From the NCBI GenBank assembly GCA_945885475.1, contig CAMCYR010000025.1, positions 1-43,898 of the forward strand: a stretch of 43,898 nt of DNA. Direction: 5' to 3'. This stretch comes from Chitinophaga pinensis. GTDB lineage: Bacteria; Bacteroidota; Bacteroidia; 2-12-FULL-35-15. Positions within the stretch are counted from its first letter, which is position 1. Each line of letters starts with the position of its first letter. Below are positions 1 to 43,898 of the stretch, one piece after another. The notes under the pieces are model-generated. The model ran no database searches. It was given only the letters and a program-made list of their open reading frames with translations, and was not told the origin of the DNA. The translations under genes and the position numbers were made by a program.

Positions 1-1
1 A

Positions 2-2440
2 AAGGTTATCGTTCAAAGTGATATGGTTCAGAATAAGGGAATGTCGAAAGAGATCATTGATCATAGAGCAAAATATGATGATGAGCCATTGTGGACCAAT
101 TCGATGTTCGGTGGAATGCCTTCCTATCAGATTGCGATTACTTATCCATCCAATTTAGTGGTGCCGATCCGTAATTTTTTTATGTTCGGTTTTCCAACTC
201 CTGCAAATATGGTTTTCTCTTATATGCTAGGCTTTTTTATTTTATTGTTGGTATTGAAGGTTGATAAATGGTTGAGTATTGTCGGTGCGATTGGTTTTGG
301 TTTTTCAGCTTTCTTTTTCCTTATCATTGATGCAGGTCATAATACCCAGGCGTTTGCAATTGCATATATGGCACCAGTTTTTGCAGGTGTTATATTGGTT
401 TGTAGAGGAAAATATTTATTAGGCGGAGCATTAACCGCTTTGTTCTTTTCCTTGGAGTTGGTTTGTAATCACCCTCAGATAGCATATTATCTTATTTTGT
501 TCATGTTTATTTATGTTGCATTTGAATGGTTTGCGCGCTTCAAACAAAAGCAATACAAAGACATTTTAAAAGGATTTGCCGTCTTCGCAATAGCCGGGAT
601 ATTAGCGGTTGGTGTAAACGTGAGTAACCTTTGGAATACCTACGATTATGCTAAATCGACTATTCGTGGTCCATCAGAATTAACAACAGATAAACAAGCC
701 GGTACAAAAAATCAAACATCCGGATTGGATAAAGATTACGCGACACAATGGAGTTTAGGTAAAGCAGAAACATTAACGCTGATGATACCCGGATTTAAAG
801 GCCGTTCTTCCAGTCTGGCAATTGGAGAAAATAAAAGTGCATTGAAAGATGTAGATCCCCAGATGCGCGAGAATATCGCTAATCTCAGACAATATTGGGG
901 TGATCAGCCTTTTACTGACTCGCCTTATGCGGGAGCAATCATCGTGTTTTTATTCGTACTCGGTTTATTTATCATTCAGGGAAGATTAAAATGGGCGCTG
1001 CTGAGTGCAACTATTTTGTCGGTCATGCTTGCATGGGGACACAATATGATGTGGCTGACCAGTTTATTCCTTGATTATTTTCCGGGATACAATAAATTCC
1101 GTGCAGTTACAATGATATTAGTCATTGCAGAACTGTGTATTCCATTACTTGCAATTTTAGCCGTCGATAAGATACTGAAAACACCGGATATCTTTAAGCA
1201 GAAATTTAAGTTATTCTTTGGTGGAAAAGAAATCAGTTTTCAAAATACCTTCATTGTATCATTCGCATTGACGGCTGGCTTATCCTTGCTGTATTATATG
1301 ATGCCAACAACATTAACCGATTTTACATGGATCCAGGATCAGCAATATTATGACCAGATTGCAAAAAGCAACGGACCGGAAATCGCACAGAAGTTTATAG
1401 ACAATGTTGAGATTGCGCGTATCGCACTTTTTAAGTCTGAAGCGATCCGCAGTTTCTTGTTTATTTCCATTGCTGCAGTTTTTGTGTGGTTATTTGTGAA
1501 GTCTAAAATAAATAAGTTCATTTTGATTCCTATTTTAGGAATTCTGATTTTGTTTGACCTAGCCATGGTTGATAAAACATATCTGAATGATAAAAAATTC
1601 ACAGGAAAAAAAGAAGCAGTAAATCCATTCCCGATTACAGAAGCTGACAAGGCAGTTTTAGAAGATAAAGATCCGAATTACAGAGTATTGGATATTACCG
1701 ATCAGGCGAATGGTCCATTTAACAGTGCACGTGCATCCTACTATCACAAATCAATCGGTGGTTATCATGCCGCGAAATTAAGACGCTACCAGGAATTAAT
1801 TGAAGCGCATATCGGTAAAGAAATGCAAAGTTTAATTACTACTTTAAGCGCTAATCCGACCGATTCAGCAATCCGCGCATCTTTTGCTCAGCAAGGTGTT
1901 TTGAATATGCTCAATATGAAATACCTGATCTATAATCCTGCAGCTTCTCCTTTGCAAAACAGATATGCACTTGGCAACGCTTGGTTTGTGAAGGAAGTGA
2001 AGATGGTTAAGAATGCTGACGAAGAATTACAAATGGTAGGAGAAATAAATCCTGCTACAGCGGTTGTTGTGGATGAACGTTATCAATCGCAACTGGAAGG
2101 CTATACCTCTAAATCTGACCCGGCAGCAACCATCAAACTGGTAAACTACAAAGCGAATCACATAACATATGAATCAAATGCTGCTTCTGAACAATTGGCT
2201 GTGTTTTCAGAAATCTATTACAAGGATTGGAATGCGTATGTTGATGGAGAGCAAAAGCCTTATTTCAGTGCCGACTGGGTATTACGTGCAATGCGAGTTC
2301 CGGAAGGAAAGCACACGATTGAATTTAAATTTGAGCCTCAGAAATATTATTTGGGTGAAAAAATTTCATTAATCAGCTGCTTGGTACTGTTCTCGTTTAT
2401 CGGTGTTTCCTTATTTATGGCTTGGAAAAAGAAAGAATAA
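2..2440 (+). CDS. YfhO-family polytopic membrane protein (5' end outside window)
   Basis: Large integral membrane protein of the YfhO family, predicted GT-C-fold glycosyltransferases or glycan-modifying proteins of the cytoplasmic membrane. The frame is open to the first base of the window: seven codons (KVIVQSD) precede the first ATG at 23, so the true start lies upstream and at least 812 residues are visible. The N-terminal NSMFGGMPSYQ stretch is characteristic of the family. Many hydrophobic segments fill roughly the first 550 residues. A soluble C-terminal part follows, with a beta-rich ending (FSEIYYKDWNAYVDG) and a last membrane helix before the terminal KKKE. The exact donor and acceptor are unknown. 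Its position beside a flippase and the legionaminate operon fits a role in surface glycan decoration, but that is inference. A hairpin terminator follows directly. Confidence 0.85.
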   Translation, partial: KVIVQSDMVQNKGMSKEIIDHRAKYDDEPLWTNSMFGGMPSYQIAITYPSNLVVPIRNFFMFGFPTPANMVFSYMLGFFILLLVLKVDKWLSIVGAIGFGFSAFFFLIIDAGHNTQAFAIAYMAPVFAGVILVCRGKYLLGGALTALFFSLELVCNHPQIAYYLILFMFIYVAFEWFARFKQKQYKDILKGFAVFAIAGILAVGVNVSNLWNTYDYAKSTIRGPSELTTDKQAGTKNQTSGLDKDYATQWSLGKAETLTLMIPGFKGRSSSLAIGENKSALKDVDPQMRENIANLRQYWGDQPFTDSPYAGAIIVFLFVLGLFIIQGRLKWALLSATILSVMLAWGHNMMWLTSLFLDYFPGYNKFRAVTMILVIAELCIPLLAILAVDKILKTPDIFKQKFKLFFGGKEISFQNTFIVSFALTAGLSLLYYMMPTTLTDFTWIQDQQYYDQIAKSNGPEIAQKFIDNVEIARIALFKSEAIRSFLFISIAAVFVWLFVKSKINKFILIPILGILILFDLAMVDKTYLNDKKFTGKKEAVNPFPITEADKAVLEDKDPNYRVLDITDQANGPFNSARASYYHKSIGGYHAAKLRRYQELIEAHIGKEMQSLITTLSANPTDSAIRASFAQQGVLNMLNMKYLIYNPAASPLQNRYALGNAWFVKEVKMVKNADEELQMVGEINPATAVVVDERYQSQLEGYTSKSDPAATIKLVNYKANHITYESNAASEQLAVFSEIYYKDWNAYVDGEQKPYFSADWVLRAMRVPEGKHTIEFKFEPQKYYLGEKISLISCLVLFSFIGVSLFMAWKKKE

Positions 2441-2464
2441 TAATTAATAGATACAAAACAAATA

Positions 2465-2494
2465 AACGTCAGGGTTAATCTTGGCGTTTTTTTT
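2465..2494 (+). terminator. Rho-independent terminator between convergent genes
   Basis: A nine-pair stem (AACGTCAGG with CTTGGCGTT, two G-U pairs) with a six-base loop is followed by a run of T. It sits 24 bases after the YfhO stop and ends just before the stop of the convergent flippase gene. A-rich sequence on the other side could let it serve the minus strand too. Confidence 0.75.
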
Positions 2495-2496
2495 AT

Positions 2497-3978
2497 TTAA
2501 AGGTTTATTGAAAACCGTTTGAGATTTTTCCTGATCTTTTGATTGATCTCCGGAGTGGCTTCTGTTTTTAAAATCAAGAAGATGAAAACACCACTGATCA
2601 TGATGCTTCTGATAGCGATATCGATAATTAAATTACCCAAATGAGGTAGCAAATAACCTGGAATAAAGGCAACTGCAGCAATCACAATTATTTTCAGCGT
2701 GTTTAAGTCGTAGGGCTGCATGTTGTATTTAAAATAAATAAAAAGCCATCTCATACTGTTGTATGATGCAATGGTGATAGCGGTTGCAATTGCTGATCCG
2801 ATGATGCCGAATTTTGGAATTAAGAGGTAGTTTGTAAGAATGGTCGTTAATAAAATAAGGATCATGAAATAACCATCGTATTTGTAAAATTTTGAAGTTT
2901 GCATAATGATTGAATTGATTCCGGTGGCCATATCTATCAGATAACCTGCACTGATAAATAATATTACATTTCTACCTTCCGCATATTCCGCTGGTAATAA
3001 TGCCATTATATTATCGATATTGCTCCAAATGCCTATGAATAATAGTAAGCCAATCGTTAGTTGGTTGTTACACGATTTGTTATAGAGTGAATGAATCGTT
3101 TTCAGGTCATCTTTTTTGAACGACTCAGCAACGATACTCGAAGCTATACGGTATAAGGAGCGTGCAGGAATCATGATGATCGTGCCGAAATAAAATGCAA
3201 TTCCGTAAACACCTGTTTTGTTTAAACCGAGCATGTCGTTTACCATGATCGTGTCGATACTTGCGATCAGCGCTCCGGCACTTCCGGAAAGGATGGAATA
3301 AAAACTCAGGTGTAGGATCTCCGTTCTTAGTTTTTTTGTCATAAACCCTCTGACCGGTTTTACATGCCATTCTTTTAATTGAATGATCTTATAAAGTAAT
3401 AGTCCTGTTGGAAAACAAGTGGCTACAACATATAAAAGCATAAAAACAGGGAAGTCGATGAGTTTAAAAAAGAAAAGTACCAACAAAATTAGAATCAGGA
3501 TACGCTGAATAAATTCTTTTGCAAAAGAACCCATTACGGAGCTGTAGCAGGCACGAAGATAATTGTCGAACAGTCCGAAAAATAGTGTGAAAAAAGTGAG
3601 TGGCATGAGGTAAAACAAATAGTCGACCAATAATTTCGACTTTTCAATATTTTGGGCGATGATCTGTTGTTTAAATAGAAAAAATAGAAGCCAACAAATT
3701 AAAAAGCCTGCAAGAGAGATTAGTATACCGTAAAATAAAAAACCGTGATGTCCCTTTTCCTTGTTTCTGAAATAAGGGAATAAACGAACCGTTACAGATG
3801 AAAATCCCAGATTAGCGAATTGTGCCATTAGTGCTGAAACCGATATGAGAATTCGAATGAGTCCGTTTGCATCCGTACTCATTAGATAGGGCATCCAAAT
3901 CACCGTCAGGAAACCAAGTCCGGCACCCAAATAAGAGTAAATTACATTTTTAGTAGCTTGAGATTCAATTATTCCCAT
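2497..3978 (-). CDS. Wzx-type oligosaccharide flippase (first copy)
   Basis: A 493-residue, very hydrophobic protein with more than ten predicted membrane helices, of the polysaccharide biosynthesis / MOP flippase type that moves undecaprenyl-linked glycans across the inner membrane. It opens MGIIESQATKNVIYSYLGAG. The FPYFRNKEKGHHG motif lies near residue 95, and a soluble basic tail closes the protein. It is clearly paralogous to the flippase at 13910-15379: both share FPYFRN-EK, a LLP(A/D)EY region and a PYDL--LKII segment at the same relative places. The ATG at 3978 fits the alignment of the two N-termini. A TAnnTTTG match (3987-3994) lies only eight bases upstream of the ATG. The specific substrate cannot be read from sequence. 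Confidence 0.88.
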   Translation of the reverse strand: MGIIESQATKNVIYSYLGAGLGFLTVIWMPYLMSTDANGLIRILISVSALMAQFANLGFSSVTVRLFPYFRNKEKGHHGFLFYGILISLAGFLICWLLFFLFKQQIIAQNIEKSKLLVDYLFYLMPLTFFTLFFGLFDNYLRACYSSVMGSFAKEFIQRILILILLVLFFFKLIDFPVFMLLYVVATCFPTGLLLYKIIQLKEWHVKPVRGFMTKKLRTEILHLSFYSILSGSAGALIASIDTIMVNDMLGLNKTGVYGIAFYFGTIIMIPARSLYRIASSIVAESFKKDDLKTIHSLYNKSCNNQLTIGLLLFIGIWSNIDNIMALLPAEYAEGRNVILFISAGYLIDMATGINSIIMQTSKFYKYDGYFMILILLTTILTNYLLIPKFGIIGSAIATAITIASYNSMRWLFIYFKYNMQPYDLNTLKIIVIAAVAFIPGYLLPHLGNLIIDIAIRSIMISGVFIFLILKTEATPEINQKIRKNLKRFSINL

Positions 3979-4094
3979 GGTGCCAGCAAAGATAAATTAA
4001 ATATTGTATACCTGCAGTATTTTACCAAGGTTGGCATTCCTCTGAATACTTTCTGAAATCGGGATAAACCTATATAGAATATCATAAAAAATCA

Positions 4095-4102
4095 TAAATT
4101 TG
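4095..4102 (+). promoter_or_regulatory. Possible promoter -7 element of the leg operon
   Basis: TAAATTTG matches the Bacteroidota -7 consensus TAnnTTTG and ends 21 bases before the legB ATG. No clear TTG/TTTG -33 element is visible 19-21 bases upstream, so the call rests on the -7 match and position alone. Confidence 0.4.
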
Positions 4103-4123
4103 TGTATTAATCAACATGAATTT

Positions 4124-5110
4124 ATGAAAACAGTTTTAGTAACCGGAGCTGATGGATTTATTGGAAGTCATTTAGTTGAACGTTTGTTGGAAGAAGGACA
4201 TAAAGTAAAAGCCTTTGTGTATTATAATTCCTTTAATTCTTGGGGCTGGTTGGATACACTTCCGAAAGAGAAACTTAATAATATTGAGATCTTTGCCGGT
4301 GATGTGCGTGATCCGAATGGAGTGCGTACCGCAGTGAAAGGTGTTGACGAAATTTATCATCTGGCTGCCCTGATCGCCATCCCATACAGTTATCATTCCC
4401 CCGACAGTTATGTCGATACAAATATCAAAGGAACATTAAATGTGTTGCAAGCGGCACGTGATTTCAATATCAGTAAGGTTCTAGTAACTTCTACTTCTGA
4501 AGTATATGGAACAGCACGTTATGTCCCTATTGATGAAAAGCATCCAAAACAAGGACAGTCGCCTTATTCTGCTTCTAAAATCGGAGCAGATGCCATGGCA
4601 GAATCGTTTTACAAAAGCTTTAATTTACCAGTGACAATTGTTCGTCCATTCAATACATTTGGTCCGCGACAAAGTGCAAGAGCGGTGATTCCAACTATTA
4701 TAACTCAGCTCTTAGCTGGAAAAACAGAAATTAAGTTAGGTTCGCTCCATCCCACTCGTGATCTTTTATTTGTAAAAGATACAGCCAGTGCTTTTGTAGC
4801 AATTGCTAAATCGGAGGAAACAATCGGTGAAGAGATCAATATTGCTACAGAGCAGGAAATCTCGATTCAGGATTTGGCGCAAACAATTATTGATCTGATA
4901 AATCCGGATGCAAAGATCATCTCCGATGATGTTCGTCTGCGTCCTGAAAAAAGTGAAGTAGAACGCTTGCTGGGTTCAGCAGCTAAAATAAAATCACTTA
5001 CAGATTGGAAGCATACCATCGGATTAAATGAAGGACTAAAGCAAACAATTGAATGGTTTCGCAATCCTGAAAATTCTAAAAATTACAAAGCTGATATATA
5101 CAATGTATAA
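4124..5110 (+). CDS. legB: NAD-dependent 4,6-dehydratase, legionaminate pathway (LegB)
   Basis: SDR-family nucleotide-sugar 4,6-dehydratase that opens legionaminic acid synthesis by converting a nucleotide-linked GlcNAc to the 4-keto-6-deoxy sugar; in Campylobacter the substrate is GDP-GlcNAc. The 328 residues show the NAD-binding GADGFIG (8-14), the YNSFNSWGWLD stretch typical of LegB, STSEVYG around 123-129 and the catalytic Y148-xxx-K152. An upstream TTG at 4100 is in frame, but the Rossmann strand MKTVLVTG begins at the ATG at 4124, so that start was chosen. It is the first gene of a seven-gene run with overlaps or single-base gaps, and its stop overlaps the start of legC. Assignment to LegB rather than PseB or another dehydratase is supported by the neighbours, especially the CBS-type nucleotidyltransferase. 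Confidence 0.93.
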   Translation: MKTVLVTGADGFIGSHLVERLLEEGHKVKAFVYYNSFNSWGWLDTLPKEKLNNIEIFAGDVRDPNGVRTAVKGVDEIYHLAALIAIPYSYHSPDSYVDTNIKGTLNVLQAARDFNISKVLVTSTSEVYGTARYVPIDEKHPKQGQSPYSASKIGADAMAESFYKSFNLPVTIVRPFNTFGPRQSARAVIPTIITQLLAGKTEIKLGSLHPTRDLLFVKDTASAFVAIAKSEETIGEEINIATEQEISIQDLAQTIIDLINPDAKIISDDVRLRPEKSEVERLLGSAAKIKSLTDWKHTIGLNEGLKQTIEWFRNPENSKNYKADIYNV

Positions 5111-6245
5111 GCAAACGCTTGATTTTATAAAATCTCAATTCCCTTCTCAAGAATTTATTCCTCTTCATGAGCCGCGTTTTAACGGGAACGAAAAAAAATA
5201 TTTGATCGATTGTATTGATTCGACTTTTGTTTCCTCTGTAGGTAAATATGTGGATGATTTTGAAAAAAAATTAGCTGATTATACCGGTGCAAAATATGCC
5301 GTAGCCTGCGTGAACGGAACAGCCGCTTTGCACATGGCGATGATTGTTGGAGGAGTGCAGAAGAATGATATTGTTATTACGCAGCCTTTGAGTTTTATCG
5401 CCACCTGTAATGCTATCGCTTATATTGGCGCATCACATTTATTTGTAGATGTTGATCTCGATACCTTGGGCTTAAGTCCCGATAAATTAAAATCGTATTT
5501 AACGGAATTCGCTGAAAAAAAATCAGATGGATATTCCTACCATAAAACGACAGGTCAGAAGATTGCTGCCGTTATTCCGATGCATACATTCGGGCATCCT
5601 TGCAGGATAGATGAAATAGAAACGATCTGCAATGACTATAATATTTCATTGATAGAAGATGCTGCTGAATCGATTGGAAGCTGGTATAAAAATAAGCATA
5701 CCGGAACATTCGGAAAAGTAGGAACCTTCAGTTTTAATGGTAATAAAACAATTACATCAGGAGGCGGAGGCGCAATTGTAACCAACGATGAAGCACTTGC
5801 AAAAAGAGCGAAATATTTAACTACACAAGCAAAAGTCCCACACCGCTGGGATTTTGTGCATGAAGAGATCGGATACAATTACAGAATGCCCAATATCAAT
5901 GCAGCACTCATGGTTGCTCAACTCGAACAACTGGATGGTTTTCTGAAAAGCAAACGTGAATTAGCGGCCTTGTATAAATCACATTTTGCAGGAACGGATA
6001 TTCAATTTGTAAATGAACCGGAACATTCACGATCTAATTATTGGTTGTGTGCGATCTTATTAAAAGATAAAAACACCCGCGATGAATTTTTGCAGTTCAC
6101 AAATGATAATGGTGTAATGACCCGTCCTGTTTGGCGGTTGATGAATAAATTGGTGATGTTTAAAGATGCGATGTATGGTAATTTAGATAATTCAGAACTG
6201 ATAGAAAACAGATTAGTGAATATTCCAAGTAGTGTAAGAATCTAA
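5103..6245 (+). CDS. legC: PLP-dependent aminotransferase LegC
   Basis: DegT/DnrJ/EryC1/StrS-type sugar aminotransferase, predicted to add the 4-amino group to the 4-keto intermediate made by LegB. With the ATG at 5103 the protein has 380 residues. The Schiff-base lysine is K215 in FSFNGNKTITSGGGGA, and D186 in EDAAES is the predicted pyridine-nitrogen ligand. The frame is open further upstream (to 5049), but that part lies inside legB and encodes a sequence unlike the family, so the ATG overlapping the legB stop by eight bases is preferred. The overlap implies translational coupling. Confidence 0.93.
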   Translation: MYKQTLDFIKSQFPSQEFIPLHEPRFNGNEKKYLIDCIDSTFVSSVGKYVDDFEKKLADYTGAKYAVACVNGTAALHMAMIVGGVQKNDIVITQPLSFIATCNAIAYIGASHLFVDVDLDTLGLSPDKLKSYLTEFAEKKSDGYSYHKTTGQKIAAVIPMHTFGHPCRIDEIETICNDYNISLIEDAAESIGSWYKNKHTGTFGKVGTFSFNGNKTITSGGGGAIVTNDEALAKRAKYLTTQAKVPHRWDFVHEEIGYNYRMPNINAALMVAQLEQLDGFLKSKRELAALYKSHFAGTDIQFVNEPEHSRSNYWLCAILLKDKNTRDEFLQFTNDNGVMTRPVWRLMNKLVMFKDAMYGNLDNSELIENRLVNIPSSVRI

Positions 6246-6246
6246 G

Positions 6247-7260
6247 ATGAAGAATGTACTGATCATAGCCGAAGCGGGAGTGAACCATAATGGGAACATG
6301 GATATGGCAAAGCAGCTTGTTGATGCTGCTGCAGATTCCGGTGCTGACTATGTTAAATTTCAGACATTCAAAACCGAAAAATTAGTGAGTGCGCTTGCAA
6401 AAAAAGCGGCATATCAAACACAAAATACGAATGCAGACTCCCAGTTCGAGATGTTAAAAAAACTCGAACTGTCGGAAGAGCAGCATCATGAACTTGTTGC
6501 GTATTGCAAACAAAAAAATATAAAGTTTCTTTCAACAGCATTCGATCTAGAAAGTATCGACCTACTAAATACGCTGAATAGCCAACTGTTTAAAATTCCT
6601 TCCGGAGAGATCACCAATCTCCCTTATCTGGAAAAAATCGGATCTTTAAAAAAGGATGTCATCATCTCAACGGGGATGTGCGTGATGTCGGAAATTGAAG
6701 ATGCCATGACTGTTCTTATAAATGCAGGGACAAATAGAAATGATATATCCGTATTACATTGTACGACCGATTATCCGACAGCAATGCAGGACGTGAATCT
6801 ACGGGCGATGTTAACCATTCAAAAACAGTTGAATGTGCCGATCGGATATTCTGATCATACAGCAGGCATTGAAGTTGCGATAGCAGCGGTTGCAATGGGT
6901 GCGACTATCATCGAGAAACATTTCACATTAGATAAATCATTGCCCGGTCCCGATCATAAGGCTTCATTAGAACCTCATGAATTAAAGGCGATGGTAACAG
7001 CAATCCGCAATGTAGAGAACGCGCTTGGTAAGTGGGATAAACAACCCACCGAGACGGAACAAAAAAATATGCTGGTGGCCAGAAAAAGTATTCATCTGTC
7101 ACACGCACTTTCAAAAGGAGCATTGATAAAAGAAACAGATCTGAGTATGAAACGTCCAGGAGATGGTATCTCACCAATGGAAATGAAAAACGTATTGGGT
7201 AAGAAATTAAATAAAGCCCTGGAGGCGGAGCATAAGTTAAGCTGGGAGGATCTGGAATGA
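6247..7260 (+). CDS. legI: N,N'-diacetyllegionaminate synthase (NeuB family)
   Basis: Condenses phosphoenolpyruvate with the 6-deoxy-2,4-diacetamido hexose released by LegG to give the nine-carbon legionaminic acid. The 337 residues hold a NeuB TIM barrel, starting with AEAGVNHNG (8-16) and containing KIPSGEI and GYSDHT. A C-terminal SAF / antifreeze-like domain spans about 278-337 (ARKSIHL ... RPGDGISP). The length is normal for the family. NeuB, PseI and LegI are close relatives; LegI is chosen from the operon (legB, legC and a LegG-type hydrolysing epimerase, with no PseG-type gene). It starts one base after the legC stop and overlaps legG by ATGA. Confidence 0.92.
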   Translation: MKNVLIIAEAGVNHNGNMDMAKQLVDAAADSGADYVKFQTFKTEKLVSALAKKAAYQTQNTNADSQFEMLKKLELSEEQHHELVAYCKQKNIKFLSTAFDLESIDLLNTLNSQLFKIPSGEITNLPYLEKIGSLKKDVIISTGMCVMSEIEDAMTVLINAGTNRNDISVLHCTTDYPTAMQDVNLRAMLTIQKQLNVPIGYSDHTAGIEVAIAAVAMGATIIEKHFTLDKSLPGPDHKASLEPHELKAMVTAIRNVENALGKWDKQPTETEQKNMLVARKSIHLSHALSKGALIKETDLSMKRPGDGISPMEMKNVLGKKLNKALEAEHKLSWEDLE

Positions 7261-8360
7261 ATATAGTTGTATTGACAAGTTCCAGGGCCGATTATGGTAT
7301 TTATCTTCCGCTTTTAAAAAAACTGAAGGCAGATACTTTTTTTAATTTGAAGATTGTCGCCTTTGGAACTCATCTTTCCGAAAAATTCGGTCGGACAATG
7401 GATCAAATTGTATCAGATGGATTTGAAATAGATACCAAGATTGAAACGTTGCAGGAAGGGGATAATCCAGAAGATATTTCAAATGCAATGGGAACTACCA
7501 TTCAAAAGTTTTCTCACTTTTGGGCAATTGAAAAAAAACAAATCGATTTGATTCTTTGTCTTGGCGATAGATCCGAAATGTTCGCTGCTGTTAGTGCGTC
7601 AATCCCTTTTAATATTCCTGTCGCTCATCTTCATGGTGGAGAAACAACCTTGGGTGCAATTGATAATGCATTGCGACATTCAATTACTTGTATGTCGAAA
7701 ATACATTTTACATCAACCGAAAAAAATGCAAGACGGGTGGAGCAAATTCTGAATTCGAAAACCGGAGTTTATAATGTCGGTGCATTGAGTCTTGATAATC
7801 TGAAAGAAATAAAATTATTGAATGTAGCTGAATTCAAAGAGAAATTCGGAATAGAATTGAATAATCCTATTTTAGTTACCTTTCATCCGGAGACAGTTGA
7901 TTATGAAAAAAATGAAGAATATGTAAACGAATTAATTACCGCATTAAATAAAATAGATAAGCAAATTTTGATTACAATGCCCAACGCTGATACGGCGGGG
8001 AATCTTGTAAGAGAAAGATTACTTTCCTTTGCAGCAAATAAGGATCATGTTTTTACTGTTGAATCGTTGGGAACTCAAGGTTACTTTTCTGCAATAGAAT
8101 ATTGTGAGTTTATGATTGGTAACTCTTCCAGCGGAATCATTGAAGCGGCATCCTTTGGGAAATATGTAATTAATTTAGGTAGTCGTCAGGAGGGAAGAGA
8201 AATAGGTGAAAATGTTATACATTGCACTATTAATACTGAATATATCCTTGATTCAATTCATCAAATAAAAGATCGCCCCCGTTTAAATAAAGAAAATATT
8301 TACGGTGACGGGAACGCTGCAGACAAGGTTGTTGAAATTCTGAAGAAATTTTTAAAATGA
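7257..8360 (+). CDS. legG: Hydrolysing NDP-sugar 2-epimerase (NeuC/LegG)
   Basis: Removes the nucleotide and inverts C2 of the diacetamido sugar, yielding the free 2,4-diacetamido-2,4,6-trideoxymannose used by LegI. The 367-residue GT-B-like protein shows TSSRADYGIY at the N-terminus, GDR (103-105), HGGE (126-129), TFHPET and the C-terminal GNSSSGIIEAASFGK nucleotide-binding region of the NeuC/WecB family. The start overlaps the legI stop by four bases (ATGA) and the end overlaps the next gene in the same way. By sequence alone it could be a UDP-GlcNAc hydrolysing epimerase (NeuC), but the 4,6-dehydratase and aminotransferase upstream favour LegG. Confidence 0.92.
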   Translation: MNIVVLTSSRADYGIYLPLLKKLKADTFFNLKIVAFGTHLSEKFGRTMDQIVSDGFEIDTKIETLQEGDNPEDISNAMGTTIQKFSHFWAIEKKQIDLILCLGDRSEMFAAVSASIPFNIPVAHLHGGETTLGAIDNALRHSITCMSKIHFTSTEKNARRVEQILNSKTGVYNVGALSLDNLKEIKLLNVAEFKEKFGIELNNPILVTFHPETVDYEKNEEYVNELITALNKIDKQILITMPNADTAGNLVRERLLSFAANKDHVFTVESLGTQGYFSAIEYCEFMIGNSSSGIIEAASFGKYVINLGSRQEGREIGENVIHCTINTEYILDSIHQIKDRPRLNKENIYGDGNAADKVVEILKKFLK

Positions 8361-8974
8361 AAAACATAGCTTTAATAGGTTATTCCGGACATGCTTACGT
8401 CGCTTTTGAAATATTTTTTTCTCAGGGGCAAATTGTTAGCGCATATACTGAAAGAATAGAGAAGAGCGAGAATCCTTATGCATTAAAATGGTTGGGTAAT
8501 GAAGCGGATGATGCGGTCATTGAACTCTTAAAAATTTATTCTTACTTTGTAAGTATTGGCGATAATACACTTCGTAAACGTATTTCTGAAAAATTAATTC
8601 CGGTCTTAGGTCTGCCTGAAAATGCATTGCATAAAACAGCAATCATAAGCAGAAGTATGAATTCGGGAACAGGAAATATGTTTGCTCCGCGTGTGGTAAT
8701 CAATCCACTGGTAAAAATTGGTAACGGAGTGATTTGTAATACGGCTTGCGTCATCGAACACGAATGTATTATAAATGATTACGTGCACATTGCACCCGGT
8801 GCAATTTTATGCGGCAATGTGACTGTTGGTGAAGGGAGTTTTATAGGGGCAGGCGCTGTGGTAAAACAAGGTGTAACGATAGGGAAGAATGTGATTGTTG
8901 GTGCAGGTACAGTTGTTATTAAAGATATTGTTGATAATACAAAAGTGATTGGTAATCCTCAACGAATAATATGA
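8357..8974 (+). CDS. legH: PglD/NeuD-type N-acetyltransferase (LegH)
   Basis: Predicted acetyl-CoA-dependent acetyltransferase for the 4-amino group created by LegC. The 205 residues start with a PglD-type N-terminal Rossmann-like domain (IALIGYSGHA). A left-handed beta-helix follows, with repeated hexapeptides (IGNGVICNTACVIEHE, VTVGEGSFIGAGAVV). H135 in the VIEHE stretch corresponds to the general-base histidine of PglD. It overlaps both neighbours by ATGA. NeuD O-acetyltransferases of sialic acid loci have the same fold, so O-acetylation of the finished sugar is the alternative; LegH is preferred because no other gene of the operon supplies this pathway step. Confidence 0.8.
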   Translation: MKNIALIGYSGHAYVAFEIFFSQGQIVSAYTERIEKSENPYALKWLGNEADDAVIELLKIYSYFVSIGDNTLRKRISEKLIPVLGLPENALHKTAIISRSMNSGTGNMFAPRVVINPLVKIGNGVICNTACVIEHECIINDYVHIAPGAILCGNVTVGEGSFIGAGAVVKQGVTIGKNVIVGAGTVVIKDIVDNTKVIGNPQRII

Positions 8975-10023
8975 TCGATATAAAAAAATATATTCTTCCT
9001 TCCAGTGGAACAGCCCGCGAAGTGTTAGAGCTGATCAACGAGATTGCAATTCCTAATATTGCTGTATTTGTTGTAAATGAAAACAATCAATTAATTGGTT
9101 CCCTAACCGATGGAGACATAAGACGTGGCTTACTAAAAGGAGCGACCATCGATTCCTTGGTAACTATATTTTTAAATCCAAACAGTAAATATTTCGTTGC
9201 CGGTGAAGACAACTTTGAAAAAGTAATTCAATATAAATCACTCGGTATTCGTTTTGTTCCGGAAGTAAATGCTGCCAGAAATATCGTTCGTGTGATTGAC
9301 CTTGAAAAACTTCGTTCGATTATTCCTGTTGATGCAATTTTGATGGCAGGTGGAAAGGGAGAACGGTTGAAACCTCTTACAGATAATATTCCTAAGCCCA
9401 TGCTTGAAATTGGCGGCAAACCGATCATCTATAGAAATGTTGAGCGTCTTGTCAATTATGGTGTGAATCAGTTCCATATTTCTGTTGGACATAAAGCAGA
9501 ACAAATTATTGATGGATTGAATAGTCATCCTATTGAAAATGTTACATTAGATTTCATCAAAGAAGAAAATCCTCTAGGGACAATCGGCTCCGTAAAATTG
9601 GTAAAGGAATTTAAAAATGATACTGTTCTTTTGATGAACTCGGATTTGCTTACCAATATTGATTTTGATGATTTCTACAGAAAATTTGTTGAATCGAATT
9701 CTGACATGCTAGTGGCTACAATTCCATATAAAATTGATATCCCGTATGCTGTGTTGGATATAAATGAAAATAATGAAGTACTTTCTTTTCATGAAAAACC
9801 ACGTTATACTTATTATTCAAATGCCGGAATCTATTTGTTTAAAAAGGAGTTGATTGATCTTATCCCTTCGGAACAGCCATTCGATGCAACACACTTTATG
9901 GAAGTGGTTATCACAAAAAAGAAAAAGCTGTCGTCTTATCCTATTCTTGGGTACTGGTTGGATATTGGACGAATTGATGATTTTTACAAAGCTCAAGAAG
10001 ACGTTAAACACATTCATTTTTAA
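8971..10023 (+). CDS. ptmE: CBS-domain GDP-sugar pyrophosphorylase (PtmE-like)
   Basis: Two-part protein of 350 residues. A CBS-domain pair occupies about 1-115 (GSLTDGDIRRGLLKG is a typical CBS ending). A sugar-phosphate nucleotidyltransferase domain covers about 120-350, with the signature MAGGKGERLKPLT (125-137), IPKPMLEIGGKPI and the ENPLGTIGSV substrate loop. In Campylobacter jejuni the same architecture (PtmE) makes GDP-glucosamine and commits the sugar to legionaminate synthesis, so a GDP-linked route is inferred here. The CBS pair may sense an adenine nucleotide or end product; that is inference. It overlaps legH by ATGA and legF by one base (TAATG). Confidence 0.85.
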   Translation: MIDIKKYILPSSGTAREVLELINEIAIPNIAVFVVNENNQLIGSLTDGDIRRGLLKGATIDSLVTIFLNPNSKYFVAGEDNFEKVIQYKSLGIRFVPEVNAARNIVRVIDLEKLRSIIPVDAILMAGGKGERLKPLTDNIPKPMLEIGGKPIIYRNVERLVNYGVNQFHISVGHKAEQIIDGLNSHPIENVTLDFIKEENPLGTIGSVKLVKEFKNDTVLLMNSDLLTNIDFDDFYRKFVESNSDMLVATIPYKIDIPYAVLDINENNEVLSFHEKPRYTYYSNAGIYLFKKELIDLIPSEQPFDATHFMEVVITKKKKLSSYPILGYWLDIGRIDDFYKAQEDVKHIHF

Positions 10024-10703
10024 TGGAAATTTTATACATCATTCCTGCACGAGGTGGAAGCAAAGGCTTGCCCGGTAAAAACATTCGTTTGCTTGGAAAT
10101 AAGCCATTGATTGCCTATTCTATTGAGGCTGCCGTAAGTTCAATATTCAAGGGGACGGTTATCGTTAGTACCGATGATGAAGAAATTGCAACTGTTGGAA
10201 AAAAATATGGTGCAGCTGTTCCTTTTATGCGTCCGGATGAACTTGCAACGGATGCTGCTTCAACCATGGACCTTGTTTTTCATGCCATCAACTTTTATAA
10301 ACAACAACACGTTTTTTTTGATCTGGTAGTTGTTTTACAACCCACATCACCACTGCGAACGTCATCGGATATTGATCTGGCAATTTCTTTAATGAAAGAA
10401 AAAAAAGTGGATGCAGTAGTTTCTGTCTGTGAGTCGGAGCACCATCCATTATGGACAAACATGTTGCCACCTGATGGTTCGATGAAAAATTTTATTCGTG
10501 ATGAAGTGAAAGGGAAAAACCGTCAGCAATTGCCTCTGAACTTCCGTTTGAATGGTGCACTCTATATTTCTAAATCAGAGGCCTTAGAAACCTATAAAGG
10601 ATTTATTCACGAGAAAACAATTGCTTATATAATGCCAACGGACCGATCCGTCGATATCGACCATGAAATTGATTTTAAATTGGCTGAATTACTTTTGAAA
10701 TAG
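10023..10703 (+). CDS. legF: CMP-legionaminic acid synthetase (NeuA family)
   Basis: Activates legionaminic acid with CTP, giving the CMP-sugar donor used by transferases. The 226 residues carry the hallmark motif IPARGGSKGLPGKN (7-20), the QPTSPLRTSSDID segment, RLNGALYI and the C-terminal SVDIDHEIDF. All are normal for cytoplasmic CMP-acylneuraminate cytidylyltransferases. Its ATG overlaps the ptmE stop by one base and it ends the operon; the convergent acetyltransferase gene ends only six bases away, leaving no room for a dedicated hairpin terminator. Specificity for Leg over Neu5Ac is inferred from the operon. Confidence 0.92.
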   Translation: MEILYIIPARGGSKGLPGKNIRLLGNKPLIAYSIEAAVSSIFKGTVIVSTDDEEIATVGKKYGAAVPFMRPDELATDAASTMDLVFHAINFYKQQHVFFDLVVVLQPTSPLRTSSDIDLAISLMKEKKVDAVVSVCESEHHPLWTNMLPPDGSMKNFIRDEVKGKNRQQLPLNFRLNGALYISKSEALETYKGFIHEKTIAYIMPTDRSVDIDHEIDFKLAELLLK

Positions 10704-10709
10704 TGTTAA

Positions 10710-11390
10710 TTATTTATGCGGCTGTTGCGCAATAAATTCTCCTATGTTCTGAAATTGCTTTTTATTTTCTTTTAACCATTCCAGATCTTTATCCCACCAT
10801 TTAAAGTCGTTTAGAAATCTGATCTGTTCTTCAGTAAAACGATATTTAATAATCTTCGCAGGGACACCTCCAACAATACTATACGGTTCTACATTTTTTG
10901 TAACAACTGCTCCGGCACCAATAATCGCTCCATCTCCAATCTTAACACCATACTTAATGATCGCATTGTTTCCAATCCAAACATCATTTCCTATTTCTGT
11001 TGATGGGAATTCCTCAAATAAATTTTTCTCCACAATCACCAATCCAGATGATTGACCTAAGGTGGAATAGAAGAGAGGATGTGTGGACACAAATTCGGAG
11101 GAAGGGTGCGCGCCCATTCCTGTATTTACATTCGGGCCGATACAAGTGAATTTACCGATCTTGGTATTGTAAATTTGTGAGTTACGTGCTACGTAACTAA
11201 AGTCACCCAATTCAGAATCTCTGAGCCGGGCATATTTGTATACGGTATTGTAGTTGTTGAATTTGCAGTTGCTTACTTCCGCCATGTATTCGAGCAACAA
11301 ATGTTGTTTGCTGTATTTCAATTCAAGCGACCATTTTTTTAATAGCCAGCGAAGCCAATACGTAAAAGGATTCTGAAATAGTGCTTTCAT
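10710..11390 (-). CDS. Xenobiotic-type hexapeptide O-acetyltransferase
   Basis: A 226-residue left-handed beta-helix acetyltransferase of the CatB/XAT group. The [17 protein letters not shown] stretch (93-109, with STHP at 102-105) carries the family histidines. Hexapeptide repeats follow ([31 protein letters not shown]), and [10 protein letters not shown] closes the domain. The N-terminal 35 residues are basic and amphipathic. In polysaccharide loci this family O-acetylates glycan residues. It lies two bases downstream of the DUF115 gene, so the two form an operon read towards legF. The acceptor sugar is unknown; legionaminic acid or another residue of the same glycan is plausible. Confidence 0.85.
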
Positions 11391-11392
11391 AT

Positions 11393-12265
11393 TTATAGTT
11401 TTTTTCGCTCGAAGGCATCAATAAATGTTACTTCACTGGTGTTGTAGATCTTGCATTTTTTGTACGCGGCATATTTTTCCAGTATGATATAACCATAAAA
11501 TGTTTTTGACCAGGTCGCAAAAATTTCATGAACCTTAAATGTTTCCTTCAGATCCATCCCTTTTTTAAAGGGAACATAGTTTGTTTTTAGTTCATTATCA
11601 TAAAAGTGAACATCTTTCAGGCACAGGACATTTTTTTCATCAACGTGCAAGTTTTCGTGCCATGTGTGATCTGCCCCCACAAGAAAAACTTCTTTGAACC
11701 CACTGTTGATCGCGATAAATATGGAGGCAACTAAAACATTTTGTGACTGTGGCATTCCCAGATTTTTACTGAAGAACCAATTTGAAATTCCTGTAAACCC
11801 TTTAAAGACCGTATAATTGTAATAATGTATCTGAATGTTCGGATTTGTTTTTGTAAGCATATTGAATTTACTGCTGCCCGCCGCCATTGATGGAAGATAT
11901 AGTTTTAAAGGCCACCCTGTTTTTGTGTTCAACGCCTCAAGTGTATCTAAAATGATTTTTCCGTCACTTTCCCAAAAGCTATTATCCAGAATAACATATT
12001 GCTGCGGTTTAAATTCTGTATATGCTTCAGTCATTGCAAAGCTATTTACACAAAAAAGCGAATGGTTTTTTAAAAATGCTTTATGGCTGGCTATGGCTGT
12101 TTTTAGTGATGGTCCGTTTCCTAAAATAACACATGACTTCTGATCACCTTCGGGTAATTTCAAAAAGAATTTTGAACGCAAGAGTACCTTTAGTATCGAA
12201 ATACAGGTGCTGGTTAATTGATTCAAAAATCCACTCGCTTCTTTATATGATTTTTCGACGGACAT
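11393..12265 (-). CDS. DUF115/Maf-core protein, candidate nonulosonic acid transferase
   Basis: A 290-residue protein with a Rossmann-like core of the DUF115 (MptE-like, MAF_flag10) type: [11 protein letters not shown] (GNGPSLK at 49-55), FCVNSFA around 72-78, [11 protein letters not shown], and [16 protein letters not shown] near 192-207, with H200 and H203 as possible catalytic or ligand residues. The same GNGPSLK loop occurs in the nucleotide site of GT42 sialyltransferases and in Maf flagellin glycosyltransferases, which transfer pseudaminic or legionaminic acid from CMP donors. Lying next to the complete CMP-legionaminate operon, it is my best candidate for the transferase; no experiment is known to me. 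A TTG three codons upstream (12274) is in frame, but the ATG at 12265 is preferred. A TAnnTTTG match lies six bases before this ATG. There is no signal peptide. Confidence 0.65.
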
Positions 12266-12386
12266 GCTATACAAATGTAATAAAATAATGGTTTATTGAT
12301 CCGTTTTTAAAATGGTTTTAAGTGCCCTAAAATTCCCAAAACAAGTCAAAATTCATTAATATTGCAGCCTAATACTTTTTATTGAG

Positions 12387-13115
12387 ATGAATAGTTTTGA
12401 GCGTACAACAAAAAAAATATTTCAAAATTTCGGAATTCTGATCCGCAAGTACAATGCAGCTACCAGCGAAGACCTGAGACGGATAAAACTTTTTGAACAT
12501 TATAAAATCGACCTTGTTTTTGACATTGGCGCCAACAAGGGACAATATGCAATCGGAATTATGGATGCCGGTTATGATCATCAGATTGTTTCTTTTGAAC
12601 CACTTTCTGATATTCACAGCATCATCGAAAAGGAAAGTAAGAAGTATAGAAATTGGACAGTTACTCCTAGATGTGCTATTGGTGCAGTAAACGAAGAAAT
12701 TGAAATTAATATTTCGGCAAACTCGGTGAGTAGTACTTTGTTGAATATGCTGGATTCTCATATCGAAGGGGCTCCAGAATCGAAAATCATTGGTAAGGAA
12801 AAAGTACATGTTTTCCCGCTTGATGAGATCGCGGCAACCTATACCGAGAATGCGAAGAATATTTTCCTAAAAATTGATGTGCAAGGATTTGAACAAGAAG
12901 TATTAAAAGGTGCAAAATCAACTATCGCAGAAGCAAAAGGCATAGAAATGGAAATTTCCCTTGTTCCCTTATATGAAAATCAAACGTGGTTACTGCCCCA
13001 AACATTAGATTTTATGGAGCAAAACGGTTTTCAATTAACGAGTATTGTTCCTGCTTTTACTGATAATAAAACAGGTAAAGTCTTGCAATGTAATGGCATT
13101 TTTTATAGAAAATAA
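12387..13115 (+). CDS. FkbM-family SAM-dependent methyltransferase
   Basis: A 242-residue class I methyltransferase of the FkbM family, which usually O-methylates sugars in glycan loci. The SAM-binding motif is VFDIGANKGQYA (DIGANKGQ at 46-53), followed by VSFEPL, and the family motif FLKIDVQGFEQEVLKGA is near 160-176. The length is normal. It is transcribed divergently from the DUF115 gene, with 121 bases between the two starts, and is directly abutted by the glycosyltransferase at 13116. Target sugar and position are unknown. Confidence 0.88.
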   Translation: MNSFERTTKKIFQNFGILIRKYNAATSEDLRRIKLFEHYKIDLVFDIGANKGQYAIGIMDAGYDHQIVSFEPLSDIHSIIEKESKKYRNWTVTPRCAIGAVNEEIEINISANSVSSTLLNMLDSHIEGAPESKIIGKEKVHVFPLDEIAATYTENAKNIFLKIDVQGFEQEVLKGAKSTIAEAKGIEMEISLVPLYENQTWLLPQTLDFMEQNGFQLTSIVPAFTDNKTGKVLQCNGIFYRK

Positions 13116-13865
13116 ATGTATTTCAATCCGAAAATAAGTATCATCACTGTCGTTTATAATGGTCATTCATTAATTGAACGGACTATTAATAGCGTGATTG
13201 CTCAATCGTACATGAATATTGAATACATTATTATTGATGGCGGATCATCTGATGGAACTCTTGAAATCGCTGAGAGATATCAATCAAAAATTGCAGTTAT
13301 CCTTTCAGGAAAGGATAATGGTATTTACGATGCAATGAATAAAGGATTAAAAATTGCAAGCGGAGAATATGTTCTTTTCTTAAATGCCGGCGATGAATTG
13401 TTTGCTGATCAAATACTTGAAAACATTTTCGCTCTTGGCGCTGCTGACGTTTACTATGGAAATACAGCTGTCGTAAGCGAAAACGGACGTATTTTGGGTG
13501 ACAGACGCTTGTCGCCTCCCGAACTTTTGACATGGAAGAGTTTACAATATGGAATGTGTGTTTCTCATCAATCGTTTATTGCTAAACGTTCCTTATGCCA
13601 ATCCTACGATCTCAACTATTCGATCAGTGCCGACATCGACTGGGTGATTGAGGTGTTGAAAAAGTCGAAAGTCATAATCAATACACATAGCTATATTTCC
13701 AGATTTTTGGAGGGTGGAGCATCAAACAAACGCATGAAAAAGGCCCTTAGAGAAAGGTTCTCTATTATGATAAAACATTACGGGTTTATTTATACCGTTT
13801 TAAATCATGCTTATATTTTGCTGCGTTACCCATTTCATAGGCTTTCTAAGCGGTCGATGACCTAA
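13116..13865 (+). CDS. Family 2 glycosyltransferase
   Basis: A 249-residue GT-A fold, inverting-type glycosyltransferase of the short WcaE-like kind. It shows ISIITVVYNG at the N-terminus, DGGSSDGT (41-48) for nucleotide binding, GIYDAMNKGL, and the metal-binding equivalent NAGDE (90-94). SADIDWVIEVL is the expected acceptor-side acidic motif. A hydrophobic, arginine-rich C-terminal helix (FIYTVLNHAYILLRYPFHRL) suggests peripheral attachment to the inner membrane. Its ATG immediately follows the FkbM stop codon, so the two are co-translated. The donor and acceptor cannot be read from sequence. Confidence 0.9.
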   Translation: MYFNPKISIITVVYNGHSLIERTINSVIAQSYMNIEYIIIDGGSSDGTLEIAERYQSKIAVILSGKDNGIYDAMNKGLKIASGEYVLFLNAGDELFADQILENIFALGAADVYYGNTAVVSENGRILGDRRLSPPELLTWKSLQYGMCVSHQSFIAKRSLCQSYDLNYSISADIDWVIEVLKKSKVIINTHSYISRFLEGGASNKRMKKALRERFSIMIKHYGFIYTVLNHAYILLRYPFHRLSKRSMT

Positions 13866-13909
13866 ACAATTTTAAATAGCATTTAGCGTTTCAACTAAAA
13901 TATTTCACA

Positions 13910-15379
13910 TTGAGCTCAATAAAAAAACAAGGCATTCAAAATGCAATCATCACCTATGTGGGAGTTGCAATTGGATTTGTCAGCTTAATGTTTATTCAGC
14001 CCAATCTGCTGAAGGCGGAAGAATTGGGTTTAACGCGAATTCTTATTGCCGCAGCAAGTTTATTAGCTACCATTTTACCTCTTGGTGTGAGCAGCGTTAC
14101 AACACGTTTTTTTCCATATTTCCGCAACGAAGAAAAACAACACTACGGCTACTTTGGTTTTATGATGCTGTTTCCGCTCCTAGGAACAATCCTTTGCGGA
14201 ATAATCGTTTATACTTTAAAAGATCGTATTATTCAACAATATATTCAGCAATCACCTTTGTTCACTTTTTATTTTGATCTGCTTCTTCCACTGGCAACAA
14301 TCATGGGTGTGAATATGGCGCTGAATGCTTATTCCTCTTCGCTTTTTAAAACTACGATCATTACTTTTCTGGAAGGTATTCTTTCACGTATTGTTTTTAT
14401 TCTTTTGATTGTACTCTACTTTTATAATTGGGTAGATCTGTCTCAATTTATTTATTTATTCATCTTCAGTTATCTGCTTCAAACCATTTTGATGTGCATC
14501 TATTTATTCACGGTTGACCGTCCTTCATTCAAAATGGATACAACTTATTTTAAGTCAATCGGATTCTCTAAGTTGATCGGGTACGGTTTGTTATTGACTT
14601 TGACAAACATTTCCTCATTAAGCTTGAAACATTTGGATGCCGTGTTGATCGGGAAATATTGGGATCTTTCTTATGTGGCTGTTTTTGCAGTTTCAGCTTA
14701 TATTTCGCTGATCATTGAAATTCCACTGAATTCTTTGGAAAGAATTTCTCATTCTAAGATCGCACAGGCATTCGCGAACAATGATTTGGAAAGTATCCGC
14801 AAGATCTATTATCAATCCGTAAAATACTTGATGCTGATTGGAGGATTATTGTTGGTCGGGATTCTTGTGAATGTTCAAGAACTACTGGGTCTGTTGCCGG
14901 ATGAATATCAGGCAGGGGTAAATGTGACGATCATTTCTTGCTGTGCAGCATTTTTAAATGTTTCAACTGGAGTGAATACGGCCATACTTTTTAATTCCTC
15001 CAAATACCTTTCCGGAACAATCTTATTGTTTGTTTTGATGATTCTTGCTTTGGTTATGAATCTTTGGTTGATCCCTGTTTATGGTATGGTTGGAGCCGCA
15101 ATTGCAACAGGTGCATTGGCGGTTATTTATAATGTGGTAAAGTTTGTAATGATACTGATATTCTTTAGAATGCAACCGTATGATCTGTCGAGCTTAAAAA
15201 TTATTTTTATAATCGGAATTTCTTTTATGATTGCATTTTTGTTACCCCATTTTGAAAATGGAATTTTATCTATGCTTATAAAATCGTTCACTATTGCCAC
15301 GTTTTATTTAGGAATGACTTACCTATTGAAGGTTGTTCCTGAGTTTCATAAGTATATTCCTTTTCATAAAGGCAACTAA
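13910..15379 (+). CDS. Wzx-type oligosaccharide flippase (second copy)
   Basis: A 489-residue polytopic MOP/Wzx flippase, paralogous to the one at 2497-3978. The start is a TTG at 13910 (MSSIKKQGIQNAIITYVG): there is no in-frame ATG in this part, and the position matches the N-terminus of the first copy (MGIIESQATKNVIYSYLG), so the TTG start is well supported. FFPYFRNEEKQHYG aligns with FPYFRNKEKGHHG of the first copy, LLPDEYQAG with LLPAEYAEG and PYDLSSLKII with PYDLNTLKII. It follows the glycosyltransferase by 44 bases and ends the locus before a strong hairpin. Confidence 0.9.
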   Translation: MSSIKKQGIQNAIITYVGVAIGFVSLMFIQPNLLKAEELGLTRILIAAASLLATILPLGVSSVTTRFFPYFRNEEKQHYGYFGFMMLFPLLGTILCGIIVYTLKDRIIQQYIQQSPLFTFYFDLLLPLATIMGVNMALNAYSSSLFKTTIITFLEGILSRIVFILLIVLYFYNWVDLSQFIYLFIFSYLLQTILMCIYLFTVDRPSFKMDTTYFKSIGFSKLIGYGLLLTLTNISSLSLKHLDAVLIGKYWDLSYVAVFAVSAYISLIIEIPLNSLERISHSKIAQAFANNDLESIRKIYYQSVKYLMLIGGLLLVGILVNVQELLGLLPDEYQAGVNVTIISCCAAFLNVSTGVNTAILFNSSKYLSGTILLFVLMILALVMNLWLIPVYGMVGAAIATGALAVIYNVVKFVMILIFFRMQPYDLSSLKIIFIIGISFMIAFLLPHFENGILSMLIKSFTIATFYLGMTYLLKVVPEFHKYIPFHKGN

Positions 15380-15430
15380 GCAATTAATCCTTTTACCAAT
15401 AAAATTAATCATTCATTCCTGAAAACAAAA

Positions 15431-15475
15431 GGATCTCAAAACCCGTTGAGCAGATTTTGTGATCCTATATTTTAT
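15431..15475 (+). terminator. Hairpin terminator ending the glycan locus
   Basis: An 11-base stem with one mismatch (GGATCTCAAAA with TTTTGTGATCC) and a 13-base loop is followed by a T-rich tract. The left flank is A-rich, so it may also end the convergent TPR gene. Confidence 0.7.
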
Positions 15476-15523
15476 TTCGGTGAAGGCTGTATCGGAGGGA
15501 AAGATATTTTTATGAAGCCAATA

Positions 15524-16279
15524 TTAATTTAATTTTTTCAATAAAGCTTCGCAATCTTTTTTTGCTTTCACATCGTCATCATTTGCAGGGATTATCTCCA
15601 GCGCTTTCTTTGCCCAAAGTTTGGCTTCAACTACTTTTCCCATTTCATAATATGTTTGCGCTAATTCATATTGATGAATCATGAACTTCGGTTCAAGTGA
15701 AATGGCTTTCATAAATGATTTTATGGCATCTTCATAAGAGCCGCCAGCCGGCACGCCACCGAAGAATGAATTGATCATTGCTTTTTCTATTGCACTGAAA
15801 CCTGCAATGGTTTTATGCCAGCGGCCTAAAATGTGATGTGCTCCAGAAAGTTTTGGATTTAATGCAATGGCTCTGTCGGCTTCTGCCTTGATCAATTTTG
15901 AATTCGCGATTTTTTGTTTCGAACTGGCATTTTCATTGATCCTGCCAAGTGCCATAGCATAAGCGTAGTGCGCATCAGCACTTGCCTCATTTAATTTAAT
16001 CGCTTTTTTTGCAAGGTATTCTGCATTTTTATAATACTTCATTTTTTCTGCTTCCGGTGCATAATAGTATCCGTATTTTGAATAACAATAACTGGCGTAT
16101 TGTAAATAATTAACATTGCCGGAATCCGATTTTACAAGTGATTGAAAAAGAGGAAATGCTTCTTTGTATTTTAATTCAGTTTTAAGCTTTAATGCTTTTG
16201 TATACTCATCCTCATTAGATTGCGCGATTGAAATGATTCCTGTAAAAAGTAAAAAGCTGATTGCGATTATTTTTTTCAT
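15524..16279 (-). CDS. Secreted TPR protein
   Basis: A 251-residue protein with a Sec signal peptide (MKKIIAISFLLFTGIISIAQ) followed by tetratricopeptide-type helical repeats: KYKEAFPLFQSLV, AEYLAKKAIKLNEASADAHYAYA, AIALNPKLSGAHHILGRWH, AIKSFMKAISLEPKFMIHQYELA and AKLWAKKALEIIP. TPR proteins of this type are protein-protein scaffolds, here in the periplasm or at the outer membrane. It follows the M1 peptidase gene by 34 bases on the same strand, so the two are probably co-transcribed and may act together. No catalytic motif is seen. Confidence 0.85.
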   Translation of the reverse strand: MKKIIAISFLLFTGIISIAQSNEDEYTKALKLKTELKYKEAFPLFQSLVKSDSGNVNYLQYASYCYSKYGYYYAPEAEKMKYYKNAEYLAKKAIKLNEASADAHYAYAMALGRINENASSKQKIANSKLIKAEADRAIALNPKLSGAHHILGRWHKTIAGFSAIEKAMINSFFGGVPAGGSYEDAIKSFMKAISLEPKFMIHQYELAQTYYEMGKVVEAKLWAKKALEIIPANDDDVKAKKDCEALLKKLN

Positions 16280-16313
16280 TTTAATAGTATTTATTTGTTT
16301 ATTTCTTTATTTA

Positions 16314-19300
16314 TTAGAATGCCCTGCTAACACCAATCACAAAACGATATTGGATAAAACCCTGATCTGTTGCTGGTATTTTATTTAAGAACAAAGGAAT
16401 ATCAAACCGAATGGTCAATGGATTTACCGTTTGTAATGCCCCGAATTTTTTGATTGTTAATGCGGCTCCGATACCTGCGTCAACACGTAGATCCGACATT
16501 TTTAAAACAACATCCTCTGTTTTATTATAGTTAATGATCCCTGCATCACCAAATAAATAGGTTGTAAGTTTGAAGGTTCTGGTCAGCCAGTTTTGTTTTT
16601 TTATTTTAATGATTCCGCTGAATTCAAGTTCTGCATTTACTGCAGCACCCGTATTTCCTTTGTAAGTATATACAACACTTCCGTCACTTTGTATTTGTGG
16701 TGCCAGATAGCCGGAGTAGCCTCTTAAATTAAGTCCGCCACCATGCTGAAATATATTTGTACTTGCTCCGATTTCCGCCCATGCCGGATCAAAAAATCCT
16801 TGTGAACGGGTGTATTTATTTTCCATCATTTCTTCGGGATTCGCTCCTGCCAAAAATAAGGATGATTCATTCGCCCAATTTTTACCTGTTCCATACTGTC
16901 CATACAATCGGGTATTTAGTAATAAACGCCATATTTTCGTACGGTTGATCACGCTTAAATTCAAACTTTGATACTCGTAATCACTCATGATTGCTGATGA
17001 TCGTAGTCCTAAATTTATCTTTCCGGTACCGGCTGCATAAGAATAGGTATGCTCTATTCCCAGATTAATTGTGTTGTTCAGCTGATTCGGAGTCCATTCT
17101 TTCGGTAACAACAAATAAGGCAGATCATTTAATCCTTTTCGGTACATCGATTTAAAATAAAGATACACTTTGTTTTTTCCTTTGATGTCTTTTCTGTCGA
17201 AACCAACAGTATATGCGTTTAGTCCGTCCAATGCTTTTGCGGAAAAATAAAAGGAAGAACCCTTCATGAATTTATCGGTCGCGGTTCTGTAATTGATCCG
17301 GTAGCTTACATTGTCATACAGGTCTTTTGCATAGTTTTCTGTTGCTGTGTCCAGATAGTTATGGCCAATACCAGTATTAAACCAGACAGTCGCATCAAAA
17401 ATGTGTTTGTAGGCCATGTAATTTCCATTTAGATTTAATCCAACTTTAAGTCCATCATAACCGTTGTACCAAATATCTGGTCTGGCGAATAGCTCGTAGC
17501 TGGTCCAGTCGGAGGGATTATAAATTTTTGAATCGAAGCGATATTTGATAGGAAATTTCTGGTTGTTATTCAGCATATTTACATCCGCCAGGCGTGTACT
17601 CGGGTCAATGATTACGTTTGCAATTCCGCCTTGTACATTTACTGTTGCGGTATATGTTTTCTGAATGTTGTCCCAGCCGATCCAGCGGGGAAGTACTTTT
17701 GATTTTGTTTGTTTTACAAACCAGTTATTTGGAATGTGGTAATAGTATACGCTATCATTTTTTCCAACCACTGCAAAATCAACAGGCATTTGCATGCCTT
17801 TACGTTTGAAGGTGATGTTGTAAACGCCTTCTCCTGTGCCCTTTTTTACTGATTTTACAGAATAGTCAATTGTTTTAGACGTCTCCATCCATTCATCAAA
17901 AAACCAATTTAAGTCAACATGCGTATATTGAATAATCGAATTTCTAAAGTCTTCTACATAGGGGTGAGCAAATTTCCATTGATTAAAATAGTGAGACATG
18001 GATGCCTTAAATAAAGAATCACCAAGAGTGTATTGCAGGTTATACAGCATGGTTGCCGTCTTCATGTAAACCTGTGAATATCCCCCACCATGGCGAATCG
18101 CACCATTGTACATATCCGAATGTAAGCTCATGAATGTTTCCACATCTTTGGCTGCGGAATTCATATATCCATTATACACTTCGCTGTTGCGCACATAATC
18201 CGGCTCCGTAAAGCGGTTTACATAATTTGATTTGGGTACATATTTTATTCTTTCTTTTCCATCGATCCTTTCGTAGGTCCAGTTGGTAATAAATTGTGTA
18301 AATCCTTCATCTAAAGCCGGTCGATACGTTTCGTTAGAACCAACCATTCCAAAAAACCAGTTGTGACTAATTTCGTGAACAAACAGATCTCTGTAGTCGG
18401 GATCAAATCCGCCGCACAAGGTTACCATCGGATATTCCATTCCGTCTTGCGCATCGGCAACAATCATTTTTGAATAAGCATATTGTCCAAAGTCTTCCGA
18501 ATTAACCCGGATGATCTTAGCTGTATATTCTGCTGCGTTCAGCCATCCGATTGCATGTGGTTCCTGAACAAGCGCAACACATCTGATGCCATTCCACTCC
18601 GCTTCTCCGATACGATAAGTCGGGTCAGCAGTAAGAGCAAAGTCGTGTACATTTTCGGCATGAAACATCCATGTTTTTGTCGTTCCATTCGGTTCAATGA
18701 TTACCGACGGCTTTTCATTCCAAGGTTTTTTAGCGAAATTTTTAATATCTAATTTTGCACGCAGGTCTGCTGGTAATACTTCATCCTTATTGATTAGCAT
18801 ACCTGTTGCATCAAGAATGTAATTATTTGGGAAGGTGAATGCAACATCAAATGTTCCGAAATCACCATAAAATTCATGATCCAGATGTTGGTCGGTGTCC
18901 CAGCCGAATTTGCGGTCGTATACCGAAATGCGCGGATACCAGTGAACAACATCGTAGTGTTTGTATCCAAATGCATTGAACATTTTCATTCTGTTCCGTA
19001 TAGAGCCGGTATCAAAATAGGTTTTGAAATTTATTTTGAACGTGATGTTTTCACCTGATTTTACAGGTGTTTTTAGATAAACCTTCAAAACGGTATTGTC
19101 CAATTCCATTTTCAGATCTTCGTTGTTAACGGTGATTTTTGATACAACCGTTCCTAAGCCTTCTTGCTGGTATTTCCCGAATTTTACTTTAATGTTGTTG
19201 TTCTTATAAAGATCTTCCAGGTAAGATCCTTTTGTCTGTGCATTATTGTATAAATGAAAATACACAAACGTTAAGTCATCCGCTGAGTTGTTGTAATAGG

Positions 19301-19514
19301 TCAATTCTTCCGCTCCATCGATAATGTCTGTCTTGTCATCAATAGTTGCATTTATTTTATAATGTACGTCTTGTTGCCAATAACCCTCGAAGGGTTTCCG
19401 GTTTTTCCAATAGTACTGACTGCTGCTGTTTTGGAAATTACTTTCAGGAAACTGTGCAATAGAATTCAGTGCAAATGAAAGCAATGCAAGTGTTATAATG
19501 GTTAATTTATTCAT
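16314..19514 (-). CDS. M1 metallopeptidase fused to an Omp85-like outer-membrane barrel
   Basis: A 1066-residue protein with a signal peptide (residues 1-20). Residues about 40-545 form an M1 (aminopeptidase N type) zinc peptidase: DGMEYPM (357-363) replaces the GAMEN exopeptidase motif, the zinc site is HEISH (380-384) with E403 nineteen residues on, and Y483 is the likely catalytic tyrosine. After a beta-rich linker, residues about 655-1066 alternate in a beta-barrel pattern. They include LRGY (930-933), comparable to the VRGF/Y motif of Omp85 loop 6, then YLFGDAGIIN, RVDAGIGAAL and LTIRFDIPLF, and the protein ends in phenylalanine (VIGVSRAF) as outer-membrane proteins do. The peptidase would thus be tethered to the outer membrane; which side it faces is not known. 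The first half is certain, the barrel class is inference. Confidence 0.9.
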   Translation of the reverse strand: MNKLTIITLALLSFALNSIAQFPESNFQNSSSQYYWKNRKPFEGYWQQDVHYKINATIDDKTDIIDGAEELTYYNNSADDLTFVYFHLYNNAQTKGSYLEDLYKNNNIKVKFGKYQQEGLGTVVSKITVNNEDLKMELDNTVLKVYLKTPVKSGENITFKINFKTYFDTGSIRNRMKMFNAFGYKHYDVVHWYPRISVYDRKFGWDTDQHLDHEFYGDFGTFDVAFTFPNNYILDATGMLINKDEVLPADLRAKLDIKNFAKKPWNEKPSVIIEPNGTTKTWMFHAENVHDFALTADPTYRIGEAEWNGIRCVALVQEPHAIGWLNAAEYTAKIIRVNSEDFGQYAYSKMIVADAQDGMEYPMVTLCGGFDPDYRDLFVHEISHNWFFGMVGSNETYRPALDEGFTQFITNWTYERIDGKERIKYVPKSNYVNRFTEPDYVRNSEVYNGYMNSAAKDVETFMSLHSDMYNGAIRHGGGYSQVYMKTATMLYNLQYTLGDSLFKASMSHYFNQWKFAHPYVEDFRNSIIQYTHVDLNWFFDEWMETSKTIDYSVKSVKKGTGEGVYNITFKRKGMQMPVDFAVVGKNDSVYYYHIPNNWFVKQTKSKVLPRWIGWDNIQKTYTATVNVQGGIANVIIDPSTRLADVNMLNNNQKFPIKYRFDSKIYNPSDWTSYELFARPDIWYNGYDGLKVGLNLNGNYMAYKHIFDATVWFNTGIGHNYLDTATENYAKDLYDNVSYRINYRTATDKFMKGSSFYFSAKALDGLNAYTVGFDRKDIKGKNKVYLYFKSMYRKGLNDLPYLLLPKEWTPNQLNNTINLGIEHTYSYAAGTGKINLGLRSSAIMSDYEYQSLNLSVINRTKIWRLLLNTRLYGQYGTGKNWANESSLFLAGANPEEMMENKYTRSQGFFDPAWAEIGASTNIFQHGGGLNLRGYSGYLAPQIQSDGSVVYTYKGNTGAAVNAELEFSGIIKIKKQNWLTRTFKLTTYLFGDAGIINYNKTEDVVLKMSDLRVDAGIGAALTIKKFGALQTVNPLTIRFDIPLFLNKIPATDQGFIQYRFVIGVSRAF

Positions 19515-19694
19515 ATATGTAATCGTGCTGTAAAAATCTATTGTAAATATAGTAGATTTTTTGAAAAGTTGGGCAGATTCTTAATCGAGGAAGAATTACT
19601 GGGTTATAGAGCTGGAGGTATCGGGTCAAGTATGTTTTTTCAGACTCGCCATAAATAACTTAATTGAGGTAATTTACTTTTTATAGTGAAGGCA

Positions 19695-19750
19695 GCGAAG
19701 CAATCTCATTCTCTTTATAAGTTCAGAAATTGCCTCGCTCCTCGCAATGA
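19695..19750. repeat. REP-like inverted repeat
   Basis: GCGAAGCAAT (19695-19704) pairs with ATTGCCTCGC (19729-19738) with one wobble, and the right side continues as TCCTCGCAATGA. This resembles the dispersed 'ATTGC..CGCTCC..GCAATGA' element common in Bacteroidota intergenic DNA. That resemblance is from memory, not a search. Confidence 0.55.
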
Positions 19751-19821
19751 TTTATTTTTGTGATCGTGATTCAGTTTTTCGTCAATTGTCAGCGCGGTCA
19801 ATCTATAGCCCTCAATTGCTG

Positions 19822-19950
19822 TTTTGTCATTTCAACTGAATTCTCTTTTTGTTATTTCAACTTAATTACCTTTTTGTCTTTCAACTGAATTCCCTTTTTG
19901 CCATCTCAACCCAATTCCTTTTTTGTCATTTCGACCAAAGCGGAGAAATC
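19822..19950. repeat. Degenerate ~25-base tandem array (five units)
   Basis: Five head-to-tail units start at 19822, 19846, 19871, 19895 and 19920. Each begins TTTTTGTCATTTCAAC or a close variant and continues AATTCYC. The last unit departs into GACCAAAGCGGAGAAATC, a REP-like imperfect hairpin (ATTTC with GAAAT, CC with GG). No unique spacers are present, so it is not a CRISPR array. Confidence 0.75.
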
Positions 19951-20087
19951 AAAAAAACGTTTCGAAATCGGGGCGGTTTCATTATTTAAATAACCATGGC
20001 TTTGTTTATTTTTTTCTTGAAAACAGCACCCCGATTAGGAAACGATTGAAAATTTTAAGCACAAACAAAAGATTCTTTAATTTTCTG

Positions 20088-20136
20088 TTGCAAATGTGCA
20101 AATATATTTAGTATGTTTGTGCTAAATATATTAGCA
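20088..20136 (+). promoter_or_regulatory. Promoter embedded in a palindromic operator of the S24 regulator
   Basis: Arms TGCAAATATATTTAG (20097-20111) and CTAAATATATTAGCA (20122-20136) form an inverted repeat with 14 of 15 matching bases and a 10-base spacer. The spacer starts with TATGTTTG (20112-20119), an exact TAnnTTTG -7 element. A TTG (20088-20090) lies 21 bases upstream as the -33 element. The palindrome ends directly against the ATG at 20137. The layout predicts that the dimeric regulator blocks its own promoter. Confidence 0.7.
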
Positions 20137-20895
20137 ATGTCGAAAATAGCCAAAAACATTAGTGTTCTGAGAGCACTAAAAAAACTATCTCAGAATCAAT
20201 TAGCGGATGAACTGGATATTTCTCGTTCCCGTTTAGGGTCGTACGAGGAAGGAAGAGCAGAACCTCCTTATGATCTTTTGATAAAAATAGCCGATCATTT
20301 TCACATTGCTATTGATGCATTGGTGCGCGGCGATCTTGCAAAAACAGATCCTGAATCTTTATTGGAAATCGGTAAAAATCGGATCCTGTTTCCTGTCATT
20401 GTCGACCGTCAAAATCAGGATATGGTGGAAGTGGTTCCGGCAAAAGCTGTGGCCGGATACTTAACCGGATATGCCGATCCTGAATTTATGGAAGATCTGC
20501 CAATTATGAACCTGCCCTTTAAAATAGTTGGAAAACATCGCGCATTCTCCATAAAAGGTGATTCGATGCCTCCTTTAAAAGATGGAACCTTTGTCGTTGG
20601 TAAATATGTTGAATCGCTGAGTGAGGTAAAAGAGGGACAAACCTATATTGTGCTTACCAAAGAAGATGGAGTTGTTTATAAACGACTTTATCGTGAAGAT
20701 AAAAAATCAACTGATATTTTTCAATTTCATTCCGACAATCCCGTGTATAGTCCGTATGCAGTTAAATCTGAAAACATTATTGAGATTTGGAGTTTTGTCT
20801 GCAGTTTAAATATTGGAGAATTCAAACCTCAGGATCTCAATCTGGAAAGTATGATTCGGTTTTTACAGTCGTTCCGCGTTGAAATGGGGAAATAG
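20137..20895 (+). CDS. XRE-S24 (LexA-like) transcriptional regulator
   Basis: A 252-residue regulator. An N-terminal XRE-type helix-turn-helix covers about 3-60 (SQNQLADELDISRSRLGSYEEGR). A linker carries the likely self-cleavage site A106-G107 (AKAVAGY). A C-terminal S24 peptidase fold has the nucleophile S143 in KGDSMPP and the general base K182 in GVVYKRL. These are the hallmarks of repressors that cut themselves when RecA is activated, or that use the fold for dimerisation only. The ORF is open to an ATG at 20113, but that codon lies in the promoter -7 element, so the ATG at 20137 is chosen. The palindrome just upstream points to autoregulation. Targets other than itself, perhaps the exonuclease downstream, are unknown. 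Confidence 0.88.
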   Translation: MSKIAKNISVLRALKKLSQNQLADELDISRSRLGSYEEGRAEPPYDLLIKIADHFHIAIDALVRGDLAKTDPESLLEIGKNRILFPVIVDRQNQDMVEVVPAKAVAGYLTGYADPEFMEDLPIMNLPFKIVGKHRAFSIKGDSMPPLKDGTFVVGKYVESLSEVKEGQTYIVLTKEDGVVYKRLYREDKKSTDIFQFHSDNPVYSPYAVKSENIIEIWSFVCSLNIGEFKPQDLNLESMIRFLQSFRVEMGK

Positions 20896-20899
20896 ACTC

Positions 20900-20999
20900 A
20901 CCACAGATTACACAGATTTTCACGGATTTTTTTATTTTTTGCTGTGTAGGTGAAATAAGTTTAAAAATTTTATCTGTGAAAATCTGTGTAATCTGTGGT
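20900..20999. repeat. Long inverted repeat built of 10-base units
   Basis: Two 28-base arms (20900-20927 and 20972-20999) are reverse complements at 27 of 28 positions and are separated by 44 AT-rich bases. Each arm consists of phased ~10-base units (CACAGATTA, CACAGATTTT, CACGGAT). It fills most of the gap between the S24 regulator and the exonuclease gene. Similar CACAGATT elements are familiar from other genomes as dispersed intergenic repeats. Confidence 0.85.
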
Positions 21000-21030
21000 A
21001 AAATATGTGGCGAACTGTTATCTTCGTTCA

Positions 21031-21543
21031 ATGTTTGCAATCATCGACATAGAAACCTGCGGAGGTAAATTTAATTACCCGAACGGACGGATTACCGAAA
21101 TATGTATTTTGATTCATGATGGCTTAACAGTAGTTGAAAAATTTTCAACACTCATTAATCCCGAATGTTATATTTCTCCCTTATATACCAGCATTACAGG
21201 GATTACTAATCAAATGGTGAGTAGCGCGCCCAAGTTTCATCAGATAGCAAAAAAAATTCATGAGATCACAGAAAACAAAACTTTTGTTGCGCACAATGTA
21301 AGTTTCGATTATAATTTTATAAAAGCAGAATTCGCATCCTTGGGTTTTAATTACGAAAGAGAAAAATTATGCACCGTGCAGCTCAGCAGAAAATTAATTC
21401 CTGGTCATCCATCTTATAGCTTAGGCAAATTGTGTGAGGCATTGAGAATACCCAACAATGCAAGACACAGAGCTGAAGGTGATGCAGTGGCGACAGCAAA
21501 GTTGTTTGATTTGTTGTTGCAAGCGAAATCGCTGAAGAAATAG
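21031..21543 (+). CDS. DEDDh 3'-5' exonuclease (DnaQ/PolC epsilon type)
   Basis: A 170-residue exonuclease-domain protein. The four acidic motifs and the histidine of the DEDDh group are present: IDIET at residues 4-8, HNVSFDYNF in the middle, and HRAEGDA near the end. It resembles the epsilon proofreading subunit, but the common Bacteroidota relative carries an extra GIY-YIG (UvrC-like) domain that is absent here, so this is the stand-alone form. The frame opens upstream at a GTG (20995) inside the inverted repeat; the ATG at 21031, directly before the first catalytic strand, is preferred. It is probably a repair or accessory nuclease. Confidence 0.85.
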   Translation: MFAIIDIETCGGKFNYPNGRITEICILIHDGLTVVEKFSTLINPECYISPLYTSITGITNQMVSSAPKFHQIAKKIHEITENKTFVAHNVSFDYNFIKAEFASLGFNYEREKLCTVQLSRKLIPGHPSYSLGKLCEALRIPNNARHRAEGDAVATAKLFDLLLQAKSLKK

Positions 21544-21666
21544 TTGTTTCAGCTTATTTTTACATCTATAAAAATAAAGATCAATAATAAAAGTAAAAGC
21601 CGTTTTGGATCTTTAGTAATTATCTTTCTCATCACCTACCAATCGTATAAAAGAAAATTGGTGCCT

Positions 21667-23625
21667 CTAATTTCCTAACTTCTTCATTCCCTTCCAAACA
21701 ATAGTAAGGTCATTCTCGATCTTATAATCTTTTGAATAAGCAAGGTGCAAGCGGTTGCGCGTTTCCGGAGTGATGGTAATATTATTTTTTATGGCATCGG
21801 CAGGAGAAAGAACCGAGGTACGCAGTTTCGGCAAATGCTCGTGCTTATCGTTGCCGTAGCCTACCCATGATTTTAATCCGAGTAAAACAGCAAAAATGTT
21901 TTTCAGAAATCCTGATTTTTTTTCCTGAAATAAGATAAGCAGCGGTGACAAAAGAATAAATAATCCGCTAGAGAGCACATCAAAAAGGCGTTTGTTTCTT
22001 TTATTTTTCGGCTTACCAATAGCGTTTACATCAATTATATATAGATCTCCGGCAGTATCAATAGAATTACTTCCGATGATAGATAGACTTTCCGGAGGAG
22101 CAATCTTAAAATCTACATCCGAAGAAACCAAGGTGTGCATGTAATCAATAATTCCCTGAGAGGAAATATCACGGGAACAAAAAATTACTTCGTTTACCTT
22201 ATATATTTCAATTACCTCTTCGATCTGATTCATCGTCCCAACAAAATCTTTATGCGTATTCCCCTTGTCGTCTGCACTAATAAAGCCCAGAAAACTAGTG
22301 TTGATATTCGTTTGTTTCAACAATCCGCTGACACGTTCAAATTCTTCCTGCTGTCCGATAATAGCGATACGTTTGCTTTTGTCAGGATTTAAATTGAAAG
22401 ACTTGAATCCTACGAAATGAAATGTTAAGCGGGAAATTAAATACGATAATATAACCCAGCCCATTCCAAATAAGATTAACGCACGCGAGAAACGATATGC
22501 TTCCGGTAATAAAGAATAGCCTATCAGGATAATGCCTGTTCCTGCTAATATTCCACGGATAATCCGGAATAAACGTACCGGCTTATCGTAGCCGCCACTT
22601 AAGTAAACGGTGAACATCCATATCGCAATGTATGCAGGAAAAGCGATGGCAACCAGGGCATCAGAATAGGAGCCTCCTTCACTGAACTTGATGTTCTTCT
22701 CGTAATAATCTTTGATCAATAATAAGCCGATCATTATTAATCCGAAATCAAATGCCGGTAATGTAATCGACTTTAAAAAACGAATAAAAATAGCCGCTCC
22801 GGCTCTTAAATAAATGGCGATGTTAATCAGAAAAGAAAAAAGCTTCGCATTGTTTTGAGAGAAATGTTTGTTTGCAAAAATGACCATCGCTTTGTAGAAA
22901 ACGAAAACATAATTAACGCTACTTTTTTTTGTGCTTTCTCCTTTGTAATGAATGATGCGGGTTTCGGGGAAATAATAGTTTTTATATCCACCTATAATGA
23001 TCCTGTATGAAAGATCAATATCTTCACCATACATAAAAAAAGTTTCATCGAGCAAACCTACTTTGTCGAGTGTCACTTTTCGCATCAGCATAAATGCTCC
23101 GGAAAGAATATCTACTTCATGTGTTTCATCTTTATCTAAAAAGCCAAGGTGGTAGTTGCCAAACGTTTTCGATTTTGGAAACAATCGCGAAAGTCCGAAT
23201 ATTTTATAAAATGCAACAGATGGAGTAGGCAAGCCTCTTTTTGATTCAGGCAAAAAATTCCCTTTTCCATCGAGCATCTTAACACCTAATCCGCCTGCAT
23301 CAGGATGTGTGTCCATGAATGCAACTACCTTTTCAAACGTATCTTCCTCAACAACGGTATCCGGATTTAATAACAAAACATATTCTCCTTTTGCAATCCG
23401 CATTGCCTGATTATTTGCAAAAGAAAATCCGGTATTTTTTTTGTTTTCGATGACGTGTGCTTCCGGGAACTTTTGTTTCACCATCGCAATTGAACCATCC
23501 ACAGAGTTATTATCGACCACAAAAATCTCTGTAGAGATATTTTCAGAGGCTTTGCGGACGGAGTGCAGACATTGCTCTAAAAAGTGTTGAACATTATAAT
23601 TGACAATTACGATTGATAACTTCAT
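21667..23625 (-). CDS. GT2 glycosyltransferase fused to a degenerate WbaP/WcaJ-like module
   Basis: A 652-residue protein. Residues 1-230 are a GT-A family 2 transferase of the rhamnosyltransferase type ([33 protein letters not shown] at 85-90, [11 protein letters not shown] near 198-208). Residues about 265-410 hold several membrane helices. Residues about 418-535 look like the Rossmann-like domain found between membrane helices and catalytic part in WbaP/WcaJ/EpsE sugar-phosphate transferases ([15 protein letters not shown]). The tail begins like a phosphoglycosyltransferase ([20 protein letters not shown], 545-564), but the conserved catalytic segment with its lysine/arginine and Asp-Glu pair is missing. 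The C-terminal [17 protein letters not shown] still matches the family end. Its ATG overlaps the recR stop (ATGA). Probably only the GT2 part is catalytic. Confidence 0.85.
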
Positions 23626-24242
23626 TTGAATGACAATGAATTTTCGTACAAGGTTCTATTGACAATTGATCTTCCAAGCGTTACTTCATCCGCATACTCT
23701 AACTCGTCTCCGATAGAAATTCCGCGTGCAATAGTAGAAACCGTAAGGTTGAATTCCTTCAATCGCTTATATATGTAAAAATTGGTGGTGTCGCCTTCCA
23801 TTGTTGTACTTAATGCCATTATTACTTCTTTAATCTCCCCGTTTCCTGCTTTCTGAACAAGCGTTTCAATATTCAGATCGCTTGGACCAATACCATCCAT
23901 CGGAGAAATAATTCCTCCTAAAACGTGATAAACACCGCGATATTGTTGTGTGTTTTCAATAGCCATCACATCTCTTATATCTTCTACAACACAAACAAGT
24001 GAATTATCCCTGTTTGGGTTAATACAAACTTCGCATAAAGGTTTATCTGATACATTGTGACACTTTTCACAGTAACGAAGCTCTGAACGCAGCTTGATAA
24101 ATGTATTGCCAAACTGATTTACTTCTGCTACATCCTGTTTCATTAAATGCAATACAAATCGCAAGGCAGTTCGCTTACCTATTCCGGGTAGTTTACTGAA
24201 TTCATTAACAGCTTCTTCGATTAATTTTGAGGAGAAATTCAT
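23622..24242 (-). CDS. recR: Recombination mediator RecR
   Basis: RecR works with RecO and RecF to load RecA at gapped DNA. With the ATG at 24242 the protein has 206 residues, the usual size. It shows the helix-hairpin-helix ([18 protein letters not shown]), a C4 zinc finger (C58, C61, C70, C73) and a Toprim domain ([33 protein letters not shown]). The ORF extends 24 codons upstream, but that part is unlike RecR. A TATTTTTG -7 match ends five bases before the chosen ATG, hinting at a very short leader. The stop overlaps the downstream glycosyltransferase start by four bases, which couples an unrelated function to recR. Confidence 0.95.
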
Positions 24243-24301
24243 TGTCCCAAAAATACTATTTTTTGCCGAGTTTTTAATGCCTTTACAAAACAAGTAATGT
24301 G

Positions 24302-24309
24302 TATTTTTG
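24302..24309 (+). promoter_or_regulatory. Possible -7 element for the RsmB-like gene
   Basis: TATTTTTG is an exact TAnnTTTG match 21 bases upstream of the ATG at 24331, in the 88-base gap between divergent recR and the methyltransferase gene. No clear -33 element is seen at the usual spacing. Confidence 0.4.
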
Positions 24310-24330
24310 CACATCTCATAGTTAATAGAA

Positions 24331-25533
24331 ATGAAATTTCATAAAACGCTTGTAAATGCAGTAATAGAAACACTTCAACAAATTTTTGTTGCGGGTGTAT
24401 ACGCAGATAAGGCAGTAGAGCAGGTGCTCAAACAAAATTCGCGCTGGGGATCCCGCGATAGAAAGTTCATTGCAGAAACTACGTATGAGATGGTCCGCTG
24501 GTGGAGGCTAATTACTGTAAGTTCTTCATCGGAAGATACTTCTGATGCTTCTGAATTCTGGAAACTTTTTGCAACTTGGCAATTGATAAAAGGGGTAGAG
24601 TTACCCGATTGGGAAGAATTTAAAGGAGTCGACAAAAATAAAATTCTGGATGCAGCAAGTAAGGCACATAAAATCAGGAAATACCGTGAATCACTTCCCG
24701 ACTGGCTCGATGTAATAGGAGCTTCGGAATTAGGTGAAACGGTATGGACAAACGAACTTGTTGAACTCAATAAGGAAGCGAACGTTGTGATGCGTGTGAA
24801 TACCTTAAAATCAAATCGGATGCAATTGCAGCGCTTGTTGGAGCAGCAGTCTGTGGAAACAACCGTATTAGGTGATTATCCCGATGCATTGTTGTTGAAT
24901 AAGCGTCAAAGTTTGCAACACCTTGCTGAATTCAAGCAAGGTTTGTTTGAAATTCAGGATGCTTCTTCGCAATTGATTGCTCCGTTTTTAGAATTGCAGG
25001 AGGGGATGGTTGTGATCGATGCTTGTGCCGGAGCAGGTGGAAAATCCCTGCATATTGCTGCAATGATGAATAACAATGGTAAAGTAATTTCGATGGATGT
25101 GGAAGAGCGGAAATTGACTGAATTAAAAAAACGAGCGGATAGAAATGGCCTAACCTGCATTAAAACCCAGTTGATTAATGATGCAGCGATTACAAAGTTG
25201 AAAAACACAGCTGATCGCTTATTGCTGGATGTGCCTTGCTCTGGATTAGGCGTTATCAGGCGTAATCCGGATGCTAAATGGAAATTGAGCCTCGCGTTTC
25301 TTGATCAGGTTAAACATACGCAACAGCAGATTCTCCGTAATTATTCTCCTATGGTGAAGCAGGGAGGCATTATGGTTTACGCTACTTGTAGTATCCTGCC
25401 AAGCGAAAATCAAGATCAGGTAAGTACTTTTCTTGAAAACAATAAAGATTTTGAATTTATGGATGAACGCAAGGTGCTTCCAAGTGAAGGATTCGATGGC
25501 TTTTACATGGCAAGGTTGAAACGTCTAAATTGA
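24331..25533 (+). CDS. RsmB-like rRNA (cytosine-C5) methyltransferase
   Basis: A 400-residue RNA m5C methyltransferase of the Nol1/Nop2/Sun family, predicted to modify 16S rRNA. A short NusB-like helical N-terminal region is followed by the catalytic domain. SAM motif I is [16 protein letters not shown] (228-243), motif IV is [18 protein letters not shown] (C303), and motif VI is [12 protein letters not shown], whose C353 is the nucleophile that attacks C6. Both catalytic cysteines are present, so it should be active. RsmB is the closest named relative; RsmF is less likely because the C-terminal PUA-type extension is missing. Confidence 0.88.
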
Positions 25534-25541
25534 ATGGTAGG

Positions 25542-25871
25542 ATGAGCAATTCAGAAAATAACACTGCGATTTATTATCTGCTTGAAAGTAGCGGAAACTT
25601 GCCTGTTGATTTCACGATGGACAAAGTAATTGCATTTGAACACTATGATAATTTTTACATAATCTTTTTTTTGGCTCAAAAACGAGATTTTATCGCCTTC
25701 ACTGCCCACGATTTTTTGCAGATAACAGATTCGTTACCGAATTTGTTAAATGAAATTATGGATTATTCAGTAGTTGATATTCACTCTTCAATGATTGATG
25801 TTGCGATAAAATATATTGAAAACAAAATGCACTCGAAAAACAATTCTAGGTTTTTCTTTGATGCGCATTAA
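25542..25871 (+). CDS. Hypothetical protein
   Basis: A 109-residue acidic-to-neutral protein that I do not recognise. It begins MSNSENNTAIYYLLESSGNL at an ATG eight bases after the methyltransferase stop. A TTG at 25530 is also in frame and would overlap the stop by four bases. There is no signal peptide or membrane helix; two aromatic, beta-rich stretches (NFYIIFFLAQKRDFIAFT) and a C-terminal amphipathic helix are visible. Tight spacing suggests co-transcription with the methyltransferase gene. A bidirectional terminator lies about 95 bases downstream. Confidence 0.65.
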   Translation: MSNSENNTAIYYLLESSGNLPVDFTMDKVIAFEHYDNFYIIFFLAQKRDFIAFTAHDFLQITDSLPNLLNEIMDYSVVDIHSSMIDVAIKYIENKMHSKNNSRFFFDAH

Positions 25872-25964
25872 TGTTCAAAAACTTCAAGTTCAAAAAATAA
25901 AAATGGAAAAATAGGAAGCCATTAAAATGCAGCCAATTTTTTTGTACTAGCTAAATAAAAAAAA

Positions 25965-25990
25965 TCCCGGAATAATTCGGGACTTTTTTA
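25965..25990. terminator. Bidirectional terminator between convergent genes
   Basis: A seven-pair stem (TCCCGGA with TTCGGGA, one G-U pair) and a four-base loop are flanked by a run of A on the left and a run of T on the right. It lies between the convergent hypothetical gene and lpdA, and can serve both. Confidence 0.8.
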
Positions 25991-26019
25991 TTTCTGTCAT
26001 TCTATGCTGTTGAAAATGA

Positions 26020-27405
26020 TTACATATGAATCACTTCGCCATAAGCAGCAGCAGCAGCTTCCATAATCGCTTCACTCATTGTTGGATGAGGATGAACCGT
26101 TTTAATTATTTCGTGACCTGTGGTTTCTAATTTGCGTATTGCCACAATTTCAGCGATCATTTCAGTTACGTTAGCACCAATCATGTGGGCACCCAATAAT
26201 TCTCCGTATTTCGCATCAAAAATTAATTTCACAAAACCGTCTTTTGCTCCTGCAGCACTTGCCTTTCCACTTGCAGAGAATGGAAATTTACCAATTTTGA
26301 TTTCTATTCCAGCTGCTTTCGCTTTCGCTTCTGTCATACCTACAGATGCAATTTCTGGCTGGCTATACGTACATCCTGGGATGTTATTATAATCTAATGG
26401 TTCAGGATGATGTCCTGCGATTTTCTCAACGCAAATAATTCCTTCTGCAGAAGCAACATGCGCCAATGATTGTCCGCCAACACAATCACCAATTGCGTAA
26501 TAACCCGGTATGTTTGTCTGGTAATAAGGATTCGTTAAAATTTTTCCTTTGTCTGTTGCTATTCCTGTTTCTTCTAATCCTAAGTTTCCTATGTTTGCCT
26601 CGATACCAACTGCCGATAAAACAACTTCTGCTTCAACAATCTTTTCACCATTCTTTGTTTTAATCGTTACTTTACAATCGTTACCTTTTGTGTCAACGCT
26701 CTCAACACTGGATTCTGTCATAACATCAATGCCGATCTTTTTGAACGAGCGCTCCAATTGTTTAGATACTTCAGCATCTTCAACAGGAACAATACTTGGC
26801 ATGAATTCTACCAAGGTTACTTTTGTTCCCATTGTTGCATAGAAATATGCAAACTCGCTTCCAATAGCTCCAGAACCTACAATAACCATTGTTTTTGGCA
26901 TTTTCGGCAATGTTAACGCATCTCTGTATCCAATGATTTTTTTACCATCTTGCGGAAGGTTTGGTAATGCACGTGAACGGGCACCTGTAGCAATTATAAT
27001 ATGTTTCGCTTCGTAAGTAGTTGTTTTTCCATCGGCTGTTACATCCACTTTTTTACCTGCTTTAATTTTTCCCGTTCCGCTGATTACATCGATCTTGTTC
27101 TTTTTCAAAAGAAATTGAACTCCTTTACTCATACCTTCTGCAACATCACGACTTCTTTTTATAACTGCACTAAAATCGGCTTCTCCACCTTTTACGGTGA
27201 TGCCATAATCAGCAGCATGATTTAAATATTCAAAAACCTGCGCACTTTTTAATAAAGCCTTTGTAGGGATACAGCCCCAGTTAAGACAAATCCCACCAAG
27301 GCTTTCGCGTTCTATGATGGCTGTTTTTAAACCCAGTTGTGATGCTCTGATTGCAGCCACATAACCACCCGGACCACTTCCTACTACTATTAAATCGTAA
27401 TTCAT
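26020..27405 (-). CDS. lpdA: Dihydrolipoamide dehydrogenase (E3)
   Basis: FAD-dependent E3 subunit of the 2-oxo acid dehydrogenase complexes (and of glycine cleavage), reoxidising lipoamide with NAD+. The 461 residues show the FAD-binding GSGPGGY (9-15), the redox disulfide in GGICLNWGCIPTK (C40 and C45), the NAD-binding VIVGSGAIGSEFA, the second FAD motif YAIGDCVGG, and the C-terminal HPHPTMSEA active-site histidine. It is complete and ordinary. No E1 or E2 genes are nearby, so it serves complexes encoded elsewhere. Confidence 0.97.
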   Translation of the reverse strand: MNYDLIVVGSGPGGYVAAIRASQLGLKTAIIERESLGGICLNWGCIPTKALLKSAQVFEYLNHAADYGITVKGGEADFSAVIKRSRDVAEGMSKGVQFLLKKNKIDVISGTGKIKAGKKVDVTADGKTTTYEAKHIIIATGARSRALPNLPQDGKKIIGYRDALTLPKMPKTMVIVGSGAIGSEFAYFYATMGTKVTLVEFMPSIVPVEDAEVSKQLERSFKKIGIDVMTESSVESVDTKGNDCKVTIKTKNGEKIVEAEVVLSAVGIEANIGNLGLEETGIATDKGKILTNPYYQTNIPGYYAIGDCVGGQSLAHVASAEGIICVEKIAGHHPEPLDYNNIPGCTYSQPEIASVGMTEAKAKAAGIEIKIGKFPFSASGKASAAGAKDGFVKLIFDAKYGELLGAHMIGANVTEMIAEIVAIRKLETTGHEIIKTVHPHPTMSEAIMEAAAAAYGEVIHM

Positions 27406-27459
27406 TTGCTTTGAAATTATAGATTATAAATATTGAATGATCAATTTGTTTACTAGTTA

Positions 27460-27467
27460 CGAAAGTA
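27460..27467 (-). promoter_or_regulatory. Possible -7 element for lpdA
   Basis: Read on the minus strand the site is TACTTTCG, one base off TAnnTTTG, 54 bases upstream of the lpdA ATG. A TTTG lies 16 bases further upstream, shorter than the usual 19-21 spacing. Confidence 0.3.
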
Positions 27468-27608
27468 GCAATTTTATTTGTTACAAATAACGAATAAATG
27501 CGAATTTATGAATCCATGTAATTTATCGGTTCTAATTAGTAAATTCGTGAAAAATTAATAGTCAAATTTAACCTTAGGTATGGGTAACTTGACAAACGTA
27601 TTCTTACT

Positions 27609-29342
27609 ATGAAATACATTGTATCTTATACAGAGCCTCATCATCACTTTGTTGATATTGAATTTATTTGCGCTGTTAGTGAAAGCGAAACACTAATTCA
27701 ATTGCCGGCCTGGCGTCCCGGAAGATATGAGTTAGGGAATTTCGCCAAAAACATTCAGAAATGGTCTGCCTTCGATGGCAACGGAAATGCACTTTCATTT
27801 CAAAAGGTCACAAAAGATTGTTGGAAAGTACAAACAAAAGGTGTTTCTGAACTCCATATCAAATATAATTATTATGCTGTTGATCTCAATGCAGGATCTA
27901 CATTTTTGGACGGATCTCAATTATACATGAATCCCGTAAATTGTTGTGTCTATATTCCTGATCGGATAAATGACGCTTGCGAAATGCAATTGCTACTGCC
28001 CGATAATTACAAAATTGCTTGTGGCACAGCTCATGCAGATAATCTAATTTCTTGTAAGAGTTTTCACGAATTAGCCGATTCTCCTTTTATTGCGTCCGCA
28101 TCGTTGCAGCACCATGTATTTTTATGTGCTGGCGTAGAATTTAATCTTTGGTTTCAGGGTGAATGCAAACCCGATTGGACAAAACTTACTACAGATTTTA
28201 TGAAGTTCTGCTCGCATCAATTGGAAATGATGAAGGTGGCTCCGTTTCATTCCTATCATTTTTTATTTCAGATCCTTCCAACAAAAATGTATCATGGTGT
28301 TGAGCATACAACCTCTACTGTTTTGGCTTTGGGTCCCGGATACAACCTGATGAAAGGTGATCTGTACGAAAATGTATTGGGTGTTTGTTGCCACGAATTG
28401 TTTCATGCCTGGAATATTAAAACAATACGACCAGTTGAAATGATGCCTTATGATTATTCGAAAGAAAATTATTCGAAATTAGGATACGTCTGTGAAGGTG
28501 TTACAACCTACTACGGTGATTATTTACTTTTCAGATCAGGTGTTTTTAATGAGCAGGAATATTTTAAAACATTCTCTGAACGCCTGCAAAAACATGTTGA
28601 TAATTTTGGTCGTTTTAATTTGTCGGTGGCCGATTCCTCCTTTGATACTTGGTTAGATGGATACGTGCCTGGTATTCCTAATCGTAAAACAAATATTTAT
28701 GACGAAGGAAATTTATTAGCCTTTGTAACCGATATGTTTATTCGAAAAAATTCGGGTAACCGCTTTTCATTAGATGATGTGATGCGTTTTTTATATGATG
28801 AATTCGCCTTGAAAGGAAAAGGTTATTCTGATCAGGATTATAAAGGTGTGGTGGAGCATTTTTCTGATGCTTCTTTCGATGATATTTTTAATAATTATAT
28901 CAATGGAACTCAAAATTATGAGCCATTGTTAAAAGATGCATTGGATCTGATCGGTTGCGATATCGTTTTCAAACAAACATTAAAGTTCCACGAACATGCA
29001 CTTGGACTTAAGGTAGCGGATGTGGGTGGTGTTTGTAAAGTTGTTGGCGTGTATCCCGGATCTGTTGCTGATAGCGTAGGTATTGGTATAACTGATGAGA
29101 TTGTTAGCGTAAACACTTTTCAGATAAAATCGGATGCTTCCGCAACGAACTTTACTGAATGGTGCAGCTATTTTTCATCGGATGAAATACAGATTGATTT
29201 TGCCAGCAACGGGATCGTCAAAAGTTCTAATTTAAAAGCACAGAGCGGAGCATATTATAAAATTGCTGCTGTTGAGAAAAAAACGACGGCGACTGATCTT
29301 CAAAAAAATAATTTTGAACTGTGGAGTAACACTAAATTTTAA
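27609..29342 (+). CDS. M61-family glycyl aminopeptidase with PDZ domain
   Basis: A 577-residue zinc peptidase of family M61. An N-terminal beta domain (about 1-165) precedes the thermolysin-like catalytic domain, with zinc site HELFH (262-266) in CCHELFHAWNIKTIRP and the third ligand E296 in CEGVTTYYGDY. A C-terminal PDZ domain covers about 465-550 (LGLKVADVGGVCKVVGVYPGSVADSVGIGITDEI). Known members cleave N-terminal glycine or alanine. Unlike many relatives it lacks an obvious signal peptide (MKYIVSYTEPHHHFVDI), which points to the cytoplasm. A small membrane-protein gene follows closely. Confidence 0.93.
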   Translation: MKYIVSYTEPHHHFVDIEFICAVSESETLIQLPAWRPGRYELGNFAKNIQKWSAFDGNGNALSFQKVTKDCWKVQTKGVSELHIKYNYYAVDLNAGSTFLDGSQLYMNPVNCCVYIPDRINDACEMQLLLPDNYKIACGTAHADNLISCKSFHELADSPFIASASLQHHVFLCAGVEFNLWFQGECKPDWTKLTTDFMKFCSHQLEMMKVAPFHSYHFLFQILPTKMYHGVEHTTSTVLALGPGYNLMKGDLYENVLGVCCHELFHAWNIKTIRPVEMMPYDYSKENYSKLGYVCEGVTTYYGDYLLFRSGVFNEQEYFKTFSERLQKHVDNFGRFNLSVADSSFDTWLDGYVPGIPNRKTNIYDEGNLLAFVTDMFIRKNSGNRFSLDDVMRFLYDEFALKGKGYSDQDYKGVVEHFSDASFDDIFNNYINGTQNYEPLLKDALDLIGCDIVFKQTLKFHEHALGLKVADVGGVCKVVGVYPGSVADSVGIGITDEIVSVNTFQIKSDASATNFTEWCSYFSSDEIQIDFASNGIVKSSNLKAQSGAYYKIAAVEKKTTATDLQKNNFELWSNTKF

Positions 29343-29349
29343 AATATCA

Positions 29350-29793
29350 ATGATGATGAATGAAGAAATTGAAAACATAGAACCACAAACCGCTAGACCT
29401 AAATTTTTATCTGTACTGTGTATCTTAACATTTGTATTTACCAGTTTAGGATGCCTTTCGTCACTTATTACGCCTTTATTTGCTCCTTTATTTCGGGAGT
29501 TTATTGAAAATGCTCCTAATTACGATGAGGCTGTGATGGCTGAAAGCATGCGGGTGATTGAAGCAGGCTGGGGCTATTATTTGCTGACGCTGCTTTTTAA
29601 TCTGGGATCCCTTACAGGTGCAATTTTAATGTGGAAATTGAATAAGAATGGTTTTCATTTTTATGCATTGTCTAATTCCGCAATGCTTTTCTTACCAACT
29701 TTATTTTTAGGAATTTCAATAAGCTGGTTTGCGATCTTATTTACCGCCAGCTTTATCGGAATGTACGCTGTCCATCTTAAAGTTATGAAGTAA
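29350..29793 (+). CDS. Small tetraspan-like membrane protein (first of a paralogous pair)
   Basis: A 147-residue protein of unknown function. After a charged N-terminus (MMMNEEIENIEPQTARPKF) come about four membrane helices. The shared family pattern is (K/R)P(K/Q)FL-VLCILTF near the start and a MWKL segment after the second helix. The ORF is open upstream into the M61 gene, but the ATG cluster at 29350, seven bases after the M61 stop, is the natural start. The next gene is a paralogue. No enzymatic motif is visible. Confidence 0.75.
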   Translation: MMMNEEIENIEPQTARPKFLSVLCILTFVFTSLGCLSSLITPLFAPLFREFIENAPNYDEAVMAESMRVIEAGWGYYLLTLLFNLGSLTGAILMWKLNKNGFHFYALSNSAMLFLPTLFLGISISWFAILFTASFIGMYAVHLKVMK

Positions 29794-30006
29794 ATAATTT
29801 ATTTGTAGAAAAAATATAAATTTATTTATCTTGGTTTTTACTTTTCATAACAGATTATTCTTCTTGATTATTAATAAATAGCTTGGCTTTCAATGTTTTT
29901 TGTAATCCATGCTTATAACTTGTTAATAACAAATGTTAAAAGGGTTTTGGATGTACTTTATTTTTTTGTTCATTAGCCATGATATAATACTACTAATTAA
30001 TAAAAA

Positions 30007-30492
30007 ATGGAAGAAATAAATCAAGAGAATTTCATGCCGGCAAAAAAGCCGCAATTTTTAAAAGTGCTATGCATTCTAACATTCATCGGAACTGGATTAG
30101 GTTTGTTAGAAGGCCTGTATAATTTAATAAAGGCTCCAACCGCGCTTGAAGATTTTCAGCGGGATCAGGAATTGACCGGAAATATGGAAGGTATGTCCAG
30201 CGGTTTTATGGAGAATATTATGGAAGCTGCCCGTCTTTCCGCCGAAAATGCACTGCCATTAGCAATTACTGCTATAGGCGTTAACCTCTTTTGTTTGTTT
30301 GGTGCATTAATGATGTGGAAGTTGCGTAAAGTTGGTTTTTATGTTTATGTCTGTGGTCAGCTTCTTGGAATTATTGTCCCAATCATTTTAGTCGGATTCA
30401 GCGGTATCTTTGGTGGCTTAATGGTGCTGACGGCAATTTTTCCTGTCGCATTTATTATTATGTATGCTTTTAATTTGAAACACATGTCTTAA
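30007..30492 (+). CDS. Small tetraspan-like membrane protein (second of the pair)
   Basis: A 161-residue protein paralogous to the one at 29350-29793. It shares KPQFLKVLCILTFIGTGLG, the ALMMWKLRK(V)GFY motif, and a C-terminal helix ending in MYAFNLKHMS (compare MYAVHLKVMK). About four membrane helices are predicted, with an acidic, methionine-rich loop after the first. It is separated from its paralogue by 213 AT-rich bases without a clear terminator, so it may have its own promoter. Function is unknown. Confidence 0.75.
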   Translation: MEEINQENFMPAKKPQFLKVLCILTFIGTGLGLLEGLYNLIKAPTALEDFQRDQELTGNMEGMSSGFMENIMEAARLSAENALPLAITAIGVNLFCLFGALMMWKLRKVGFYVYVCGQLLGIIVPIILVGFSGIFGGLMVLTAIFPVAFIIMYAFNLKHMS

Positions 30493-30665
30493 TGAAAAAA
30501 AACATAATTTCTTGCTTAAACAATATGTGAGCTGAACATTTTTTTTCTTCTAATAAGATGTTTAAAAAAGTAATCAAAAATAAATTAAGAAATAGTGGAG
30601 CCCAGAAACCATTTGAAAAAACGGAACATTAATAAAACAAATGTGGCGACTACGCAAATTAAAAA

Positions 30666-31124
30666 ATGGAAAATCAAAAATCATTCAAGGACCATTTAGT
30701 GAATTCCTTGTTACACTTTCTTTACTACTTCTTTGTTTATTTTATCTTTATTACCCCATTTAGCTTATGGCAGAAGGCTACAATTCGGCTTTCTGAACAA
30801 AGAGAAAAAGGCACTTTAAACATTTCTAATTTAACAAGTTTATGGCCTTTTCTTTCTTTCTTAAAAACCTTTTTATTAGAATTCTTGATTGATGGATTTA
30901 TCTTTATAGGATATTTTGTCGGTCTAATTTTTGCGTTATACACCTTTATAGAAACTGGTGAATTTATGGCATTCGTTTCGGTACTTGCCAGCACATATTT
31001 TTCACCGATAGGATTATCACTAATTAGAGATTTTTTACAACTTTTGATATTACCTTTTAGAAAATTCTTAAGCTGGGCAACTAAACCTGCACAATATATG
31101 GACTTGAAAATAGAAAACAAATAA
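30666..31124 (+). CDS. Hypothetical membrane protein
   Basis: A 152-residue protein that I do not recognise. It has a short polar N-terminus (MENQKSFKDHLVNS), then hydrophobic segments around 15-32, 65-100 and 105-130, rich in phenylalanine, and a charged C-terminus. There is no signal-peptide cleavage site and no catalytic motif. Its base composition is more AT-rich than that of the neighbouring housekeeping genes. A perfect-palindrome terminator follows 24 bases after the stop, which supports it being a real transcribed gene. Confidence 0.65.
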   Translation: MENQKSFKDHLVNSLLHFLYYFFVYFIFITPFSLWQKATIRLSEQREKGTLNISNLTSLWPFLSFLKTFLLEFLIDGFIFIGYFVGLIFALYTFIETGEFMAFVSVLASTYFSPIGLSLIRDFLQLLILPFRKFLSWATKPAQYMDLKIENK

Positions 31125-31148
31125 CCAGCTCATAACAGCACATTGTAG

Positions 31149-31181
31149 GCCTCATAGCAAATTTGCTATGAGGCTTTTTTT
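31149..31181 (+). terminator. Strong Rho-independent terminator
   Basis: A perfect 26-base palindrome (GCCTCATAGCAAA and its complement) folds as an 11-pair stem with a four-base loop and is followed by seven T. Lack of an A-run on the left makes it directional, serving the membrane protein gene at 30666-31124. Confidence 0.9.
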
Positions 31182-31242
31182 GTATTGATAAGGAGATATT
31201 CGCAAGTAATTCGTAGATAAATCTCGCAACTGTTTCTTGAAA

Positions 31243-31620
31243 CTATTTAATAGCTATCACACTTATCTCGACATTTACATTCAGTGGTAACTTAGAAACT
31301 TGCACTGTTTCTCTTGCCGGATAATCTCCTGTAAAATAGGAACCATATACTTCGTTTACCGCAGCAAAATTATTCATGTCGGTCAGAAAAATGGTTGTTT
31401 TTACAATGTGCGTAAAATCCATACCTGCATCGGTTAAAATTCCTTTCACATTCTCCATTACCTGTGTTGTCTCTGTTTTTATATCCGAAAGCATTAAGTC
31501 GCCCGTTACCGGATGTTTTCCAACCTGACCGCTAACAAATAACATGTTTCCGAATTGGACACCGTGACTATAAGGACCAATTGGTGCCGGAGCATTTTTT
31601 GATGTAATTATTTTTTTCAT
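31243..31620 (-). CDS. ridA: RidA family enamine/imine deaminase
   Basis: A 125-residue YjgF/YER057c/UK114 protein that hydrolyses reactive 2-aminoacrylate-type enamines formed by PLP enzymes. The family signature is complete: GPYSHGVQFGNMLFVSGQVG near the N-terminus, R103 in PARETVQVSKLP as the carboxylate-binding arginine, and E118 in NVEISVIA. The length is exactly typical. It stands alone, reading away from lptD; a -7 match lies 41 bases upstream. Confidence 0.95.
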   Translation of the reverse strand: MKKIITSKNAPAPIGPYSHGVQFGNMLFVSGQVGKHPVTGDLMLSDIKTETTQVMENVKGILTDAGMDFTHIVKTTIFLTDMNNFAAVNEVYGSYFTGDYPARETVQVSKLPLNVNVEISVIAIK

Positions 31621-31660
31621 AGAATGATGTATTTAATTTTTATTTATAGCGACTGAAAAA

Positions 31661-31668
31661 CAAATTTA
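31661..31668 (-). promoter_or_regulatory. Possible -7 element for ridA
   Basis: On the minus strand the site reads TAAATTTG, an exact TAnnTTTG match, 40 bases upstream of the ridA ATG. No convincing -33 element was found at 19-21 bases spacing. Confidence 0.4.
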
Positions 31669-31732
31669 AGAATCTAATCCTCTTAAAAGGAAAATAATTT
31701 TTTACATTATGCAAGCTGAATTTCAAAATAGC

Positions 31733-34240
31733 TTACTGGTAATCTTGCCAGCCTCTTCTCCGGCTTAATTTTAAGTCTTTCAGGATAGAAGATTTTACAT
31801 TTATATCAATGGAAAAACTCTGACGAAATCCAAAGGGAACCCAGTTAAAACGCATTTCCCAGCAATGTAGATCTCTGTATACATTTACAGATGTTAGTGT
31901 CATTTCTTTTCGCGTAAAATCATAACCGGATGTAAGTCCAATTTTCCATTTTTTAGTAAGACTCACATCACCAGAAAATGTTGCAGATTGAGAAATTACT
32001 TCTGTAATGCCGGGCTTGCTATAATTGATGTTGTAATATACATTCAAATTCCAAGGCACATTAAAATCAACATAGGCATCGCGGTTTGAATTTATATAGT
32101 CTAATTCATCCTGAGTTCCTGCGCTGCTTGTTTTTGCTTTGTTGCCATCGCCTTCTTTGCTTCTTAAATTTGTGCTTAAGGAAACATTCGAACTTACGAT
32201 TCTCCCCGCCCTTCCGTTTTTAAATTCAAATTCTTCAATCCGGGCTCCGATAGAATCAATCTGATACAGATCGAGCAAGGCGCTGGCGTTAATATCCAGG
32301 ACATTAAATAGTTTTGTGCGCCCATTGATATTTATGTACGACCAGTTAAAGTTTTCTGCAGCCAAATTATAAGAGAAACCTATGTTGAAGCTTTCCAGTA
32401 TACTTACTTTTTTGTCGACATTCCCCGAATCTGTTTTTTGCCTGATCTTTGCTTCAATCGAATTGTTCAGGTTAAATCCAACTAATCCTGATTTGCCTGA
32501 TTGAGGTGAACCATAGATCCCGTTTTGAAAAATAGAGTATCGCTGCTCTGATCCACTTACATCGGTTTGCACACTTTCGTAATAACCGTAACCACTTCCG
32601 CCAAAATCGGGTCTGTAACTTGCACTAAGGGTAGGTGTTGCAACATGTCGTATTTGTTTAAGTCGTTTCGCTCTGAAAAAATAATCGCCATAGAGTCGAG
32701 TGCTTAAACCGGAAGAAACACTGAAATCATTCGCTATTTTAACACCGGTAACCGTATCTGTAAAAACGTAATTGATGTTCGGATCATACCTTTTTTGAAT
32801 GGTCTCGAAATAGATATTACTTGCCGTATTGATTGTTGGCGTGAACGTAAAATATTTCAATACGTTAAATGAAGTGCTGATCGGCATTGTAAATCGCACT
32901 CCATTTCGCATCTGACTCAGTGTGCGGTCTGTGAATAGTAAGGTGTCATATGTATTGATGTCATTGCGCGCATTTGCTGTGGCACTCAATCCAATTTTAT
33001 CATACCACTTTGTACCAACACTTTTTTTACTTTTGAATGGATAAATTCTGTTCATTGTTAAAGCAAGCTCTGGTAAACTGATGTCAACCTTCTTTGTAAT
33101 TGTATTCTGACTGTGCCGAGCATTAGCCGAAAAATTGAAGGGTGTTCCTGAAAATGATTTTGAATAGGAAATATTCGATTGAAAGGTGTTGGACAAATAA
33201 TCGCCTGTTACATTTCCATTGTATTTATTGTAAGAGCTACTTCCTGCATTCACATTGGCTGAAAATCGGCTATTCGGTCGTGATTTAGGATCTTGCGTGT
33301 GACTCCAGCGTACAAAAAAATCGTTACGTGTTATTGAATTCGGTAACTCCCGGTCACCTTCTATAAAACGGGAATAATTTAAACTCAATCCGCCATTGTA
33401 GCGATATCGCTTCCGATAACTACTGTTCGCTTTTGCTCCGTAACTTCCATTGGAGTATATGTCGCCTCTCAATGCTAGATCAACATATTCGTTCATTCCG
33501 AAATAAAACCCTCCATCCTTAAAAAAGAAGCCAAGGTTAGAAGACTCACCATATGTGGGAATCAAAATACCGGATGCTCTACCCTTTTTATTTGGAAAAT
33601 ATCCGAAAGGGATTGCTAAAGGTGTTGGTATATCAGCAATATATAATACGGCAGGACCCGTTACAATTTTATCGTTCGGAATTACTTTTATTCTTTTTGC
33701 CCCGATATAAAAGTGTGGATGTTCCAAATCGCAGGTCGTATATTTACCATGCCCAACAAAATAAACATTATTCGTGTCTTTTTTGATATCCCTTCCATGA
33801 ATAAATCCTTCTCCTTGCTGCGTGATTACATCAACAATCTTCCCCTTTTTTGTATTGAAGTTATAGGTGATTTTCTGAGCGGTGAATTTTTCAGCACCCT
33901 GTTCAAAAATCGGTTTTTGAATGTCTTTTCCAGAACTGTCTTTTGTGCTAGAAGCATAAACAACGTTTTTGCCGAAATCAATTTCTATATATCCTGCTTT
34001 TAAATTTAATCCGTCATATATTACAACTGCATTGTTATAGAGGTATGCTTTTTGATTTACTTTATCAATAAGCATCGAGTCGGTGGCACTATAGATGACT
34101 TTTTCTTTTAGAAAGGATTTGCTTTCTACCGTTTTTTTTGCCGTATCGATTGGTGTTAAAGCAATAGCAGAAGCAAAGCTTGTTGCAGTTATTAACAAAC
34201 AAACGAGGATAAAAAATGATTTTAAGCGAACGATACGCAA
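31733..34240 (-). CDS. lptD: LPS assembly outer-membrane protein LptD
   Basis: Outer-membrane translocon that inserts lipopolysaccharide into the outer leaflet. The 835-residue protein has a signal peptide (first ~25 residues, ending TSFASA) and an N-terminal OstA/LptA-like beta-taco (about 50-190: DSMLIDKVNQKAYLYNNAVV, GDxV-like repeats, TTCDLEHPHFYIGAKRIKV). A long beta-barrel domain begins with PFGYFPNKKGRASGILIPTYGES, the conserved LptD plug/barrel entry. The barrel shows alternating aromatic strands to the C-terminus (RRRGWQDYQ). The E. coli disulfide cysteine pattern is not conserved, as expected in Bacteroidota. It is divergent from the amidase gene. The OstA-like protein at 41774-43471 would be a periplasmic partner. 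Confidence 0.92.
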   Translation of the reverse strand: MRIVRLKSFFILVCLLITATSFASAIALTPIDTAKKTVESKSFLKEKVIYSATDSMLIDKVNQKAYLYNNAVVIYDGLNLKAGYIEIDFGKNVVYASSTKDSSGKDIQKPIFEQGAEKFTAQKITYNFNTKKGKIVDVITQQGEGFIHGRDIKKDTNNVYFVGHGKYTTCDLEHPHFYIGAKRIKVIPNDKIVTGPAVLYIADIPTPLAIPFGYFPNKKGRASGILIPTYGESSNLGFFFKDGGFYFGMNEYVDLALRGDIYSNGSYGAKANSSYRKRYRYNGGLSLNYSRFIEGDRELPNSITRNDFFVRWSHTQDPKSRPNSRFSANVNAGSSSYNKYNGNVTGDYLSNTFQSNISYSKSFSGTPFNFSANARHSQNTITKKVDISLPELALTMNRIYPFKSKKSVGTKWYDKIGLSATANARNDINTYDTLLFTDRTLSQMRNGVRFTMPISTSFNVLKYFTFTPTINTASNIYFETIQKRYDPNINYVFTDTVTGVKIANDFSVSSGLSTRLYGDYFFRAKRLKQIRHVATPTLSASYRPDFGGSGYGYYESVQTDVSGSEQRYSIFQNGIYGSPQSGKSGLVGFNLNNSIEAKIRQKTDSGNVDKKVSILESFNIGFSYNLAAENFNWSYININGRTKLFNVLDINASALLDLYQIDSIGARIEEFEFKNGRAGRIVSSNVSLSTNLRSKEGDGNKAKTSSAGTQDELDYINSNRDAYVDFNVPWNLNVYYNINYSKPGITEVISQSATFSGDVSLTKKWKIGLTSGYDFTRKEMTLTSVNVYRDLHCWEMRFNWVPFGFRQSFSIDINVKSSILKDLKLSRRRGWQDYQ

Positions 34241-34378
34241 TTTTAACTTGTAATTTTGGTTTGTATTTTGATGTTAAAGGTCAAAACTAAGTAAAATAAT
34301 AAACAGTTAGCAGACGACAATAGCCGTTTGCCAACATTAATTTGTTGTAAATTGTTAATTACATCCAATAAAAAAGCA

Positions 34379-35617
34379 GTGAAAAAAATAATTTCTATCT
34401 ACAGTCTCTTTGCTGTTTGCTTTTTGCTGGGCTCCTTTTCTCCAAAATTCAAGCCAGTTTTTTCCATTAAAACGGTTGTTATTGATGCCGGACACGGTGG
34501 TAAAGATCCCGGATGTCACGGTAGTAAACATAAAGAGAAAGATATCGCACTCGCAGTAGCTTTAAAACTTGGAAAATACATTGAAGAGAATTTAAAGGAT
34601 GTGAAGGTTGTATATACTCGTAAAACAGATGTTTTCCTCGAATTGCAGCAGCGAGCTGAAATTGCGAATAAAGCGAAAGCTGATTTATTCATCTGTATTC
34701 ACTGTAATTCAGCTTGTTTCAGAGATAAGAAATTAAAAAAAGATATTTGCAGGGATGAAGTTTCAGGTGCTGAAACCTATGTAATGGGTATTAAAAACGA
34801 GCAGGGTAAATTGGATGTTGCCAAAAGGGAGAACTCTGCCATCTTGTTAGAAGATAATTATGTTCAGAAATACGATGGTTTTGATCCGAATTCAGATGAG
34901 TCGTATATAATAATGAGTATGTTCAGTGATAATTACATTGAACAGAGTTTGAATTTTGCTTCAAAAGTGCAGAAACAGTTTGCTACAAAGGCAAGCCGTA
35001 TTGATAAAGGAGTAAAGAGGGCAAGCTTGTGGGTGCTTTGGAGAACATATATGCCGAGTGTTCTGACCGAATTAGGCTTTTTGACCAATCCAAAGGAAGA
35101 GCAGTTTCTTGGTTCAAGCAAAGGACAGGATTATATGGCGTCAAGTCTCTTCAGAGCTTTCAGGGAATATAAAGATGAAATTGAAGGAACGGTAAAAAAG
35201 TATGACGATTCATTTGAAAAACAGCAATCGTATAAATTCAGTAAGGAAGATTCCCTCGAACTTACAGCTGCTAAAAACAGTGAGCCTGCCGGAAATCAAG
35301 ATTCTTCAATAGTTGTTCGGAAAAATGATCCTGAAGATAAAAAAGGCAATAAAAAGGAAGAAAATGAATCAAATTCGGTAGTTGTCTATAAAGTTCAAAT
35401 CACGTCATCGGATAAACAAATTCCGCTGAATTCCGATAAATTTAATGGAGTGGAAAAACCGGCTGAATATATAGATAAGGGAATATATAAATATACAGCC
35501 GGAGAGTTTAAAAGCCAGATAGATGCAAGCAGATTACAGACTATTTTGCGTAAAAGCGGATTTAAGGATGCTTTTGTTATTGCGATGCAGGACGGCAAAA
35601 GAATTCCACTTAAATAA
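34379..35617 (+). CDS. N-acetylmuramoyl-L-alanine amidase (Amidase_3) with SPOR-like end
   Basis: Zinc amidase that cuts the stem peptide from muramic acid during cell separation. A GTG at 34379 is chosen: it gives a clean signal peptide (MKKIISIYSLFAVCFLLGS), whereas the open frame back to a TTG at 34328 adds a polar leader. The Amidase_3 domain (about 30-280) has zinc ligands H39 (VIDAGHGG), E53 and H108 (CIHCNS), and the catalytic glutamate in VLTELGFLTN. An acidic, lysine-rich linker follows. A C-terminal SPOR-like region (VVYKVQITSS ... FKDAFVIAMQDGKRIPL) probably binds denuded septal glycan. Total length is 412 residues. An MCE gene follows closely in the same direction. Confidence 0.9.
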   Translation: MKKIISIYSLFAVCFLLGSFSPKFKPVFSIKTVVIDAGHGGKDPGCHGSKHKEKDIALAVALKLGKYIEENLKDVKVVYTRKTDVFLELQQRAEIANKAKADLFICIHCNSACFRDKKLKKDICRDEVSGAETYVMGIKNEQGKLDVAKRENSAILLEDNYVQKYDGFDPNSDESYIIMSMFSDNYIEQSLNFASKVQKQFATKASRIDKGVKRASLWVLWRTYMPSVLTELGFLTNPKEEQFLGSSKGQDYMASSLFRAFREYKDEIEGTVKKYDDSFEKQQSYKFSKEDSLELTAAKNSEPAGNQDSSIVVRKNDPEDKKGNKKEENESNSVVVYKVQITSSDKQIPLNSDKFNGVEKPAEYIDKGIYKYTAGEFKSQIDASRLQTILRKSGFKDAFVIAMQDGKRIPLK

Positions 35618-35666
35618 TCCCAATAATTACTTAAATTTGCAACACAACGCTCTAACGTTATAGAAA

Positions 35667-36644
35667 GTGAAAATATCTAAAGAAGTAAAAGTCGGAATAG
35701 TTACCTCCCTTGCCATCGCTTGTTTTATCTATGGTTTTAATTTCCTGAAGGGTAGAGATCTTTTCTCAACTCAGCGTAAATTTTATGCCGTTTATAGTAA
35801 TATTGATGGTTTGGTGGAAGCAAATCCTATGTTGATCAACGGATTCAAAGTTGGGATTGTTGGTAAGATCGTTTTGGCAAATGATACTTCAGGAAGTGTG
35901 ATTGTTACATTGTTGATGGATAATGAAGCGAATATTCCCAAAAATTCTATTGCAAAAGTAGTTAGCTCTGACATTCTGGGTTCTAAAGCAGTCCAATTGA
36001 TTTTGGGCTCAGGGACCGTGTATGCTCAGAATGGCGATACATTAATTTCTGCACAAGAGGATGATTTGAAAACAGCCGTTAATAAAACGATTGCTCCTTT
36101 ACAGGAAAAAGCGGTCGGACTGATTGCATCAATTGACTCTGTGATGGTTGTTGTGCAACAAGTTTTTAACGAAAGCGCCCGGCAGAATCTTTCCAAGAGT
36201 TTTGAAAGTATCAAGTTAGCCATTACTTCATTGGAAACAACCTCCTACAGATTGGATACCATGGTGCTTAGTGAAAAGACAAAAATTTCTAGTATCCTTT
36301 CAAAAGTCAATACCCTTGCAACAACCCTCGCTAACAATAGTGATAAGCTTGGAAATATAATTAACAACTTTTCTAATATCAGCGATTCAATCGCGAAGTC
36401 AAATTTAACTTCGGCTATCAATAATGCGGATATGGCTTTGGGTCAAGCTTCTTCGATCATGACAAAAATTAACAGCGGACAAGGAACAATGGGAATGCTG
36501 ATCAACAACGATAGTTTATACCGTAAACTGGATAAGTCATCCGAAGATCTGGATAAGTTGTTGAAAGATTTGCGTATCAACCCTGAACGTTATGTACATA
36601 TTTCTGTATTCGGCCGGAAGGATAGGAACAAACCTAAAGATTAA
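35667..36644 (+). CDS. MCE/MlaD family lipid-transport protein
   Basis: A 325-residue protein anchored by one N-terminal helix (about 8-26), with a single MCE domain (about 37-115: FYAVYSNIDGLVEANPMLINGFKVGIVGKI) and a long helical C-terminal part with coiled-coil character (about 130-300). This matches MlaD-like periplasmic subunits of phospholipid transport ABC systems (the Mla type). The start codon is a GTG at 35667. No ATPase or permease gene is in the window, so its partners are elsewhere. It sits 49 bases behind the amidase gene. Confidence 0.9.
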   Translation: MKISKEVKVGIVTSLAIACFIYGFNFLKGRDLFSTQRKFYAVYSNIDGLVEANPMLINGFKVGIVGKIVLANDTSGSVIVTLLMDNEANIPKNSIAKVVSSDILGSKAVQLILGSGTVYAQNGDTLISAQEDDLKTAVNKTIAPLQEKAVGLIASIDSVMVVVQQVFNESARQNLSKSFESIKLAITSLETTSYRLDTMVLSEKTKISSILSKVNTLATTLANNSDKLGNIINNFSNISDSIAKSNLTSAINNADMALGQASSIMTKINSGQGTMGMLINNDSLYRKLDKSSEDLDKLLKDLRINPERYVHISVFGRKDRNKPKD

Positions 36645-36687
36645 TGATCCGTTCAGTTAATACCTGATACTTTATATTCTTTAAATT

Positions 36688-38013
36688 ATGATTTCAAGCA
36701 TTATTTTTATTTTACTTTTCTCAGGTGGTGCCATCTTCTTTACCAACAACGCGCTCAAAGTAAGGCGCAATATTTTATTAGGAAAAGAAATTGACAGGAA
36801 AGATCAGTTTTCTGCAAGGCTTAAAATTATGACGTTGGTTGCACTCGGACAAAAGAAAATGTTTGAACGCCCAATCCCTGCTATTTTGCATCTTTTTCTT
36901 TATGCAGCTTTTGTGATCACTCAAATCGAATTGATTGAAATCGTTGTAGACGGTGCAGTTGGAAGTCACCGTATGTTTCGCCCTTCCTTAGGTGGATTCT
37001 ATACGTTCATGGTTAGTTTTATTGAAATTCTGTCGGTGCTTGCTTTCATCGGCACCATTGCCTTCCTTGCTAGAAGAAATATTTTGAAAGTGCCCCGCTT
37101 GGTAAAAAATGAATTGAATGGATGGCCAAAATTAGATGCAAACTTGATTCTGATTAGTGAAATCGTTTTGATCTGTTTTATTTTTATGATGAATGGAGCA
37201 GATGAAGTACTCTATACAATGGGATCTTCTCATGCCCAGAATTTAGGTGATGGTTCCTTGGGATTGTCAATCAGCGCGCATCTTGGCCCCCTTCTTTTTG
37301 GTGGGATGTCGGAGCACTCATTGCATATTATTGAGCGGGTAGGTTGGTGGGGACACATTGTGATGGTTCTCGGCTTTTTGAATTATTTACCCTACTCCAA
37401 ACATTTTCATATTCTATTAGCGTTTCCGAATGTTTTTTATTCGAACTTGAATCCAAAAGGACAATTTACCAATATGGAATCTGTTACCAATGAGGTAAAA
37501 GCGATTTTTGATCCATCTTTTGTTCCGCCCCCTGGCGATTCAAATGTAACAATACGTTTCGGAGCAAAAGATGTTATCGATCTTTCCTGGAAACAATTAT
37601 TAGATGCATATTCCTGTACCGAATGCGGAAGATGTACTTCTGCTTGTCCCGCTAATATTACAGGTAAATTATTGTCACCTCGTAAAATTATGATGGATAC
37701 CCGCGACCGCTTAATGGAAGTGGGAAAAAATATGGATTCGAACAAAGGCGAATTCAAAGATGATGGCAAATCATTATTAGGTAATTATATTACTCCAGAA
37801 GAGTTGTGGGCTTGTACATCATGCAATGCTTGTGTGCAGGAGTGTCCTATAAATATCGATCCTTTGAGTATCATTATGGATATGAGAAGATATGTTGTAA
37901 TGGAAGAAAGTGCTGCACCAACGGAGTTGAATGGAGTATTTACAAACATAGAAAATAACGGAGCTCCATGGCAATTTGCCCAGGCAGATAGATTAAACTG
38001 GAAGAATGATTAA
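36688..38013 (+). CDS. Membrane-bound (Fe-S) oxidoreductase, HdrC-like
   Basis: A 441-residue redox protein. The N-terminal ~250 residues hold about five or six membrane helices with histidines suited to b-haem ligation (ILHLFLYA at H68, HIIERVGWWGHIVMV, KHFHILLAFP), as in NarI-type cytochromes. The C-terminal part carries two [4Fe-4S] motifs, C310-C313-C316-C320 and C376-C379-C382-C386 (both CxxCxxCxxxCP). It resembles HdrC/GlpC-type electron carriers fused to a cytochrome b module. With the CCG protein at 38507 it probably forms a quinone-linked oxidoreductase of unknown substrate. Confidence 0.88.
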   Translation: MISSIIFILLFSGGAIFFTNNALKVRRNILLGKEIDRKDQFSARLKIMTLVALGQKKMFERPIPAILHLFLYAAFVITQIELIEIVVDGAVGSHRMFRPSLGGFYTFMVSFIEILSVLAFIGTIAFLARRNILKVPRLVKNELNGWPKLDANLILISEIVLICFIFMMNGADEVLYTMGSSHAQNLGDGSLGLSISAHLGPLLFGGMSEHSLHIIERVGWWGHIVMVLGFLNYLPYSKHFHILLAFPNVFYSNLNPKGQFTNMESVTNEVKAIFDPSFVPPPGDSNVTIRFGAKDVIDLSWKQLLDAYSCTECGRCTSACPANITGKLLSPRKIMMDTRDRLMEVGKNMDSNKGEFKDDGKSLLGNYITPEELWACTSCNACVQECPINIDPLSIIMDMRRYVVMEESAAPTELNGVFTNIENNGAPWQFAQADRLNWKND

Positions 38014-38083
38014 TTTCAATTGCTGAATTTTATCCTCTTTTTTAAGAGTGGTCTAATTTGAAAAATAATAGCAAAACAATTTT

Positions 38084-38497
38084 ATGAAACTGATAGAAAA
38101 AGAAGAAAACGGCCAACTGATCAGTCCGATATTACCTGCAAATGTCAAAAATTATTTGATTGATATTGACGGAACTGTATGCGAAGATATCCCAAATGAA
38201 CAGCCAGAGCGCATGGCTACTGCTGCTATTTATCCTGAAGCATTGATCACCTTGAATAAATGGTTTGATGAAGGACACATCATTACCTTTTTTACTTCCC
38301 GTACAGAAGCACACCGTGAATTAACTGAACAATGGCTGGCAGATAAGGGTTTTAAATACCACGGTTTACTTATGGGGAAACCAAGAGGTGGAAATTATCA
38401 TTGGATTGATAATCACATGGTGCGTGCAACACGTTACGAAGGTCGTTTTACCGATTTAATACAAAAAGAAGTTACTATAGAAGTTTTTGAAAAATAA
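38084..38497 (+). CDS. Small HAD-superfamily protein
   Basis: A 137-residue HAD-like protein. Motif I is LIDIDGT (D27 and D29), motif II is FFTSRT (T71-S72), K99 in MGKPRGG may be the motif III lysine, and IDN (108-110) replaces motif IV. The small size means no elaborate cap domain. Relatives are sometimes labelled phosphoheptose isomerase, but the sequence shows a phosphatase-type fold, not an isomerase. It lies between the two Fe-S genes, nine bases before the CCG gene, so it is co-transcribed with them. The substrate is unknown. Confidence 0.75.
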   Translation: MKLIEKEENGQLISPILPANVKNYLIDIDGTVCEDIPNEQPERMATAAIYPEALITLNKWFDEGHIITFFTSRTEAHRELTEQWLADKGFKYHGLLMGKPRGGNYHWIDNHMVRATRYEGRFTDLIQKEVTIEVFEK

Positions 38498-38506
38498 TTC
38501 AATGCT

Positions 38507-39298
38507 ATGAGCGAACCGTTAAGTGTACCAACAATGGCCGAATATCTGGCAAAAGGCGAATCACCTGAAATTTTATTCTGGGTTGGTTGTGCCGGCAGTT
38601 TTGATGATCGTGCAAAAAAAATCACGAAAGCGATTGTTAAAATTTTGAATCATGCCCATGTAAAGTTTGCAGTTTTGGGAACGGAAGAAAGCTGTACCGG
38701 TGATCCTGCAAAACGTGCCGGAAATGAATTTTTGTTTCAGATGCAGGCAATGACCAATATTAATGTAATGAATGGTTATGAAGTAAAGCGTATCGTAACT
38801 GGCTGTCCGCATTGTTTTAATACATTAAAAAATGAATACCCGGCTTTGGGCGGAAGTTACGAGGTGGTTCACCATACACAGCTATTGCAGGAATTATTAG
38901 ACAGCGGCAGAATAAAGATTGAGGGAGGTTCATTTAAAGGTAAAAAAATCACCTTTCATGACCCGTGTTATTTGGGTCGTGCAAATGATGTTTACGAAGC
39001 ACCACGCTCAGTAATGATCAATCTGGATGCCGAGTTGGTAGAAATGAAACGTAGTAAAGTAAATGGATTATGTTGCGGAGCGGGCGGTGCTCAAATGTTT
39101 AAGGAAGCTGAGAAAGGTAATAAAGAAGTGAATATTGAGAGAAGTGAAGAAGCATTAGCATTAAATCCGGACGTGATTGCTGTAGGTTGTCCTTTTTGTA
39201 ATACTATGATGACTGATGGAGTAAAGCATTTTAATAAAGAAAAAAGCGTTAAAGTTCTTGATGTTGCAGAATTAATTGCACAGGCTAACGACTTGTAG
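38507..39298 (+). CDS. CCG-domain (Fe-S) protein, HdrB-like
   Basis: A 263-residue protein with two cysteine-rich CCG motifs: CPHCFNTLKNEYP ... FHDPCYLGR in the first half, and LCCGAGGAQMF ... VGCPFCNTMM in the second. CCG domains of HdrB, SdhE and GlpC-like proteins bind non-cubane or [4Fe-4S] clusters and handle disulfides or quinones. The short gap after the HAD gene and the pairing with the HdrC-like membrane protein suggest an HdrBC-type complex. The exact substrate is unknown. Confidence 0.88.
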   Translation: MSEPLSVPTMAEYLAKGESPEILFWVGCAGSFDDRAKKITKAIVKILNHAHVKFAVLGTEESCTGDPAKRAGNEFLFQMQAMTNINVMNGYEVKRIVTGCPHCFNTLKNEYPALGGSYEVVHHTQLLQELLDSGRIKIEGGSFKGKKITFHDPCYLGRANDVYEAPRSVMINLDAELVEMKRSKVNGLCCGAGGAQMFKEAEKGNKEVNIERSEEALALNPDVIAVGCPFCNTMMTDGVKHFNKEKSVKVLDVAELIAQANDL

Positions 39299-39299
39299 T

Positions 39300-39327
39300 A
39301 CAGATAAAACACTTCGATTTCGCTCAG
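39300..39327. repeat. 28-base dispersed repeat, copy 1
   Basis: An exact 28-base match to 40654-40681. It contains ACTTCGATTTCGCTCAG, a core seen in REP-like elements of Bacteroidota. It starts two bases after the CCG gene stop and ends exactly where the FISUMP remnant begins. Confidence 0.85.
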
Positions 39328-39363
39328 GAAGCTGGGTTCTCTGTCCGTTGCCTCAGGGATTAA
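39328..39363 (+). pseudogene. C-terminal remnant of a FISUMP-type protein
   Basis: Translation of this stretch gives EAGFSVRCLRD followed by TAA. GFSVRCLRD is the closing sequence typical of FISUMP (Fibrobacter major paralogous) domain proteins in Bacteroidota. Nothing upstream matches the rest of the domain; the sequence before it is the 28-base repeat and the CCG gene. It is read as the truncated 3' end of a lost gene. Confidence 0.6.
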
Positions 39364-39424
39364 TTTATTTGACAATTTACCGTTAAGCTGTGGTTTTTTT
39401 GAAAAAATAAATGAGAGTGTTTGA

Positions 39425-39529
39425 TGGTCTAGACATCTCAGCACTGAATATAGTGGTGTAGGTTATAAGATTCCAAATCATAAAGGAGCTGTCCTTTCTA
39501 TTCGTTTTATTAAGGATATTAAAAAGTAG
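39425..39529 (+). pseudogene. Second FISUMP/DUF1566-like remnant
   Basis: An open stretch of 34 codons between TGA (39422) and TAG (39527) reads WSRHLSTEYSGVGYKIPNHKGAVLSIRFIKDIKK. WS..STEYS and the closing SIRFIKD echo the WSSTEY ... VRCVRD pattern of FISUMP/DUF1566 domains. It has no start codon or upstream domain. The interval 39299-39663 therefore holds one repeat and two gene-end remnants, and no intact gene. Confidence 0.45.
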
Positions 39530-39663
39530 AATGGAAAAAATTAATCTCTTTATCATTTAAAACTAATATTCATATATTTGATAAAAAATATTATTGAGAC
39601 TTTTAACAATAGGGAATATTCTAAAAATACATAAGAGTCCTAAAAAATTTAATTCAAGATACA

Positions 39664-40494
39664 ATGAAAAAGAAAAATATGTTTGTTCGTGGTGTTATTG
39701 TATTTATAATACTACTTGGCTCTTGTTCAAGAAATATGAAAAAAGAAGGATTGGTTTTTCAAAATGAGAATGGAGATTCATTTAGATTACTATTTAAGGG
39801 GGATAGTGTTTTTATTTTTAATCAACAAGGGAATAATGACGAGTATGCTTATGATAGAGGTACAATAGACGACAAAGGCAACATTTGTCTTATGACACCT
39901 TATGATTGGGTTAATGGATGGGAAAGGGTTGTTGTTAATGGTGTCGAGCTTACAGTTCAAGAAGCTGACCCTAACGATGGGAAATCTAAAAAAACCGTAT
40001 TTAATTTTAATCAAGATAAATCAACTGAGAATCTCAATCAGTATTTAAAAAAATTTGGAAAATCAAATGAATCATCAGATTCTCAGAGTTCAGAAACTAG
40101 CGAAGATCAAGCGTCTTCGAGCAATGTAAATCTATCTGAGATACGTGGTATGATTATTCAGGGTGGACCAAAAACAGTTGAAAACCTTCTTGGCATTCCT
40201 AAAGAGAGAATTATTGGCCCTGATTACGCAGGAAAAGTCTTAAACTATAAACTGGGAATGAAACATGAAATGGCTATGCTTGATTATTATGTATGGGTTT
40301 ATTCATCTACTGATGCAGAAGAAAATAACAGAAATAATAGAAAGTCTTTATCGCAGATTTCAGAAGAATTAAATAATCAAGAACGATATGATCTTTCGGG
40401 GGATGAACTAATTGTAGCTTTTGACAAGAATGATAAAGTTTGTAAGGTGGCATTTGCGAGGGATATAAAGGAGCCCTACGATTTAACTGAATAA
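39664..40494 (+). CDS. Predicted lipoprotein of unknown function
   Basis: A 276-residue protein with a type II signal peptide: basic start MKKKNMFVRG, hydrophobic core, lipobox LLGSC with the lipidated C21. The mature part is polar and beta-rich, with a serine/glutamate-rich low-complexity stretch near residues 138-155 (SSDSQSSETSEDQASSSN) that separates two halves. The second half (ENLLGIPKERIIGPDYAGKVLNYKLGMKH) has no family that I recognise. It stands alone between two repeat-bearing intervals, is AT-rich and is probably accessory. Confidence 0.7.
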   Translation: MKKKNMFVRGVIVFIILLGSCSRNMKKEGLVFQNENGDSFRLLFKGDSVFIFNQQGNNDEYAYDRGTIDDKGNICLMTPYDWVNGWERVVVNGVELTVQEADPNDGKSKKTVFNFNQDKSTENLNQYLKKFGKSNESSDSQSSETSEDQASSSNVNLSEIRGMIIQGGPKTVENLLGIPKERIIGPDYAGKVLNYKLGMKHEMAMLDYYVWVYSSTDAEENNRNNRKSLSQISEELNNQERYDLSGDELIVAFDKNDKVCKVAFARDIKEPYDLTE

Positions 40495-40629
40495 TAGTTC
40501 ATTACATTTACAAATATCCATTTACCTAATGAGTCAAGAGTTATTTGTTCTTGTTACTTCTTCCATTATAATAATTTCGCCACTTCCAGCCAAGATAAAA
40601 AAGAGATAGTATTAAAATGAAAAATGGAA

Positions 40630-40808
40630 AATAATATGACCAACATTACAAATACAGATAAAACACTTCGATTTCGCTCAGTGTGATAACAAATTTTGAA
40701 TCAGTTTACTTTGTTAATAGTTATGAAAGATCTATTCCCCCTTTGAAAAGGGGGCTAGGGGGATTGAGAGAATGTCAATTAAAAATAATATGACCAACAT
40801 TACAAATA
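40630..40808. repeat. REP-like cassette flanked by 25-base direct repeats
   Basis: An exact 25-base direct repeat (40630-40654 and 40784-40808) brackets 129 bases. The bracketed part carries the second copy of the 28-base repeat (40654-40681, with ACACT/AGTGT hairpin arms at 40663-40667 and 40680-40684) and a CCCCCTTT-GA-AAAGGGGG hairpin (40737-40754). The repeated 25 bases are the 5' coding end of the following gene. The gap 40495-40629 holds nothing else recognisable. Confidence 0.8.
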
Positions 40809-41272
40809 TGCCATCTGAAGCTCGCGTTTGGGTTTATCAAAGTAACAGACTTTTATCTGAAGCTGAGGTGAAGGAAATCGAAGTGCTTGGTCAGTTGTTT
40901 ATTTTAGATTGGGCTGCACACGGAGCAAGTTTAAAAGCAAGTTTTGATATATTGCACAATTTATTCATCGTAATTGCTGTTGACGAAAAACAAGCAATGG
41001 CAAGCGGTTGCAGTATCGATAAGTCTGTTCGTTTTATGAAAGAGCTGGAGCAAAAAATGAATTTGAACTTGTTTGACCGGATGCAAGTAGCATATAGGAG
41101 TCAGTCTGAAATAAAAATATGTAAATTATCTGACTTTGAAAAGTTAGCATCAGATAAAATCGTTGATGGATCTACTACTGTATTTAATAATATGGTTTCC
41201 AGTAAGTCGGCCTTTGAATTAGAATGGGAGGTTCCTTTAAAGCAGAGTTGGCAAAGTCGGGTTTTGGCTTAA
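40772..41272 (+). CDS. Conserved Bacteroidota protein, rebuilt 5' end
   Basis: A 166-residue protein of a conserved family whose members are often labelled 'ABC transporter ATPase', although no Walker A, signature or Walker B motif is present here. Typical segments are ARVWVYQSNRLLSEAEV, WAAHGASLKASFDI, ASGCSIDKSVRFMKELEQ and the C-terminal WEVPLKQSW. The first codons look replaced: the upstream copy of the 25-base repeat (from ATG 40624) would read MENNMTNITN, while the present start reads MSIKNNMTNITN because a repeat cassette lies between. An internal ATG at 40790 is a possible alternative start. Its stop overlaps the convergent gene's stop within TTAA. Function unknown. Confidence 0.8.
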   Translation: MSIKNNMTNITNMPSEARVWVYQSNRLLSEAEVKEIEVLGQLFILDWAAHGASLKASFDILHNLFIVIAVDEKQAMASGCSIDKSVRFMKELEQKMNLNLFDRMQVAYRSQSEIKICKLSDFEKLASDKIVDGSTTVFNNMVSSKSAFELEWEVPLKQSWQSRVLA

Positions 41273-41754
41273 TCTTTCGAATTACTGCTGTCTTCCGTTT
41301 TTTTCCAACCTTCACTATTTGCAAAATTATTTAATGTTTTTTCCAGCGCAGCTAATTCTTGGGGCGCACCGCTTCTGTCTTTCACCTTTTTTGTTTTTCC
41401 ATTATTCGTGTAGGTAATGTACTTTGTTGGAAAGTCGGTAATGTTTCCAAGGTATTCATCATTTAAGGCGTAAAACTGAGCTGTTTCAAATGCTATCACA
41501 AAATCATCAAGTTCTTTTGATGTTATTGGTTTTGTATAAGTGCCAATTTTTTCAGTATTCGCTGTGCCGATGAACGTTGCCATTTTTGTTTCTCCATTGA
41601 TCGCTAGTGTTAAAACCGGACAACGTCCGAAGCAAACGGTTGTTTGGTAGACGATCATTACTTTGCTATTGTCCGTAGCTGTTTGCTGCGCAATTTGTTT
41701 CGATGAATTGCAGGGAGCGACAAGTAATAAAAAGGAAAACAGTAGTAGTTTCAT
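41269..41754 (-). CDS. DUF6438-type lipoprotein
   Basis: A 161-residue lipoprotein with a short signal peptide and lipobox LLVAPC (C15). The mature part has the DUF6438 pattern: VYQTTVCFGRCPVLTLAINGETKMATFIG, a two-cysteine (CFGRC) strand pair, and GTYTKPITSKELDDFVIAFETAQFYALNDEY followed by TDFPTKYITYTNNG. The function of the family is unknown. It follows the OstA-like gene by 19 bases on the same strand, so it may be co-transcribed with it. The stop codon overlaps that of the convergent gene. Confidence 0.8.
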   Translation of the reverse strand: MKLLLFSFLLLVAPCNSSKQIAQQTATDNSKVMIVYQTTVCFGRCPVLTLAINGETKMATFIGTANTEKIGTYTKPITSKELDDFVIAFETAQFYALNDEYLGNITDFPTKYITYTNNGKTKKVKDRSGAPQELAALEKTLNNFANSEGWKKTEDSSNSKD

Positions 41755-41773
41755 GGTTCAGTGTTTTTGTTTA

Positions 41774-43471
41774 TTACCAGATAAAAATAGCTTTTTGAGA
41801 AAGAGGTCTGTCTTTTTTTCTCCAGGTAAAATCTTTAAGCTTTAGCTCTTTCACTTCAACCTGATCCAATGGGAAAAGTGTTGCGTCCGGTTTAGTAATG
41901 AACGTAATACGATCAACTTTATTGTCCTTCATATATACGCGAAGGTCGCTGCAATCAGCTCTGTTTACAGCTTTTATTGCATTTTTTTCTTTTGCAAAAT
42001 AAAGTGTCTGTCCATTTCCTTCCACATTTATCAATTGTAATTTATTTTTTTGAAAATACCCTTTCATAAATTTTCCGCGAATTTGATTGTATCTGATGCT
42101 ATCTTCTTCCGAAACAATAAATGCAGCACCTTTTAATTCTATTGAGCGGATAGATTTATTCCCGGTAATTACTTTTATACTGTCGGCCGTTAATTGATTT
42201 TCATCTGACCACAAAACAGGTTTTCCAAACAATTGCATCGAAGAGTCGCTTACGCTGTAATATAAGGAATCACATTTTCCTTGAAGATCTCTCTTGAAGA
42301 ATTTGACTTTGTGATAAGCGAAAAGTTCTTGCTTTTCAGTTTTTTCGCTTTCGTATATGAAAGTAGTATCTCTTCCGGAAATTTTCATTTCTTTTATCTT
42401 TTGCCCCGGATGAATTTTCTTTTCATTTTGTGATGCTTGAATTTCTTTATTTTGTTCGATGCTCATCGCCTTCGATTTCTTGTTTCCGCTTCCGATTGCT
42501 TTTAGTGTGTCTGCATGAAGAAATAGTGTATCTTTTTCGTATACCTGAGTGAGCAATGCGTTACCGGTAACAACGGAAAGGTTTTTAAATTCATAATGGA
42601 TGGCGTATTCTCCTTTAATATTTAGATTGTGCAGCGTGTCGATGATCTGAACATTTTTTACAGCTTTCCCGATACCTTTCTTTCTATCGTAATACAAACT
42701 ATCTCCGAACATTTTTTGTTCTTTCGTAACGATGTATGAGTTTTTGCTGAATCGTGACTGATCTTTAAAAGTATCATACCATCCATCCTCAGTATAGATT
42801 AGGTTATCCTTGCTTTTGATGGTTGTCGGTCCAATAAAATAGGTTATTTTAGAAGTGCTGTTATATCGCATTGTATCGCAGTTGATCACGAACTGTGGAT
42901 TTGTCAGAATTACATTTTTTCTAAAGGTTAAATCGTTGCTTTTTGCAAAAAAATAACCGGTATTGCTGGTAAGTGTATTTTCTTTATTTACAATACGGGC
43001 AGGAGTATTATAATAGCCAACACTTGAAGAAACATCGTAGTTCAACTCATTTGTGCTGAGTTGCATATCTCCTTTATTCACGATCACATTTCTAGTAATC
43101 AACGCTTTTTTTGTATTCCCGTTATATTTTAGCAGATCACCGTAGAGGTGAATACTATCACCTTGTTGAATGTGAATGTGACCGAATGCATCAAGTGAAT
43201 TGTCTTTGTATAGGAAGGCGCTGTCGCAAAACATTAACGTGTTATCTTGCCGAAATCTGACATCCCCGATAAGGCGCTGTGCACCCTGACCAAGATTTTT
43301 GTCGAATTTTAGCGAACCGGCATGCTCAATCATTATTTTTTTTCCACCTGATTTGGTTATACTTTGGGATAATGAAGATAAGGGAGTATAGAAAAAAAGA
43401 AAATAAAAAACAGGAAATAAAACGGATCTTACTTTTCTACTGATCGATTTTTTATTTCCTGTATGAGTCAT
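41774..43471 (-). CDS. OstA-like periplasmic protein (LptA-type)
   Basis: A 565-residue protein with an N-terminal signal or anchor (VLFPVFYFLFFYTPLSSLSQS) and many beta-taco repeats of the OstA/LptA kind: LIGDVRFRQDNTLMFCDSAFLYKDN, AFGHIHIQQGDSIHLYGDLLKYNG, RNVIVNKGDMQLSTNELNYD, TGNALLTQVYEKDTLFLHADTLKAIG and KGAAFIVSEEDSIRYNQIRGKFMKG. This is the extended form that Bacteroidota carry instead of the small E. coli LptA, and it is predicted to form part of the periplasmic LPS bridge to LptD (encoded at 31733-34240). It lies between purA and the DUF6438 lipoprotein gene with short gaps. Confidence 0.88.
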   Translation of the reverse strand: MTHTGNKKSISRKVRSVLFPVFYFLFFYTPLSSLSQSITKSGGKKIMIEHAGSLKFDKNLGQGAQRLIGDVRFRQDNTLMFCDSAFLYKDNSLDAFGHIHIQQGDSIHLYGDLLKYNGNTKKALITRNVIVNKGDMQLSTNELNYDVSSSVGYYNTPARIVNKENTLTSNTGYFFAKSNDLTFRKNVILTNPQFVINCDTMRYNSTSKITYFIGPTTIKSKDNLIYTEDGWYDTFKDQSRFSKNSYIVTKEQKMFGDSLYYDRKKGIGKAVKNVQIIDTLHNLNIKGEYAIHYEFKNLSVVTGNALLTQVYEKDTLFLHADTLKAIGSGNKKSKAMSIEQNKEIQASQNEKKIHPGQKIKEMKISGRDTTFIYESEKTEKQELFAYHKVKFFKRDLQGKCDSLYYSVSDSSMQLFGKPVLWSDENQLTADSIKVITGNKSIRSIELKGAAFIVSEEDSIRYNQIRGKFMKGYFQKNKLQLINVEGNGQTLYFAKEKNAIKAVNRADCSDLRVYMKDNKVDRITFITKPDATLFPLDQVEVKELKLKDFTWRKKDRPLSQKAIFIW

Positions 43472-43509
43472 TATTGTGGTATAAAATAGTGGTGCAACAA
43501 AGGCAATTA

Positions 43510-43898
43510 CTATACCAATTCTTTTTTACGCATTAATGTTTGTGTACGATCCGGTCCAACAGAAACGATTGAAATAGGAACACCAACTTCTTTTTCAATG
43601 AAGGCGATATATTCATTTAACGCTTCCGGCATTTGTTCTGGACTGCTTAGTCCGGTTAGGTCTTGATTCCAGCCTTTTAGAGGAGTGTAAACAGGCGAAA
43701 GCAATTCAGGTGAACAATCGTAAGGTAAGAAATCAATTTGTTTACCTTGATAGTTATAATGAGTACATACCTGAATCGTTTCGAATCCGCTTAAAATATC
43801 AGCTTTCATCATCATCAGTTCGGTAACACCATTGATCATTACGGCATATTTCAATGCTGGAAGATCTAACCAACCTGTTCTTCTTGGTCGCCCTGTTA
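43510..43898 (-). CDS. purA: Adenylosuccinate synthetase, C-terminal part (cut by window end)
   Basis: PurA catalyses GTP-dependent joining of IMP and aspartate in AMP synthesis. The frame runs through the end of the window. Read from there it starts TGRPRRTGWLDLPALKYAVMINGVTEL, the conserved IMP/GTP-loop region near the C-terminus of PurA, and continues to PISIVSVGPDRTQTLMRKKELV and the stop at 43510. The final VGPDRTQT matches the GTP-base-binding GPDR motif. About 130 residues of roughly 425 are visible. The internal ATG at 43854 is not the start. Confidence 0.95.
   Translation of the reverse strand, partial: TGRPRRTGWLDLPALKYAVMINGVTELMMMKADILSGFETIQVCTHYNYQGKQIDFLPYDCSPELLSPVYTPLKGWNQDLTGLSSPEQMPEALNEYIAFIEKEVGVPISIVSVGPDRTQTLMRKKELV

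Follow-up and report, generated by a model that had tools for sequence, protein, structure and literature searches.

How does a family M1 peptidase come to share one polypeptide with an outer-membrane β-barrel, and what might the two halves do together? The question arises at one locus of the window, by which we mean the whole 43,898-nucleotide stretch analysed here. An earlier note, made from the sequence alone, had described 16314-19514 as one gene for such a fusion. The ORF list bore this out with a single ORF of 1066 aa; the strand had to be corrected to minus, as the plus-strand translation of the same interval is riddled with stops. The residues quoted in that note (H380-E381-I-S-H384, E403, Y483, LRGY 930-933, FGDAG 988-992, RVDAGIG, LTIRFDIP and the C-terminal residue F1066) were all found exactly as given, a pattern well past anything that chance would produce. 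Along the protein, a signal peptide is followed by M1 domains I-III and a C-terminal barrel (Table 1), and the full-length AlphaFold2 model reached a mean pLDDT of 85 and a pTM of 0.80.

Table 1 Features of the fusion gene and its downstream neighbour (residues refer to the fusion protein; counts are those of the 47-sequence alignment)
Feature	Position	Strand	Basis
M1 peptidase-Omp85 barrel fusion gene, 1066 aa	16314..19514	-	ORF, full-length homologues, structure model
N-terminal signal peptide, residues ~1-20, no lipobox Cys	19455..19514	-	sequence MNKLTIITLALLSFALNSIA; model helix 3-17
M1 peptidase domains I-III, residues ~38-640	17595..19403	-	PF01433; VIA-align Z 28.6
GMEYP, exopeptidase-type motif, residues 358-362	18429..18443	-	E360 47/47
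Zinc site, HEISH (380-384) to E403	18306..18377	-	invariant 47/47
Catalytic Tyr483, with Lys485 two residues on	18066..18068	-	invariant 47/47
16-strand Omp85-type outer-membrane barrel (predicted), residues 673-1066	16317..17498	-	two models, Foldseek, VIA-align
Long loop between strands 11 and 12, residues 880-955, at the Omp85 loop 6 position	16650..16877	-	DSSP, both models
LRGY, residues 930-933, counterpart of BamA VRGF	16716..16727	-	R931/G932 47/47; E. coli BamA VRGF at 660
FGDAG in strand 13, residues 988-992, counterpart of BamA FWDMG	16539..16553	-	F988/D990/G992 47/47; BamA profile alignment
Strand 14-15 motifs DAGIG (1012-1016) and RFDIP (1036-1040)	16395..16481	-	alignment, conservation
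Secreted TPR protein, RMD1-3 type, co-directional, downstream, 34 bases past the fusion gene	15524..16279	-	ORF, Pfam

Sequence searches recognised the peptidase half only. Pfam matched Peptidase_M1 alone on the whole protein (PF01433, E 1.5e-11, residues 376-542), NCBIfam recognised the M1 part and not the barrel, and a PDB sequence search returned one weak M1 match (E 0.012). Over residues ~46-640, structural comparison of the M1 half with VIA-align gave tricorn interacting factor F3 as best match (Z 28.6), together with IRAP, LTA4H, ERAP1, the Deinococcus two-domain M1 enzyme and the Colwellia aminopeptidase. The marks of peptidase family M1 are all present, namely HExxH-(18)-E, the catalytic Tyr and the Glu of a GxMEN-type motif that here reads GMEYP. 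In an alignment of the window protein with 46 full-length homologues, 52-86% identical to it, G358, E360, P362, H380, E381, H384, E403, Y483 and K485 are invariant (47/47), which confirms an intact M1 site for the zinc and the exopeptidase residues alike. The helical domain IV is missing, and in the model the barrel occupies its place.

When the full-length model was used as the query, the matches listed by Foldseek were M1 enzymes only. Since these fill the list, the barrel was folded and searched separately. The barrel-only model (residues 640-1066) had a pLDDT of 83 and a pTM of 0.81. DSSP counted 11 strands before the LRGY segment and 5 after it in both models, which gives the 16 strands expected beforehand, strand 16 being short and modelled with low confidence each time (last block pLDDT 57-59). 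All 50 listed Foldseek matches to the barrel alone were BamA or TamA (best E 3.2e-9), with TM-scores against BamA that are moderate, 0.34-0.47 by query length. Likewise, each of the 50 chains listed by VIA-align belongs to the Omp85 superfamily; BamA ranked first (Z 19.0), followed in the list by Sam50, D. radiodurans BamA, the Bacteroidota BamA of P. gingivalis and F. johnsoniae, and TOC (Toc75). The Omp85-like character of the barrel is thus upheld by structure prediction. Comparison with PF01103, put forward in the earlier note, did not detect the barrel: this family gave no barrel match at E up to 10 with the protein or up to 1 with the barrels of the 47 members, none of which (0/47) had a credible Pfam match in this region. 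As Pfam is blind to the barrel, we based the Omp85 assignment on structure and motifs.

The motifs are strictly kept. R931, G932, E962, F988, D990, G992, D1012, G1014, G1016, R1036, D1038 and P1040 are invariant in 47/47 homologues, among them both acidic partners of the RGF arginine, E962 on strand 12 and D990 on strand 13. When TamL-type Omp85 proteins from within the genus were aligned to it by hhalign (P 1.7e-5), FGDAG fell opposite FVDAG and IRFDI opposite IRFDI; the genome itself also encodes at least one other Omp85 protein of the TamL type. The match to the single E. coli BamA was weak (P 0.0046), and in it ELEF was paired with SLEF, FGDAG with FWDMG, DAGIG with SAGIALQW and PLTIRFDIP with PLVFSYAQP; the invariant Glu is E962, and the register of BamA E717 falls two positions later, at residue 964. 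The models support the expectation that LRGY lies in a barrel loop, placing it between strands 11 and 12. Given the superfamily match and the invariant R931, E962 and D990, this loop is presumably folded into the lumen.

The architecture also bears on where the peptidase would sit. No POTRA domain was found: in the model, residues 551-660 form the all-strand domain III of the M1 fold, followed by a short linker, and a β-α-α-β-β unit was not found within them. Because strand 1 is expected to start on the periplasmic side and neither a POTRA domain nor a long linker intervenes, the M1 domains would hang directly beneath the barrel. Strand parity puts the loop between strands 11 and 12 opposite the N-terminus, so that, under the topology of the superfamily, they would face the periplasm. 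By analogy, PlpD of Pseudomonas aeruginosa may serve as a precedent, as its patatin domain was located in the periplasm and nowhere else (PMC11116518). We consider it probable that the fusion protein works in the periplasm as a zinc-dependent aminopeptidase, tethered beneath the outer membrane through a POTRA-less Omp85 barrel that has retained a role of its own. Kept in this way at the inner face of the membrane, it would trim peptides that either arise as by-products of envelope protein turnover or enter from outside.

The opposite sidedness appears very unlikely. There, the barrel would carry the M1 unit across the outer membrane in a type Vd-like manner to digest external peptides for nutrition, which has in its favour that the same plan, an enzyme placed ahead of an Omp85 barrel, was formerly proposed for PlpD (as recounted in PMC4104836) and that external peptidases are generally useful to Bacteroidota. 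It conflicts, however, with the periplasmic confinement of the PlpD enzyme domain (PMC11116518), with the periplasmic N-terminus of 16-strand Omp85 barrels and with the lack of POTRA domains and of a long linker, and a folded M1 unit of ~600 residues would probably be large for such a pore.

The fusion is widespread within one large class of bacteria. Within the genus, the gene was found in 34 of 36 genomes including that of the window, at 72-97% identity; 29 copies are full length and 5 are in pieces, mostly at contig ends, and the two genomes without it are 82% and 64% complete. A search of a genome collection returned 80 loci whose titles are almost all those of Bacteroidota metagenome assemblies; 46 of them, with the window protein, make up the 47-sequence alignment. 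Across the class, ~100 of 197 evenly sampled genomes (104 by hand count) hold a full-length fused ORF, counted as one ORF spanning the whole profile, and many of the other sampled genomes have only barrel-less M1 proteins of ~615-655 aa. The genome of the window further encodes, on another contig (C17), a paralogue conserved across the genus (L120:535-3579), a 1014-aa M1 protein with a strand-rich C-terminal tail that lacks RGY and resembles the start of the window barrel in its first strands only (P 0.0015). The same genome carries another M1 protein (L122:1066-3600) with an HEVAH site, membrane-spanning segments ahead of it and an open frame of 1233 aa. In a GC-rich relative, a stop-free ORF of 1312 aa lies opposite the fusion gene (L230:649-4587) and is likely a composition artefact.

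Scanning the phylum with the barrel profile revealed that other classes have barrels of 400-465 aa that stand alone; these align with that of the window protein across 361 columns (E 2.5e-68). All 24 of those used carry NLRGY or NIRGY; they were scored by the RGY match alone, the motif-order regular expression being too strict for most. Among the neighbours in three such loci (L183, L185, L187) are pta, ackA, greA and a NUDIX gene, and in two of them (L183, L185) also a caspase-like lipoprotein with SH3-like and caspase-like regions. Since none of the three loci inspected has an M1 neighbour, we discarded a first interpretation of these stand-alone barrels as halves of split M1-barrel genes.

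In 13 of the divergent loci, yihY (PF03631) separates nadC from the fusion gene a short way downstream. One genus (g112) has the order rlmH-nadC-yihY-fusion in three species (L252, L253, L255) and its yihY-fusion part in a fourth locus (L254). In two more species of this genus (L227, L228), the gene after nadC-yihY encodes a 441-aa barrel that has a signal peptide but no M1 part, and its start overlaps the yihY stop. Similarly, the fusion neighbours nadC in four species of another family (f44; L256-L259), and in one member of that family the neighbour of nadC is a 606-aa protein (L229:1603-3420) that combines the barrel with an unrelated N-terminal region of ~215 aa, for which no Pfam family match was found. 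In a barrel tree built with FastTree, the two 441-aa barrels group with the fusions of their genus (support 1.0), and the 606-aa protein falls near the fusions of its family (support 0.70, the weaker of the two placements); all three lie inside the fusion clade, apart from the stand-alone clade (support 1.0). Together, the locus slot and the barrel tree indicate at least two losses of the M1 part in which the barrel stayed behind at the same locus. The role of a POTRA-less Omp85 protein thereby becomes testable by comparing related species.

Since the loop-6 lock (R931, E962, D990) is kept and at least two lineages have apparently lost the peptidase but not the barrel, the barrel is probably more than an anchor. 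It probably plays a part of its own in outer-membrane assembly or transport, to which the peptidase would be an accessory. If it were instead an inactive anchor whose signature residues persist for folding alone, it should vanish with its enzyme, yet it outlives M1 in two lineages. We regard this explanation as quite unlikely, even though an R/D lock may in general serve barrel stability, POTRA domains are lacking and the paralogue in the same genome joins M1 to a strand-rich tail without RGY.

The persistence of the barrel without M1, the fully kept Omp85 signature and the frequent linkage to yihY, which encodes an inner-membrane protein, would also suit an assembly factor with built-in quality control, in which outer-membrane proteins would be folded or inserted by the barrel and stalled substrates broken down by the peptidase, comparable to BepA at the BAM complex. 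This seems unlikely, as M1 enzymes are in general mostly exopeptidases that act on peptides and not on misfolded proteins, no POTRA domain is available for receiving substrates and the cell has the TamL-type protein besides. On a broader and doubtful reading, to which we give some room, the barrels would form an unrecognised, Pfam-invisible and POTRA-less Omp85 subfamily, widespread in Bacteroidota, that performs assembly or transport with YihY as its inner-membrane partner, and M1 would be a detachable substrate-processing module. A literature search on the function of YihY gave nothing usable.

Pairing of the membrane-tethered peptidase with the secreted TPR protein had been suggested as a nutrient or quality-control device. 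The two genes are linked in the genus of the window and in two further loci (L067, L071), one of which (L067) unites both arrangements in the order rlmH, nadC, yihY, fusion, TPR; the TPR gene was absent from the flanks of the other divergent loci examined. As the linkage hardly extends beyond the genus of the window, the pairing is weak as a general device and we did not retain it. The TPR protein (15524-16279) scores best against a family with a eukaryotic name, RMD1-3 (PF21033, E 5.7e-25). On the other side, the fusion gene adjoins a divergently oriented gene for a LexA/CI-like regulator that combines HTH and S24 peptidase domains (20113-20895).

Each half of the protein has well-known relatives. 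With the M1 aminopeptidases (tricorn factor F3, ERAP1, LTA4H, Colwellia ColAP and the Deinococcus two-domain M1), the fusion shares domains I-III, HExxH-E, the catalytic Tyr and the exopeptidase Glu, whereas it has a barrel instead of the helical domain IV and GMEYP for GxMEN. With BamA, TamA and TamL it shares the fold and the motif order (RGF/Y, F-x-D-x-G, AG in strand 14, PL in strand 15), and it differs from them in having an enzyme in place of the POTRA domains. PF00149, which we take to be the calcineurin-type metallophosphoesterase family, differs in fold and chemistry from M1 (PF01433). The 'Metallo' subfamily of Omp85 proteins resembles the fusion in placing a metal-dependent enzyme domain on an Omp85 barrel, but this domain is PF00149, termed a metalloprotease domain there (PMC4104836, section 10), and the 'Omp85-metalloprotease' of that section is therefore no precedent for the fusion protein.

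In the same survey, Heinz and Lithgow (2014) searched with PF01103 and PF03865 and distinguished ten subfamilies of the superfamily, of which none is described with an M1 domain (PMC4104836). Given that PF01103 misses the window barrel, this family may have been out of range of the survey. Pfam, and as far as we can tell the published ten-subfamily classification too, has missed a barrel family that a large share of one class possesses. The 'noNterm' Omp85 proteins likewise consist of a POTRA-less barrel, the form taken by the stand-alone homologues found here; unlike the fusion, they have no enzyme domain. In the open-access literature we found no paper naming an M1-Omp85 fusion, in agreement with the earlier note, which could name no precedent for M1 as passenger.

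The closest counterpart in plan is the PlpD-type patatin-Omp85 protein, in which an N-terminal enzyme and a C-terminal 16-strand Omp85 barrel are likewise joined in one chain. The likeness to the patatin type drawn in the earlier note therefore stands; its label 'autotransporter' is outdated, since the PlpD patatin domain is periplasmic (PMC11116518). The fusion carries an M1 zinc peptidase where PlpD has a patatin lipase, lacks POTRA domains between enzyme and barrel, and occurs in Bacteroidota. With M1 and not patatin as its N-terminal domain, it is a further kind of enzyme-Omp85 fusion, PlpD-like in plan and not a member of the PlpD type, and adds the M1 metallopeptidases as an enzyme class to the short list of Omp85 fusions.
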